DNA of 64,000 nucleotides, taken from contig NZ_JAHBCL010000003.1 of the NCBI RefSeq assembly GCF_018390735.1, positions 62,001 to 126,000 of the forward strand, given 5' to 3'. The stretch's first letter is position 1. Each line of letters starts with the position of its first letter. This DNA comes from Fusibacter paucivorans. Its GTDB lineage: Bacteria; Bacillota; Clostridia; Peptostreptococcales; Acidaminobacteraceae. Below are positions 1 through 64,000 of the stretch, piece by piece. The notes beneath the pieces are model-generated. The model was not told the DNA's origin, did not search any database, and worked only from the letters and a program-made list of their open reading frames with translations. A program made the translations under genes and the position numbers.

Positions 1-215
1 TTGCTTAAATTATATTTCATGATTAAATCGCCACCATTCTCATCGGATCTACTGCTATCCCCTACACTTATCTTATCAAAATAAACATGTTGATAAAAGT
101 AACCGCTTAAAAGTTTATACCCATTCTAAAACACATTATTAACGCTTTTATGGATAATCCTCCTGTAGCATCGCGCTTCATTGGTCGTTTTCCGCAAAAT
201 ATGACAAAAAATTAA

Positions 216-249
216 AGAGCACCTGCGCGTTGACGGACGCGGGTGCTCT
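216..249 (-). terminator. Intrinsic terminator of the aldolase operon
   Basis: Inverted repeat AGAGCACC/CGCG...CGCG/GGTGCTCT followed on the minus strand by TTTAATTTTTT, just downstream of the 278 stop. Confidence 0.85.
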
Positions 250-277
250 TGTATCGGAGGATTGGGGAAATATCAAA

Positions 278-1288
278 TTACTTATTCGCAAGTTGGTGCG
301 CCACTTCAATAATCCAGTCTTCCTGACCGCCGACGGCTTTCTTCTTGCCGAGTTCGATCAAGACGTCACGGGCATCGACCCCAAATCGGTTGGCGGCATT
401 GCGAGCATGCAGCATAAAGCTAGAATAGACGCCTGCATAACCAATAATGAGGGAATCGGAATTCATACGCGGAAGCGGTTTTTGATGCGCTTCTAAAATC
501 GGAATCAACACTTTATCGCCAGCATCAATAATACTGTACAAATCAACATTTTTAGGAATGTCAAGTCGCTCCAAAACAGCAACCAGCGCTTCAGTCGGAC
601 AATTGCCCGCACCGGCACCTAGGCCGATGAGTGATCCGTCCAAATAGTCTGCTCCCGCCTCATAAGCCTTAACGCTATTGGCAACCGCCAAGCCGAGATT
701 GTTATGGGAATGATGTCCAACCGGCACCTTTAAATGCGATTTGAGATAAGCCACTTTTTCAAATACCTCATCCGGCAGCATTGCACCGGCAGAGTCGGTA
801 ACATAGACCACATCAGCGCCATAGCTTTCCATCTTTTGCGCTTCTTGCAGAATAATTTCCTTTGATGCCATATGCGACATCATTAAAAAGCCCACTGTAA
901 AGAGTCCCATTTTCTTAGCGGCTTTAATATGCTGCTCAGCAACATCCGCTTCCGTTACATGGGTTGCAACGCGAACCGCTTTGACCCCAGCTTCACGTAC
1001 AGCTTCTAGATCTTCAATCAAGCCGATCCCCGGTACGAGAAGCACCGTCAGTTTTGCATTTTTAAGAACCCCGGCAACCGCTTTAACGTATTCGAGATCT
1101 GTATGCGCCGCAAAACCATAATTCAGCGATTGACCGTTCAAGCCATCGCCGTGACCGATTTCAATCAGGTCAATGCCCGCTTCATCAAGTGCCATGGCAA
1201 TTTTCTTCATGTCCTCAAGAGAATACTGATGTGAAACCGAGTGACTGCCGTCTCGCAGTGTTGTATCCGTTAACATAACTTTCCGCAT
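278..1288 (-). CDS. 4-hydroxy-2-oxovalerate aldolase
   Basis: 336 aa; LTDTTLRDGSHSVSHQY N-terminus and C-terminal communication domain typical of DmpG/MhpE. Confidence 0.95.
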   Translation of the reverse strand: MRKVMLTDTTLRDGSHSVSHQYSLEDMKKIAMALDEAGIDLIEIGHGDGLNGQSLNYGFAAHTDLEYVKAVAGVLKNAKLTVLLVPGIGLIEDLEAVREAGVKAVRVATHVTEADVAEQHIKAAKKMGLFTVGFLMMSHMASKEIILQEAQKMESYGADVVYVTDSAGAMLPDEVFEKVAYLKSHLKVPVGHHSHNNLGLAVANSVKAYEAGADYLDGSLIGLGAGAGNCPTEALVAVLERLDIPKNVDLYSIIDAGDKVLIPILEAHQKPLPRMNSDSLIIGYAGVYSSFMLHARNAANRFGVDARDVLIELGKKKAVGGQEDWIIEVAHQLANK

Positions 1289-2158
1289 CTATTTCACCCC
1301 CAGTTTCTTAACGGCATAGTGTTCAGCGACCTCTATTGCTGCTGCATTGATAATATCGAGATTCCCTGCGTAAACCGGCAGGAAATCACCGAGGCCTTCA
1401 ACCTGAATCATCGTCGTCACGATGTCGTCTTTAATGATTGGCGCCATGAGCAGCGTATAGCCCGGTACATATTTTTTAAGTTTTTCAACCATCGCTTCAA
1501 CACTTTTGGTAATCAGGTCAATATCCGGATTTTTGACTTTTGTATAAATCGTATTGCGCATATAAATTGGCGGTTCAGCTGGATTTAGGACAATAATGAC
1601 TTTTGCCTTGTCCGCACCGGCCACTTTTTCAAGCGCATGTTTGGTCGTCTCGGTAAATTCATCAATATTTTGACGCGTTCCCGGTCCGGCGCTTTTACTG
1701 GAAACCGATGAAATAACTTCAGCATAGCTAACATCTGCCACAGCGTTAATAGCTGCTGCGATGGGCACAGTCGCTTGGCCGCCGCAGGTTACCATATTGA
1801 GGTTTTCATGCGTCAAAAGATCATCATCCAAGTTGACCGCCGGAACGACATAAGGCCCTACTGCTGCCGGCGTCAAATCCAGCGCGAAAATACCTTTTTC
1901 CTTTAATAGCGGTGCATGCTTTAAATGTGGTCCCGCACCGGTTGAATCGAAGACGATATCCACATCATCGCGCTTCAACAAATCGTCTATCCCATTCGTC
2001 GTCACATCAATGCCCTCTTGGCGGGCAATTTCCGTCCCTTGGGATTCCTTAATGCCAACCACCATCACGAGTTCCAGATAGGGATTGCGCTTAATCTTAT
2101 ATAACAGATCCGTGCCGATATTGCCCGGACCGATAATCGCTACTTTTGCTTTTTTCAT
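1289..2158 (-). CDS. Acetaldehyde dehydrogenase (acylating)
   Basis: 289 aa; [16 protein letters not shown] Rossmann motif and [11 protein letters not shown] active-site Cys, as in DmpF/MhpF; directly upstream of the aldolase. Confidence 0.95.
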
Positions 2159-2337
2159 GTTCTCTCCTTATATCATGACAACGCTATGACTGACGGTCAC
2201 AAACAATTGCGCTGTGATAAGTTATTGTGCCTTTAGAGATTATTAGAGAATGTTCTGCCGTTACAATCACTCTCACAAACACGCATGCGTTTACAAACCG
2301 CCATACACTCGCAAGCTGTCATGTTTTCTTAATGACA

Positions 2338-3117
2338 CTAGACAAACGTCGCCGTCACGGTGCCAAGTTCTGAAAACGTCGCTTTAAAAGTATCGCCTTT
2401 GGCAGCTGGAACGGCAGCCGATAGCGCACCTGATAAAACGACTTCACCTTTTTTCAGCGGCACGCCATAAGTCGACATTTTATTGGCCAGCCACGCAACG
2501 CAGTAAGCAGGGTGACCAAGCGCCGCACTGCCTTCACCACTGTTGACAAGTACATCGTTTTTATAAAGTGACATCTCGATCGCCCTAAGATCTGTTTGCT
2601 TGGGATCAACGCGTTTTGATGCCAAAACATAACGTCCTGAAGAAGCATTATCTGCGATGGTATCTGCGATTTTGATCTTCCAGTCACGAATGCGGCTGTC
2701 GACAATTTCAAAAGAAGCAACTACATAATCAGTTGCCTCTAAAACCGCTTCAACCGTCACTTCCGGTCCCATCAAGTCTTCTTTCAGTACAAAGGCAATC
2801 TCCGCCTCTACACGCGGTTGAAGCAGCGTATCACTTTTAAATTCACCGTTTTTGCTAATCATCGTATCAAGCAAATAGCCAAAATCAGGTGTGTTGACGC
2901 CAAACATATCCTGCATTGGTTTCGACGTCAATCCGATCTTTTTACCGACAATCTTCATGCCCTCTGCACATTTCGCATCAATGTTAATCTTTTGAATCTC
3001 ATAGGAATCCGCTTCTTGGAGCGAATCGGTCTCAGAGAGCGGTTCAATGGGTTTTACTTCGATTTCAGCCTGTCTCAGCATCATTGCGAGCTGTGCAATT
3101 TTTTCTTTTGTAAGCAT
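2338..3117 (-). CDS. 2-oxopent-4-enoate (2-keto-4-pentenoate) hydratase
   Basis: 259 aa; GKKIGLTSKPMQDMFGV, PDFGYLLD, RVEAEIAFVL motifs of the MhpD/DmpE family. Confidence 0.93.
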   Translation of the reverse strand: MLTKEKIAQLAMMLRQAEIEVKPIEPLSETDSLQEADSYEIQKINIDAKCAEGMKIVGKKIGLTSKPMQDMFGVNTPDFGYLLDTMISKNGEFKSDTLLQPRVEAEIAFVLKEDLMGPEVTVEAVLEATDYVVASFEIVDSRIRDWKIKIADTIADNASSGRYVLASKRVDPKQTDLRAIEMSLYKNDVLVNSGEGSAALGHPAYCVAWLANKMSTYGVPLKKGEVVLSGALSAAVPAAKGDTFKATFSELGTVTATFV

Positions 3118-3144
3118 GGTCGCCTCCTATAATTCGTTATTGCC

Positions 3145-3155
3145 GAACTGCGTTC
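3145..3155. promoter_or_regulatory. Candidate IclR operator GAACTGCGTTC upstream of hydratase
   Basis: GAAC-N3-GTTC inverted repeat preceded by ATTGCC; the same ATTGCCGAAC context occurs upstream of dctP. Confidence 0.55.
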
Positions 3156-3194
3156 TGACTATTTGGTTTAAATAGAGCAGGCTAAATGCCTGCA

Positions 3195-3959
3195 CTATTG
3201 AATATAACCAATTTTTTTTGATATTTCCTGTGCCGCGATTTTTATGCGTTCGATAATCATCGCCGTCTTTTCATCCGTCATCCGTTGTATCGGCCCCGAG
3301 ACGCTGATACTATACTTCACATGGCCTTCATGATTGTAGATCGGTGCACCAACACACTTAAGGCCTTCGACATTTTCTTCGAGGTCAAGTGCGTAACCAT
3401 TATGCCTCACTTCGTCAATCTCTGCCAAAATAGCTTCTTTAGAAGTTTTCGTGGTCTTCGTATACTGCGGCAGAACATCCGGCAGCAAGCGTTCGATGGC
3501 CTCATCAGTATAATCGGATAAAATCGATTTTCCAATTGCCGTGCAATAAGCATGATACCGCGTCCCAATAGATGTAAAAATTCGTATCGACTGATTGGAT
3601 TCCATTTTGTCGATATAGACGATTTCCTTACCGTCTAGGACACCGAGATGCACCGTTTCGTTCACCTCATCACACAATTGTCGTATAACTGGTTCTGCAA
3701 CTTTTCGAACATCAAGGCTTTTTAAGACCTGCGCCGCATAGTGTACAAGGTTCAATCCAAGTCGGTATTTTTGATTTTCCTCATTTTGGTCAATAAGACC
3801 ACCATCCTTGAGCGTATTAATAATGCCGTGGATCGTACTTTTATTGAGATCTAACATATCTGCAATCTCCGTCAATTTGAGTTCAGAATGCCTTTCTGAA
3901 AAACAATTGAGGATTTTAATCGCACGTTCGATTGATTGAACTTTTCCCGCTGCTGCCAT
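3195..3959 (-). CDS. IclR-family transcriptional regulator
   Basis: 254 aa; N-terminal wHTH (IERAIKILNCF...LNKSTIHGIINTL) and C-terminal IclR effector domain. Confidence 0.93.
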   Translation of the reverse strand: MAAAGKVQSIERAIKILNCFSERHSELKLTEIADMLDLNKSTIHGIINTLKDGGLIDQNEENQKYRLGLNLVHYAAQVLKSLDVRKVAEPVIRQLCDEVNETVHLGVLDGKEIVYIDKMESNQSIRIFTSIGTRYHAYCTAIGKSILSDYTDEAIERLLPDVLPQYTKTTKTSKEAILAEIDEVRHNGYALDLEENVEGLKCVGAPIYNHEGHVKYSISVSGPIQRMTDEKTAMIIERIKIAAQEISKKIGYIQ

Positions 3960-4024
3960 AATCTTTGCCTCGTTAACTAAATTTTCCCTTTTATCTTAAC
4001 ATAGATCATCCGTCAAATAAAGGG

Positions 4025-4852
4025 CTATTCTTGGCTAAGGAACAAATCGACCAAGTCGTTAAACTTCTTAGTTTGTTCAATCTGCGTCCAGTGACCGCAA
4101 AGGCCGAAGACATGGAGTTCCGAATTCTTAATGAGGTTGTTTAAACGCACGGAGTTCTCCAGAGGAATAACGGCATCTTCGCGTCCGTGAACAATTAATG
4201 TCTTATGCGGTATCGTCTTGATCAGCGCTTCATCATGTGCCATCGCTTTAACGCTAAATTGTCTAGGCCATGGGAACATGGAAGAGAACGCTTCTTGGAA
4301 GCCCGGCTCAACACTGGCATGATAGCGCATTTCTGCAAGCTGGTCAGAAAGAAAAGATTTGTCGACGACAAAGAGATCCAGTACTTTTGCCATCGTTTCA
4401 ACAGACGGTTCATAACCCCATACGAAATCCAGACCGTACGTAATTGGGAAATCAACACCCATCGCACCCATTAGAACGATTTTTCGCACGCGTTCCGGAT
4501 GATGGATCGCTAGTGCCAGTGCCATGGAACCGCCAAAGGAATTGCCAACGACATCCGTTTTTTCAATCCCCATGGCATCGAGAAAATCAATTGCCTGTTT
4601 CATCCAGACATCCATGCTGTACACAATGCCTTCCGGCCTTTCCGTATAACCAAAACCCACCATATCCGGCGCCAGAACACGTCGTTTATCAGAGAGCACC
4701 GGCAATACCAATCGCCAGTTTGCCCATGCGGAGACCCCCGGTCCGGAACCATGAATCAACAGCAGCGGAAAACCTTCACCGTAATCATGATAATTGGTCA
4801 TGAAATCGCCGGTTTTAATTGATTTTGAAATTTCATCTCTTTGATTTTGCAT
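4025..4852 (-). CDS. Alpha/beta hydrolase, probable meta-cleavage product C-C hydrolase
   Basis: 275 aa; LLIHGSGPGVSAWANW oxyanion-hole motif, GNSFGG nucleophile elbow, catalytic D and terminal H (FGLCGHWTQIEQ), as in DmpD/MhpC/BphD. Confidence 0.87.
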   Translation of the reverse strand: MQNQRDEISKSIKTGDFMTNYHDYGEGFPLLLIHGSGPGVSAWANWRLVLPVLSDKRRVLAPDMVGFGYTERPEGIVYSMDVWMKQAIDFLDAMGIEKTDVVGNSFGGSMALALAIHHPERVRKIVLMGAMGVDFPITYGLDFVWGYEPSVETMAKVLDLFVVDKSFLSDQLAEMRYHASVEPGFQEAFSSMFPWPRQFSVKAMAHDEALIKTIPHKTLIVHGREDAVIPLENSVRLNNLIKNSELHVFGLCGHWTQIEQTKKFNDLVDLFLSQE

Positions 4853-4900
4853 TGTAATCCTCCTTGCTTGATTTATAAATAAATTTTGTACACGCTAAAA

Positions 4901-6214
4901 TCATACAATCCACATGACTGTCTGTGGCATAAAGGTAATGAGCATCAGTGCGGCAATCAGCGCTATGAGATATGGCAGCGTCTGCAACGAGACCGCCTGT
5001 ATACTCGTATCAAAAACACGCGCCGATGTAAACAACGTAATGCCAAAAGGCGGTGTCAACATGCCAATGGCGAGGTTCGTCGCTAAGATAATGCCAAAAT
5101 GGACGGGATCAATCCCCAGCGCCTTTGCAATCGGCAGCGCAATCGGCACCAGTATATATTGTATAGAACCCGATTCCATAAACATGCCGGCAATGAGTAC
5201 AATGCCATTGAGCAGCAACAGGATCAGCACTTTGCTTTGCGTCAATCCCAGAACAGAGTTAAGAATGGTCTGAGGAATTTTCACATAAACCATCACCCAT
5301 GCAAATAATGCCGCCGCAGCCATAATAATCATAATACCCGCAGTTGAAATCGCCGAACCCAGAAAAATGGATGGCAAATCTTTAAATGACATTTCTTTAT
5401 AAACAAAAATCCCGATGATAATCGAATATACTACGGCAACAACTGCCGATTCTGTTGGTGTAAAAATACCTGCAAAGACGCCGCCGACGATAATAATAGG
5501 CGTTCCAAGTGCCCATGCAGAATCAATAAACGCTTTGAATCCTTTCGGTTTCAATGCTTGTGCTTCTAGACCGCTGTCTTCTAATGCAGCAGCGTCAACC
5601 GCTGCGATTTCAGCTGCTTTTGACATATAGTCACGCTTTTTCGCAATCAGATATGTTGGTAAGATCAATGCAATGCCCATGATGACCCCTGCTGGAATCC
5701 CCACTTTATACATATCTGCAACAGAAACTTTTGCGAGCACGGCGTAGATAATGTATGCAATACTCGGCGGAATAATGATACCGATCGGACTCGCTGCTGC
5801 GACGACCGTTGCACTAAATGCAGGGTCATAACCGGCCTTTTTCATGCCCACCAATGTAACAGAACCAATGGCAGCCGCAGTGGCGATACCACTGCCTGAA
5901 ATCGCCGCAAAAAACATACAGGCAATAACAGCTACGATCCCCATGCCGCCATGAATATTCCCGACAAAACCGCTGACCATGTTGACGATTCGCTTGGCAA
6001 TGCCGCCGCGGTTCATCAGATCACCTGCCAAGATAAAAAATGGAACTGCCAGCAGCGCCGCCGAATCAATGCCGGCAAATAATTTCTGAATAATAACAAC
6101 ACTTTGAATATCATTAAATGCAATAAATAGCCATGATGCCAGCCCCAGTGCGACGACAATCGGCGCACCTAGCACCAATAAGAGCAGTGCGGTAATAAAT
6201 AGAATACCTCCCAT
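4901..6214 (-). CDS. TRAP transporter large permease (DctM)
   Basis: 437 aa highly hydrophobic; FFILAGDLMNRGGIA and conserved DctM motifs; paired with DctQ and DctP. Confidence 0.95.
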   Translation of the reverse strand: MGGILFITALLLLVLGAPIVVALGLASWLFIAFNDIQSVVIIQKLFAGIDSAALLAVPFFILAGDLMNRGGIAKRIVNMVSGFVGNIHGGMGIVAVIACMFFAAISGSGIATAAAIGSVTLVGMKKAGYDPAFSATVVAAASPIGIIIPPSIAYIIYAVLAKVSVADMYKVGIPAGVIMGIALILPTYLIAKKRDYMSKAAEIAAVDAAALEDSGLEAQALKPKGFKAFIDSAWALGTPIIIVGGVFAGIFTPTESAVVAVVYSIIIGIFVYKEMSFKDLPSIFLGSAISTAGIMIIMAAAALFAWVMVYVKIPQTILNSVLGLTQSKVLILLLLNGIVLIAGMFMESGSIQYILVPIALPIAKALGIDPVHFGIILATNLAIGMLTPPFGITLFTSARVFDTSIQAVSLQTLPYLIALIAALMLITFMPQTVMWIV

Positions 6215-6696
6215 TACTGCACCTCCCGTTTAACGAGTAAATTTAGGATATAGACGATCACCTGAAATACCGATATGGCAAAGGCGACGGTAAAAATGCT
6301 GTAAACATATGCCATTGGAACACGCATATTCGTCGACACCTGTGTCCCTGCAAGTGCCACCATATCCAGTGAAATCTTGACAACAACACCGAAAAATATC
6401 AAACTCAGCAACTGTTGAAAAATATAAAGATATTTTCGAAGCGACTCCGGCAGCATCATCTCCAGCGCACTGACATTAATGTGCTTATGCTGGCCTGCAA
6501 GCATCGCCGAGCCTACCATAACCATGGCGATATTCGTATAACGCGTTAATTCCTCTGTCCAGTGAAGCCCCGTCTGAAAAACATATCGAAGCAAGACTTG
6601 ACCAAAATACGTAATCGTCATTAAACCGAAACAAAATACCAAGAAATAACCGCTGATTTTATTCAGCCAATGACTCAATTTATTGATAAAAACCAA
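6214..6696 (-). CDS. TRAP transporter small permease (DctQ)
   Basis: 160 aa, four TM segments, overlaps start/stop with DctM. Confidence 0.9.
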   Translation of the reverse strand: MVFINKLSHWLNKISGYFLVFCFGLMTITYFGQVLLRYVFQTGLHWTEELTRYTNIAMVMVGSAMLAGQHKHINVSALEMMLPESLRKYLYIFQQLLSLIFFGVVVKISLDMVALAGTQVSTNMRVPMAYVYSIFTVAFAISVFQVIVYILNLLVKREVQ

Positions 6697-6805
6697 TGCC
6701 GGCCTCCTTATACACTATGGAAACCTCAGCGTCCTCCTTCGCGCTGTCAATATGTGATTATTCATTAAGTATGTGCACGCAGCAAAGACGCTGAGCTATC
6801 AGATA

Positions 6806-7849
6806 CTACTGGATGTTTTTAATAGCGTCAAAGTACTTTTTGTCGTGTGTCTCAAAAAACTCGTCGTAAACTGGTGAAACCAATGCTTCAAAAGCTGTCT
6901 TATCATCAACTTCATTAAAACTCATGCCGAGGTCGATCAACTCTGCCTTAGCGGAAGCCTCGTCATTTTTCTGTTCTTCACCAAGTTTTTTCGCCGCTTC
7001 AAGTCCCGATTCACGGAACAATGCCTGATCTTCTTCACTCATGCCGTTCAAAAGGTTGCTGTTCATTTGAAGGGCTGCAAAGGCAAAGAAGTGCCCCGTT
7101 TCCGATACGTATTTTTGAACTTCGTTAATCTTGTAGTCTCGTGTTGTGACGATGGTATTCTCATGCGCATCAATGGTCCCCTGTTGAAGTGCTGTAAAGA
7201 CCTCACTCCATGCCATTGCCTGCGCATTTGCACCAAGCGCCTTAAACGTTTCAATATAGATTTCACTTTCAGCAACGCGAATCTTTAAGTTTTTAAGCTG
7301 CTCAGGCGCGTAAATCGGTTCGACATTACTCGTCACATGTCTAAAGCCCCTTGGCATAAAGCCAAGTGTCGTCATGTTAACTTCATCCGTTAAGCCGAAA
7401 AACTCTTGCGCCACATCTGAATCGAGAAACTTTTCAACGTGATCCCAGTCTCTAAATAAATATGGCAAATCCTGAACGGCCATATCCGGTACAAACTGAT
7501 TAATATCCGACGCTGTGATAACGGTTAAGTCAACGTTGCCAATTTGAAGCGATTCCATTAATTCACGATCGACCCCCAATTGTCCGCTCGGATAAATATC
7601 AATTTCATATTTCCCATTTGATCCTTCTTCAATTAAACGTTTGAATTCATGTGCAAAATTGTCATATGCCGTATCGGGATTTGCAATATGACCAAGTTTT
7701 AATACAACCGGTTCGCCGGATGTACTCGTCTCCGTTGTTGCCTGAGCAGTAGATGTACTTGCCGCGCTGTCGTTATTGCTGCCACAGCCCGTCACAAAGC
7801 TTAAGATCATTACAAAAATGAATACAAAACTTAAAAATCTTTTCATCAC
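6806..7849 (-). CDS. TRAP transporter substrate-binding lipoprotein (DctP)
   Basis: 347 aa; lipobox LSFVTGCGSN; LKLGHIANPDTAYDNFAHEFKRLIEE...PSGQLGVDRE DctP signature. Confidence 0.95.
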   Translation of the reverse strand: MMKRFLSFVFIFVMILSFVTGCGSNNDSAASTSTAQATTETSTSGEPVVLKLGHIANPDTAYDNFAHEFKRLIEEGSNGKYEIDIYPSGQLGVDRELMESLQIGNVDLTVITASDINQFVPDMAVQDLPYLFRDWDHVEKFLDSDVAQEFFGLTDEVNMTTLGFMPRGFRHVTSNVEPIYAPEQLKNLKIRVAESEIYIETFKALGANAQAMAWSEVFTALQQGTIDAHENTIVTTRDYKINEVQKYVSETGHFFAFAALQMNSNLLNGMSEEDQALFRESGLEAAKKLGEEQKNDEASAKAELIDLGMSFNEVDDKTAFEALVSPVYDEFFETHDKKYFDAIKNIQ

Positions 7850-7923
7850 TCATAACCTCCCTAAAATTCTTGCCCCACTTATTGCAAAAAACGAACAATT
7901 CACCTCCTGTATTCAGCATTATC

Positions 7924-7985
7924 AAACAGCGTTCTCGCATATTGATTTTATAAAAGCGTTCGTTTGATATTGCCGAACGCTGTTC
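7924..7985. promoter_or_regulatory. Candidate IclR operators upstream of TRAP operon
   Basis: AAACAGCGTTC (7924-7934), half-site AGCGTTCG (~7955) and GAACGCTGTTC (7975-7985), related to 3145-3155. Confidence 0.55.
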
Positions 7986-8036
7986 GTAATTATTATATGA
8001 TGAATTTACTTTTTTGTAAATACCCATTTCTAAAAT

Positions 8037-9257
8037 TTATGACGATTTTACATTTCGTATCATCACGTTCGTTACGAATGCCACTGCGGCACCCATTAAG
8101 ACAACATAGGCGACAGGCATTCTGGCAGTTAATATGCCTGATAACACGAGGCCAATCGGCAGAATAAGCTTGACAAAGCTCATCATAATGCCGAGAACTC
8201 TTCCGCGTATAGCGGCCGGGACTTCAGTCTGCAAGTAGACCATAATGGTAATATCCACATAGCTGATGCAAAATCCAAGCGCTGTCATCAGGGTAAAGTA
8301 GTAGGGTGTAACCGCAATTTGAAATACGCCGATCAACGGCAGTGCCATACAGACTATGACAAGTGTCATCAGCGCATTCATACGCTTTAAAAGACACCAG
8401 ATTTGCATATGCGGATTAAATCGTTCCAACATGAGTGCGCCAATGACGAGTCCAATTGGAAAACCACTGTTGACAAATCCATAGGCTTTGGGAGTCACCT
8501 CAAATATTTGATTGAGAATTACCGGGATCGGCACTTCAACTGCTATGCCCAAGTAAAAATTCAAATTCAGAAAGACGAGAAACATATAGCGCATGTTGGT
8601 ATCGGCGAATAGATAAGCGATCCCTTCTTTAAGCGCCGTACCAAAGCGCTGGATCTCATGCGTCTTTTCTGCTTCACGCCGCAGCTGCATTGCCGCAGTG
8701 CATACTGCTGATATGCCAAAACTCACGGCATTTGCTAGAATAAACGTTTTAATCGACATAGACAGTATCAGCACGCCGCCCATTAGAGGGGCCACGACAG
8801 AAGCCAACCCATCAATGACTTTTGCAACACCATTGAGGTGTATCAATTCCTCGGGCATTACGATCATCGGCTTCATGATTTCGGAAGCCATTCCGTAAAA
8901 AACACTGGTGACGTTGACCCCAAAAGTGACCGCATAGATAGCGGTTATGGAAAGCGTCGGCAATGCCAGTAATATGGCCATCCAAATTATATTGACGATA
9001 TCCATGATCACCGCCATTCTCTTTTTGTCGGTACGATCCAATATGACACCTGCAATCGGCGAGAGCAGCACGCGCGGCATGACGCCCAATGCAAGGGTAA
9101 TGGCAAATTGCTGACTCGATCCCGTCGTATTCAGGACATAAAGGCTGATCGCAAACGTATAAAGCGCCGTTCCAATGATGGAAATACCGTTGCCGCCTAT
9201 AAATAGGTATTGATTTCGACGTGAAATCAATGGCGTAATAGCTGTTTCTGAAAGCAT
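8037..9257 (-). CDS. MFS transporter (efflux type)
   Basis: About 406 aa from internal ATG at 9257 with good RBS (AGGAGGT); 12-TM MFS pattern, ILDRTDKKRMAVIMD motif. Confidence 0.88.
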   Translation of the reverse strand: MLSETAITPLISRRNQYLFIGGNGISIIGTALYTFAISLYVLNTTGSSQQFAITLALGVMPRVLLSPIAGVILDRTDKKRMAVIMDIVNIIWMAILLALPTLSITAIYAVTFGVNVTSVFYGMASEIMKPMIVMPEELIHLNGVAKVIDGLASVVAPLMGGVLILSMSIKTFILANAVSFGISAVCTAAMQLRREAEKTHEIQRFGTALKEGIAYLFADTNMRYMFLVFLNLNFYLGIAVEVPIPVILNQIFEVTPKAYGFVNSGFPIGLVIGALMLERFNPHMQIWCLLKRMNALMTLVIVCMALPLIGVFQIAVTPYYFTLMTALGFCISYVDITIMVYLQTEVPAAIRGRVLGIMMSFVKLILPIGLVLSGILTARMPVAYVVLMGAAVAFVTNVMIRNVKSS

Positions 9258-9347
9258 GTTAAAACCTCCTTTTGAAACATCATACGCCATCGTCAAAACC
9301 CCATGACAAGACGTGTTCTCATGTTTTTTTACAACAAAAAACTAAAA

Positions 9348-9369
9348 AAGATGGGGTTAACCCCATCTT
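9348..9369 (-). terminator. Intrinsic terminator overlapping the stop codon of the MerR-methyltransferase gene
   Basis: Perfect palindrome AAGATGGGGTTAACCCCATCTT followed by T-run on the minus strand. Confidence 0.85.
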
Positions 9370-10568
9370 CCCGTTGTCATTAAACTGCTGATCGCCTCAC
9401 CTTTTAAAAAGTAATCCTCAAAGCGTCCACCTTTCGTCACGACGTCCGTTTCATACATGTGTTCCACTTTGTATCCTGCGGCATCCAGTGCCGTCAGTAT
9501 TGGTTGTTCAGTAAACTGATGTCTCAATTTTTCCGGAATTCGGCTTCCGTACACAAAATTTTTAAAGAGTATAAAAGCACCAATCCACTTCGCATCTTTT
9601 TTGAGATACGGCAGCGTCAGGTTAAAGAGATACGCTTCGTGTTCAAATCCAAAATTGCTGCTGCCGGAATAGTCAACGAGCAAATCAGCAATGCCCGCCT
9701 TCAGCGGCATTGCTTGAAAATCGGCACAAATATAGAGTATATTCGGCTTTGATTCAATACCGCTAAGCGCCCTCTTTAACTGTATTAGTCGATCGTAATC
9801 GTAATCTACGGCAATGTAAATCGAATCTTTAGGCAGTTGATCGAGAAAATACCTGAGGAAAAAGCCCGATCCCGTCCCTAATTCAAGTGCTACGTCAAAT
9901 TGAAAATCAATCTGACGGTCAACCCATTCCAGCGCGTGTACAATTCGGCTTAAATAAGTATAATGCGTCTCTTGAACATAATCCAACAAATACACTGAAA
10001 GCTCATGGTAATCTCGTTTAGGGGGTGTTGTCTCCGCTGCGCACACAATACCGGATTCGATGGTGTAATGCGCCCCGCACTGACAAACCATTTCACCTGA
10101 AATAATTTGATTTTGTGCCAGAACACCTGCTTCGACGATCAGCTCCGACTGACATTTTGCACAACACAGCAGCGGCATCGCCTGAAGCGGCACCCCCTCT
10201 TCTGCAGGAACCGGCGGCAATACCACCTCTTGTTCCAAATGCTTTTCAATGTCCCGTTTCATCTGCTTCAATCGCTTTCGCTCTTGGTCAATCCACGCAA
10301 GCCGCCTTTCAAAAAAAGCACGGTAAAAGTTCGCACGTTCATAGGCCGTGTGTTTTGCCATACGCTTTATCAACATCAAAGATTGTATTTCAGAAAGCGC
10401 AAATCCCAAACGCTTTAAATAGACGACTTCCTGAAGATCTTCCTGACACCGATCATCAAATTCATACTGACCGCTTCGCTTGATCGGCAAAATGAGATCC
10501 ATCGACATATAATGCCTAATCGCATCCACCGTCATATGGTTCTCTTTTGCAAATTGTCCAATTTTCAT
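9357..10568 (-). CDS. MerR-family regulator fused to SAM-dependent methyltransferase
   Basis: Start chosen at CAT 10566-10568 (MKIGQFAKENHMTVDAIRHYMSMDLI). N-terminal MerR HTH + coiled coil, CxxC...CxC Trm112-like patch, then VALELGTGSGFFLRYFL motif I. Confidence 0.85.
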   Translation of the reverse strand: MKIGQFAKENHMTVDAIRHYMSMDLILPIKRSGQYEFDDRCQEDLQEVVYLKRLGFALSEIQSLMLIKRMAKHTAYERANFYRAFFERRLAWIDQERKRLKQMKRDIEKHLEQEVVLPPVPAEEGVPLQAMPLLCCAKCQSELIVEAGVLAQNQIISGEMVCQCGAHYTIESGIVCAAETTPPKRDYHELSVYLLDYVQETHYTYLSRIVHALEWVDRQIDFQFDVALELGTGSGFFLRYFLDQLPKDSIYIAVDYDYDRLIQLKRALSGIESKPNILYICADFQAMPLKAGIADLLVDYSGSSNFGFEHEAYLFNLTLPYLKKDAKWIGAFILFKNFVYGSRIPEKLRHQFTEQPILTALDAAGYKVEHMYETDVVTKGGRFEDYFLKGEAISSLMTTGRWG

Positions 10569-10596
10569 AGCCACCCCACACATTACTGATGCTTTT

Positions 10597-11946
10597 TTAT
10601 ATGCGAACAATCCGTTCCATGGAAAGGCAGGCGCCCGCTTCATTGTCAATGATGACACAATTGCGGCCGCTGCTCTTTGCCTGATACATCGCCTGATCCG
10701 CACGTAAAATCAAATCCGTCAAACTCATCCCCACACTCAGTTGTGCGATGCCAAAACTACACGTTACTTTTTCTGAAATCGAGTAGTCATAAGCTTCAAT
10801 GCCCGCCCGGAGCTTTTCTAAAAGCACCGAAGCTTCCGAGAGCTGCATACCCTTGATGACCAGCATAAATTCCTCGCCGCCCCATCTGCCGAATGCAACA
10901 TTATCATGCGCTCTAATAACCTGTGCCACATATTGTGTCAATTCCACAAGGACAATATCACCAGTTGGATGGCCATAACGGTCATTGACCCGCTTAAATT
11001 TATCAATATCAAAGATGACAACCTGAAAACAAGTCCCCTGCGTATATGCATCATTAAAAGCGCTCTCCAGCAAACTCTCCATTTTTAAGCGGTTGTAAAT
11101 CTGCGTCAGTTTATCCGTTGTCGAAATTTTAATGATTTCCGCCTCAAGTTTCTTCTGTGCCGTAATGTCGCGGCTAATACCCAGCAGTTCGATAAACTTG
11201 CCATCTTCATCATAAAGCCCCGAAATCGTTGCTTCTGTCCAAACAGTGCTCCCGTCTTTGCATGGCTGCTCAAGCTGACCTCTGAAAACGGGCATTCGCG
11301 AGCCCGATTCAATGTGAACTCTTGCAACGCGCAAGCCCTCCACCATATACTCCAAAGAGCCCGGACACAACGTCTGCTCAGGCGTATGCGTCATAACTTC
11401 CTCAGGCGTATAACCTCTCATGCGCACAACTGATGGGCTTATATATGTGAACTGCCCCGCCATATTCATCGTCCAGATAACGTCTGTCGCATTGTCCGCA
11501 AGCAATCGATGACGTCGCTCGCTCTCTTCTGCTTTCAGTCGATGCCGCTCTGATGTCGAAAAGGCATCGTCGAGCTTATAAACCATTTTATTAAACGCAT
11601 CGGATAGTTCACCCATGAAATCCATGCTCTGCGCAAAACTGCCTTCTGAAATAGCATTTGACTGATAGACAATGTGTTTAAGCGATGCCTGCAATTTTTT
11701 CAACAGACTGATCGTGTAGCCGTGCCCTTCAATCTGCGTACTGAGATCGCCTTCGCTGAGCGGCATAAGCGCTTCTCTAATGCCAATGACCGCTGTGATG
11801 ATTTCTCGCAATTCCTCATCCTGCATGATCTCATGCCATTCGGTTTCAGCATTTTCTTTTACCGCCTCTGGCAATGCGCGATCCATCAACAGTGACATTA
11901 TGTATGCCTTGAATACCGCTTCTGTTGTTTTATGCTTCATCGTCAA
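10597..11946 (-). CDS. PAS domain diguanylate cyclase
   Basis: 449 aa; PAS (VIWTMNMAGQFTYISPSVVRMRGYTPEEV) and GGDEF domain with RWGGEEF. Confidence 0.93.
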   Translation of the reverse strand: MTMKHKTTEAVFKAYIMSLLMDRALPEAVKENAETEWHEIMQDEELREIITAVIGIREALMPLSEGDLSTQIEGHGYTISLLKKLQASLKHIVYQSNAISEGSFAQSMDFMGELSDAFNKMVYKLDDAFSTSERHRLKAEESERRHRLLADNATDVIWTMNMAGQFTYISPSVVRMRGYTPEEVMTHTPEQTLCPGSLEYMVEGLRVARVHIESGSRMPVFRGQLEQPCKDGSTVWTEATISGLYDEDGKFIELLGISRDITAQKKLEAEIIKISTTDKLTQIYNRLKMESLLESAFNDAYTQGTCFQVVIFDIDKFKRVNDRYGHPTGDIVLVELTQYVAQVIRAHDNVAFGRWGGEEFMLVIKGMQLSEASVLLEKLRAGIEAYDYSISEKVTCSFGIAQLSVGMSLTDLILRADQAMYQAKSSGRNCVIIDNEAGACLSMERIVRI

Positions 11947-12451
11947 TAATCACCGCCCTAAATCGACACGTTTTTTCACCTGTACTCCAACAGTCAATTT
12001 CTTTGACATCATAGTTTCTGCCGGAAAAAGATTCCAACACCGCCTTGATAAAACCTTCATCAAAAGTACAGACGCTCTCGCCAGTCTCCGGCACTCCGGA
12101 ACAGTCAAGATCCTCAGATACAGTGAGAATAAGTTCTCCTGTCTCAGCATCAGCTTTCTCAACGCGGACAATGCCGATGCCAAGATCCAGCAGAATATCC
12201 TTTAGCGCCATTAAAAAGGGATTAAGCTCCTGATTGCCCGCAATGAACTGATTGTACACTGCTGCGCCCGCAAGCATCCCCGCTTCCTGAAAGATTTGAT
12301 CTGTCACCTCAGCGCCAACATGCTTTTCCATGGCATCTCTGAGGCAATACTGCATCAGACGATACGTCGCAACCGTCGTCGTCCCACCCAAATTGGGACG
12401 GCCTTTTTCAATATCACCTAGCATTGCCCATTTAAAGGCATATTTTTGCAT
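11930..12451 (-). CDS. V4R (4-vinyl reductase-type) small-molecule-binding domain protein
   Basis: 173 aa; Y-R-LM-CLRDAMEKHVG...GRNYDVKEIDCWSTGEKTCRFRAV C-terminal V4R signature; overlaps the start of the GGDEF gene. Confidence 0.75.
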   Translation of the reverse strand: MQKYAFKWAMLGDIEKGRPNLGGTTTVATYRLMQYCLRDAMEKHVGAEVTDQIFQEAGMLAGAAVYNQFIAGNQELNPFLMALKDILLDLGIGIVRVEKADAETGELILTVSEDLDCSGVPETGESVCTFDEGFIKAVLESFSGRNYDVKEIDCWSTGEKTCRFRAVIIDDEA

Positions 12452-12496
12452 AACTTCACCTCGTCAGTACAACCCAATTATTTAAATCATTTATCG

Positions 12497-13867
12497 CTAG
12501 AGTTCTGGAACATATGGCAACTTAATAATAAAAGTCGTCCCCTCCTTGCGCTTGCTGCGCACTGTAATCGTTCCCCCAAGCAGTTTTATATTTTCAGATG
12601 CAATAAAGAGACCAATGCCTTCGCCAGTTGTTTTTTGAGCTGTACTGCCTCTATAGTACGCCTCAAAAATATGGTCTTGGTCTGATTCGTCAATACCAAT
12701 CCCCGTATCAGACACACAAATGGTCACTACCTCCTCCAACAGTGCATACTCAACATGGACATCGCCGCCGGTCTCCGTGTATTTGTAAGCATTTGTCAGT
12801 AAATTGTATATGGTTTGGCTCAATTTGTAAATATCGGATGCAATTTGAATATCACCGTGCCCCTCCATCCGTAGCTTAATGCCTTTTTTTTCAAATTGAA
12901 GGGATAAGCCGCGCGTTATTTGTCCAATGAGCTCCGGAACGGAAAAGCGCGTTATATGAATCGTCGACGCATCACTTTCAGTCTCAATTAAATGACCAAC
13001 GTTTTCAATAAGCTGCGTCACTTCATCAATTTGACGCATACAGATGCGAATTTCATCCTCGTTGAACTCGATGACCCCATCTTCAAACCCTTCAAAGTGC
13101 GTCTTGAGAATCGTAAGCGGCGTTCTGGACTGATGAACAATTTCATCAATAAACTGTTTACGGCTCTTTTGCTTTAATTTCAGCTTGGCATGCAGTCCCA
13201 TCAAGCTCTCCTGAATGCGCCTGATTTCTTGCGTACGAGAATATTTTACGGTCACTTCTTCTCCAAGATCAAGTTTTTCCGAAAGGGTCACCGTCTCATG
13301 AAGCGATTGCGTCAGCCTCCTGCTAAGCCTAGCACTTAATATGAGTGCCAGCGCGATGACGAGCACCATGACTAACAGACTGTTTCGAATCAGAAGGTAT
13401 CTAAAATTCTGCGTTGCAACCGCATGTTCCAGTGCACTGTAACGCGTTATATTCAACACGCCGATCAAATCGCCGTCACTTTTTATCTCATATTGATCAA
13501 CTTCCTGAACACCGCCACTCATCATGCGCTGCATCATATGATTGCCACCGCCAAAGCCAACTGTTATCGCATTCGGCGTCGATGCCGTTGCCAGCAGTTC
13601 ACCATCCGGCGTGTAAAGTTTAATCTGTGTTATCGGGTCCGTTAAATGTGCTTCGAGCTCCATCACGAGCTGGTTGGCATCATAATCCGCCTGACTTAGA
13701 ATGCGTTCGCAATAGTTGGTAAGCTGGTTGACGTGGGTTTCATACGCTGTTGAGATATAATCGTCAAAAACGTTTCTCGTCAACACATTTAAGATAATGG
13801 TATTGAGAATGACCGTTAGAACCGCCATAAGGAGCATACCGACAAGCCACTGTTTACGTAAGGTCAT
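12497..13867 (-). CDS. Sensor histidine kinase
   Basis: Start at ATG 13867 (GGAGG RBS). Two TMs, HAMP, HQSRTPLTILKTHFEG H-box, N and G boxes (DTGIGID, GEGIGLFIA). Confidence 0.93.
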   Translation of the reverse strand: MTLRKQWLVGMLLMAVLTVILNTIILNVLTRNVFDDYISTAYETHVNQLTNYCERILSQADYDANQLVMELEAHLTDPITQIKLYTPDGELLATASTPNAITVGFGGGNHMMQRMMSGGVQEVDQYEIKSDGDLIGVLNITRYSALEHAVATQNFRYLLIRNSLLVMVLVIALALILSARLSRRLTQSLHETVTLSEKLDLGEEVTVKYSRTQEIRRIQESLMGLHAKLKLKQKSRKQFIDEIVHQSRTPLTILKTHFEGFEDGVIEFNEDEIRICMRQIDEVTQLIENVGHLIETESDASTIHITRFSVPELIGQITRGLSLQFEKKGIKLRMEGHGDIQIASDIYKLSQTIYNLLTNAYKYTETGGDVHVEYALLEEVVTICVSDTGIGIDESDQDHIFEAYYRGSTAQKTTGEGIGLFIASENIKLLGGTITVRSKRKEGTTFIIKLPYVPEL

Positions 13868-14546
13868 ATCGGCCTCCAAAACAATAGCCAGCACCATATT
13901 TGGTCGTCAGCCATTTTGGATGCTTTGGATCAACTTCAATCTTCTGTCTAAGCCGCTTGACATAACTGTCAATGTTGCGGTCGAATCCGTCGTAGTCTTC
14001 TCCTAAAGCCGTTTCGATCAGTTGTTCCCGCGACAAAATCTGTCCGGGATGTTCAAAAAATGTTTTAATCAGTTGAAACTCATAAGTTGTCAGCGAAATT
14101 TCTTCTGCGCCTCTAAAAAGCGTCATTTGCCCTAAATCTAGCTTCAAATCGTCATAGATGATTTCCTGACGCTCAGTCGATGCATAGACACGTCTTAAAA
14201 GCACGCCGACACGCCGCACCAACTCCCTGACGCTAAACGGTTTGACCACGTAATCGTCTGCACCGAGGTCAAAACCAAAAAGGCGATCTTCTTCGCCAAC
14301 CCTCGCCGTCAGCATGATGACAGGTATGTCTGTAACAGCTCTTAGTGTTTTAAGCACTTCGAAACCATCTATCCCAGGCATCATAACATCCAAAATTAAT
14401 AAGTGAATCTTCTCTCTCTGATAAATTTCCAGCGCTTCTAGCCCGTTTGATGCACTCAGCACATGATGACCTTCCTTTGCTAAATAACGCATCACAATGT
14501 CGCGGATTTCTTTCTGGTCTTCCACCACTAAAATCGTGTAACGCAT
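13854..14546 (-). CDS. OmpR/PhoB-family response regulator
   Basis: Start at ATG 14546 (MRYTILVVEDQKEIRD); phospho-acceptor LDVMMPG, C-terminal winged helix. Confidence 0.94.
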   Translation of the reverse strand: MRYTILVVEDQKEIRDIVMRYLAKEGHHVLSASNGLEALEIYQREKIHLLILDVMMPGIDGFEVLKTLRAVTDIPVIMLTARVGEEDRLFGFDLGADDYVVKPFSVRELVRRVGVLLRRVYASTERQEIIYDDLKLDLGQMTLFRGAEEISLTTYEFQLIKTFFEHPGQILSREQLIETALGEDYDGFDRNIDSYVKRLRQKIEVDPKHPKWLTTKYGAGYCFGGRYDLT

Positions 14547-14659
14547 ATAGCCTCCCTCTTGTATCACCCTCTGAAATTCTATCTTAATTATGACATAATT
14601 ACAGAGGTGGTAAAAGGCTTTTACGACATTTGCCCACAAAACATCGCGCACGGCTCCTG

Positions 14660-15847
14660 TCAGATATAGGATTCTTCCAGCGTCAAAAACACATCGACAA
14701 CATCCGGTGAAAATTGCTGCCCTCGGCAGGCTAGTAACTCTGCGCGCGCTTCTTCCACCGAGAGCGCACTGCGATAAATGCGTTCAGACCGCATCGCATC
14801 CCAGGCATCCGCAACGCACAGGATTTGAGAAGCTTTTGGAATGCCATCCCCTTCAAGTCCCAATGGATAGCCTTTCCCATTATAGAACTCATGATGGTGA
14901 AAGACGTATTTGGAAACATTTTTTAGCGGTTTAGATGCTTTTATCATATCATACCCGTAGATGGGATGCTGTTTTAGTAATCGGTATTCTTCATCTGTTA
15001 AATACCCCGGCTTGTTTAACAGTTCCTTCGACACCTTAATTTTGCCAATATCGTGAATCAGTCCTGCCCAATAGATCTCTTGCTGAAATTCTAGATCATA
15101 TCCCATTGCACGCGCAATAATCTCACTGAGGTGGGCAACTTTTTCAGAGTGTCCTTTTGTGTAGGCATCATAATGTTCAATGACACTGCTTAAGACGCCA
15201 ATGACTTCTTTCGAAAACGCGTCCTCTCTCTGTTTTAGTGCAGTGGTCTTCTCCAAGACAAGTTCTTCGAGATGTTCCCTTTGTCTTTCAAGGGCATCCG
15301 TCATTTCAATCGACTTTGCCGTGCGTTCATAGGAGAGCTTGCCCATGTAGACACAAGTAATCGACAAGATAACAACAGACACTTCAAGCAGTCCAAAACC
15401 ACCCTGCGCATTGTTTAGAAACGGTGTCCCAATGAATAGATAAAGATTTGCGACTATCATCATCGGCAAATAATATTTGGTCGGCATAGGGACTGTCACG
15501 CTGGCGATGAGCATGGCCAGGGTAAAATCCAAAATAGAGACAATACTCGACGGGCTATAGCCAAGCATATTGACACCCCAGATCAAGCACATGGCAATAG
15601 AGGCCATTATCAAGACAAAAATCCATCGGTCCATATTGCCCGTCTGCTGTTCTGTCCACCAAAAGAGACCGACGAGCAGCAAACTTGCAAAACCGAGGAA
15701 CAAATGATTGAGCATGATGCCGAGGACGTCTTCTATATAGACAGAAATAAACGCCATCACGAGACCGATAAAGCCCGTGAACGGCAGCATGCGCATTAAA
15801 AACTGCTTATTTTGACGTTTTAATTCATTCAGCACCAATTTTGTCAC
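14660..15847 (-). CDS. Membrane-anchored HD-GYP domain protein
   Basis: 395 aa; N-terminal TM bundle, coiled coil, HSEKVAHLSEIIARAMG...GLIHDIGKIKV...HHEFYNGKGYP HD-GYP motifs. Confidence 0.92.
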   Translation of the reverse strand: MTKLVLNELKRQNKQFLMRMLPFTGFIGLVMAFISVYIEDVLGIMLNHLFLGFASLLLVGLFWWTEQQTGNMDRWIFVLIMASIAMCLIWGVNMLGYSPSSIVSILDFTLAMLIASVTVPMPTKYYLPMMIVANLYLFIGTPFLNNAQGGFGLLEVSVVILSITCVYMGKLSYERTAKSIEMTDALERQREHLEELVLEKTTALKQREDAFSKEVIGVLSSVIEHYDAYTKGHSEKVAHLSEIIARAMGYDLEFQQEIYWAGLIHDIGKIKVSKELLNKPGYLTDEEYRLLKQHPIYGYDMIKASKPLKNVSKYVFHHHEFYNGKGYPLGLEGDGIPKASQILCVADAWDAMRSERIYRSALSVEEARAELLACRGQQFSPDVVDVFLTLEESYI

Positions 15848-16004
15848 ACTCCTCTCTCATTCCATTTATCTGAATACCCTTTTTGTCGTCGCAAATTCAC
15901 GTTTTCCCAATTATCATCAATTTCCTAAAATACCGAAAATCAAATCAGCGCCCTCCTGCTGCTGTACGCCGCCAGCCCCGTTAAAAACTTTTTTGAAAAA
16001 AGGT

Positions 16005-16034
16005 GTTGACAGCCATTTCATAACCCCTTATAAT
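16005..16034 (+). promoter_or_regulatory. Sigma-A promoter of the SAM riboswitch-metA transcript
   Basis: TTGACA (16005-16010), 18-nt spacer, TATAAT (16029-16034). Confidence 0.85.
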
Positions 16035-16052
16035 CAGTGTTAACTTAATAGT

Positions 16053-16158
16053 GCTATCAAGAGCGGCGGAGGGACTGGCCCTATGAAGCCCGGCAACCAG
16101 CATAAGACTGGTGCTAATTCCTGCAATCCTGGCACATTTGCCTTGATTGAAAGATAGT
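16053..16158 (+). ncRNA. SAM-I (S-box) riboswitch
   Basis: CTATCAAGAGCGGCGGAGGGACTGGCCCTATGAAGCCCGGCAACC core, P1 closing CTATC/GATAG, upstream of metA. Confidence 0.96.
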
Positions 16159-16172
16159 TGAGCGCTCAAACT

Positions 16173-16204
16173 AACCTCTTCTATCCCAAGAAGGGGTTTT
16201 TTTA
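16173..16204 (+). terminator. Riboswitch expression-platform terminator
   Basis: AACCtCTTC tatccca GAAGgGGTT followed by TTTTT. Confidence 0.85.
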
Positions 16205-16307
16205 ATAATTGGCCTCAACACGAATGGCAATGTGATGCCTCATCTGCATCACGGCGCCGATTTGCGTAGGGGTTTTATTTTTTCCATTGGCTTAAGGAGG
16301 TCATATT

Positions 16308-17225
16308 ATGCCAATTAATGTTCCGGACAATTTACCTGCGGTTGAAATTTTGACGAATGAAAACATCTTCATTATGTCGGAAACGCGCGCGATGCACCAG
16401 GATATCCGACCGCTTAAAATACTGATTCTCAATTTGATGCCCCTGAAAATCGACACGGAAACACAGCTTTTAAGAGTCCTTAGCAACTCGCCAATTCAGG
16501 TGGACGTCACTTTGATGCATCCGTCGACCCACACGTCAAAAAATACAGATGAAAAACATTTAAATGCTTTTTACAAGACATTTGAAGATATTAAAGGCGA
16601 TAAATTCGACGGTATGATTATCACGGGTGCACCCATAGAACACTATGATTTTGAAGAAGTCGGCTATTGGGATGAGCTCAAGATCATTATGGACTGGAGT
16701 ATTCGAAATGTCTTTTCTACCCTGCATATCTGCTGGGGGGCACAAGCAGGACTCTATCACCATTACGGCATTCCAAAATACCCGCTTGACGAAAAGTGTT
16801 TCGGCATTTTCAAACACCATTTGCACGTGGCGCATACACCATTGTTTCGGGGCTTTGACGATTTCTTCTACGCCCCTCATTCAAGGCACACTACCGTGCA
16901 TGCAGCCGATATCGAAAAACACGCTGCATTGAAAATTGTCGCTACATCAGAAGAAGCCGGCATCTTTGCCGTCATGACTGAAAACGGTCGTCAAATTTTC
17001 ATCACGGGACACTCAGAGTACGATCCAGATACGCTGAAAAAGGAATACGACCGAGATATTGCCGCAGGTAAAACAATCGCCGTTCCGGCAAATTATTATC
17101 CCGGCGACGATCCGTCAAAACCGCCGATTGTTACTTGGCGCTCTACCGGCAACCTGTTTTTCGGCAACTGGTTAAACTATTACGTCTATCAGCAAACGCC
17201 ATTTGATCGCAGCAGCATTGACTAG
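16308..17225 (+). CDS. metA: Homoserine O-acyltransferase (MetA family)
   Basis: 305 aa; [54 protein letters not shown] catalytic Cys. Confidence 0.97.
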
Positions 17226-17267
17226 TCCGCACCCATGTCAATTGCTCCGTGCGGGTACTGAAAAAAT

Positions 17268-17396
17268 GAACAGCGGCCGAATAGGCTTCCTTTGATCCTT
17301 GTCACAATAGGTTTCATTTCTATTGACATGCCTGTTGTGGCAAAAGGATCGGAAATTGAATCATGCAATTATCTCAATGCTAAAAAACGGCTGTTC
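17268..17396. other. Nested imperfect inverted repeat between metA and metY
   Basis: Outer arms GAACAGCgGccG/CGGCTGTTC; inner arms GATCCTTGTCACAATAGG / CCTGTTGTGGCAAAAGGATC. Confidence 0.6.
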
Positions 17397-17450
17397 TATA
17401 TCTAAGAATTACCATTTTATATCAATTATGTAATTTTTTACACACCGTGA

Positions 17451-18809
<1,359 letters not shown>

Positions 18810-18835
18810 TCATTATATTGCATACAGTATTGATG

Positions 18836-18862
18836 GGTGTCTTACTAACGCTTTAAGACACC
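18836..18862 (+). terminator. Intrinsic terminator after metY
   Basis: GGTGTCTTA...TTAAGACACC then TTCTCTT. Confidence 0.7.
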
Positions 18863-19062
18863 TTCTCTTAAATGCTCGATATTCTTGATGATGATACAAA
18901 TGAAAAACTAGAGATACGTATTGACTAAATATAGAATAAGAGATTAAATTTATTCATAATATAAAAAACAAAAAAACTTATCAATAAAAATATCTAATCA
19001 AATTGATTAATCTTGCACATTTACTATGTAACAATTTACTCAAAAATTTTACTCAAAAAAAG

Positions 19063-19086
19063 TAAAGAGGATAGCTTATGCTATCC
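19063..19086 (-). terminator. Intrinsic terminator of aldehyde dehydrogenase gene
   Basis: GAGGATAGC ttat GCTATCCTC with T-tract on the minus strand (AAAAAAAGTAAA on plus). Confidence 0.8.
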
Positions 19087-19104
19087 TCAATTTATTTTTT
19101 GCCC

Positions 19105-20553
19105 TTATGATTCTTTATAAACCGTTGCAATATACTGTGTGACAAGGTATTCTTCGATGCCGTAACGGCCGCCCTCTCGGCCGAAACCGCTCATCTTAAC
19201 ACCGCCAAAAGGCGCTTGCGCCGCACTGATGCGTCCTGTGTTCAGTCCCACCATACCGTATTCAAGTGCTTCTGTCACGCGAATGGATCTGCTGAGATTT
19301 TCCGTAAAACAGTATGCAGCCAATCCAAACGGCGTATCATTTGCCATTTGGATTGCCTCCGCCTCTGTATCAAAGACGAAGACAGGCAACACTGGACCAA
19401 AAGTTTCTTCTTTCGCAATGCGCATTGCCGATGTCACATCGGTTAAAACGGTTGGTTCAAATAAGTAGCCACCGCCACCTTTAGCCGGTTTTCCGCCCAA
19501 CAGACACTTGGCTCCTTTCGCCAGTGCATCATCCACATGTGCCACAATCTTGTCAAACCCTTGCTTATCAATAATCGGTCCCATATCGACATTGGTAAAG
19601 CCATCACCAAACGTAAGCGCCGATGTACGTTTCATCAACTTTTCGATAAAGGCATCGTAAACAGAACGCTGAACCAGTACACGATTTGTCGCCACGCAAA
19701 CTTGCCCGCAATTTCTAAATTTCGATTCCACGGCGCCTGCGGCTGCCATGTCTAAATCCGCATCGTCAAAGACGATGAGCGGTGCATGACCACCGAGTTC
19801 CAGTGAAACTTTCTTAAGTGTTTCACTCGCCTGACGCATCAGCATTTTCCCCACTGCCGTCGAACCGGTAAATGAGATCTTCCGAATGGCGGAAGACGCC
19901 ATCCAAGCGCTGCCGATTTTTGATGCCTCCCCTGTCAGCAACTGACAAACCCCAGCCGGGAATCCCGCTTCATGTATCAGTTCAAAAAATTTAACAGCTG
20001 TCAGCGGTGTCTGTTCCGCAGGTTTTACGATAACGGTACAACCTGCTGCAAGTGCCGGTGCTATTTTTCGCACGAACATCGCCAACGGAAAATTCCATGG
20101 CGTGATAATACCCACAGGGCCTACCGGTATCTTTCTGACGCTGAGCCTGCTGTCAGTTTGCGACGGCGCCAGCAGATCGCCAGTGACGCGAATGCCCTCT
20201 TCGGCATACCACGCCACATAACTCGCAGCGTAGCGTACTTCGCCAACTGCCTCTGCAACCGGCTTTCCCTGTTCGAGTGTCATCACTTCTGCGATTTCAC
20301 GTTCGCGCGTCTGCATCAAATGCAGCAGTTTTCGCAAATAGCCAGCCCTTTCATAGGCTGTCGTTTGCTTCCATGTCCTAAAAGCCTGTACCGCACCGTC
20401 TATAGCCGCCTGAATATCTTTCTCAGATGCTTCGGCCTGTTCGCCAATAATCGCAAGTGTATAGGGATTCAGCACTTCAAAAGTCTGACCGTCTTCAGCT
20501 GGTTTGAAGGTGCCATTGATATATAATTGACCAACTTGTTTTGCTTCTGACAT
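19105..20553 (-). CDS. NAD(P)-dependent succinate-semialdehyde dehydrogenase-type aldehyde dehydrogenase
   Basis: 482 aa; LELGGHAPLIVFDDADLD, FRNCGQVC active Cys, PWNFPLAM. Confidence 0.93.
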   Translation of the reverse strand: MSEAKQVGQLYINGTFKPAEDGQTFEVLNPYTLAIIGEQAEASEKDIQAAIDGAVQAFRTWKQTTAYERAGYLRKLLHLMQTREREIAEVMTLEQGKPVAEAVGEVRYAASYVAWYAEEGIRVTGDLLAPSQTDSRLSVRKIPVGPVGIITPWNFPLAMFVRKIAPALAAGCTVIVKPAEQTPLTAVKFFELIHEAGFPAGVCQLLTGEASKIGSAWMASSAIRKISFTGSTAVGKMLMRQASETLKKVSLELGGHAPLIVFDDADLDMAAAGAVESKFRNCGQVCVATNRVLVQRSVYDAFIEKLMKRTSALTFGDGFTNVDMGPIIDKQGFDKIVAHVDDALAKGAKCLLGGKPAKGGGGYLFEPTVLTDVTSAMRIAKEETFGPVLPVFVFDTEAEAIQMANDTPFGLAAYCFTENLSRSIRVTEALEYGMVGLNTGRISAAQAPFGGVKMSGFGREGGRYGIEEYLVTQYIATVYKES

Positions 20554-20722
20554 TTTGTTTCCTCCTAAATTTAAGTCGAGATCCGTCGAGGCTTTGATGA
20601 TTATACCCTTTTCATCGTACGGCTATCGCGTATCCGCTGATAAAAATACTGATTTTATCCTGATTTTTTCCCAGCCTATTGATGCATTTACTTATAACGC
20701 ATTCCTAAGCAATGCGATTGTC

Positions 20723-22279
20723 TTAAATCTTATTCAAAAGTGCAATCAGCGATTCCTTTCCCATAATATCAATGAGCATCGGAATCTGCGGTCCTGTATT
20801 TTGGCCGATTGTCAGCTGATAAATAAGTCGAAACGCCGCCTTGTCCCAATCACTGTCTCCTGACATCATCGTATCGGTCATGGTTTCCAACTGATTTAAA
20901 AACCGATCGCTGTGAACGTCTTCTGCCTTTTCCAGCAACGCTTTAAAGTTTTGAAGCCATAAGCGCTCTTCTTGTTTGAGATTATTGATAAATTTAACCT
21001 CCGGCGTCGTTTTAATCGCAACTTTTTGCTCGGGCTGCCATTTGCTAATCCAGTAAGAAGCCCTCAATACTTTCTCTTTCACACTTGCTTCTGACATTTC
21101 ACCAGTTTGCTTCTCATTTAGCAACAGTGTTTCCATCATTTCAAGATCGTCGTTTAAAAGCGGCAGCGCCGAGGCAATTACGGAAAATCTTGGCCCAAAC
21201 CATGAAGCAGATCGCGTAATATTGCTAAGTTCCAACGCGAACTTCAAATCGTCATCCTCAACACGGCCTTCGTGGTATTGTTTCGATATCTGCTCAAACT
21301 CAGAATAATTGCGTACAACGTCTTCATCCATATCAATATCGAACGCATGGTCGGCATTGTACTTTGAGTAGAGGTATAGGACGATTTCCGGCGGATAGAC
21401 TTCCAGCAAATCCTTTGGCGTAATGAGGTTGCCGGTTTTCGGTGAAATTTTTGATTTAATGCCCGTATGATCATAAGGCATATAAAACGGTGCTTTCCGT
21501 CCGAAAATTTGTTCAGAAATTAATTTTGAAATATCATAACTGCCACCCGGCACCGAATGTTTATGCCCACCTGGTTCAAAGCAAACGCGTTCATGTTTCC
21601 AACGCATGGCCCAGTCCGCCTTCCAAGTCAGTTTGATACGGTTAATGCTTTCAAGCTCAGCGACTTCCTGATGCCCGCATGTACAGTGGTATTGCACGAC
21701 ATCGGTTTCAGGACTGTATCCCGTAACAGTGGTATGATTGGTTAGACAATTACGACAGTAAAGGGTAATCGGATAAAAGTTCTCACGTACCGCTGAATCT
21801 TGCCGACCGTCAAACGTATGCAGCAAATCGTATATCTCATGACGCATTTTAAGCGCCAAGCGAACATCTTCATTGTAAACACCGGATTTATACATCGTAC
21901 TCTGGTTAATGAACTCCGGGTGAATACCATATTGATTCAGTGCTTCTTCGAACTCATTCTCAAAATGTGCAGCAAAGGATTGATGGCATCCAAACGGATC
22001 GGGTACATCAATAAGCGGCATGCCGATATAACGGCTTAACGTGCTTGGCAGATGATCGGGCACGCGTTTAAAAACATCGTAATCATCCCATGAAAAGATA
22101 AAACGCGTGCGCTTGCCCAGCTGCGCCAGTGCCTTTGTCACAAAATAAGTGGTTACGGCCTCTCTGAAGTTGCCAATGTGAATCTCGCTGGTCGGACTAA
22201 TCCCCGACGCGCATACGTAGACTTCCTCATTTGGATAACGCTCAATAATTGCTTCTGCTGTTTTCATTGCCCAATGCAT
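20723..22279 (-). CDS. lysK: Class I lysyl-tRNA synthetase
   Basis: ASGISPTSEIHIGNFRE (HIGH-type HIGN) and KISPKTGNLITP (KMSKS-type) motifs; start assigned at ATG 22279 after GGAG; T-box leader upstream. Confidence 0.94.
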   Translation of the reverse strand: MHWAMKTAEAIIERYPNEEVYVCASGISPTSEIHIGNFREAVTTYFVTKALAQLGKRTRFIFSWDDYDVFKRVPDHLPSTLSRYIGMPLIDVPDPFGCHQSFAAHFENEFEEALNQYGIHPEFINQSTMYKSGVYNEDVRLALKMRHEIYDLLHTFDGRQDSAVRENFYPITLYCRNCLTNHTTVTGYSPETDVVQYHCTCGHQEVAELESINRIKLTWKADWAMRWKHERVCFEPGGHKHSVPGGSYDISKLISEQIFGRKAPFYMPYDHTGIKSKISPKTGNLITPKDLLEVYPPEIVLYLYSKYNADHAFDIDMDEDVVRNYSEFEQISKQYHEGRVEDDDLKFALELSNITRSASWFGPRFSVIASALPLLNDDLEMMETLLLNEKQTGEMSEASVKEKVLRASYWISKWQPEQKVAIKTTPEVKFINNLKQEERLWLQNFKALLEKAEDVHSDRFLNQLETMTDTMMSGDSDWDKAAFRLIYQLTIGQNTGPQIPMLIDIMGKESLIALLNKI

Positions 22280-22550
22280 CTCATCACTCCTCACTTTGTA
22301 TTCAAACTTTATGTACCCGCTTCTTTGGTAAAGCAGACGACACCGGCTAAGTTTTACAGTGTCATGCCGTGTGCTGCGTTGTACTGTCTTGCGTTGTGTT
22401 GTGCCATGTTATCATATTCTGATTGCGGCCTTAAATTTTATTGCTTTCACCACCATATGTAATGCTTTCGAAAGACTATCTTCAACCCATCGAGGCGAAA
22501 ATCAGGTGAAAGCGATTGCCCTCACTGACAACTCGCTTTTTCTGTAACGC

Positions 22551-22885
22551 AAAAAACTCCCGTTCTCAAGATTTTCACCTTGAGGACGAGAGTTAAACTT
22601 CGTGGTACCACCCCAATTTGTCAATATAGATTGACCTCATTTCAAGTACGGCAGATAAACTGTTGATACTCTAGCCCTCTAACGGTGGCGACCGTTGTAT
22701 TATCTCCCTTTCTTGGGTTCCATACAAAGCTCTGAGGCTTTATTCACCACGCCGTCACCTGCCCTTTTGCACCATCCAAGGGCTCTCTTAAAAGTCGTGC
22801 ATCGGTTACTCTTCTCTTCTCAGCTTTTTAAATGTCTTATCATTTTCAGACGAAGATTCTTTTCTGCATCACCTTCATCCTTAGT
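22551..22885 (-). ncRNA. T-box riboswitch leader for lysK
   Basis: Minus strand GGGGTGGTACCACG T-box, AGAGAGCCCTTGG stem I motif, terminator AACTCTCGTCCTCAAGGTGAAAATCTTGAGAACGGGAGTTTTTT; candidate Lys specifier AAA within GTGAATAAAGCC. 5' boundary approximate. Confidence 0.92.
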
Positions 22886-23006
22886 TGCATTATAAAGAAT
22901 TAAACACGTGCTGTCAATCCTGTGCCTCTGTCATTTATCATGCATCCATGTCTTATCGCTTTTCTGATAAATACTTTTCATAGTCTTCATTCCTCCATGC
23001 AGCGAC

Positions 23007-24272
23007 TTACGCTTCCGCATCGAAGTATTTAAGCAAATACGCCTCCGCCTCAGCATTCCATAAACCATTGTGCTTTTCAACGCGTTCATGCAATGCTTTA
23101 AAGAGCGGATCATTTTCACCCAGTTTGCCAAAATCCTCTATCGCTGTCAGCGGCATGTCAATGTGATTGTAGATAAGCTTTTTGCCACCCGGAATATTGG
23201 GCAGATCCATAATCGCGTCAATGGTTGCATCAATGCCGCCAATATGTGTTAGCATCACCGATGGATTAATGAGATGGTTGGCGGCCATATAAAGCGCTTC
23301 TTTTAAATCATCGGTATTACCCCCGGTGGAACCCATAATGTGTGTATTGCTGTAATGAACATGATAAAGGTTGATCGGCGCGTTGAACTGATGATCTGTC
23401 GGCCCTGCAAAGAAGTTCATACAGCCGTCCTTCGCCAACAGTTTATCACCTTCTTCGACGAGTACTTTAACCGGTGCGTATACGAAGACATCATCATAGC
23501 CCTTATCGCCTGTCAGTGACATCAAATGTGCAATGGGATCATCATAAGCTGCCGTGTTGACATAAATGAGTTCAACACCTGCTGCTTTGGCGCGTTCAGG
23601 TGTTATAAACCGCGCCGCTCTTTTCAGTCGATCATCACTGATATCCGCAACGACAACGCGCTTCGGACGATTGTCAATGGCCAGCGCATAGTCAACGGCG
23701 CCAAGCCCCATTGGTCCTGCACCCCCCATGATGATGAGGTCTCCGCCTGCCTTAGTTCCCATGATATGCTCGTACTTGCCCGTAACAGTATGGTAATTGG
23801 CATGATAACCGCCAATAATACAGGACATGGGTTCGCCAAGTGAAGCACCAAAGTAACTGTCACCGTCATAAACCAGCAGGCAGCCGAGTTCCATTACTTC
23901 AGGCGGAATGATGTTGTAAGTTGCATTGCCGCCAAAATACGGATAGGAATACCCCGGTGAAAACGGACTTCCTTTGTAATTGAGTGCCGGCTGAAGTGAA
24001 AATTTCTGCCCCGGCAGAAACTGTCCTTCGTATTTCTTGCCGACTTTGACGATAACACCTGCCATTTCATGACCGACAATAATAGGATTCGTATCGACAT
24101 CCTGCGGCACGCGTTTGTGATTTTTACCTTGTTTAACCGCTTTATACGTCGACATGCAAATGCTGTCGGAGATTACTTTTACAAGTATTTCATCTTCCTT
24201 CATTTCCGGTAAATCAAACGTCTCAAGTCTCAAGTCATCAAGACCATACATTCTTACTGCTTTTGTTTTCAT
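23007..24272 (-). CDS. Zinc-type alcohol dehydrogenase, L-sorbose-1-phosphate reductase-like
   Basis: Start at ATG 24272 (MKTKAVRMYGLDDLRLE); GHEMAGVIVKVG Zn-ADH motif, GGAGPMGLGAVDYAL NAD motif; next to PTS. Confidence 0.8.
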   Translation of the reverse strand: MKTKAVRMYGLDDLRLETFDLPEMKEDEILVKVISDSICMSTYKAVKQGKNHKRVPQDVDTNPIIVGHEMAGVIVKVGKKYEGQFLPGQKFSLQPALNYKGSPFSPGYSYPYFGGNATYNIIPPEVMELGCLLVYDGDSYFGASLGEPMSCIIGGYHANYHTVTGKYEHIMGTKAGGDLIIMGGAGPMGLGAVDYALAIDNRPKRVVVADISDDRLKRAARFITPERAKAAGVELIYVNTAAYDDPIAHLMSLTGDKGYDDVFVYAPVKVLVEEGDKLLAKDGCMNFFAGPTDHQFNAPINLYHVHYSNTHIMGSTGGNTDDLKEALYMAANHLINPSVMLTHIGGIDATIDAIMDLPNIPGGKKLIYNHIDMPLTAIEDFGKLGENDPLFKALHERVEKHNGLWNAEAEAYLLKYFDAEA

Positions 24273-24409
24273 GTCCTCTTTCCCCGTACAGCCACAGCTG
24301 TACGATTCCTTTCTTAAATCAAGATCGCGTACGATCATTACTTCAGTTTCATTAACCATTACTTCTATTCAACCATTACTTCTATCTCACTAAAAACGCA
24401 ATCATGCCA

Positions 24410-24658
24410 TTAAATATATTCAATGGATACCGCTTTTAAATGCGATTGAATCCATGTTAAATCTATCGGATTCGTCCCTTTTGTCGTCACCGCACCGGCG
24501 CTCGTTGCCAGTGCCAATCGCAAGACCTCTTCCGGCATATCGTTATTCACCATGCCATAGACAAAGGCGCCAACAAAGGCATCTCCGGCGCCGTCTGACA
24601 AACCGTTTATCGCCAGCGTTCGATCCATCGCCGGGTTGACGGTTACTGTAATGATCAT
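24410..24658 (-). pseudogene. Internally deleted PfkB-family sugar (phosphate) kinase remnant
   Basis: 82 aa ORF joins a PfkB N-terminus (MIITVTVNPAMDRTLAI) directly to the C-terminal GAGDAFVGAFVYGM catalytic motif; ~200 codons missing. Confidence 0.8.
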
Positions 24659-26487
24659 TGCGCCAACATCCCCTCTGCTGCAAAGATATCATAAATTGTA
24701 TCCGGATTCTTTGTCCGCAGCATTTGATTCAGCAATTCGTCTTCTTCAATGGCTTCAGCCACATTAGAAAGAATTTGGAGATGCTCGTTGCCTTTTCCGG
24801 CAATGCCGATCACAAGCTTTGCAATATTGCCGCTGCCGAAATCAATGCCATTTGGATATTGAACAACGACAATACCAGAGGCAATAATACTGTCCTTAAC
24901 GGCATTTTCACCATGCGGTATCGCAACGCCATTGCCGATAAAGGTCGTGAATTTTTCCTCTCTCGCCAACATGCCCTCGATATAATTTGCTTCGACATAA
25001 CCGCTTTCGACGAGCAGTTGCCCAGCATAGCGAATCGCTTCTTCTTTTGAAACAGATGCCTTATCTAAAATGATGTTGGACTTCATTAAAATTTGATCTG
25101 GTACTTGATGGTTCATGGTTACCTCCTTAAAATGACACCTCTTGAGCAAGGCATCTATTAAAGCTTCATAATACGCGCGGTCTAAAAAGTCTTTTATCCC
25201 TATATAGAGCGCCCCCGGCACAGCTTGCCGTGCACAGGGCAGCAAATCATTAAAAGTAATAATGGCAGAGGCATCCTCTGGTATATCGTCCAGTGAGACA
25301 TTTTCTATCAAGACATTGACACCGCTGGCTCTCAACATTTTTTGCAGCAATGATGCCCCCATGGCACTAGACCCCATACCCGCATCACAGGCAAAGACAA
25401 TTTTGGCAATCTCATAATTGCCTTGATAACCTTTAAAGATATCCGTTTCAAATGCCATTTCGTCATGATCCGGCATTTCCCATGATTCTCGTCTGGCAAT
25501 GAGTAAACCTGCCGATAGAAATGACGCCACTGACGAACCGATAATTCCGAGTAAAATGCCAAAGAGCTTATTTTTAGGTGCCAATGCTAAAATGGCTAAC
25601 AAACTGCCGGGTGAAGCCATTGCAACAAGGCCGCTGTCAAACAGCTGAAAGATAAAATCGCCGACGAGACCGCCGATGATTACGGATACAAAGAGCACAG
25701 GATACATCATGACATAGGGAAAATAAATTTCATGAATACCGCCAAGGGCATGAATAATCAGTGCACCGGGTGCTGTTAGTTTCGCACTTCCCCTGCCGTT
25801 AACCCAGTAGGCTGCTAAGATGCCAATACCCGGCCCCGGATTTGTTTCCAGCAAGAAGAAAATAGCATCGCCTTTTGCCAGAGACTGCTGAAGTCCCAGT
25901 GGTGTCAAAATGCCGTGATTAATCGCATTGTTTAAAAAGAGCACCTTGCCGGGTTCAATAAAAATGGCTGCGAGGAACAGTAGACTTCTGGAAACAGCAA
26001 AGTCAACACCCAGTTTAAAAAGTGCATTAAGATGGCCGATAATTGGACCAATCATCACATAACCCAAAATAATCATAATCGTGCCGAGTACGCCAGCCGT
26101 AAAATTTGACATGAGCATTTCAAACCCAATGGGCGTATGCCTTTTGAGCATGCCGTCAACGCGTTTTAGCAAATAAGCACTAATGGGGCCCATAATCATG
26201 GCACCTACAAACATGGGCGTCTGCGTGCCAATGATGACGCCCATCGTGCCGACAACGGCAATAATGCCGCCTTTGTGACCGTAAATGTGCTGTCCGCCGG
26301 CATAGGCGACTAGACTCGGCAGTGCATAGATCATTAAAGGCACCACGAGCATATTCATTGCCGTGCTGGGAAACCAGCCATCGGGATTAAAAAGCGTGGT
26401 GATAATGCCCCATGCGATGAAGGCACTAATGTTCGGCATGACCATTCTGCTTAAAAATCTACCGATCCGTTGAAGTTTAGAGGTCAT
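24655..26487 (-). CDS. PTS mannitol-family EIICBA fusion
   Basis: 610 aa; EIIC core, EIIB FACDAGMGSSAMGAS, EIIA with FIGNGVAIPHGENAVK. Confidence 0.93.
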   Translation of the reverse strand: MTSKLQRIGRFLSRMVMPNISAFIAWGIITTLFNPDGWFPSTAMNMLVVPLMIYALPSLVAYAGGQHIYGHKGGIIAVVGTMGVIIGTQTPMFVGAMIMGPISAYLLKRVDGMLKRHTPIGFEMLMSNFTAGVLGTIMIILGYVMIGPIIGHLNALFKLGVDFAVSRSLLFLAAIFIEPGKVLFLNNAINHGILTPLGLQQSLAKGDAIFFLLETNPGPGIGILAAYWVNGRGSAKLTAPGALIIHALGGIHEIYFPYVMMYPVLFVSVIIGGLVGDFIFQLFDSGLVAMASPGSLLAILALAPKNKLFGILLGIIGSSVASFLSAGLLIARRESWEMPDHDEMAFETDIFKGYQGNYEIAKIVFACDAGMGSSAMGASLLQKMLRASGVNVLIENVSLDDIPEDASAIITFNDLLPCARQAVPGALYIGIKDFLDRAYYEALIDALLKRCHFKEVTMNHQVPDQILMKSNIILDKASVSKEEAIRYAGQLLVESGYVEANYIEGMLAREEKFTTFIGNGVAIPHGENAVKDSIIASGIVVVQYPNGIDFGSGNIAKLVIGIAGKGNEHLQILSNVAEAIEEDELLNQMLRTKNPDTIYDIFAAEGMLAQ

Positions 26488-28594
26488 TTGGACCTCCTTT
26501 TTGGAGCTGTTTATTCAGCCAGCGCTGCAAAATTGTGTTTATATAAGCTTTAATAGATGCTTCGTCACCATGTTTTATTTGATTTAAAAAAAGATCGTCT
26601 TCAATAATTGCCTTGCTGAGCTGGCTCATCATATCTGACTGTATGCTTGATCGCTGTTCCGGCATTCCCATGACGATGACATTTTCAATGACATCCTTAT
26701 GAACATTTACGGCATTGTTTAAACGCCAGACGCTGAAGCAGACGCTGTCAAAAATCTCTGATCGCGTATGCAGCAGCATTAAACCTTCACCATGGATAAT
26801 CGTACTGCCAAGCCGCTCACGCGCTTGAAACTGCCGTTCTAATTTTTTACGAGTGCGAAACTCGCCGGCATAGGATTCGGCAATCTGTTTAATAATCTGC
26901 GACAGTGATTTTGCGTGCAAATCGGTTACCAGTTTAAAATGTGCTTCCAGCGTTAAGACACTCTCTGTTACATCGTGAATCCATTGAACTTGGGCACGAT
27001 CATTGTGTTCCTTCGGTGGTGCTGAAATTTTCGCCCCCGGCTGATTGTTAAGCATTTTGAGTACGTGTGCAATACGCGCCTCATCGTCTTCGAGAAGCAG
27101 CGGGTTGACGATTACAACGGGCACTGTTGTCTTTTCCAGCGCAATGGTTGAGATGAGCAATTCAACACCATAGACATCCGCTTTTCCCAAGAGGATATCT
27201 TCTTTTGAGAATTGTGCTGCAATCGTCAATTTGGGAAACAGCTTCGAGAGCCTTGAATAAAGCAGGCTCGATGTGCCAATACCGCTTGAACATACGACGC
27301 CGATGCGAATATCACGTTGTACAATTTGCGCTTTTCGAAATCGTTCAATGGCAGCGCCAAAGTGCATGGCGATATAGCCTACCTCTGCCTCAGGTACCTC
27401 AACATCAAATCGGTCACGAATGATCACTGTTGTTTTAAGCGACATGTTAAAGATTTCAGGATACATTTCTTTAATCTTGTCGAGTAGCGGATTTCGAATA
27501 TCCAAGTGCAGTTTCATTCGCGTCAGCGCAGGTTTAAGGTGGCTGACTAACCCAACGAGCAGACGTTCGTCGTCACTGAAATCATAGCCGCTTTCGCTTT
27601 TAAAAACAGCCATCATCTTTGATGCCAATTTGCTGATTTCATAGTTGCTGATCATGACATCGTTTTCATCCACCAATGCTGCGGTTTTAAGTTTTGAACC
27701 TTTTAAATGCATGGTAATATAGCCGAGCTCGTCTTCCGGAAAAACAATGTTGAATTTTGATTGAATACTTTGACCGATTATGCCTGCCATTTCATAATGT
27801 GCATCGCGCTGGAGTTCTTTTAACAGTTCGGGATTCATACGGATGCGTTCACCGCGCGCCGTTCGTTGAATGGCAATGGCAAGATGTATTAAAAGCCCCA
27901 TGTATGCAGCATCCGTCAGCCGCCTTGCAATAAGCGTTTCATACTGTCTTAGCAGTGTTGTTACCTTGATCAGCACATCTCTGTCAATCAGCGCTTCCAC
28001 CATGTTTTCTTGATAAAGTCCCGTTTCCAGCAGTGCAACCAATTCTTGATGCTCATAATGCTGATACAAGAAATCGACAATTGCCTTTCTGAATTGCGTC
28101 TCACTGCCTTCGAGATAGACGCCGAACCCAGGTTTGCGAATAAGTTCAATTTCACGTTTATTAAACCAAGGCTCAATTTTATCCATATCATAGGAAATCG
28201 TCGCTTCTGAGACGCTGAGCATATTGGCAAAATAGAAAAACTTTTGCGGTTCACGACTTTTAAGCAGTTCGACGATTAACACATTTTGGCGCATTGCCTG
28301 ATCAAAGTGAACATCGGCCTTTCTTGCAAATTCCGTTTTAAACCGCTCACGCTGTGCCGATGTTGCAGCAATTGAAAGACCCAGACGCGTCTTTTTTGAC
28401 AGTGTCATGCCAAGTTCCGCTGTAATTGCCTCAACTGCTTCCATTTCCCTAAAGATCGTGCGCCGACTGACATTTAGCTTTTCTGCAATTGCTGCAATGG
28501 CGATATAGTTTTCTGTTTCCAGTAGTATTTCAATGATTTCAATGACCCTTCTTGAATAATCCAAAGCGTCCTCCATACGATTTATCGCAGACAA
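26477..28594 (-). CDS. MtlR-type PRD-containing transcriptional regulator
   Basis: 705 aa; N-terminal HTHs, two PRDs (GYITMHLKGSK, VGYIAMHFGAAIERF), EIIB-like GVVCSSGIGTSSLL, EIIA-like IIHGEGLMLLHTRS. Confidence 0.92.
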   Translation of the reverse strand: MSAINRMEDALDYSRRVIEIIEILLETENYIAIAAIAEKLNVSRRTIFREMEAVEAITAELGMTLSKKTRLGLSIAATSAQRERFKTEFARKADVHFDQAMRQNVLIVELLKSREPQKFFYFANMLSVSEATISYDMDKIEPWFNKREIELIRKPGFGVYLEGSETQFRKAIVDFLYQHYEHQELVALLETGLYQENMVEALIDRDVLIKVTTLLRQYETLIARRLTDAAYMGLLIHLAIAIQRTARGERIRMNPELLKELQRDAHYEMAGIIGQSIQSKFNIVFPEDELGYITMHLKGSKLKTAALVDENDVMISNYEISKLASKMMAVFKSESGYDFSDDERLLVGLVSHLKPALTRMKLHLDIRNPLLDKIKEMYPEIFNMSLKTTVIIRDRFDVEVPEAEVGYIAMHFGAAIERFRKAQIVQRDIRIGVVCSSGIGTSSLLYSRLSKLFPKLTIAAQFSKEDILLGKADVYGVELLISTIALEKTTVPVVIVNPLLLEDDEARIAHVLKMLNNQPGAKISAPPKEHNDRAQVQWIHDVTESVLTLEAHFKLVTDLHAKSLSQIIKQIAESYAGEFRTRKKLERQFQARERLGSTIIHGEGLMLLHTRSEIFDSVCFSVWRLNNAVNVHKDVIENVIVMGMPEQRSSIQSDMMSQLSKAIIEDDLFLNQIKHGDEASIKAYINTILQRWLNKQLQKGGPNDL

Positions 28595-28751
28595 TTTTTA
28601 AGAATTGAATTTTCTGACAGTTATTCAGTATTATTATATCCCACTTATAACATTTTTATCCAATAAACTTCCTATATGCTGTCATCAGCAATTAGTGCCA
28701 TAATTGAAGAACGTTGTAGAGGGAAGAAAGGCCATCATCATTTGATGAAAT

Positions 28752-28780
28752 GAAACAGTGAAGCCTTGACTCCACTGTTT
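28752..28780 (-). terminator. Intrinsic terminator after mtlA-like gene
   Basis: GAAACAGTG...CACTGTTTC inverted repeat just past the 28789 stop. Confidence 0.65.
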
Positions 28781-28788
28781 CTCAATGA

Positions 28789-30174
28789 CTATTTTTTTAG
28801 TCGTTCGACGAGTTCATCGTATACCGGATTGCCAACAAATTGTTCGATGGCAATGAGTTCTGCTGTTGCATTGTGCTCTTTTGCACGTTCCGCCAGTGTC
28901 TTATGTGTAATGACAATATCAGCGTCACTTGGAATATTTTCAAGGGATGTATTGATGACTTCAATTGCTAATCCCGCCTTTTGAACTTTCTTGCGGAGCG
29001 TGGTCGCACCCATGGCACTTGATCCCATTCCTGCATCACAGGCGACGACAATTTTCTTAACTGTTTGAATACCTTTTGAAGACGCCTTCATTTCTTTCAT
29101 TGTCGCCTGCGCTTTTGACAAACTGTCGTCTTCGCTATCAAAGTTTTTGCGTTTCAGGAAAAATGCCGCGACAATAAAGGAAACCGCTGTCGAAACAATG
29201 ACTCCCAAGATCACTGCAATAAAGCTTCCTTTCGGCGTCATCGCCAAAACGGCTAGAATACTGCCCGGTGATGGTGTCGCAATGAGTCCAGCCCCGAAAA
29301 TCGTAAACGTTAGCACACCGCTCATACCACCTGCAATAACCGCGAGAATCAGCACTGGATACATCAGTACATAAGGAAAATAAATTTCGTGTATGCCGCC
29401 TAAAAAGTGAATGATAATCGCACTTGGCGCCGATTCCTTGACCATGCCTTTTGAAAAGAACCAGTATGCCAATAGAACACCAAGTCCTGGACCCGGATTG
29501 GTCTCGAGTAGGAAAAAGATCGACTTGCCTGTTTCGGTGGCCTGTTGAATGCCTAAAGGTCCTAAGATGCCGTGATTAATCGCATTGTTGAGGAACAAAA
29601 TCTTGCCGGGTTCAATAAAGATTGAGGTAAATGGCAGCAGGTTTGCTGCAACGATCGCTTCAACGCCTGTCTTCAATACGTTGTTGAGTGCAAGCACGAC
29701 TGGTCCGATCGCATAAAAGCCTAACAGTGAAACGAGCATCCCCAAGATGCCGGCTGAGAAATTTGCAACGAGCATTTCGAAGCCCGCTGTAATTTTACCT
29801 TCAACCATGCCATCAAATTTCTTAATCACATAGCCGCCTAGAGGTCCCATAATCATGGCGCCCATGAACATTGGGATATCTGCACCGACGATGACGCCCA
29901 TCGTCGCAACGGCGCCGACGACACCGCCCCTAACATCCGCTACGAGTTTACCACCCGTATAACCAATTAATAATGGCAATAAGTAAGTAATCATTGGGCC
30001 GACTAATGTTGCCAGCCGCTCATTCGGCATCCAGCCCGTTGCAATAAAAAGTGTTGTTATAATACCCCAAGCTATAAAAGCACCTAAATTCGGCATGACC
30101 ATACCGCTTAAAAATCGACCAAACCTTTGAACATTTTCTTTACCGGATTTGTTTGGTTTTGAAACATGATCCAT
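28789..30174 (-). CDS. PTS mannitol-family EIICB
   Basis: 461 aa; GRFLSGMVMPNLGAFIAWGIITTLF EIIC and VVACDAGMGSSAMGATTL EIIB. Confidence 0.94.
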   Translation of the reverse strand: MDHVSKPNKSGKENVQRFGRFLSGMVMPNLGAFIAWGIITTLFIATGWMPNERLATLVGPMITYLLPLLIGYTGGKLVADVRGGVVGAVATMGVIVGADIPMFMGAMIMGPLGGYVIKKFDGMVEGKITAGFEMLVANFSAGILGMLVSLLGFYAIGPVVLALNNVLKTGVEAIVAANLLPFTSIFIEPGKILFLNNAINHGILGPLGIQQATETGKSIFFLLETNPGPGLGVLLAYWFFSKGMVKESAPSAIIIHFLGGIHEIYFPYVLMYPVLILAVIAGGMSGVLTFTIFGAGLIATPSPGSILAVLAMTPKGSFIAVILGVIVSTAVSFIVAAFFLKRKNFDSEDDSLSKAQATMKEMKASSKGIQTVKKIVVACDAGMGSSAMGATTLRKKVQKAGLAIEVINTSLENIPSDADIVITHKTLAERAKEHNATAELIAIEQFVGNPVYDELVERLKK

Positions 30175-30403
30175 TTTATTCTGCCCCCTTCATTATTTTG
30201 CATTCAAGATTTTTCATTCAAGTTCATGAATACCTTGCCATTGATTTTGACCTTAGCTGTCGGTCAAATGAAGTCTAGACTGTTTACAATTAGATTATGT
30301 TCTCGATTCTGTGCAATTTCAAATGAAAGACCATTAGTTTTGTCATTGAAGATTAATGCCAAAACTTATAAAGCAGTCTATGAGTCGGCCATAGCGAATC
30401 GTT

Positions 30404-30448
30404 AAAACGAAAAAAAACGAGCGGATCACACTCGTTTTTTTTCGTTTT
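30404..30448. terminator. Bidirectional intrinsic terminator
   Basis: 18-bp perfect arms AAAACGAAAAAAAACGAG / CTCGTTTTTTTTCGTTTT. Confidence 0.88.
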
Positions 30449-30530
30449 ATATTGATTTCATTCAATTTTATCCCAATTAACGGTTTCTTCAACTGTATTT
30501 TATAATCCCCTTAACGGGTTAATCAGTCTT

Positions 30531-31970
30531 TTATCCAATCGTAATGCGGTTTCGTCCTGTCGATTTTGAACGATACAGTGCTTGATCGGCACGTTTGACA
30601 ATACTGTCAGCCGTATCCGTTGCCACGGCCGCCGTGACGCCAATGCTGACAGTCACACCAAAAGACTGAAGTGCCGCATCATCTTCCACCGCTTTTCGAT
30701 AGCTTTCAAGTAATTTGTAAATATCATCGCAGCTTCCTCTTGCGATTCCTGAAAATTCATCGCCACCCCATCTGGCTAAGCTGACATCCGGCATACAACT
30801 TTGACATAATTCTGCGGTATGCACGAGTACCTTATCACCTTGAAGATGACCGTAGACATCGTTAACGCGTTTAAATCCGTCGATATCGATGACAAATAAA
30901 CACCATTGCGATTCGGTTCGCGTCAGATCACGCGCCAACCGCTCATCAAAATAACGTCGATTAGCAAGGGCTGTAAGGGTATCCGTCATTGCCAGCTTGT
31001 GAATTTCGCGCTGATGTGCAACGATTATTTTATAAACGGCACCTATGACAATGATTAGAATCAGCAGCGTAATGCCGACATCCAGTTTTATTTGACGATT
31101 AAAAGAATTGCCAAGCTGAGCAGTATCTTTTCGTACTACGAGATACCAATCTAATTCATCAATATAATGTGATATAACATACTGTTCCTGCCCGTCCTTG
31201 TCTAAATGAAAGATATTGAGATCCTGATCTCTTCGGTAAAAGGTATTGCCGAGATCTCGATAAAGCGCTTCATTGCCAATGTTGCGCGTTTCAATCATCG
31301 CACCGTTGGTATGCGCTTGCACTAAACCATTCTCATCTACTAAAAAAGCTTCCAGCTTATAGGTGTCTTCAAATGTTTCCAGCATATCCTGCACATAGTC
31401 CATTTCAACGCCGACACCCGTCACACCTATGACATTGTCATAATCATCAAGGATTTTGCAATTAATGAATATGGTCAATAGATGATTGTCAGCTTCATCC
31501 TGATCTACGTCGAGAATATAGCTTTCAGACTGTGCTAAAAAATTATAATACCATTGATCGTGATCGTCTTCCGGCAAAATTGTTTTAAATAAACCATTGT
31601 AATGATAATAGCGTTTCGTTTGGCTAGAGACGAGAAAAACTGAGTGATAATTGTACTTCTCTCGAATGCCTTCGAGATAATTTGTTATTTCTGGTTCGGT
31701 GGCATCCGATTCATTGTAAATCCAATGTTTGACAAATTGATCATTTGCCATGGTAAGGCTGACAAAAATCGGTTTTGTCAGTTCGTTGTCAATTTCAGAA
31801 TAAATGTTAGTTGATGTTAATTTTGTTATATTGCGAATATCATCCCGAATAATGCTCCCGTAGCTCGAATAGCCCACATAGGAGATGCTGATAACACCAA
31901 TAATAATGACGAGGGCAATAATCATCAGTGTCCGCCTGCTATCGTAAAACCACCCCTTATTGTCGCGCAT
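30531..31970 (-). CDS. Membrane diguanylate cyclase with extracellular Cache-type sensor
   Basis: 479 aa; two TMs flanking ~260 aa extracytoplasmic domain, then GGDEF domain with RWGGDEF. Confidence 0.9.
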   Translation of the reverse strand: MRDNKGWFYDSRRTLMIIALVIIIGVISISYVGYSSYGSIIRDDIRNITKLTSTNIYSEIDNELTKPIFVSLTMANDQFVKHWIYNESDATEPEITNYLEGIREKYNYHSVFLVSSQTKRYYHYNGLFKTILPEDDHDQWYYNFLAQSESYILDVDQDEADNHLLTIFINCKILDDYDNVIGVTGVGVEMDYVQDMLETFEDTYKLEAFLVDENGLVQAHTNGAMIETRNIGNEALYRDLGNTFYRRDQDLNIFHLDKDGQEQYVISHYIDELDWYLVVRKDTAQLGNSFNRQIKLDVGITLLILIIVIGAVYKIIVAHQREIHKLAMTDTLTALANRRYFDERLARDLTRTESQWCLFVIDIDGFKRVNDVYGHLQGDKVLVHTAELCQSCMPDVSLARWGGDEFSGIARGSCDDIYKLLESYRKAVEDDAALQSFGVTVSIGVTAAVATDTADSIVKRADQALYRSKSTGRNRITIG

Positions 31971-32042
31971 GATGCCTCCCTTTCTGAAACACTCCCTATA
32001 ATAATCTATTTTACACGTTTTACAACGGAAAAAGCAATTGGT

Positions 32043-33164
32043 TTAGTGTTTAAAAAATTCAAAAAGCGCATCAATCACTTCATCTTGCAAAGCCGTTGTC
32101 ATATCGGCATAGAGTGGCAGCCTCAGCAAAGTCTTGCCAACGGTCTCAGTATTGGGCAATACAAGCTTCTTACCGCTAATCGCAATGCCAAACCGACTTA
32201 GATGAAGGGGTTCATAATGTGTACGCGCTTCAATGCCCTTTGAAAACAAATAAGTCATTAACATTTCACGCGTTTCAGCAGATTCAAGGCAGATATAAAA
32301 AATGTGTCCATTCGTCTGTACGGTATCTGGACATTTTGCAAGCTTTAAATACCCTTGTTTTGAAAGCGGCTCCAGCGCATGCTGATAGCGCCACCAGAGC
32401 GCACGCCGATGTTCCGTTACCCAGCTCATATCAACAATAGCCGCTTTAAGAAAAGCTCTTGCCGCCAAGCCCATTTCAAAGGCGCTGCCGATCCGCTGCC
32501 AGTGATATCTCGAAATTTCACCTCGCATAAATGCTTCACGATCCGTTCCCTGATAAAGCATTTCTTCTGCTTCACGCACAGCCTGTGCTTCTTTAACAAT
32601 CAAAGCACCACCATTTCCGGCACTGGTAATATTTTTACTCTCGTGGAAACTAATACAGCTCATATCACCAAAACTTCCCAGCGCTTTCCCATCATAGGTT
32701 GCGCCCAATGTATGAGCAGCATCCTCAAGCAAAAGACATTGTGTACTTTGCAATTTTTGCAGCCGCCTGATATCTGCGGCAATGCCGCCGTAATGTATTG
32801 GAATGATCGCACGCGTTTTTGCCGTCATCAGTGTTTCAACGGACTGCGGATCTATATTCAGTGTCTCCATTTCAATATCGGCAAACCGCAGCACAGCACC
32901 CTGCCTCACAAAAGCATTTGCCGTCGCCACATATGTAAAAGCGGGTAAAATAATTTCATCCCCTGGCTGTATATTGGCCATCATCGCCATCATTTCAAGC
33001 GCCGCAGCAGCAGAATGCGTCAATAGCATACGCGATGCCATGTTCTGGTACATCGGTATTGCATCAAATATTGCTGCTGCATCGTATTTTTTTGCCGCTG
33101 TCAGTGTTGCCGCATCTAAAACGACATCCTCTTTCGGCATATAAGGTATATGATACGGAATCAT
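32043..33164 (-). CDS. DegT/DnrJ/EryC1/StrS aminotransferase (dTDP-4-keto-6-deoxyhexose transaminase-like)
   Basis: 373 aa; PAFTYVATANAFVRQGAVLRFADIE, LLEDAAHTLGATYDGK, SFHESKNITSAGNGGAL (PLP Lys). Confidence 0.92.
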   Translation of the reverse strand: MIPYHIPYMPKEDVVLDAATLTAAKKYDAAAIFDAIPMYQNMASRMLLTHSAAAALEMMAMMANIQPGDEIILPAFTYVATANAFVRQGAVLRFADIEMETLNIDPQSVETLMTAKTRAIIPIHYGGIAADIRRLQKLQSTQCLLLEDAAHTLGATYDGKALGSFGDMSCISFHESKNITSAGNGGALIVKEAQAVREAEEMLYQGTDREAFMRGEISRYHWQRIGSAFEMGLAARAFLKAAIVDMSWVTEHRRALWWRYQHALEPLSKQGYLKLAKCPDTVQTNGHIFYICLESAETREMLMTYLFSKGIEARTHYEPLHLSRFGIAISGKKLVLPNTETVGKTLLRLPLYADMTTALQDEVIDALFEFFKH

Positions 33165-33326
33165 TTTGCCAGCCTCTCATTCATCTTAACCGCTCCACTA
33201 AATTCGGTTGTCTATTGAGTCATTACAAATTTTATCGTCGCAAACCGACGCAGCAGCCATCTTTTAGCTGCAGCTCTTCATTTCCCCTTGCGGCAAGTCG
33301 TTGCAGTCTCCCATTTTTACCAACAT

Positions 33327-33372
33327 AAAAAGAAGGGGGCTAACGTTATTATATAACGAAACCCGCCTCCTC
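33327..33372 (-). terminator. Probable terminator downstream of the four-rhodanese gene
   Basis: Imperfect hairpin GAGGCGGGTTTCGTTAT/ATAACGTTAGCCCCCTTC followed by TTTTTA on the minus strand. Confidence 0.65.
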
Positions 33373-33504
33373 ATCACATTTTATGCTTTCAATCATTGTT
33401 TTTTCGCTGCTAAGTATCCGTTGTCTAATCAGTCTTAGAACCTTTCAGTCTTTTGATCATTCAAATGCTTTGCCCCAGCAGCCAATCATATCACAGCCGT
33501 CAGT

Positions 33505-35316
33505 CTACTGAACAACTGGATACTCTTTGTTCGCCCAGCCGCTTGGTGCATTGGCTGCATTACCCATACCGCCGTTTAACGATACGGCATCATAGCCTAA
33601 AAATCTTAGTGCTGCCGTTGCCTGACCTGCTGTTTGACCTGTATAGCAGTAGACGACAATGGTTTTGTCCATTGGCAATTGTGCTTCGAATTCAGGAATC
33701 ATCGCTTTGCCAAATGGAATGTTAATGGCACCTTCGATATGACCCGCTGCATAATCATCAGCACCTCTAACAGACAGGATAACGATGCTGTCATCACCGG
33801 CATCTACAAGCGCTTTCAGATTATCTTCTGAAATTTTATAATTCTTATAAGTAGTGTCTGCCACAGTCGCTAAACCTTCATAGTAACTTAAGATCGCTGC
33901 TTGAACAGGTGCTGCAATAGCCGTCACTTCATCTGTTAACGTTGTCGCCTCTGTAACAACCACTTCATCTACGCCTTCAACTTTTGAAATGCCAAGGTTC
34001 CAGCCGAGGTTTACGCTTCTCGCATCAAAACCGGCAAGGTTAAAAGCAACGACAGCTTGACCTGCGGTTTGACCTGTGTAGCAGTAAACAAAGACAGGTT
34101 TATCGCTAGGGATTTTCGCCATCTCTGTTGCAATGGCCGTTCCACCCCAAGGCATATTGACTGCGCCTTTTACATGGCCTGCTTCATAGTCTGCTGCACT
34201 GCGGATGTCGACAATTGTCATCTCATCGCCTGCTTTAACCATATCAATGAATTCGGCTTGCGCAATTTTGTAAATATGATCCGGCATTTCTGCATAGAGC
34301 TTTTCAATGCCAGTTGTCACTTCACTGACAACCGGATACGCTTTGTTCGCCCAGCCGCTTGGTGCATTGGCAGCATTGCCCATTCCGCCGTTTAACGATA
34401 CGGCGTCGTAACCTAAGAGTCTGAGTGCTGCTGTTGTTTGACCTGCGGTTTGTCCTGTGTAACAATAGACGACAATGGTTTTGTCCATTGGCAGGGTATC
34501 AAAATCTGCTGCCATGGCTTTGCCAAACGGAATGTTTGCTGCACCGGCAATATGACCAGCTGCATAGTCAGCTGCTTTGCGGACAGAGAGAATGTAAATG
34601 CTGTCATCACCGGCATCTACCATTTCTTTTAAGCTGTCTTCAGAAACTTTGTAATTTTTGTATTTTGTATCACTAACGGCCGCAAGCCCTGCGTAGTAAT
34701 CATCCAGCGCACTTTGCACATTGGCGTCAATGGCCGTTGCACCGGCTGTCAGCGTCGATGCTTCTGTCGTCGTAACGGCGTCAACACCATCTACTTTGGA
34801 AATGCCAAGGTTCCAGCCAAGGTTGACGCTTCTCGCATCAAAACCCGCGAGGTTTAATGTCATAACCGCTTGACCTGCGGTTTGACCTGTATAGCAATAG
34901 ACGAAAACGGGCTTATCTGCCGGAATACTACTGAGCCCATCACTGATGGCCGTTCCCCACGGCATATTAACCGCACCTTCAATATGGCCTTTGCCATAGT
35001 CGTCAGCACCTCGGATATCTAAAATTGTCATTGCGTCGCCGGCTTTTACCATGTCGACAAAATCAGCTTGTGCGATTTTGTAAATATGGTCAGGCATATT
35101 ATCATAATATGCGCCAACCAGTGACGCCATGTCAAAGGCCGCCTCGGCCGGTTCAGGTGCTTCAGGTGTTTCAGTGCTTTCCGGTGTTGTCGTCTCCGAT
35201 GTACTCGGTGTTACTTCCATGCTCGCCGCAGGTGTTTCCGTGTTGCCGCATGCTGTCATCGAAAAGATTAAGACAATTGACAGGATAACCGCTAACCATT
35301 TTTTATTTATTTTCAT
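33505..35316 (-). CDS. Lipoprotein with four tandem rhodanese domains
   Basis: Start at ATG 35316; lipobox IFSMTACGN; four rhodanese repeats, each with the same catalytic loop CYTGQTAGQ. Confidence 0.93.
   Translation of the reverse strand: MKINKKWLAVILSIVLIFSMTACGNTETPAASMEVTPSTSETTTPESTETPEAPEPAEAAFDMASLVGAYYDNMPDHIYKIAQADFVDMVKAGDAMTILDIRGADDYGKGHIEGAVNMPWGTAISDGLSSIPADKPVFVYCYTGQTAGQAVMTLNLAGFDARSVNLGWNLGISKVDGVDAVTTTEASTLTAGATAIDANVQSALDDYYAGLAAVSDTKYKNYKVSEDSLKEMVDAGDDSIYILSVRKAADYAAGHIAGAANIPFGKAMAADFDTLPMDKTIVVYCYTGQTAGQTTAALRLLGYDAVSLNGGMGNAANAPSGWANKAYPVVSEVTTGIEKLYAEMPDHIYKIAQAEFIDMVKAGDEMTIVDIRSAADYEAGHVKGAVNMPWGGTAIATEMAKIPSDKPVFVYCYTGQTAGQAVVAFNLAGFDARSVNLGWNLGISKVEGVDEVVVTEATTLTDEVTAIAAPVQAAILSYYEGLATVADTTYKNYKISEDNLKALVDAGDDSIVILSVRGADDYAAGHIEGAINIPFGKAMIPEFEAQLPMDKTIVVYCYTGQTAGQATAALRFLGYDAVSLNGGMGNAANAPSGWANKEYPVVQ
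33508..35127 (-). repeat. ~810-bp internal tandem duplication (A-B-A'-B') inside the rhodanese gene
   Basis: Protein repeats MPDHIYKIAQA(D/E)F(V/I)DMVKAGD...NLGWNLGISKV(D/E)GVD and YKNYK(V/I)SED(S/N)LK...SLNGGMGNAANAPSGWANK each occur twice. Confidence 0.9.
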
Positions 35317-35341
35317 AACCAATAGCCTCCCCACAGGATAA

Positions 35342-36250
35342 TCATGATCCTTCTTGCTGTGTTACAGGCACTGCCTGCTCCACAGGTGTTGCCGGCGCAC
35401 CCTGCTGTTCCCACTCTAGCCATGCACCGTCATAAATTTTGAGATTGCTGTAGCCAGCTTCATCGAGTAGCGCATAGGTCTGAGCCGCTCTAAAAGAAGA
35501 CTTGCAGTAGAGAATGATTTCATCATCCTTTGAAAGTCCCAAATCTTTATAGAATAACCCAAGATCTCTTGACGACATAAAAGTACCGTCGCTGTAGAGA
35601 TTTTTCGTATGCGCATAATTAATCGCCGTTGGAATATAGCCTGCCGCATATTCTGCTGCAGATCTGACATCTAAGATTTTGACATCATCTTGCGGCGCTT
35701 CACTAAGTGCCTTCACTTCTTCATAAGTCGCAATGATCGAAGTATCAGCCTCTTGTGCTTCATAAGTCGTTTCCGGCAGTACCGTCGCATCAGCCGATAG
35801 TGGCGCGCCTGCGTTTACAAGTGCCGAAGCGCCGCCATTGACAATCTGCACCGTTTGCTGAGGGCTGTACACTTTCACAGTCCACCAGATGCGTGCAGCA
35901 CTAACGCCCATATTGTCATCATAGACGTAGAGCGTCGTGTTCTGATCAATGCCTTTTGAACCCAAAACAGCTTCGACTTGTTCCTTCGGCGCAAGGGTCG
36001 ACGGAACAGGAACATCTGTAACGAGCTCTGCCGGCGATAACGAAACGGCTCCCTCGAGATGCCCTTTGTCATACGCCTCCTGGCCCCTTGCGTCAATGAC
36101 GACAGCACCTTCCATCTGTGACAGCACTTGATCCGCCTCAATGACGTTCATCGTGCCCGGATAGGATGTATCATTCACGCAAGCCGCAACGATTAAGGCC
36201 GTAAAGACAAGCAATGTCAGCAGCTTAACCGTCGATTTTCGTTTTGTCAT
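35342..36250 (-). CDS. Two-domain rhodanese (thiosulfate sulfurtransferase-like) lipoprotein
   Basis: Start at ATG 36250; lipobox LIVAAC; N-terminal domain with YDDNMGVSA (no Cys) and C-terminal active loop CKSSFRA. Confidence 0.9.
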   Translation of the reverse strand: MTKRKSTVKLLTLLVFTALIVAACVNDTSYPGTMNVIEADQVLSQMEGAVVIDARGQEAYDKGHLEGAVSLSPAELVTDVPVPSTLAPKEQVEAVLGSKGIDQNTTLYVYDDNMGVSAARIWWTVKVYSPQQTVQIVNGGASALVNAGAPLSADATVLPETTYEAQEADTSIIATYEEVKALSEAPQDDVKILDVRSAAEYAAGYIPTAINYAHTKNLYSDGTFMSSRDLGLFYKDLGLSKDDEIILYCKSSFRAAQTYALLDEAGYSNLKIYDGAWLEWEQQGAPATPVEQAVPVTQQEGS

Positions 36251-36537
36251 GTTGACCTCCAAAAACAAATTTGTGAGATTGTACTGGAGTATATTGTTAA
36301 AAGTTAAACAATTAAAGTGAAAAAAATAGGTTTTCACAGCTTTATTATAACGATTTATCCGGCAAAGCGGATACCGTATTTTCTTATATAGCATTCTATA
36401 TTAGCATGACAGATTTTTAACAGTCTTTTAACAAGGCTGTACTTTCATCACTTTTTTCATTATGATAAAAGAGAGTGAAACGCTGATCTTTCAAGAGGTA
36501 GCTTCTATCCTCAGCACACTTAATCTTCAGGAGATTC

Positions 36538-38166
36538 GTGATTATTATGTTAAAAACACATGCAAAACAAGCTTATCAAAATACGATAAAATACCGCCAC
36601 AGCCATCGGCCATTCGAAATACCGATCACCTTTTTTTCGCTCCTGATCTATTTTTTAGTGAATTTCATGACATTGTTGCGCTTTCCCACTGTTCATTCAG
36701 ATGAACTTTGGCTCAAGGGCATTGCCGGCGCCGCCATGCGCGCGCAAAACCTTTGGGTAACAGAACCCTTTTTTGACCTCTATCCGCGTGTACCGCATCC
36801 TTTTCGTTGGCTTTATGTCGGTCTGCAATCGCTTTATCTGCGCTGCTTTGGCGATACGGTATTTGCCATGCGGCTTTTATCACTTACATTTGGCATGCTC
36901 TCGATTATAGCCTTTGCCTATTTCCTCAAGCAGTTAAAATTGCCCTATCAGTTGCCGACCTTGGCATTGATGTTCAATATTTCTTTTATCTATGCCCTGC
37001 ATTTCGGCCGTCAGGAAACCATGATTTTATTTTTCATGATTGTCGCCTTGGGTTCCACATTAACCGGCGCTACCCTTTGGCCGGCCCTCATTGTCTTTCT
37101 CAGTATTGGCGTACATCCAAACAGTTTTTTAATCGCTGGGGCTGTTTCAGCCCTCATGGTATGGCAAATTGTTAACCAAAAGCGATCCATTAGACAGCTG
37201 TTTTACTTCGCAGGAATTCTGACGCTTCTCTTTTTATGTATAGTTGCCGTTGGTTCACTGGCAGTGCCGGGGTTTTTTTCGGCATATTTAAAATATGGCG
37301 CCGACCTTGGACTGAACAGCGCACCAACGCGCCGAACAGAATTATTCTTCTGGTTCTGGCAAAAGCTCTATCTGCGAACAGGCGGAACTTACGATTTAAT
37401 GCACATCAAGCTCTGGCTCATCGCCGGGGCACTTCTGTTATTGTCACCGCTGATGACACGCAAGTTTACAGAAGCTCATGCCATTTTATTCGGCACGCTG
37501 CTGGCACTCTTTCTACTCGGTCGCAACAATCAGCTGGCCGTTCTGTTTGTAATCCCTTGGATTATCCTTGGCATCACACAGTATATTTATCGCAAACCTA
37601 GAGAAATCCACATTTTTATTCGCGAAAAGAATCGCCTTCAAGCTGGCAGGCAACGCTTAACCGCCATTATACTCTTAGGTGTTCTCATTTGGCACTGCTA
37701 TGCCAATCTCTCCCTTTATGAACGCGAACGCCCATATCAGGTTCGTTACGATCAGATGGTTGCATCCTTAAAAAATGTACTCCCGGTTGATGCCGTCGTC
37801 CTCGGAAATCTCAATGCGATTGAAGCCGTCGATGAAACACATTTCTACGATCTTCGAAATCTCGGTTATCTCGACGCCGCCAACATCAGCCTAGAGGATT
37901 ATATTCGCGATCGCAATATTCAGTATCTCATTATTCACGATGAGATGAATTATATCCGACAAACCTCGCCCACTTGGGATTTTCTCTATGTTAATACTCA
38001 CTATTTTGATGCACTGTTCCAATTCATCGAAACGGAAACCGAACCTGTTCATACTTTTGAAAACCCGCTTTACGCGATGCGAATCGCCGCCTACAGCGGG
38101 ACCTATCCTTGGCAGACGACTGTCTATAAAATTCACAATTCGTTTTATGAACACACTGACCAATAA
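36538..38166 (+). CDS. Polytopic membrane glycosyltransferase (GT39/ArnT/PMT-like)
   Basis: 542 aa multi-TM; N-terminal HSDELWLKGIAG acidic motif resembling GT-C fold enzymes. Confidence 0.65.
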   Translation: MIIMLKTHAKQAYQNTIKYRHSHRPFEIPITFFSLLIYFLVNFMTLLRFPTVHSDELWLKGIAGAAMRAQNLWVTEPFFDLYPRVPHPFRWLYVGLQSLYLRCFGDTVFAMRLLSLTFGMLSIIAFAYFLKQLKLPYQLPTLALMFNISFIYALHFGRQETMILFFMIVALGSTLTGATLWPALIVFLSIGVHPNSFLIAGAVSALMVWQIVNQKRSIRQLFYFAGILTLLFLCIVAVGSLAVPGFFSAYLKYGADLGLNSAPTRRTELFFWFWQKLYLRTGGTYDLMHIKLWLIAGALLLLSPLMTRKFTEAHAILFGTLLALFLLGRNNQLAVLFVIPWIILGITQYIYRKPREIHIFIREKNRLQAGRQRLTAIILLGVLIWHCYANLSLYERERPYQVRYDQMVASLKNVLPVDAVVLGNLNAIEAVDETHFYDLRNLGYLDAANISLEDYIRDRNIQYLIIHDEMNYIRQTSPTWDFLYVNTHYFDALFQFIETETEPVHTFENPLYAMRIAAYSGTYPWQTTVYKIHNSFYEHTDQ

Positions 38167-38235
38167 TCTTAAACGGCACCGATGCTTTTAGCATCCCTCG
38201 TTACCAACAGGTTTCGTTTATGACCGTCACCAATC

Positions 38236-39480
38236 TTATCGCTCATTGCGTCTGCCTTCAATGACCATGTTTTCGCCATTTTCATTCTGCCACTGCATCT
38301 TTTGAAAGACTCTTTTGAGATTTATCACTAAATCCGCTTCTGATGTCCCCGTGACAATTACATAGCCAGCCCTAGCAGAGGCGCTCTCTGTCGGCGGCAC
38401 TGTTTCACCGACATCAAAATTGTAACCCGCGCTTAAAACATATGGCAGTGCTTCCACCACCTCAATCGGCGTTTGCGAAGTCACTTTCCCAGGATGGCAG
38501 AAGAAAAGCTGCGTACTGAAATATTGTATGTCCGTCAAATTCGGCATAACATCAACGCGTTTCGGCATGCTGCCAAAGACGCCTTCGATATTGAGTGACA
38601 GGATATCAACACCGGTTGCCGCAGGAATCGTAATGTCCTCATAAGCACCACCAAGCCGACAAGCAATTTCGTTGACGACGACACCGGCTTCACCAACCAG
38701 CATCTGAAAATAAATGGGACCGTCTAAAATATGAAATGCCTCACAAATTTGCTGTGTCAGCCGTTTAAAGGTTTCATCATAATATTTTATATGCTTCGAA
38801 GGATACTCATGCGCTGTACAAACGCCGATATGCAGATCCGGATGAAAGGTCACGCGATCTGTCACAGTCAGGCAAATCGCCTCGCCATTTATAACCCAGC
38901 CGCTGACGGTGACTTCTTCATTTGGGTAATACTGTTCTACCAGTATGACTGTCTCCCTTGAATGCTTTACGACCTCGCCGAAATGCGCCCGAATCGCCGC
39001 AATTGTATTGAGTTTGAATATGCCGCGCTGTCCTTGGGAATCGACGGGCTTTACCACATAGGGCGGCATAATGTGCGCGAGTTCAGCATCCTCAAAGGAC
39101 GCATCAATTAAGGCAAAGGGCATCGTTGGAATCCCAGCCGTTTTAAAAATTGTTTTCATCGCTCGCTTGTTGGTCACATTGTACGCAACGTCCGAATCGA
39201 TGAACCGCGGCAATGCCATTGCTTCTGCTGCTTTGACAACGCTCAGTAACGGCTGATCCGTTCCAACAGTAATCACCGCATCCACGGCTTGCTCTCTGGC
39301 ACATTTTATGATCGCATCCGCATCAAAGGCGTCTGCCAAAACGGCAAGATCTGCCATCTGTTTTCCTTTTGACATCTCCGAATAATCTGCGACAAGGACT
39401 TGACACCCCCGCTTTTTTAGCGCTCTAATCCCGCTGATCTGGCAGCTTCCCGCCCCTACCATTAACACTTTTGACTGCAT
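38236..39480 (-). CDS. ATP-grasp family ligase (carbamoyl-phosphate synthase/PurK-like)
   Basis: Start at ATG 39480 (MQSKVLMVGAGSCQISGIRALKKRGCQVLVAD); PPYVVKPVDSQGQRGIFK and VVNEIACRLGGAYED motifs. Confidence 0.85.
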   Translation of the reverse strand: MQSKVLMVGAGSCQISGIRALKKRGCQVLVADYSEMSKGKQMADLAVLADAFDADAIIKCAREQAVDAVITVGTDQPLLSVVKAAEAMALPRFIDSDVAYNVTNKRAMKTIFKTAGIPTMPFALIDASFEDAELAHIMPPYVVKPVDSQGQRGIFKLNTIAAIRAHFGEVVKHSRETVILVEQYYPNEEVTVSGWVINGEAICLTVTDRVTFHPDLHIGVCTAHEYPSKHIKYYDETFKRLTQQICEAFHILDGPIYFQMLVGEAGVVVNEIACRLGGAYEDITIPAATGVDILSLNIEGVFGSMPKRVDVMPNLTDIQYFSTQLFFCHPGKVTSQTPIEVVEALPYVLSAGYNFDVGETVPPTESASARAGYVIVTGTSEADLVINLKRVFQKMQWQNENGENMVIEGRRNER

Positions 39481-39614
39481 ATTGCCGCCTCCTGTTTCAT
39501 CATGATACCTATTTAAAGAAATGGCCTCATTGCCTTGAGATAAGCCCCTCACCTTCAACCTTCACGCCATCACAACTTACCAATAGTTTCAATTGGCTTA
39601 GCTGCACACCAACA

Positions 39615-40310
39615 TCACTTTTTTTTAAACCCATAGTAGATAAAAAGCCGAATACCAATCCCAATAAGCCGCCAGAACCGATAGCCGGATTTGCCGAAGA
39701 CACGCGGTGAACGGCTTACTGCCACATTGGCAATGCATCTTGCAAAGGGGATGAGCTCAGCGCTCAAATAAACAAAGCGCTTTTCGCCCATTGCTGCAAC
39801 AGGCATATAAACACTTCGTGCAATAACCCGAAAACTGCTGACCCGCAATTCGCCAAGCGCATCCTTAAAACGCCATTTGAAAAATTTGCCAATCCAATGC
39901 GATCCTTGCCTTCGATAGTGCTGGTCCGTCCGATCAGAATAAATACCGAAAACGAGATCGGCGCCCTGCTCTGCTTCCTTCAGCAATTTAGGCAATGCGT
40001 CCACTGCGTGCTGCAAGTCATCATCCATGGTTATAACAAAATCACCACGACAATATCTAAGTCCCAAATAGAGCGCCATCTGCTGTCCACGGTTGTGTTT
40101 CAAATGCCTAACACGTACCTCAGCATGTCTCCTCGCATATTCTTTTAGTACTTCCGCAGTGCCGTCCGAACTGGCATCATTGATAACGACAATCTCATAA
40201 GGCGCCTCAGCTGCGTCAAAAAAAACGCGAAGCGAATCGAGGAGCAGTGCAATAGAGCGCTCACTGTTGAACGCTGGGATTAAAACACTGTATTTTAACG
40301 GCTTTACCAT
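39615..40310 (-). CDS. Family 2 glycosyltransferase (DPM1/undecaprenyl-phosphate sugar transferase-like)
   Basis: YSVLIPAFNSERSIALLLDSL, VINDASSDGTAEVL, DFVITMDDDLQHAVDALPKLL. Confidence 0.9.
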   Translation of the reverse strand: MVKPLKYSVLIPAFNSERSIALLLDSLRVFFDAAEAPYEIVVINDASSDGTAEVLKEYARRHAEVRVRHLKHNRGQQMALYLGLRYCRGDFVITMDDDLQHAVDALPKLLKEAEQGADLVFGIYSDRTDQHYRRQGSHWIGKFFKWRFKDALGELRVSSFRVIARSVYMPVAAMGEKRFVYLSAELIPFARCIANVAVSRSPRVFGKSGYRFWRLIGIGIRLFIYYGFKKK

Positions 40311-40388
40311 TGTCAAACACACCCTTTTTTGATAAAATCTTAACGGAAATAGTTAAGCGCATTGTAATAGTTTTACTGGAGGCATCTC

Positions 40389-40616
40389 ATGCACAAAATA
40401 GATTGTTTTGGCGACATTTGTCCTGTGCCGGTTTTGAAGATGCAGCATGAAATCGAGCTGCTCAAACCTGGCGAAACGTTTCAATTGATCGTCGATCACA
40501 GTTGTGTTATCGCATCTGTTGAACAGCACCTCGCCAACACAACGCTAGCATACACCATCGATGAGGTGATGAACGGCGTGTGGGAAATCACCATTACCAG
40601 ACCTAAAACCGTGTAA
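40389..40616 (+). CDS. TusA-family sulfurtransferase (copy 1 of 3)
   Basis: 75 aa; IDCFGDICPVPVLKMQHEI with CPxP motif. Confidence 0.9.
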   Translation: MHKIDCFGDICPVPVLKMQHEIELLKPGETFQLIVDHSCVIASVEQHLANTTLAYTIDEVMNGVWEITITRPKTV

Positions 40617-40647
40617 ACGCCATCGATCTCGTCAACCGGCGTTTGAA

Positions 40648-40707
40648 ATGATAAAAATCAGTTATCTTTCGTATGACTTATCATACGCAGAGAAAACTGA
40701 TTTTTTT
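40648..40707. terminator. Bidirectional terminator between tusA and lysR-type gene
   Basis: AAAAATCAGTT..CGTATGActtaTCATACG..AACTGATTTTTTT hairpin. Confidence 0.8.
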
Positions 40708-40740
40708 ATTGCGGATAAACAAATAAATATGTAAAGCACT

Positions 40741-41640
40741 CTAACAGAAATCCTTTTCGCCATTTTCAACGAAGTAATTATAGACATCCGTCACTGGTTT
40801 TTGACGACTGCACTTCTGGCGCGTTACGAGATAAATATCATAATCGAGGTTAAATTTTCTCACTTCAACGACTTTGAATTTTTTCTCGTAAAGCTCTTTT
40901 TTGACTGACATATAGGGTAAGAAGCAAATGCCGAGCTGATTATTGACACTCGATTTGGCCGCCGGAATAGAATCAACTTTAAACATAATCGGGATCTGAT
41001 CGATCGATAACCCAACATTTTTTAGCTGACTCTTTAGAAAAGATGAAATCGTTAATGCCTCATCATCCAGAAGCACCATTTCATGCCGCTGCAGCTCTTC
41101 AACATCAATAATATCCGGTACAGCGGATTCGCTATTCGCCACTAGGACGATATGTTCTTTACCGATCCGGCTGACGTCGAGGCGATCGTCACACGGTTCC
41201 TCAGTGACGAAGCACAGATCTGTCAGTTCATTAATCAAATCCGTTATCGACTCCATGTTCGATTTAGCGCGCATTTCAAAATTATAGGTTGGGAAATTCT
41301 TCTTAACCTTATAGAGAACACATGGCAGTGAATAATCTACCAATGAAAGATAACCGTTAATTCGGATGTTTTCAATGCTGTAAGCAAGCGCATCCAGTTC
41401 TTCCTTAAGCTTATCTTCAATGCGCAGCATCGTCCCGGAGTACTTAAAGAGTATGCGTCCTGCTTCTGTTGGCAAAACGCCTTTATTGCTCCGCTCCAAA
41501 AGCTGATACCCCAACTCATCTTCCAGCTTTTGAATGTTCTGGCTCAAAGCCGATTGAGAGATATGGCGATTAGCTGCAACCTTTGAAATACTCTTAGTCT
41601 CAACAACTTCTCTAAAATAAGCCAGTGCCGCTAAATTCAT
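40741..41640 (-). CDS. LysR-family transcriptional regulator
   Basis: 299 aa; MNLAALAYFREVVETKSISKVAANRHISQSALSQNIQKLEDELG. Confidence 0.94.
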   Translation of the reverse strand: MNLAALAYFREVVETKSISKVAANRHISQSALSQNIQKLEDELGYQLLERSNKGVLPTEAGRILFKYSGTMLRIEDKLKEELDALAYSIENIRINGYLSLVDYSLPCVLYKVKKNFPTYNFEMRAKSNMESITDLINELTDLCFVTEEPCDDRLDVSRIGKEHIVLVANSESAVPDIIDVEELQRHEMVLLDDEALTISSFLKSQLKNVGLSIDQIPIMFKVDSIPAAKSSVNNQLGICFLPYMSVKKELYEKKFKVVEVRKFNLDYDIYLVTRQKCSRQKPVTDVYNYFVENGEKDFC

Positions 41641-41808
41641 GAGTTACCCCTTTCTTAATTCATTATGAAGTTATGTGCGTAGATTTGGGTATCGTTTTTT
41701 CTTATATTGATTTGGAAATGCGACTGATGATTTTTTCAAATAAAATGTTATCATAATATTGTGAGATTGTTAAGAGTATAGCAAACTTTTATTTTAGGAG
41801 TGTGACAA

Positions 41809-42492
41809 ATGGCTGAAGTCAGTAGAGCTTCAAGACGTGGTTCAAATCGAAATCGAAAGCCAAAGAAAAATCAGATTCCCTTTGGTGTCTTACTGGCACT
41901 ATTCGTCGTCGTCGTCGCCATCATCCTGAATGCCAAATCATCAACATTGGCACTATTCTGGATTACCGGTACGGCTTTCGGCTTTGTTCTTCAAAAGGGA
42001 CGTTTCTGTTTTACCGCATCCATGCGCGATCCTTATTTAACGGGAAGCACTTCGTTAACCCGTGCCGTTATCATTGCCTTTGCCTTAACAACCATAGGCT
42101 TTACGGCTATTAAATACGGCTATGCGGCGCAAGGACTACCTATTCCGGGAATGAGCTACGTTGCACCAATTAGTATAGCAACACTTATCGGCGCATTCAT
42201 GTTCGGTGTAGGCATGGTTATCGCAGGCGGTTGTGCTTCCGGTACGCTGATGCGCGTCGGCGAAGGTTTTTATATGAATATGATTTCACTGGTCTTCTTC
42301 GTGGTTGGTTCCCTTTTGGGCGCCCATGACTATGGCTGGTGGAAAGAGCACTTTATTTCAAAAGGGCCATCCGTGTTCCTACCGGATGTGTTTGGATGGA
42401 TGGGTGCAGTCGTCCTGCAACTACTCGTTTTAATGGCACTTTACGTCATTGCAGAAAAATACGAGGCAAAACGCGGCGGCGCTGGTCATTAA
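41809..42492 (+). CDS. YeeE/YedE family sulfur-compound transporter, N-terminal-half-like
   Basis: 227 aa multi-TM; LQKGRFCFTASMRD and VGMVIAGGCASGTLMRVGEG motifs of the Sulf_transp family. Confidence 0.88.
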   Translation: MAEVSRASRRGSNRNRKPKKNQIPFGVLLALFVVVVAIILNAKSSTLALFWITGTAFGFVLQKGRFCFTASMRDPYLTGSTSLTRAVIIAFALTTIGFTAIKYGYAAQGLPIPGMSYVAPISIATLIGAFMFGVGMVIAGGCASGTLMRVGEGFYMNMISLVFFVVGSLLGAHDYGWWKEHFISKGPSVFLPDVFGWMGAVVLQLLVLMALYVIAEKYEAKRGGAGH

Positions 42493-42549
42493 CGACAATG
42501 TTATCGACAAAGACGAATTACTTATATTATATCATTATGGAGGCTCATT

Positions 42550-42777
42550 ATGAAAGAAGTTATGTTAGATTGCTACGGTGAAGCGTGTCCAGTACCGCTC
42601 GTAAAAGCTCAAAATAAATTAAACGAACTCGAACTCGGCGATGTACTCATCGTTCAAATCGACCACAGCTGCGCCATGAAAAACGTCCCTGAATGGGCGC
42701 GCAAAGAAGGCTATAACGTTGAAGTTGAAGAAGTAGACGACGGCGAATGGGAAGTTATCATCGAAAAAAATAAATAA
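42550..42777 (+). CDS. TusA-family sulfurtransferase (copy 2 of 3)
   Basis: 75 aa; MLDCYGEACPVPLVKAQNKL. Confidence 0.93.
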   Translation: MKEVMLDCYGEACPVPLVKAQNKLNELELGDVLIVQIDHSCAMKNVPEWARKEGYNVEVEEVDDGEWEVIIEKNK

Positions 42778-42982
42778 GCATACTGTGCTGAAACAACGGC
42801 ATCTTTCACCGAAACGCAGACGATCCTATGTGATTATCGGCTGATAGATCCTCTAGAGAGAAAAAATAAACACGTATTGAAAAACTGTCTTAAGAAACTA
42901 AAAACCTGTTATTAAATTATCAAATCAGTTTCTGTTTAAGCATTAAACAGATCTCTATAAACGAAAAGAAAGAAGGCTCATT

Positions 42983-43210
42983 ATGAAAGAAGTTATGTTA
43001 GATTGTTACGGTGAAGCGTGTCCAGTACCGCTCGTGAAAGCTCAAAATAAATTAAACGAACTCGAACTCGGCGATGTACTCATCGTTCAAATCGACCACA
43101 GCTGTGCCATGAAAAACGTCCCTGAATGGGCGCGCAAAGAAGGCTATAACGTTGAAGTTGAAGAAGTAGATGACGGCGAGTGGGAAGTCATCATCGAAAA
43201 AAATAAATAA
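42983..43210 (+). CDS. TusA-family sulfurtransferase (copy 3 of 3), protein identical to copy 2
   Basis: 75/75 aa identical to 42550-42777; six synonymous nucleotide differences by eye. Confidence 0.93.
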   Translation: MKEVMLDCYGEACPVPLVKAQNKLNELELGDVLIVQIDHSCAMKNVPEWARKEGYNVEVEEVDDGEWEVIIEKNK

Positions 43211-43234
43211 GCACCCTTCTGGAGGTGAACTTTT

Positions 43235-43795
43235 TTGGAAAATAAACAAGTTAAATTTTTTGACCGCGTCAAAAAAAATGACTACTATCTCAAATGGATT
43301 AAGAGTCCGTTTACCTATGTTACCGCTGCGGTGCTTTTGTCACTATTTCAAATCGTAACCCTTGCCGCGACTGGTAATCCATGGGGCGTTTCAGGCGTCT
43401 TCGCTTATTGGGGCGCGTGGGTCTACGAAGCAATTGGCGGCAGTGTTGACAAATGGTATTACTTTGCGAGTTCCGGTGCACAGGCAACGCTCGAAAATGG
43501 CTTTTTAAATCATGCCGGTACCTTCCGCAACCTCGGTATTATTTTCGGCGCATTAGCGGCAACGCTTCTAGCATCCGGCTTTAAAATCAAAAAAATAAAA
43601 TCAAAAAAACAGATCATTGCTGCGACGCTTGGCGGCTTACTCATGGGGTATGGCGCACGATTGGCAGCAGGCTGCAACATCGGCGCACTTTACAGTGGGA
43701 TCGCATCGCTTTCGCTTTCAGGATGGGTTTTTGCCATTGGCATGTTCTTTGGCGCTATTGTCGGCAGTAAACTACTCGTAAAATACTTTATGTAA
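43235..43795 (+). CDS. YeeE/YedE family sulfur-compound transporter, C-terminal-half-like
   Basis: 186 aa multi-TM; GNPWGVSGVFAYWGAW and GYGARLAAGCNIGALYSGIASLSLSGWVF. Confidence 0.88.
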   Translation: MENKQVKFFDRVKKNDYYLKWIKSPFTYVTAAVLLSLFQIVTLAATGNPWGVSGVFAYWGAWVYEAIGGSVDKWYYFASSGAQATLENGFLNHAGTFRNLGIIFGALAATLLASGFKIKKIKSKKQIIAATLGGLLMGYGARLAAGCNIGALYSGIASLSLSGWVFAIGMFFGAIVGSKLLVKYFM

Positions 43796-43916
43796 TCATT
43801 CACATAATCTTGTTGTCATGCCCAAAGCCTATCGTCACATGATTGGTTCAATTGATATGTGACGAAGCGGCGGGCTATCATCTGATATTCCTATTTTATA
43901 GAATGTGAGGCAATAT

Positions 43917-45140
43917 ATGGCTAGAGAAAAAATCGTTGAGCATTATGACGTGATTATTATCGGCGGCGGTCCGGCTGGATTAAGCGCTGCGATTTATGCC
44001 GGTAGGGCAAGACTTAAAACACTCTTGCTTGAAAAGGCACTGGTAGGCGGCTTGGCTACCTACACCAATGAAATTGCAAACTATCCTGGTTTTCCAGATG
44101 CACCTAAGGGCGAGGCTATCACAGACCTCATGAAAGCACAGGCAAAAAATATGGACGTCAAGTTCAAATTAACAGCTGTTTCAAGTGTTCAGCTCGAAGG
44201 TGATGAAAAAATCGTCGAAACGTTTAGAAATAAATATATTGGTAAAACCGTCATTATCGCAACTGGCGGACGCCCAAGAACGACCGGCGCCTTAAATGAG
44301 GAAGGCTTCTTATTTGATAAAGGGATCAGCTTCTGTGCAACATGTGATGCCGCTGCAAACACCGACAAGCATGTCGTCGTTATCGGTTCCGGTGACGCTG
44401 CCATTGAAGAAGGTATGTTCCTTACGAAATTTGCGCGAAAAGTTACCGTTTCCGTCATGCACGATGAAGGCAAGATGGATTGCAATGAGATCGCTAAGGA
44501 AGCAGCGCTCGCCAATCCTAAGATGGCATTTGTCTGGAATTCAGTCGTTTCACGTTTTGAGGGTGATGAGCACCTCAAAACAGTCGTTCTAAAAAATGTT
44601 AAAACCGATGAAGAAATTCCAATTGACTGCGACAACTGTTTCGAATTTATTGGGTATCTGCCAAACACAGAACTCTTTGAAGGGCAAATCACCATGACCA
44701 ATCGCAAATACATTCCGGTTAATGAGAAAAAAGAAACCAACATCGAAGGTGTCTTTGCCGTTGGCGACGTTACGGATAAATGGCTTAAGCAAATTGCAAC
44801 AGCTGTTGGCGACGGTGCCATTGCCGGGACTGCGGCAGAACGTTATATCGCCGAAAAAGAAATCTTCGAAAATCGAATTCTCCAAAAAGAAAAGCCAGGT
44901 CTCATTTATGTTTACAATGCGATTGACGCGCCTTCGAGAGATTTTCTCACGCGCATTGAAGCCATTGAAACATCCAAGGCAGGCGCTATAGCCGTCAACC
45001 GCATTGACGTGTATAAGTCAAACGGGATTGCACTAAAACTCAACGTCGATCAAGTACCGGCTGTCGTCATTACAAAAGAAGGCGTCATTACCGAAAAACT
45101 TTATGATCTTGATGAACAAAAAATACTTTCTTTCCTATAA
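43917..45140 (+). CDS. Thioredoxin reductase-like FAD/NAD(P) oxidoreductase with C-terminal Trx-like domain
   Basis: Start at ATG 43917; YDVIIIGGGPAGLSAAIYAGRA, FCATCDAAAN redox CxxC, GSGDAAIEEGMFL; C-terminal ~85 aa with VPAVVI cis-Pro motif. Confidence 0.88.
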   Translation: MAREKIVEHYDVIIIGGGPAGLSAAIYAGRARLKTLLLEKALVGGLATYTNEIANYPGFPDAPKGEAITDLMKAQAKNMDVKFKLTAVSSVQLEGDEKIVETFRNKYIGKTVIIATGGRPRTTGALNEEGFLFDKGISFCATCDAAANTDKHVVVIGSGDAAIEEGMFLTKFARKVTVSVMHDEGKMDCNEIAKEAALANPKMAFVWNSVVSRFEGDEHLKTVVLKNVKTDEEIPIDCDNCFEFIGYLPNTELFEGQITMTNRKYIPVNEKKETNIEGVFAVGDVTDKWLKQIATAVGDGAIAGTAAERYIAEKEIFENRILQKEKPGLIYVYNAIDAPSRDFLTRIEAIETSKAGAIAVNRIDVYKSNGIALKLNVDQVPAVVITKEGVITEKLYDLDEQKILSFL

Positions 45141-45165
45141 TAGATGTCTATATTTGCTTTAACGC

Positions 45166-45204
45166 AAAATCCCCGCTCAGATTACTATCCGAGCGGGGAT
45201 TTTG
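45166..45204. terminator. Bidirectional intrinsic terminator
   Basis: AAAATCCCCGCTC agattactatcc GAGCGGGGATTTT. Confidence 0.93.
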
Positions 45205-45308
45205 ATGTATTCGTGATAATCGGTTTAGAACACTGCAAATCTGTAAACTAAATCTTATGAGATCAGAAGCTTTGAACTTTAAACATTTTTGCAGACACTT
45301 CTACTGCT

Positions 45309-46139
45309 TTACAGATTCAGAATAGCACGCGCTTCTGACGGCGTCGCCACAGTATTGCCGTAAGTTTCGACAATTTTTCTCGCACGTTTGACAAACTGCA
45401 CATTCCCCTCTGCCAAGACACCTTTTGAGTAAAAGACGTTGTCTTCCATCCCTACGCGCAAGTGTCCGCCTAGCGCTACCGTCGCATACATGATTTCCAT
45501 TGCGCTGGCGCCTACACCGAAGGCACTCCACGTTGAATCCGGTGCAACAGTGCGCATGGTTTCCACCATAAAAAGCAGGTTTTTAAGCGAACCTCTGATA
45601 CCACCCGCAGCGCCCATGCACATTTGAAAGTGGAGCGGCGCCTTTAGGACCCCTTTTTTTAAATAATAGGCCGCATTGTAAATCATACCAGGATCAAATG
45701 CTTCAATTTCCGGTTTCACACCACATGCCTGCATTGTTTCACCCAGCGCCTCAAGAAAATGCGGCGGGTTCAGAAAAAGTGCATGATGCTGCCAATTCAT
45801 CGAACCGCAGTCAAATGTGCCAATATCCGGCCTCAGTTCTTTTAAATGCTGCATGCGCGTTTCGTCCGTCGCATGGAGGTCACCTGAAGTCGTCATATTG
45901 ACAACGATATCACAATCCTTATAGGCACGAATATATGCCAGTGTCTCCCGAAATTTCTCAACATTCATCGTGCCATTGCCTGCGTCATCACGCATGTGAA
46001 GATGGCAGATCGCTGCGCCTGCCTGCCAGCACCTATAAACATCATCCGCAATTTCCCGCGGCGTCATGGGAATATTGGGATTATCTGTTTTCTTGGGCCA
46101 TGCCCCTGTTGTCGCCACTGTGATAATGGTCTTTTGCAT
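45309..46139 (-). CDS. BKACE family (3-keto-5-aminohexanoate cleavage-like, DUF849) protein
   Basis: Start at ATG 46139; TVATTGAWPKKTDNPNIPMTPREIADD, CHLHMRDDAGNGTM, GGHLRVGMEDN motifs. Confidence 0.93.
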   Translation of the reverse strand: MQKTIITVATTGAWPKKTDNPNIPMTPREIADDVYRCWQAGAAICHLHMRDDAGNGTMNVEKFRETLAYIRAYKDCDIVVNMTTSGDLHATDETRMQHLKELRPDIGTFDCGSMNWQHHALFLNPPHFLEALGETMQACGVKPEIEAFDPGMIYNAAYYLKKGVLKAPLHFQMCMGAAGGIRGSLKNLLFMVETMRTVAPDSTWSAFGVGASAMEIMYATVALGGHLRVGMEDNVFYSKGVLAEGNVQFVKRARKIVETYGNTVATPSEARAILNL

Positions 46140-46303
46140 CGGATCACTCCTTCCCACTCATAATGTTAGTGATTGTTTTCATTCTGCTCAGTTAAGTTAA
46201 AAGCCTTCGCTAACTCCTTTGCACTTTCTTACCTTTGTTTTTTTAACGACTTCGAATGCTTAATCATATGTCTGTACACTGTCGAATATGCACCTTTCAT
46301 TCA

Positions 46304-48274
46304 TTAGGCTTTACTAAATTGTTCAATGGCTTTTCGACCTTTTGGCGTAATCATCAGTTTCCTTTTAAAGAGTCCTTTTTCTTCGATATAACCTCGACGC
46401 GTCAAGTGTGAAGAGATTGCCGCCATTTGCATCGAGGCAATGCCGTTCTTTTCTACAAATGCCGCTTGGTGTTCCGGGTTGCGCTCAACTGTCTTTAAAA
46501 GTTCTAAATACATGGGCGATAAAAACTGCACCGATAACTGCCTCTCGTGTTCACTCAGCGGATCGAGTGCTTTTTGTCCTTTCTCCGTTAGCTCAAATGT
46601 AAAGAAATTAGATCCCGTCAGCCCCATGCGCATCAAATAACCGCCTCGATCCAACCTTTCAACGGCTGCACCGGAAATTTTCGAATCTACACCGAGTGAG
46701 TCTGTAATATCAGCCATATACTGATGTCCAAGACGCATTAATGTCAAGATTTCCAAATCAATCTTTTCGAGTTTCACATCTAAACGATTATGATCATTCG
46801 GGATGCGTTCCCAGCTTTGTTCCCCGTAATAACGCGGTTTGCCAAAATAAGATGCAATAACGGCAACGATCAATGTTACGGCAAGCCCCAACGTTGCTAA
46901 AAAAACATACTGTCCAATCGAAAAGATTTTTGTTAAATCCAGTAACGTAAAGACAGCCATCGTCACCATACCACACACAGCTCCCCAAAGAGCACCTTTT
47001 GCATTAAATTTCGGCCAAATAGCACCAAGTCCCAGCAATACTGCCGGCGGCACGAGCCATGAATTGGCAAAAGCAAAGAGATAGGTCGGTCCACCTGGAA
47101 ATTGACATAATATAAACGTGACAATCCCGACAAAGAGCATAATAATTTTCGACATTTTTAGTTTTTTTGCAGCATCTGCATTGGGATTGATAATACGCTG
47201 ATAAATATCGCGATTGGCAACGGCAGAAGCCCCAAGTGCCGAAGTTGATGCTGTCGAAATCGATGCCGCGCAGGCACTAATCACTACAATACTGCCGAAG
47301 AGCGGCATAAAGGTGCTTGCGATAAAGCCGTAAGTTCCCGTTGCCAGAATGCGACCACCATTGAAAGTAAGCATTTCTGGGTAAAAAGCTCCCATATAGC
47401 TTCCGACAAAACTCAACGGAATCATAAAAATGATCAACAGAATAATTGCTGCCAAAACAAACGATTTCCGTGCGACGTGTTCACTTCGACAATTGGCGAT
47501 TTTCATCCAATAGTAATTGTTCCCCCAGACGAGTGCCGCCGCAAAGCAGATAAAGAAATTGAGGAATGAAGGATACGTCAACTTCATACCGGCAAGCTGA
47601 CCGGCAAAGCCATCTGTTCCCAACGCGCCCGGCCCCCAGTTCGCCGCTAATGCCTCAGTCCATCCGAAACGACTTGCTAATAAAAAGAAGACCGTTGGCA
47701 CGACAATGACGCCAATGGTAATTTGGAATAAATCTGTAATCGTCGTCGCCCAGAGTCCGGAAATAAACGTAAAAATGATAATGACACCAAAAATAACTGC
47801 CGTAATCAACGGGCGGCTCCATCCCGTAAATGCCGCTATATTGTCAACACTTGAAACGACGTTGTTTGCCATAATTCCGCACATACCGATAACCGATGTA
47901 ATGGCAACCACCGATCGCGTCTTGCTGTCATACCGCATCTCCAAATACTCCGGCAATGTTTGTGCACCGCTTCTGCGAATAAAATTCGAATACAGAAGGC
48001 CAAAGAGCATAAGCCCGCATATTGCATAAACGGCACCCCAGCCAATCCCGCCAATCAGACCATAATTAAGTGTAAAAGCCGGCGCCAGCGTCACCGTCGT
48101 GCCGGCGAAGCCAATCGCACAAACGCCAACAATATTAATAGGTGTTGAAATTTCCCGTCCCGCTAAGACAAAATCTGAAGATTCTTTAACCCATTTTTTA
48201 CTAAAAAGACCTGCGCCGATAAGAAATCCGCAAAAGATAACGAAAATGATGATAAATATTGTACTAGACCCCAT
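46304..48274 (-). CDS. Sodium:solute symporter family protein with C-terminal winged-helix-like extension
   Basis: 656 aa; SSS core (DFVLAGREISTPINIVGVCAIGFAGTTVTLAPA...) followed by ~160 aa soluble region resembling two MarR/PadR-like wHTH units. Confidence 0.87.
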   Translation of the reverse strand: MGSSTIFIIIFVIFCGFLIGAGLFSKKWVKESSDFVLAGREISTPINIVGVCAIGFAGTTVTLAPAFTLNYGLIGGIGWGAVYAICGLMLFGLLYSNFIRRSGAQTLPEYLEMRYDSKTRSVVAITSVIGMCGIMANNVVSSVDNIAAFTGWSRPLITAVIFGVIIIFTFISGLWATTITDLFQITIGVIVVPTVFFLLASRFGWTEALAANWGPGALGTDGFAGQLAGMKLTYPSFLNFFICFAAALVWGNNYYWMKIANCRSEHVARKSFVLAAIILLIIFMIPLSFVGSYMGAFYPEMLTFNGGRILATGTYGFIASTFMPLFGSIVVISACAASISTASTSALGASAVANRDIYQRIINPNADAAKKLKMSKIIMLFVGIVTFILCQFPGGPTYLFAFANSWLVPPAVLLGLGAIWPKFNAKGALWGAVCGMVTMAVFTLLDLTKIFSIGQYVFLATLGLAVTLIVAVIASYFGKPRYYGEQSWERIPNDHNRLDVKLEKIDLEILTLMRLGHQYMADITDSLGVDSKISGAAVERLDRGGYLMRMGLTGSNFFTFELTEKGQKALDPLSEHERQLSVQFLSPMYLELLKTVERNPEHQAAFVEKNGIASMQMAAISSHLTRRGYIEEKGLFKRKLMITPKGRKAIEQFSKA

Positions 48275-48293
48275 GATAAATAACCCTCACTTT

Positions 48294-49064
48294 CTACTCA
48301 ATAAAAGCAACCGCACGACACCACCCGGCACTTGCCGCCTTAATTTTAACAGGCAGACAGCTGACTTTAAAACCAAATGCCGGCAATTGATCTAAATTCG
48401 TCATTTTTTCAATATGACAATAAGCTTTGATTCTGCCAACGCGATGCGCTTCCCAAATAATATCAACATCACGCGATTCCGCAAATCGCTCTGCCTCAAA
48501 CGGCAGCGGTACATCCCAGCTCCAGCCATCTGTCCCAACGACGTGTACACCATGTTCAATGAGCCAAAGTGTTGCTTCTGCGCTCATTCCGGCACCTGCA
48601 AGCAAATACTCGGGTTTTCCCCACTGCTTATCAGCACCTGTTTGCAGCAGTACAATATCGCCTTCTTTCAACTGATAATCAATTTCTTTGAAATACATCT
48701 CAACATCTTCTGCCGTAATCTTGTAGCCGTCCGGCTTGCTGCTGAAATCCATCTTAACACCATCGCCAAGACACCATTCAAGCGGGATTTCATCAATGGT
48801 CCAAGCGCGTTCTCCGCCGTTCATCGTCGGATAATAATGGTAGGGGGCGTCAAGATGTGTGCCGGAATGCGTCGTGAGCTGAATGTTCTCAATCGCCCAG
48901 CCATTACCTTCCGGCAAGTCATCAACGGTGATATTGTCATTAAAGTAGGTTGTCATCGATTGTGCCGTGTCTTTGTGATTCAAATACTCAATTCTTGGAA
49001 TTTGAGGTTTTGGATCGCTTGGCAAACCATCCTCCACGGCGATTGACAAATCAATGATTTTCAT
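48294..49064 (-). CDS. Cyclase family protein (kynurenine formamidase-like)
   Basis: Start at ATG 49064; LTTHSGTHLDAPYHYYP metal-binding HxGTHxDxPxH, GDIVLLQTGADKQWG. Confidence 0.92.
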   Translation of the reverse strand: MKIIDLSIAVEDGLPSDPKPQIPRIEYLNHKDTAQSMTTYFNDNITVDDLPEGNGWAIENIQLTTHSGTHLDAPYHYYPTMNGGERAWTIDEIPLEWCLGDGVKMDFSSKPDGYKITAEDVEMYFKEIDYQLKEGDIVLLQTGADKQWGKPEYLLAGAGMSAEATLWLIEHGVHVVGTDGWSWDVPLPFEAERFAESRDVDIIWEAHRVGRIKAYCHIEKMTNLDQLPAFGFKVSCLPVKIKAASAGWCRAVAFIE

Positions 49065-49143
49065 ATGCTGACTCCTTTCCATCCTATCTGTCATTGATAG
49101 ACCCGTCTATCAGTGACCTCTTTTAGTAACATCATTTACTATT

Positions 49144-49159
49144 GCAAAGGTGATGCCAA
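49144..49159 (-). promoter_or_regulatory. Sigma-54 (-24/-12) promoter upstream of the cyclase operon
   Basis: Minus strand TTGGCAT-CACCT-TTGC (consensus TTGGCAC-N5-TTGC), ~80 nt upstream of the ATG at 49064, opposite a divergent sigma-54 activator gene. Confidence 0.78.
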
Positions 49160-49230
49160 AATCATGATCGCGGAAAACCCCTGCAATATCAGGCTTTTAT
49201 CAGCAGCATTAATATTAGCAGCATTACAGG

Positions 49231-49338
49231 TGTCAATATTTGTGTACACGATTTCATACATAAAAGCCGTGGAAACATTGTATTTTTAAGGCATTTACGC
49301 CGTGTCAATATATATTGACACGTAAATATTTATTGACA
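49231..49338. promoter_or_regulatory. Candidate upstream activator sequences for the sigma-54 regulator
   Basis: Perfect 18-bp palindrome TGTCAATATATATTGACA (49303-49320), abutting imperfect copy (49321-49338), and TGTCAATATTTGTGTACA (49231-49248). Confidence 0.7.
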
Positions 49339-49421
49339 CATCATAAAGCCTCAGCCTATAATGAAGTCAAAAGCGAGTGTTTGTCGGACCATCTTTTTGC
49401 ATTAGCGTGTGGGAGGCATTG

Positions 49422-50801
49422 ATGTCAAAAAACAAATTGTCTTTTGAAATTATGCAGGAATTCATCAATCAGTTAGACGGCATGGCCGTTCTCGACAAGG
49501 AAGGTTATTATACGTACGTTAGCCCGGGCTGGGAGCGCTACACAGGTTTTCATGCATCAGAAGTACTCGGTCGCAAAGTATGGGAAATCATCCCTGAAAG
49601 CCATGCGACAGAAGTTTTTCAAACCGGTAAAGCCGTCACCCGCGGCTTAGTGTCCTTTAACGGTATCCCCGCATTCACCACCTATTTTCCGCGGTTTGAC
49701 CAAAACGGCGAACTCTGCGGCATTATGCTCTACATCGTTATCCAAGGCAAAGAAAGCGTCGCCCAGTTTCAAACGCGAATCATCGCCTTATCTTCTCAAA
49801 TTGAATTCTACCGCAAAGAGCTTTCAATGGAGCGTGGCGCCAAATACAACCTTGACAATATCATTGGCGAAAGCAAGGCCATCTTGGATCTCAAACATAA
49901 AATCCTGCAGGCTTCTCGATCCTCCTCTACCGTACTTATCGAGGGCGAAACAGGCAGCGGTAAAGAGTTGATCGCTCATGCCATTCATACACTCAGTCCA
50001 AGATGCAGCGCCAATTTCGTGCGTGTCAATTGTTCTGCTATTCCCAATGAACTTATGGAATCTGAATTCTTTGGCTATGCCGCCGGTGCGTTTACCGGCG
50101 CTTCTCGAAAAGGCAAAATTGGACGATTTGAGCTCGCCGACAGTGGAACACTTTTTTTAGACGAGATCAATCTGCTGCCTATGACGATGCAGCCGAAATT
50201 TTTGAGGGTTTTGCAAGAACACGAGATTGATCCCGTCGGCAGTTTAAAAAGTCAATTCGTCGATGTTCGCGTCATTGCCGCATCCAATATTGAATTGGAA
50301 CAATTGGTTGAAAAGGGCAGTTTTCGAAGTGACCTCTACTATCGCCTCAATGTTATTCGCATTTCAGCGCCCCCATTACGGACACGCAAAGAAGATATTC
50401 CGCTGCTGGTTCAAAATTTTATCAGCCGACTCAATAAGCAGCTCGGTATGATGATTGGCGATATTGGTTCAGAGGCTTTAAACTTTTTAATGGCTTATGA
50501 TTGGCCGGGCAATGTCCGTGAACTTCAAAACGCAGTGGAAAGTGCTATGAATCAGACAGACCACACTATTTTAACCATCAAAGACTTTTCACAGCTCACC
50601 GAACGAATCCGTATGCGTGAACGCAAACAGGCCGTTACCCATTACAAACTGATTCCCGCAAAACAAGCATTTGAAAAAAGCCTTATCCAAGATGCGCTAA
50701 TGGCTTGTGAAGGCAATCGAAAAAAAGCTGCGGAACTGCTCGGTATTTCACGAACGATGCTTTACAATAAGATGGCGCAGTATGAAATTGGGGATTCCTG
50801 A
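49422..50801 (+). CDS. PAS-AAA+-Fis sigma-54-dependent transcriptional activator
   Basis: Start at ATG 49422; PAS domain, GETGSGKELIAHAIH Walker A, AGAFTGASRKGKIGRFE (GAFTGA), C-terminal Fis HTH. Confidence 0.96.
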   Translation: MSKNKLSFEIMQEFINQLDGMAVLDKEGYYTYVSPGWERYTGFHASEVLGRKVWEIIPESHATEVFQTGKAVTRGLVSFNGIPAFTTYFPRFDQNGELCGIMLYIVIQGKESVAQFQTRIIALSSQIEFYRKELSMERGAKYNLDNIIGESKAILDLKHKILQASRSSSTVLIEGETGSGKELIAHAIHTLSPRCSANFVRVNCSAIPNELMESEFFGYAAGAFTGASRKGKIGRFELADSGTLFLDEINLLPMTMQPKFLRVLQEHEIDPVGSLKSQFVDVRVIAASNIELEQLVEKGSFRSDLYYRLNVIRISAPPLRTRKEDIPLLVQNFISRLNKQLGMMIGDIGSEALNFLMAYDWPGNVRELQNAVESAMNQTDHTILTIKDFSQLTERIRMRERKQAVTHYKLIPAKQAFEKSLIQDALMACEGNRKKAAELLGISRTMLYNKMAQYEIGDS

Positions 50802-50931
50802 CTGTTGCTTGTCATTTAAAACCTTTGCCGATATAATAGTGGGTACTGGTTATTGCTTTGCCATCATACACGCAGCGTCATAAAATAAGGATGGCGCCAA
50901 TTGAAAAAGTACTTTCCGAAGGAGTGATCAT

Positions 50932-51513
50932 ATGCCCAAGATGACAAATCGTGCCAAAAAGGCAATTGCAACAAAAAAACGCATCTATGAATGTGGTGTA
51001 AAATTAATGCACGAAAAGGGATTCGGTGAAATCACCATTAGTGAAATTGCTAAAGAAGCGGGTATATCTGTTGGTACGTACTATTACTATTTCGATTCAA
51101 AGACAGACTTGTTCAAAGAGATTTTCAGCCGCGTTGATGACTTTTTTATGACATGGGTTAAAGAACCTATGCAAAGCGACAGCTATAGCGAACGCATCAT
51201 TAGCTTTTTTGAACACTATGCAAAACTTGTTGAAGATGATGGCATCACAACCATTCGAAAACTATATACACCTGAAAATAAAATGTTTACCGTTGAAGGC
51301 CAATTCATGCAAAATGTCCTTAAAGAAGTCATCGAGGAAGGGCAGCGATCCGGTGAACTCAACACCTTATACAGCGCCCAGCGCTATACGAATTATCTCT
51401 TTGTCGTCGGCAGGGGAATCGTCTTCGAGTGGTGTTTAAGAGACGGGAAATTTGATTTAAAACAACAGTTTCGAACCATTATTAGTTTAGTTGTTAAGAG
51501 TATGGCCAAATAA
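50932..51513 (+). CDS. TetR/AcrR family transcriptional regulator
   Basis: 193 aa; KRIYECGVKLMHEKGFGEITISEIAKEAGISVGTYYYYFDSKTDLF. Confidence 0.95.
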   Translation: MPKMTNRAKKAIATKKRIYECGVKLMHEKGFGEITISEIAKEAGISVGTYYYYFDSKTDLFKEIFSRVDDFFMTWVKEPMQSDSYSERIISFFEHYAKLVEDDGITTIRKLYTPENKMFTVEGQFMQNVLKEVIEEGQRSGELNTLYSAQRYTNYLFVVGRGIVFEWCLRDGKFDLKQQFRTIISLVVKSMAK

Positions 51514-51560
51514 GTGAGAACATTGCCGTATTCACTTATTTTTAAGTATTTGCTCATAAG

Positions 51561-51592
51561 AAAAAACGGACACATTAAATGTCCGTTTTTTT
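51561..51592. terminator. Bidirectional intrinsic terminator
   Basis: AAAAAACGGACA cattaaa TGTCCGTTTTTTT between convergent genes. Confidence 0.9.
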
Positions 51593-51761
51593 GTATGATT
51601 GCCGCCTAAGGAAACCTGCATTATTCAAATTATAAACCTTTCACGCCAACACCGCTAGCTTTTGCCATGCGTGCATTCAATATATTGCAGTGAAAAATCA
51701 GCAAAAGATGATTGTGCACTTTCCTGTCTATTTGTTTCTTTAACTGCGAATAAGCGGACGA

Positions 51762-53759
51762 TTAAAGGGTTGATGCCACTTCAAACGCATCCCAAATCGC
51801 ATACATAATGTTTTGAACTTTTCTCGCATCGCCAATAACATGAAGAGATTCAATTTCATATTTCAACGCTTCATAAAGCGACTGATCGCTGCCATAGCCA
51901 ACGGCAAGTGCCACTTGATCTGCTGCAATCGTTTCTTCTTTATCGCCTGTTTTAACGACAATCGAACCTGCTTTGCCATCAATAACCTGAGCACCGGTCA
52001 TAACGTTAACCCCTTTATAAGGTACCAACTTTTCAAGCATCTCTGAATTGGCATGGCATAAAGGTCCATTGACTGCCAAGAGGCACTCCTGCATTTCGAT
52101 AAGGGTTACTTTCTTGCCCATATCTGAAAGCCAAATCGCAAGTTCACAGCCAACCAAACCACCGCCAATGACAGCGATATGCTCTTCAAAAGGCACTTCC
52201 TTCATTAAAAGCGCTGCCGCAGGATACACCGCAGGATGATCGCCAATACCAAAGGTCTTTGGCGTTGATCCCGTCGCAATTAACACACTGTCGTAGTCTT
52301 CCGCTAATATTTCTGCCGACGTACATGGGTGATTTAATTCGATTGATACATTTAACTGCGCCAAGGTATGTTCATACCAAGCAATCAGCGCATGATCATC
52401 TTCTTTGAAATCCGGTGCACCGCCTGGAATGAGATTGCCGCCGATGCGATCTGTCTTTTCAAATATAACAGGCTTATGCCCGCGAAGTGCCAGTACGCGC
52501 GCTGCCTCGCAACCTGCAACACCGCCACCGATAATCGCAACGCGCTTTGATTGATATGCTGGCGTAAGTGCTGTTACGCGTTCACGACATGCCTGTGGGT
52601 TAACAGCGCAGCTCAATGCCGCATATTCTTGAACCCTTCCCATACAGCCTTCCTGACATGAGAGACATGGCCGAATATCTTTCGTTTTAGATGCTCTTAG
52701 TTTATTGACGTAATCGGCATCTGCCAAGAGCGGTCTTCCCAAGCTTATCATATCGCAAGCCCCGTCATCAACGGCAGACAATGCCAAATCAGGATTATCC
52801 ATACGCCCGGCACAAATAACCGGTACATCAACGGCTTCTTTTACAATTTTAGCATATGGGATATAAAGGCCTTTCTCTTGATACATAGGCGGGTGACTCC
52901 ACCACCATGAATCATACGACCCGACATCGACATCAAGTGCATCATAGCCATATGCAACCAATAATTTTGCCGCTTCAATCCCCTCTGGAATATCCCGACC
53001 CTTTTCTGTAAATACTTCACCCGGCATAGCGCCGTCTCGGTAATCCTTGATAAAACTCTTTGGACTGTATCGCAGCGTTACTGGGAAATCCTCTCCGCAT
53101 TGACGCTTAATCTCTTCAACAATTTCTCTTGCGAATCTCAATCTATTTTCAAGTGAGCCGCCATATTCATCCGTTCGATGGTTAAACAGCGATATTGCAA
53201 ATTGATCAATGAGATACCCTTCATGAACCGCATGAATCTGGACGCCGTCAAATCCGGCACGTTTCGCATTGTATGCGCCTTTGCCAAATTGTTTTACGAT
53301 TTCTTGAATTTCCGCTATTGTAAGTTCTCGACATGTTTTATCAAGCCATCGATGCTGTATCGGCGACGGTGCCACCGGCGGATATTCGCCAAGGTTTGTA
53401 GGAATGGTCACACGTCCAAAACCACCACTCAATTGGATAAAGACTTTTGAATCATAGGCGTGGATTCGCTCCGTCATCTCTTTGGCTGTTCGGATAAAGT
53501 GTACTGAATTATGGGTTGAACATGGCACATTTGGCATTGCATGCTGTTCAACAACATTGTCAACAAATGTGACACCCGTAATAATAAGCCCCGTACCACC
53601 TTTGGCTCTTTCCGTGTAATAATCAATGCCCCGTTGATTAAAGCCGCCTTCGTCGTCGCCTAGCCCCAATGGTCCCATCGGTGCCATGGCAAAGCGGTTT
53701 TTAACAGTGACGCCGCCAATCTTAACTGGCTCAAACAAGCGTTCGTACTGATATGACAT
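51762..53759 (-). CDS. NADH:flavin oxidoreductase, 2,4-dienoyl-CoA reductase/Old Yellow Enzyme-type with FAD/NAD domain
   Basis: 665 aa; OYE TIM barrel (FEPVKIGGVTVKNRFAMAPMGPLG), 4Fe-4S Cys cluster CLSCQEGCMGR...LSCAVNP, Rossmann VAIIGGGVAGCEAARVLALRGH. Confidence 0.93.
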   Translation of the reverse strand: MSYQYERLFEPVKIGGVTVKNRFAMAPMGPLGLGDDEGGFNQRGIDYYTERAKGGTGLIITGVTFVDNVVEQHAMPNVPCSTHNSVHFIRTAKEMTERIHAYDSKVFIQLSGGFGRVTIPTNLGEYPPVAPSPIQHRWLDKTCRELTIAEIQEIVKQFGKGAYNAKRAGFDGVQIHAVHEGYLIDQFAISLFNHRTDEYGGSLENRLRFAREIVEEIKRQCGEDFPVTLRYSPKSFIKDYRDGAMPGEVFTEKGRDIPEGIEAAKLLVAYGYDALDVDVGSYDSWWWSHPPMYQEKGLYIPYAKIVKEAVDVPVICAGRMDNPDLALSAVDDGACDMISLGRPLLADADYVNKLRASKTKDIRPCLSCQEGCMGRVQEYAALSCAVNPQACRERVTALTPAYQSKRVAIIGGGVAGCEAARVLALRGHKPVIFEKTDRIGGNLIPGGAPDFKEDDHALIAWYEHTLAQLNVSIELNHPCTSAEILAEDYDSVLIATGSTPKTFGIGDHPAVYPAAALLMKEVPFEEHIAVIGGGLVGCELAIWLSDMGKKVTLIEMQECLLAVNGPLCHANSEMLEKLVPYKGVNVMTGAQVIDGKAGSIVVKTGDKEETIAADQVALAVGYGSDQSLYEALKYEIESLHVIGDARKVQNIMYAIWDAFEVASTL

Positions 53760-53779
53760 AAGATTCTCCTTTCCATTTA

Positions 53780-53795
53780 ACTGAATGCGTTCAGT
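53780..53795. promoter_or_regulatory. Candidate TetR-type operator ACTGAA-N4-TTCAGT upstream of the flavin oxidoreductase
   Basis: Inverted repeat ACTGAATGCGTTCAGT 20 bp upstream of the ATG; TetR gene is adjacent. Confidence 0.45.
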
Positions 53796-53945
53796 GAATG
53801 TACTCGTTAATTATATGACAAACAATTTATTCCGTCAATCCCAAGGGCTAATTGCTTTTAAACTTTTCCGACTTCTATGCTCTAAGCTATCTTTTTAAGT
53901 CCTATTTGCTGACAGCATCCATTTTTAAGCTCAAAAAAACAGCCC

Positions 53946-53975
53946 TAATTCCTTGACGTTAAAAGAATTAAGGCC
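53946..53975 (-). terminator. Intrinsic terminator after ABC permease
   Basis: CCTTAATTC...GAATTAGGG hairpin followed by TTTTTTT on minus strand. Confidence 0.7.
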
Positions 53976-54042
53976 ATTCAAAATATTTATATCATTCATC
54001 CGTCATCTATCGCATCCTTGTTATGATTGCGTTATGATTACG

Positions 54043-56364
54043 TCATAATGTTGCAATCGTATCGACAACGGACATATTGTGAATCCTTTTTGACGGACCA
54101 TACACGGCAATCACTGACGTTGCCAGTACGAGGATCACAATCAATGCCACCGCACGGATCGGCACGTACCACGGCGTCCCCCAATACGATGTCACCATCA
54201 TACTGTATAACCATCTATGCAGCGGCAGGCCTGCAATGCAGCCAAATACACTGCCCGAAACAGCATAGGTCATCGTTTCTGCTCTAATCATCCGGATAAT
54301 CTGCACTTTGGTCATGCCAATCGCACGCATAATACCATACTGCTTGATTCTCGCCGATACGCTAATGCTAATCCCGTTGACAATATTCAACAGTGTAATT
54401 AAGGCAATGATTACGAGAAAACCGTAGATAAAGAGCGCCATTGAAAAGTAGGCACCTCTTGCCTGTCGATTTGTCAGCCGATTGTCTGAGAAATGCATCG
54501 TCGGATCAACCATCGCACGGATCGCCGCAACATCCATTTCCGATACACCGCGTTCAAGAATAATGTCAATGCGTTCATAACCATCAACTTTTTCAATTGC
54601 ATCTAATGTCGCCTCTGAGCATAAGAGCGTCATGGCGCCATTTGTTGCATTGACCGGGCTGTCTGATAATACACCCATAATTCTAACATCAGCACCATCA
54701 AAATTGATGACATCGCCCGTAGTCATCGTATTTTCTGAACTGTAAAGCAGAAGTGCAGTGTCCACTCCGTCTTGAAGTGAATTTACAGTGCCATCCAACA
54801 AATAGCGTTTCAACATCGGCCACTGTGCTTCATCTAAAGTTACCACTTTGAATACATTGCCGTTGTCATCCGCTTTATCATACAAATAGCGACTTCCGGA
54901 AACTTGTTTAACATTCGCTTCAGCGCCGATTTGATCGACCAATGCCGCAGGCAATCGATTGTCACCATTGGTACTCCGGATGACAATATCTTCAGACCAA
55001 GGTCTTAGCGGCTCTATTGCATGGTTTAAAAAATCAATCGTCGCTGAAAAGCACAAAAAGAGAATAATACTCAAACCAAATGAGCCAAGCATGAGTGCAT
55101 AATTTTTTTTCATGGTGAACGCATGCTGTACGCCCAGTGCTGTATCCACTTTAAGATATTGTGTTTTGGCTGCTGACTTCACCGATTTTGCCGTACCGTC
55201 CATATAGGCATTTCCCGTGATCGCCATTAACGGCGATACCTGCGCCGCTTTCCGCGCAGGGGCACTTGAAGCTGCCAATACACTTAAAAGACCAATCAGC
55301 GCCCCTGCTCCAACACCAATCCAACTGATGGCAAACGTAGGCATTTCATCAAAATAGACCGGTGTCAGCCATTTCAGGATTGCGCTTAAAAACCAAGTGA
55401 CAACGGTTCCCGACAAGACCCCAATTGGGATCGTCATTTTACACCACGAGAGTGCTTCCAATCGTACAAAGCGCATCACTTGCCGCTTCGTTGCCCCTAG
55501 GCATCTCAACATGCCGAAAAAAGATGTACGCTGCATGATATCACTGTTTAAATTGCTGGCAATCATCATGACGCCTGCTAGGAGTACCACGATGCCAAGT
55601 ACGCCAGCCACTATATATAATTGCTTCATATAACTATAATCGCTTTGGCCTAAAACACCCAATAGTTTTTCATTTAAGTTAATTTGATCGTCGGTTAAAT
55701 CGAATGCTGTTCTGATTTCAGCTATGGCTTTCCGCATATTGGTATGTTTTGAAAATTGAATCATATATTGCTGTCGAAAAGACGTGCTGTTCACATAGGT
55801 TTTTGCAGTCGTCACATCAAGCAGCATGCCATAGGCATCCTTATTGAGTAAATTTGCCGTGTTGTCCATAAAACCTGTAATGCGAAAAGACTGTGTTCCA
55901 CCGGATGGTGAAGGCAAGGTGACAAAATCACCTGTCCGAAGCGCTGTTTGATCTCTCACATTGCGTGAAAGTGCCACTTCATCCGAATGTTTAGGATAGG
56001 TTCCCTCTACCAAATCCGTTAGAAAAATATTTCTAAGCACTTCAGCAGACATGCCTGCATTATAGAGCGGTTTTCCCAAAAGCGAATCGCTGTCACTAGC
56101 GAAAGATACATACCATCCCGCATGTTCAACTTCGGGACGTGTGGCGATAATAGCTGCCGTCTCCTCATCAATATCTGTGAGAAGCATGTGCCAGTTTCCC
56201 TCATCTTTTGAAATCTGCAAATACTGGCTGCGCATTTCCATATCTGCCATCCCAAAAATTGCAGTGACGAGAAAGACGGATAAAACGATGCACAGTTTCG
56301 TCATTAGTCGGCGTCGGCTGTGTGCTTTATCAACTATTGGAATGAGGTCAAGATAGTGTTTCAT
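54043..56364 (-). CDS. ABC transporter permease (FtsX-like)
   Basis: 773 aa; two FtsX-type TM modules (GMLRCLGATKRQVMRFV, GIMRAIGMTKVQIIRMI). Confidence 0.93.
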   Translation of the reverse strand: MKHYLDLIPIVDKAHSRRRLMTKLCIVLSVFLVTAIFGMADMEMRSQYLQISKDEGNWHMLLTDIDEETAAIIATRPEVEHAGWYVSFASDSDSLLGKPLYNAGMSAEVLRNIFLTDLVEGTYPKHSDEVALSRNVRDQTALRTGDFVTLPSPSGGTQSFRITGFMDNTANLLNKDAYGMLLDVTTAKTYVNSTSFRQQYMIQFSKHTNMRKAIAEIRTAFDLTDDQINLNEKLLGVLGQSDYSYMKQLYIVAGVLGIVVLLAGVMMIASNLNSDIMQRTSFFGMLRCLGATKRQVMRFVRLEALSWCKMTIPIGVLSGTVVTWFLSAILKWLTPVYFDEMPTFAISWIGVGAGALIGLLSVLAASSAPARKAAQVSPLMAITGNAYMDGTAKSVKSAAKTQYLKVDTALGVQHAFTMKKNYALMLGSFGLSIILFLCFSATIDFLNHAIEPLRPWSEDIVIRSTNGDNRLPAALVDQIGAEANVKQVSGSRYLYDKADDNGNVFKVVTLDEAQWPMLKRYLLDGTVNSLQDGVDTALLLYSSENTMTTGDVINFDGADVRIMGVLSDSPVNATNGAMTLLCSEATLDAIEKVDGYERIDIILERGVSEMDVAAIRAMVDPTMHFSDNRLTNRQARGAYFSMALFIYGFLVIIALITLLNIVNGISISVSARIKQYGIMRAIGMTKVQIIRMIRAETMTYAVSGSVFGCIAGLPLHRWLYSMMVTSYWGTPWYVPIRAVALIVILVLATSVIAVYGPSKRIHNMSVVDTIATL

Positions 56365-57044
56365 GCCTTCACGCCCCCCAAGTCTTCAAGGATGCCATCA
56401 GTCACTTTTAAAACACGATCTACAGATGTCGTTAAATTGACATTGTGTGTAATCATTAAAATTGTCTGCTGGTAACGTCGTGCTGCGGATAATAAAAGCG
56501 CAAGTACTTCACGGCTGTTTCGGCTGTCAAGATTGCCGGTGGGCTCATCTGCCAAGATCAGCATCGGCTGATGGATAAGCGCTCTGCCTATGGCGACGCG
56601 CTGTTGCTGCCCACCTGAAAGCTGGCTTGGTAAATGATTTCGCCGATCACCTAAACCAAGCACTTTTAAAATATCCTCCACCATTGCACGATCAGGTGTT
56701 TTATCATCCAAGAGCAATGGAAAGACAATGTTCTGCTCAACCGTTAACTCGGGAACAAGCTGGAAAGACTGAAAGACAAAACCAATATGGCGTCGCCTGA
56801 AAATCGTTCGCTGTCGCTCTGTCATGGCAAATAAGTCCTCACCATTAATCAACACCTTCCCATTAGAAGGGTTATCCAAACCGCCAATACAGTTCAAGAG
56901 CGTACTCTTTCCAGAACCGGATTCGCCAACGACAGCGGCAAACTCTCCTTTTTTCATTGAAAAGGATACATCTGTCAGTGCTTTAACCTCCGTATCGCCG
57001 CGTCCATAAATTTTACTGAGATTCTCTATGTTTAAAATTTCCAT
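56361..57044 (-). CDS. ABC transporter ATP-binding protein (MacB/LolD type)
   Basis: GESGSGKSTLLNCIGGLD Walker A, LSGGQQQRVAIGRAL signature, LADEPTGNLD Walker B. Confidence 0.96.
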   Translation of the reverse strand: MEILNIENLSKIYGRGDTEVKALTDVSFSMKKGEFAAVVGESGSGKSTLLNCIGGLDNPSNGKVLINGEDLFAMTERQRTIFRRRHIGFVFQSFQLVPELTVEQNIVFPLLLDDKTPDRAMVEDILKVLGLGDRRNHLPSQLSGGQQQRVAIGRALIHQPMLILADEPTGNLDSRNSREVLALLLSAARRYQQTILMITHNVNLTTSVDRVLKVTDGILEDLGGVKA

Positions 57045-57108
57045 ATACGTAACTGCCTCCTTCTATGAAAGCATAACAAACAAAGCTTACAGGTCGGTGA
57101 AAATAAGC

Positions 57109-58356
57109 TTACATTTCTGTAAGGAAGGTCATTGAAAAAGTGCTGCCTTCGCCTAATGTGCTCTGAACAGTCAACACACCACCCTGCCCTTCTGTAATTG
57201 CTTTCGAAAGCGACAGTCCGAGGCCAACCCCCTGTGTTTCTTTTGCTTTTGGCTGTCTGTAAAATCGTTTAAATACATGGTAAATTGATTCGGGCGCAAT
57301 ACCCGGTCCATTGTCAGTAATCATTAACCGAACCGCGGTCGCTGTCTTTTCACAGGTAAGTGTAACCGTCATGCCACGCTCTGAATAATCCAGTGCATTT
57401 TTAACAATATTGGCAATTGCTTCACGCGTCCACATAAGATCACAATAAAGTGTAATATCCGGTGCAATATCCAGTATAATGCGTTTTTCTTCTTTCTCCG
57501 CGCGCAACATCAGCGGATCAACCGCCTGCTCTGCCAATTCACGAACGGTATAGACCGACTGTTCAAAGTGCACACTGCCTGCATCGAGCCTCGTAATCTT
57601 CAGAAGCGCTTGAATCAACTGCGACATATGTGTCAATGTATGATCAATCTTTTTAGAAAACGATGTGACGGCCGTTACATTTTCGGGTTCATCCAGTATA
57701 ATCTCATTGTACATACTAAGGGCTGTCAACGGTGTCTTCAACTGATGCGAGATATCCGAAAGCATTGCCTTTAGAAACTGCTTTGCTTCACGTTCGGCAT
57801 CATTTTTCGCCGACAATGTCGACGCCAGTTCATCAATTGCTGCAAACATTTTATAGAGCCCACCCTCGTCAAGGCTGGGTAAACAGCTGTGATAATTGCC
57901 TTCCATGAAGGACTGCAACTGATGTGTAACGGATTTAAAAAGCCGTTCCCGTCTTTCTATAAAGAAATAGCCTCCGCCGAGCATTACCATTCCCCAGAGT
58001 ATCGTTCCCGGCATCCGCCGTGTAATCCCTGCCGCGATCAGAATCGACAAATCGTCGGCATTGGTATATGACATCGACTCCAACTGTCCCATTTGACGGA
58101 GAAGATGTGAACCGTCATCACTCACTACCGTTGATGTCAGCGCTTTTGCAATAATTTCTGACGAAACCCCCGCTTCCATTAAAGCACTGGCAACCGCACT
58201 GTCATGGGACAGCAATACCGCTTTCATGGATTCTGCCTGCTTCATGGTCATCATACCCGTACTGATAATTACCAGACAAGTCATCAGAACAAGCCCTATA
58301 AAAAAGTACCGACTGCCGCGATCCCATTGCATGATCATTGCATCACCTCTTGCCAC
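57109..58356 (-). CDS. Sensor histidine kinase
   Basis: SDISHQLKTPLTALSMYNEI H-box, ITDNGPGIAPE, GVGLGLSLSKAI; start may be internal (MIMQW). Confidence 0.93.
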   Translation of the reverse strand: MARGDAMIMQWDRGSRYFFIGLVLMTCLVIISTGMMTMKQAESMKAVLLSHDSAVASALMEAGVSSEIIAKALTSTVVSDDGSHLLRQMGQLESMSYTNADDLSILIAAGITRRMPGTILWGMVMLGGGYFFIERRERLFKSVTHQLQSFMEGNYHSCLPSLDEGGLYKMFAAIDELASTLSAKNDAEREAKQFLKAMLSDISHQLKTPLTALSMYNEIILDEPENVTAVTSFSKKIDHTLTHMSQLIQALLKITRLDAGSVHFEQSVYTVRELAEQAVDPLMLRAEKEEKRIILDIAPDITLYCDLMWTREAIANIVKNALDYSERGMTVTLTCEKTATAVRLMITDNGPGIAPESIYHVFKRFYRQPKAKETQGVGLGLSLSKAITEGQGGVLTVQSTLGEGSTFSMTFLTEM

Positions 58357-59039
58357 TGATAGCCAAATCCCCTCACCGTTACAAGCCGCTCAGGCTTGGA
58401 TGGATTCAGCTCGACTTTTTCTCGTAATCGTCTGACGTAGACTGATAGCGTATTATCATCAACAAAATCGCCTGCGTGATCCCAAAGCGCCTCTAATATC
58501 TTCTGCCGTGTCAGCACTTGTCCTGTATGCCTTAAAAAAAGAACTAGCAGTCTGTATTCTGCAGCGGTTAGGTTTAGCGGTTCACCACTTCGCATGACTT
58601 GATGGTTTACAAGGTCCACATAGATATCCCCAGAAACGATGGGCTCTACCTCTGACGGCCCTGTCCCCCTCTGTTCTGCTCTCCTAAGCAGTGCCCTAAT
58701 TCGGGACTGCAATTCACCAATTTTAAAAGGCTTCGTTATGTAATCGTCCCCGCCGCTGTCTAGTCCTCTAATCACGCTCAGCTCTTGGTCTGATGCTGTT
58801 AGAAAAATAATCGGTACGCGATTGCCGCGATCCCTGACATCTTTGCAAAGCTCAAATCCAGTGCCGTCCGGCAGCGTCACATCCAGCAACAGCAAATCAA
58901 ATCGCTGTACAGCCAATATCTTCGCCGCCTCAGCAATCGTCTGAGCAACCACGACCTCATATCCCTCTTTAGAGAGTGTGTACATCAAGCCATCAATCAA
59001 GCTCTTGTCATCTTCCAGCAACATGATTTTTCGCGTCAT
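58335..59039 (-). CDS. OmpR/PhoB-family response regulator
   Basis: 234 aa; KIMLLEDDKSLIDGL, LLLDVTLPDGTGFEL, C-terminal winged helix. Confidence 0.95.
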   Translation of the reverse strand: MTRKIMLLEDDKSLIDGLMYTLSKEGYEVVVAQTIAEAAKILAVQRFDLLLLDVTLPDGTGFELCKDVRDRGNRVPIIFLTASDQELSVIRGLDSGGDDYITKPFKIGELQSRIRALLRRAEQRGTGPSEVEPIVSGDIYVDLVNHQVMRSGEPLNLTAAEYRLLVLFLRHTGQVLTRQKILEALWDHAGDFVDDNTLSVYVRRLREKVELNPSKPERLVTVRGFGYQWQEVMQ

Positions 59040-59190
59040 TTGTCAACGCCACCTTTCTTCGTGCGATTCTTTGATTCCCTCATCTCTTCAACATTAATCA
59101 ACGCAACAACTAGATGCGGGGTACCTGTTGATGCCCCTTGATTAATGATCATCAATTTATTGGCACGGCTTTATTGCCGCCTGCTTTAAG

Positions 59191-59859
59191 TCAATCGCTA
59201 GAACCCGGTATTTTCTCAATAAGCATCTCTGCCGATTTAAGCTCCAAAATCCGATTGCCGAGCTTTTCAGCCTCTCTCGTATCATGTGTTACCAAGATGA
59301 TGCTCAGTCCGCGTTCGCGCTGCACTTCTTTTAGCAATTGATAAAGCGATTCTTTAAGTGCTTCATCCAATCCCGTAAAGGGCTCATCCATCAAAATAAC
59401 CTTTGACTGACAGGCAAGCGCCCGAGCAAAAGCCAACCGCTGTTTCATGCCCCCGGAGAGTTCAGACGGTTTTTTTAAACGATGCTCCCAGAGCGCAACA
59501 CGCTCCAGTATCTGCCGTGTTTCCGCCTCTTCAAGGTTAGGGGCAACCAGCAATAAATGCTGCATCACAGTCATCCATGGCATCAGTGTTTCCGTTCCCT
59601 GAAAAACCACTGGCAACGGTACAGCTATACGATCAAAAAGACGCGAATCATACTGGATGTGCCCCCCATCATAAGACTCAAGATTCGCTAAAATGCTAAG
59701 GAGCGTGCTTTTGCCAATCCCTGACGGTCCCATGATTACCAATACCTCTTCCGGCGCCAAGTAAAATGAAAGTGCCGAAAGAATCGTCGTATCCTGATAG
59801 CGTTTCGTTAGGTTCTCTATTTTAATCAGCGGCAGCTGATGATCTATCTCCTCGCGCAT
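59191..59859 (-). CDS. ABC transporter ATP-binding protein (SsuB/TauB/ThiY-associated type)
   Basis: GPSGIGKSTLLSILANLE, LSGGMKQRLAFARAL, LMDEPFTGLDEALK. Confidence 0.93.
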   Translation of the reverse strand: MREEIDHQLPLIKIENLTKRYQDTTILSALSFYLAPEEVLVIMGPSGIGKSTLLSILANLESYDGGHIQYDSRLFDRIAVPLPVVFQGTETLMPWMTVMQHLLLVAPNLEEAETRQILERVALWEHRLKKPSELSGGMKQRLAFARALACQSKVILMDEPFTGLDEALKESLYQLLKEVQRERGLSIILVTHDTREAEKLGNRILELKSAEMLIEKIPGSSD

Positions 59860-59925
59860 ACCGATCTCCTTATAAACATCATGCCTCTTTAAACATCAAT
59901 CGCTTGTACGATCGTTCTTTGTTCT

Positions 59926-60675
59926 TTATGAACGAAAGCGATCCTCTATTGTGCGAAGTCCCTGTTCGACTGCCACGCCAATCAGTGCAATAACCAGCAG
60001 TACGCCATAAAGTCCCGCAGTATCCATGTACATTCTTCGCTCGTAGATCAGCCAGCCAAGACCCGTGTGCGTCCCTACCATGCCAAAAACCATTTCGATA
60101 CTAATTAAGGCACGCCACCCTCTGCTCCACGCCGTCTTTATCGAAGACAGCAACTCACCGACAGAACCGCAAAAATAGACATGGTACCCCGCACGTAAAC
60201 CTGTAATGCTATAGGCTTTCATAAAAGCGGCATAGGTCTGTTTTAGCGCATCAAATCGGACGCGCATTTGTGCCCAAATAGGCCATACCATCGCGTGCAT
60301 CATAATCAGCAGCATCCCTTTATGGGTTACACCAACCCATAAAATGACTAGCGGCAATACTGCCATGCCGGGGAGCGGGTTAAAAATCGCTTCTAAATAA
60401 CCAATTTGCCGTGCCATACTCTTATAACGCGTTGACAGCCATAGGAGAACAGCTGCCGCCAATAAACTCATGACCATGGACATCAAGATGATGCCAATAC
60501 TATACGCGATTCGACTGATTAGTGCCCCTTCAGCGCCAAGCTTTATAAGTGCTTTCACTACCGTATCAACACTGGGAAACAGTGTTTCCGGAAACCACTG
60601 TGCAAGGGCAATCCCCTCCCAGACAGCTATGATTACAGCAAAGGTCATCAACGGTGACTGCATCCACCTCTTCAT
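59926..60675 (-). CDS. ABC transporter permease (SsuC type)
   Basis: 249 aa; EAIFNPLPGMAVLPLVILWVG EAA-type loop, TM segments. Confidence 0.93.
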   Translation of the reverse strand: MKRWMQSPLMTFAVIIAVWEGIALAQWFPETLFPSVDTVVKALIKLGAEGALISRIAYSIGIILMSMVMSLLAAAVLLWLSTRYKSMARQIGYLEAIFNPLPGMAVLPLVILWVGVTHKGMLLIMMHAMVWPIWAQMRVRFDALKQTYAAFMKAYSITGLRAGYHVYFCGSVGELLSSIKTAWSRGWRALISIEMVFGMVGTHTGLGWLIYERRMYMDTAGLYGVLLVIALIGVAVEQGLRTIEDRFRS

Positions 60676-60728
60676 CTGTCAAATGCCTCCAATTCTATCT
60701 GCTGTTTGCAATATTGCTTTTGCGCTTT

Positions 60729-61871
60729 TTATTGCTCATCCCAGAATAGTCCTCCTGAGGATTCTACCGTTTCCAGAAGTCCCATTTCCGCCATAAAAGA
60801 CTGAAAATGCTCGAGTCCATTGACTTCCGATGAAAACCGCATGCTCGGATCTTCTAAAACAGCATCAATAACATCCTCTGGATATTCGTAAGCCTGTTTT
60901 AAAAGTGCCGACGCTTCATCAGGTGACGCATTGAGATAATCAATCGCCTGATCAAGTGCTTCTGAAAAAGCCGTGTACAATTCAGTCTTCGCATACACGC
61001 GTTCTGGACATATTCCAACGATAAATGTAAACGGACCGCCAAAACACGTTTCGCCGTCAATCAGCGTTGTAAACTGAGAATCTGCCAGTTCCTGCTCCAA
61101 ATAGGGCGGTGTTGTAAAATGCAAATAGGAATCCGTATCACTCAGCATCGCCGTCATCCCGTCAGGATGCGTCATCGCCACAACTTGCGCATCGAGTGCC
61201 GTCGCATCGCCAAAAGTGCGTTCCGATGCCATCGCCAATAAAATGTGTTGAACACTCCCGAGCTGCGGCAGAATAATGCGCTTTGAGCCATCAATTGTCT
61301 CGAAGCTGGTACCATCTTCCTTTGCAACGAGTCCAACGGGACTCTCCGAGATCCCGGATATAATTTTCCAGTCCATGCCGCCTTCACGCCCCAGTAAAAA
61401 TGGCGGAATCGCTACAAAACCAATATCGAGCTGTCCAGCGACCATGGCCTCTCTTATCGCTGCGGTATTTCCCATTCTCACCCACTCGACTGTCACATCT
61501 TCAAGACCGTGTGCCTTGAGGACATCTGTTAGAATCGGCGTCTCCTTAAGCACTTCAATCGGTGCGTATGCCAAACCAAATTGATCGGCAATTACCAATT
61601 TGTTTGTTTCTTTAGCTGTATCGTTGCAGCCCGTCATCACTGTCATGACAAACAAAGCTGCTAAAAATGCACACATTCTATAACGTCGTACCAAGCTCAC
61701 ATGCTTCCGTCTCATTTTTAAATGAAGTCGCTTTTTCCAATCATGATCGCCATCACCGCTCATCACATATCTTTTTCTATCTTCAGTCATATGACTGCCA
61801 TCAAATGATCCGCTGTTTCTACGCATTTGCAATCCCCTTACTGTTCTTAAGATACATCCTTGCCACATCAA
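60729..61871 (-). CDS. ABC transporter substrate-binding lipoprotein (SsuA/NMT1-like)
   Basis: Lipobox VMTVMTGCND; periplasmic-binding fold with LDIGFVAIPPFLLGREGG; true start probably internal to the ORF. Confidence 0.85.
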   Translation of the reverse strand: MMWQGCILRTVRGLQMRRNSGSFDGSHMTEDRKRYVMSGDGDHDWKKRLHLKMRRKHVSLVRRYRMCAFLAALFVMTVMTGCNDTAKETNKLVIADQFGLAYAPIEVLKETPILTDVLKAHGLEDVTVEWVRMGNTAAIREAMVAGQLDIGFVAIPPFLLGREGGMDWKIISGISESPVGLVAKEDGTSFETIDGSKRIILPQLGSVQHILLAMASERTFGDATALDAQVVAMTHPDGMTAMLSDTDSYLHFTTPPYLEQELADSQFTTLIDGETCFGGPFTFIVGICPERVYAKTELYTAFSEALDQAIDYLNASPDEASALLKQAYEYPEDVIDAVLEDPSMRFSSEVNGLEHFQSFMAEMGLLETVESSGGLFWDEQ

Positions 61872-62000
61872 TTATAGCATATCTGTCAGTTGATCTCATT
61901 GCCGCAAAACCCGTAAATCATAAAAAATGATGGGAAAAATTGGCGTGTTCACAAAAAAAAGCGTATACTATTAAAGTAGATAAACTTAAGGAGCTCAATC

Positions 62001-62855
62001 ATGCATTTTTTCGTATTAGATGTTGAAACCGCCAACCGTGAAGCCGCCAGTGTCTGTCAAATAGGAATCGTCGAAGTTAAAAACGGCGACATTGTCAATA
62101 GATGGTCCATTCTCATCGACCCTGAAGGCCCTTTTGAGTATCACAATGTGCGCGTCCACGGGATAACACAGGAGCAAGTTTCCACTGCCAAAACTTTTCC
62201 GGCACACTATGATTTTCTCAGCAGTATCTTAACAGATCAATATGTCGTACAGCATACGAATTTTGACCAAATGGCAATGGATCAATCGTGCAGTCGCTAC
62301 GATCTGCCAATGCTGTCCATTAAATGGCTCGATTCATCCAGGATGGCGCGAAAACTCTGGCCGGAACACAAGGACTGCGGCTATGGTCTCAAAGCACTTT
62401 CTGATATTTTCGGTATTACCTTCAAGCACCACGACGCTTGTGAAGATGCCACTGCCACGGCAAAAATTGTTTTAGAAGCATTAAAATTGCCGAATCAAAG
62501 CATTGAGGGAATCTATCACCAACAGCTTTGTGAACCGAAGACCATTCGTTTCGAAAACGAAAAACTTACCTATGCACCAAATCCAGAAGGCCCTTTCTTC
62601 GGCAAACAGATATGTTTTACGGGAACACTCCAAATGCCGCGCAAAAAAGCAATGGACACTGCCTCTAAGCTCGGTTTCAAAATTGTTGATCATGTTACCT
62701 TCTACACAACTTACCTTATCGTCGGTAAACCGAGACGCAACCAAAAAACGCATAAAATTGACCGTGCAAATCAGCTGATCAAAAAAGGCGCTCCAATTCA
62801 CATCCTTACGGAACCCGAATTCAAAGCACAAATTTTGCAATTCGTCACTGAATAA
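62001..62855 (+). CDS. DEDDh 3'-5' exonuclease (DNA pol III epsilon-like) with C-terminal BRCT domain
   Basis: FVLDVETANREAASVCQIGIV, HHDACEDATATAKI, BRCT (GKQICFTGTLQMPRKKAMDTASKLGFKIVDHVT). Confidence 0.92.
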   Translation: MHFFVLDVETANREAASVCQIGIVEVKNGDIVNRWSILIDPEGPFEYHNVRVHGITQEQVSTAKTFPAHYDFLSSILTDQYVVQHTNFDQMAMDQSCSRYDLPMLSIKWLDSSRMARKLWPEHKDCGYGLKALSDIFGITFKHHDACEDATATAKIVLEALKLPNQSIEGIYHQQLCEPKTIRFENEKLTYAPNPEGPFFGKQICFTGTLQMPRKKAMDTASKLGFKIVDHVTFYTTYLIVGKPRRNQKTHKIDRANQLIKKGAPIHILTEPEFKAQILQFVTE

Positions 62856-62968
62856 TACCGTGATCTATCAAAAGTGTGTTTTGACAGGATGCTTTTTCTG
62901 GAAAATATCTTTATTTTAATCTTTATTATCGCTTTACTTTATAGTATAATATGTCTTGCGGCGTATTT

Positions 62969-63045
62969 GCATCCTTAGCTCAATTGGATAGAGTAGCGGA
63001 CTTCGAATCCGTTGGTTACAGGTTCGAGCCCTGTAGGGTGCACCA
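62969..63045 (+). tRNA. tRNA-Arg (anticodon TCG)
   Basis: 77 nt including encoded CCA; acceptor GCATCCT/AGGGTGC, anticodon loop CTTCGAA, GGTTCGAGCC T-loop. Confidence 0.95.
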
Positions 63046-63048
63046 TAT

Positions 63049-63090
63049 AAAAACCCAAATCATTGTTTTGCAGTGATTTGGGTTTTCTTA
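63049..63090 (+). terminator. Intrinsic terminator after tRNA-Arg
   Basis: AAAACCCAAATCA ttgttttgcag TGATTTGGGTTTT. Confidence 0.85.
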
Positions 63091-63337
63091 TTTCTTATTT
63101 CTCATTTGCTCGTCACTTCCCCCTTCATTCATGTCTTTTCCGAAAAAAACGAAAATTGCTGTGAAGCCAAAATACCTATGCTATAATCAGTATATAACAA
63201 ACTGGTATCCTTCAAATTTTAATCCTTTCACGATAATATACTATTCATAGTACGTCAATTCAACCCCTTGTCGCGAAGGATCAATTATAGACAAAACTTC
63301 AATTACCTTATAACTGTTTATCGTTAGGAGGCCTCTC

Positions 63338-63526
63338 ATGGCAATTTTATCATTCTACTTCATCACGGCAATCATCATAAGTGTTCTCTTTGTCGTTCTC
63401 ATACTCACTTTATTTTTGAGAAAAAAAACAAATCGTTCGAAAACAATTTCTTTAAGCGGCTTAACGGATATGGAAGTAGAAGAAGTAAAACGCTATGTCG
63501 CTTCCATTCGCCAACGCCATGTATAG
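63338..63526 (+). CDS. Small single-TM membrane protein of unknown function
   Basis: 62 aa; GGAGG RBS at appropriate distance, N-terminal TM plus charged tail. Confidence 0.6.
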   Translation: MAILSFYFITAIIISVLFVVLILTLFLRKKTNRSKTISLSGLTDMEVEEVKRYVASIRQRHV

Positions 63527-63808
63527 AAGCATCTTTTATAATCCTATATAAAGGCTCTGCGCTGCCGAACACTTTTGTTATTCATTAAATCTAACTATAA
63601 ATCTAACTGTGGTATTCGTATTTTGTAATAGGTATTTAGACCTATTTTGTGATAGAATGTTCTTAATTGACAAAATAAGATATCTATCATGCATTCACTG
63701 CCGCCTTTATTCACTTTACACTGCATAGATTGCCGTTATTTGGGTATGCCTTTTTAACAGATATTATGCATTCGTAATCGCCCGTCTATTTAGCCAAAGG
63801 AGACCGTT

Positions 63809-64000
63809 ATGCTATCAAGAATACTCATTGTAGATGATTCTCTAATAGACAGGATCATGATACAAGAAATGCTTGCTGATTATGAGACAATCACCGCAGA
63901 GGGCGGTAGTGAAGCACTTGAAAAGCTTCGCACCGACAAAAGTGTCCAATTGGTCATCCTCGATTTAAACATGCCCGATATGAGCGGCTTCGAAGTGCTT
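63809..64000 (+). CDS. Response regulator receiver domain protein (truncated by window end)
   Basis: MLSRILIVDDSLIDRIMIQEMLADYE...VQLVILDLNMPDMSGFEVL, open to the window edge. Confidence 0.9.
   Translation, partial: MLSRILIVDDSLIDRIMIQEMLADYETITAEGGSEALEKLRTDKSVQLVILDLNMPDMSGFEVL

Follow-up and report, generated by a model that had tools for sequence, protein, structure and literature searches.

A conserved fusion of a sodium/solute symporter with a tandem winged-helix tail and its possible role in contact-based regulation

In a stretch of 64,000 nucleotides of Fusibacter paucivorans DNA (referred to as the window) we analyzed a gene that encodes a sodium/solute symporter (SSS) fused to a C-terminal tail of two winged helix-turn-helix units (wHTH1 and wHTH2). 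Judging from the homologues detected, the fusion has been conserved in many anaerobes of gut and soil. Our first choice for its function, to which we assign a probability of roughly 45%, is a tail that acts by contact as a regulatory module on a Na+-coupled carrier and that would either relay or adjust transport. This choice is based on a conserved linker between carrier and tail, on the acidic character of wHTH1 and on an activator already existing at the locus. A preliminary description of the sequence had suggested a one-protein transcription factor. Part of this suggestion stands, as the symporter indeed carries on its cytoplasmic side a tandem wHTH module of which wHTH2 is basic, but the acidic wHTH1, the operon's own activator and a related operon running with a tail-less permease of the MFS type speak against it.

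The open reading frame of 656 amino acids at 46304..48274 was confirmed. It is located on the minus strand, which the preliminary description had not stated, with the stop codon at 46304-46306; a reading on the plus strand is ruled out by many stops. The symporter domain comprises residues 1-476 (46847..48274) according to Pfam SSF, AlphaFold2, the positive-inside rule and Foldseek. It is followed by the linker, delimited by an alignment of 20 sequences (residues 477-501, 46772..46846), by the acidic wHTH1, assigned from Pfam searches on tails, AlphaFold2 and charge (residues 502-583, 46526..46771), and by the basic wHTH2 with the wing GLFKRKL, assigned from AlphaFold2 and charge (residues 584-656, 46307..46525), all on the minus strand.

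The transporter part is complete, as had been proposed. Pfam SSF matches residues 35-435 with an E-value of 9e-18 and 64.7 bits against a curated cut-off of 22.8, and an AlphaFold2 model of the full protein, at lower confidence (pLDDT 76.5), contains 13 TM helices and the two-unit tail. In whole-protein Foldseek searches SGLT, SiaT and CHT were matched. AlphaFold2, the positive-inside rule and Foldseek predict a LeuT-type core with the C terminus on the cytoplasmic side. Lysine and arginine counts are 24.3 on the C-terminal side and 3.5 on the opposite side, which places the tail in the cytoplasm. Residues A337, S340, T341 and D181 are invariant in the 20-sequence alignment. In our own reading of an alignment to vSGLT, anchored by a conserved D-I-Y motif, A337, S340 and T341 correspond to the Na2 site, which is made up of an Ala and two Ser/Thr in core helix 8, and D181 maps to the Na3 region; both sites are described for SSS proteins in a 2021 review on prokaryotic members (PMC7918813). 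With its SSF domain, 13 TM helices, SGLT/SiaT-like fold and these invariant residues, the carrier looks functional with an apparently intact Na+ site. Four other SSS proteins of the same genome, each of ~500 amino acids, have no tail, which rules out that the tail is a general trait of the SSS proteins in this genome.

Helix-turn-helix geometry is present in the tail as well. Based on the tail alignment AlphaFold2 predicts two helix-helix-helix-hairpin-helix units (pLDDT 88.7, pTM 0.83). In the full protein the Pfam family HTH_27 matches residues 509-566 slightly below its cut-off (20.1 vs 22.2 bits); when the tail is scanned alone the match rises above it (25.6 bits). Among homologous tails 17 of 18 match HTH_27 or HTH_45, and 14 of 18 match MarR_2. 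The tail profile finds MarR/SlyA structures in the PDB (E 0.0015 and weaker), and Foldseek returns ScpB, the MarR-family proteins ZitR and ScoC, and TFIIIC, all as weak matches with a best E-value of 0.0017. A profile comparison of the two units yields an hhalign probability of 92% (E 6e-7), so that they are most simply explained as diverged copies of one another. Taken from sequence profiles and models, these data support the view that both units belong to the MarR kind of fold and that the module is MarR-derived. The MarR part of the earlier MarR/PadR assignment is thereby retained through HTH_27, MarR_2 and Foldseek, and no specific support was found for PadR. The architecture had also been set apart from SSS-histidine kinases, and neither Pfam nor NCBIfam gave a STAC, PAS, HisKA or HATPase match; an identity as a CbrA-type kinase was rejected for lack of kinase domains. 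The linker residues Y482, W488 and R497 are invariant in 20 sequences, which suggests docking rather than a loose tether. The window tail contains no cysteine and no cysteine column is invariant in the tail alignment.

We scanned 85,462 species genomes with a sequence pattern that finds close relatives only, and the resulting counts are thus lower bounds. The scan yielded 19 full-length homologues from further genomes with 52-95% identity and one cut by a contig end, distributed over Oscillospiraceae and other Clostridia, Enterococcus and Spirochaetes. Flavonifractor plautii ATCC 29863 and Eubacterium ramulus are examples of bacteria with this architecture. Since these full-length copies are joined by more in whole-genome samples, the fusion is real, and an assembly or annotation artefact is ruled out. 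Overall, at least 24 homologues of 29-95% identity share the combination of a symporter and a tandem wHTH. The fusion is carried by 6 of 399 sampled genomes of the phylum, including the window's own; in the window's family three genomes hold it in full length, one as an N-terminal part cut by the contig end and one as a decayed remnant. The latter (L042, G688:C33:76817-77077) is a fragment of a wHTH2 tail that is interrupted by an in-frame stop and lacks the transporter; it is located beside a mechanosensitive-channel-like gene. The most distant homologue, in genome G497, has 29% identity and keeps both wHTH units. In a profile search of the 399 genomes strong matches to the module occurred only within SSS fusions (one of them divided by the end of a contig). 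The existence of the module on its own or in other fusions was rejected for these genomes: the weak matches are ordinary MarR-sized proteins, and L066, the only long ORF in this group, is unrelated. Between the window and its closest relative (L001) dN/dS is 0.03 for wHTH1, and for wHTH2 dN is 0.035 with dS saturated. Mean tail identity is ~60% across distant anaerobes, and the tail diverges in step with the TM part (correlation 0.7). These substitution patterns indicate strong purifying selection on the tail.

The two units differ in their electrostatic properties, with a mean net charge of -3.8 for wHTH1 and +6.8 for wHTH2. For comparison we used 22 ordinary MarR-like proteins matched by the same profile and picked by similarity to wHTH1, which makes them a fair rather than a random set and not one of proven DNA binders. 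The recognition helix of wHTH1 contains an invariant Glu and Asp and has a net charge of -0.1 vs +1.5 in the controls, and its core is at -1.8 vs +1.7. Counted by eye, 21 of the 22 controls have a D-x-R wing, which wHTH1 lacks. The recognition helix (+1.8) and wing (+2.7) of wHTH2 are as basic as those of the MarR controls or more so; its wing is short and also lacks D-x-R, and R626, R638 and K645 are invariant. Given the charges of the unit, its helix and its wing, wHTH2 could be compatible with DNA.

The symporter gene is preceded, at a distance of 19 nt, by the gene of a cyclase-family (PF04199) metal hydrolase (48294..49094, minus strand), its probable operon partner, and a gene for a beta-keto acid cleavage enzyme (BKACE) lies downstream (45309..46157, minus strand). 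A PAS-AAA-Fis sigma-54 activator (EBP) is encoded divergently (49377..50801, plus strand), and the cyclase-SSS operon is preceded by a sigma-54 -24/-12 promoter, TGGCAT-N5-TTGCA (49143..49158, minus strand). The cyclase gene adjoins the SSS gene in all 20 scanned loci, BKACE is found in 15 of the 20, and many loci contain a thiolase and a CoA-transferase. The activator is present in 17 of the 18 loci with enough flanking sequence, the exception being L019; in L010 and L011 the sequence stops at the cyclase gene, which places them outside this count. The first gene of the operon, usually the cyclase gene, is preceded by a sigma-54 promoter with 14-15 of 15 points in the window as well as in all 18 other loci tested from the first scan. 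Such a promoter was found in two of four further loci; L093 and L076 showed none in the gap examined. No Rfam match pointed to an RNA element near the locus.

Two natural variants separate the tail from the rest of the operon. In genome G626 (L093, G626:C3) activator, BKACE, cyclase and thiolase are kept and a tail-less MFS permease of 418 amino acids occupies the place of the SSS-wHTH protein, so the logic of the operon does not require the tail. Conversely, the G497 homologue (L071, G497:C29) keeps its tail but belongs to another operon, from which cyclase, BKACE and sigma-54 activator are absent, and thus the tail does not require the activator. The neighbors of L071 are molybdenum hydroxylase genes, UbiD, an MFS gene and a GAF-PucR regulator.

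In the intergenic region between the cyclase and activator genes we found a perfect palindrome, TGTCAATATATATTGACA (20 bp as GTGTCAATATATATTGACAC; 49303..49320, no strand), of which this is the only perfect copy in the genome. It is positioned ~150 bp upstream of the sigma-54 promoter, and sites of sigma-54 activators are usually located at about that upstream distance. L001, the only other locus with a TetR gene, has the same palindrome with one mismatch; the TetR-family regulator of the window is located downstream of the activator (50932-51513, plus strand). An imperfect second copy with two mismatches is present at 22619-22636 between two minus-strand genes. Palindrome sequences differ from locus to locus. 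No tail-specific operator common to the loci was found, and the varying palindromes fit activator sites. With its position upstream of the promoter and the L001 copy accompanied by a TetR gene, the palindrome is likely a site of the activator (or of TetR), these being its simpler owners.

In the explanation we favor, the carrier would mediate Na+-coupled uptake of the compound that the cyclase/BKACE catabolic operon acts on, or of a near precursor of this compound, and transcription of the operon would be driven by sigma-54 and the divergent activator. The duplicated wHTH module would be kept near the membrane by the linker and would regulate by contact. It may read the conformation of the transporter, or alternatively a cytoplasmic ligand or partner, and may adjust transport or the lifetime of the transporter; or it may relay the transport status to a soluble partner, e.g. 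the co-encoded PAS/sigma-54 activator. That activator cannot always be the partner, since the G497 homologue has none. Within the module wHTH1 would be a protein-interaction unit, and wHTH2 may bind a partner, an anionic membrane or, less likely, DNA. By analogy, a regulatory or docking tail is favored by precedents of wHTH proteins acting by protein contact (FeoC on FeoB; ScpB). It is weakened by the helix and wing of wHTH2, which are more basic than a pure protein-contact domain needs.

The same basic helix and wing, together with the three invariant basic residues, would suit a membrane-tethered transcription factor, in which the symporter senses its substrate by transport and the cytoplasmic tail, chiefly through wHTH2, binds to its own promoter or to others. 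Genuine wHTH folds of MarR descent, the unique palindrome and the occurrence of SSS domains in signalling proteins, as described in PMC7918813, agree with such a role. However, wHTH1 is acidic and without the DNA-contact features of MarR proteins, the palindrome takes the place of an activator site and varies by locus, the operon already possesses a dedicated activator and a sigma-54 promoter, and the G626 operon runs with a tail-less permease. We therefore regard this role as possible but doubtful. That the secondary transporter itself is the transcription factor, with its transport cycle switching DNA binding by its own tail, appears unlikely to us.

A tail concerned with transport only, which on binding a cytoplasmic ligand gates the carrier by autoinhibition or shields and stabilizes it against proteolysis with no link to gene expression, would account for the conserved linker adjoining TM13. 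Cytoplasmic regulatory domains are common among transporters, and FeoC protects FeoB (PMC10710835). Yet no ligand-binding pocket or known ligand domain was identified in the tail and the four other SSS proteins of the genome manage without one, making this reading improbable. The decayed fragment L042 in a related genome would fit an old fusion retained by chance and without function, but the tail identity among distant anaerobes, the very low dN/dS and the retention of the tail even where overall identity has dropped to 29% leave hardly any room for a relic. Contact-based regulation remains our first choice.

The individual components of the fusion resemble several known systems. ScpB, a kleisin partner in condensin, is likewise a tandem wHTH protein and has a protein-interaction role. 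It is the top Foldseek match of the tail, albeit a weak one (E 0.002) with an overall TM-score of only ~0.3 and no sequence relationship shown. MarR-family regulators have the same kind of fold, with clear MarR/HTH_27 sequence matches for wHTH1, but here the units are fused to a transporter and wHTH1 lacks the basic helix and the D-x-R wing. Symporters of the PutP, SiaT and vSGLT type share the symporter domain, its fold and the Na+-site residues, but have no wHTH tail. Like the window protein, the SSS-STAC-PAS-histidine kinases CbrA and MxtR (CrbS) have a 13-TM SSS domain at the N terminus and a cytoplasmic signalling module at the C terminus, which in our case is the tandem wHTH instead of STAC, PAS and kinase domains. 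Furthermore, the Na+-site residues are kept here, whereas according to PMC7918813 those of the Na2 site are not retained in CbrA, whose partner is the response regulator CbrB with a sigma-54 interaction domain. FeoC is a wHTH protein that exerts its effect by attaching to the transporter FeoB, which it protects from FtsH (PMC5519574, PMC10710835). In both cases a wHTH is positioned at the cytoplasmic side of a transporter, with action by protein contact described for FeoC and proposed for our tail. FeoC is, however, a separate small Fe-S-cluster protein, while here two units without a conserved Cys cluster are fused to an unrelated carrier.

The combination of cyclase and BKACE recalls anaerobic phloroglucinol breakdown. 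The phloroglucinol cluster of Clostridium scatologenes (PMC10470551) also encodes a cyclase-family ring hydrolase, a BKACE-type lyase, a transporter and a regulator; its transporter is described as a "major family transporter", unlike the SSS-wHTH protein. Near the window locus we recognised neither a phloroglucinol reductase nor a phloroglucinol dehydrogenase.

Fusions of SSS domains with kinase, PAS, STAC, GAF and PP2C domains are named in the 2021 review, and a term search of it found no winged-helix fusion (PMC7918813). The literature accessible to us, which covers the field in part, contained nothing specific on transporter-wHTH or SSS-wHTH fusions. We therefore provisionally regard the fusion as undescribed, and as a further type among the SSS proteins fused to signalling domains, with a tail of a new type. 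The SSS-kinase fusions raised the question, still unsolved, of whether the act of transport is what is sensed. With its apparently intact Na+ site, compact operon, own sigma-54 activator and a tail-less natural relative, the SSS-wHTH protein offers a clean system in which it can be tested how the conformational cycle of a carrier passes to a cytoplasmic domain.

Elsewhere in the window, a YeeE/YedE-type sulfur transporter (41809-43795, plus strand) is split into two half proteins covering profile positions 1-153 and 167-310. Between the halves two near-identical TusA/SirA-like genes are arranged in tandem (about 42551-42778 and 42984-43211). Adjoining the split transporter, a protein resembling thioredoxin reductase, with a thioredoxin-like stretch at its C terminus, is encoded at 43905-45140 on the plus strand.
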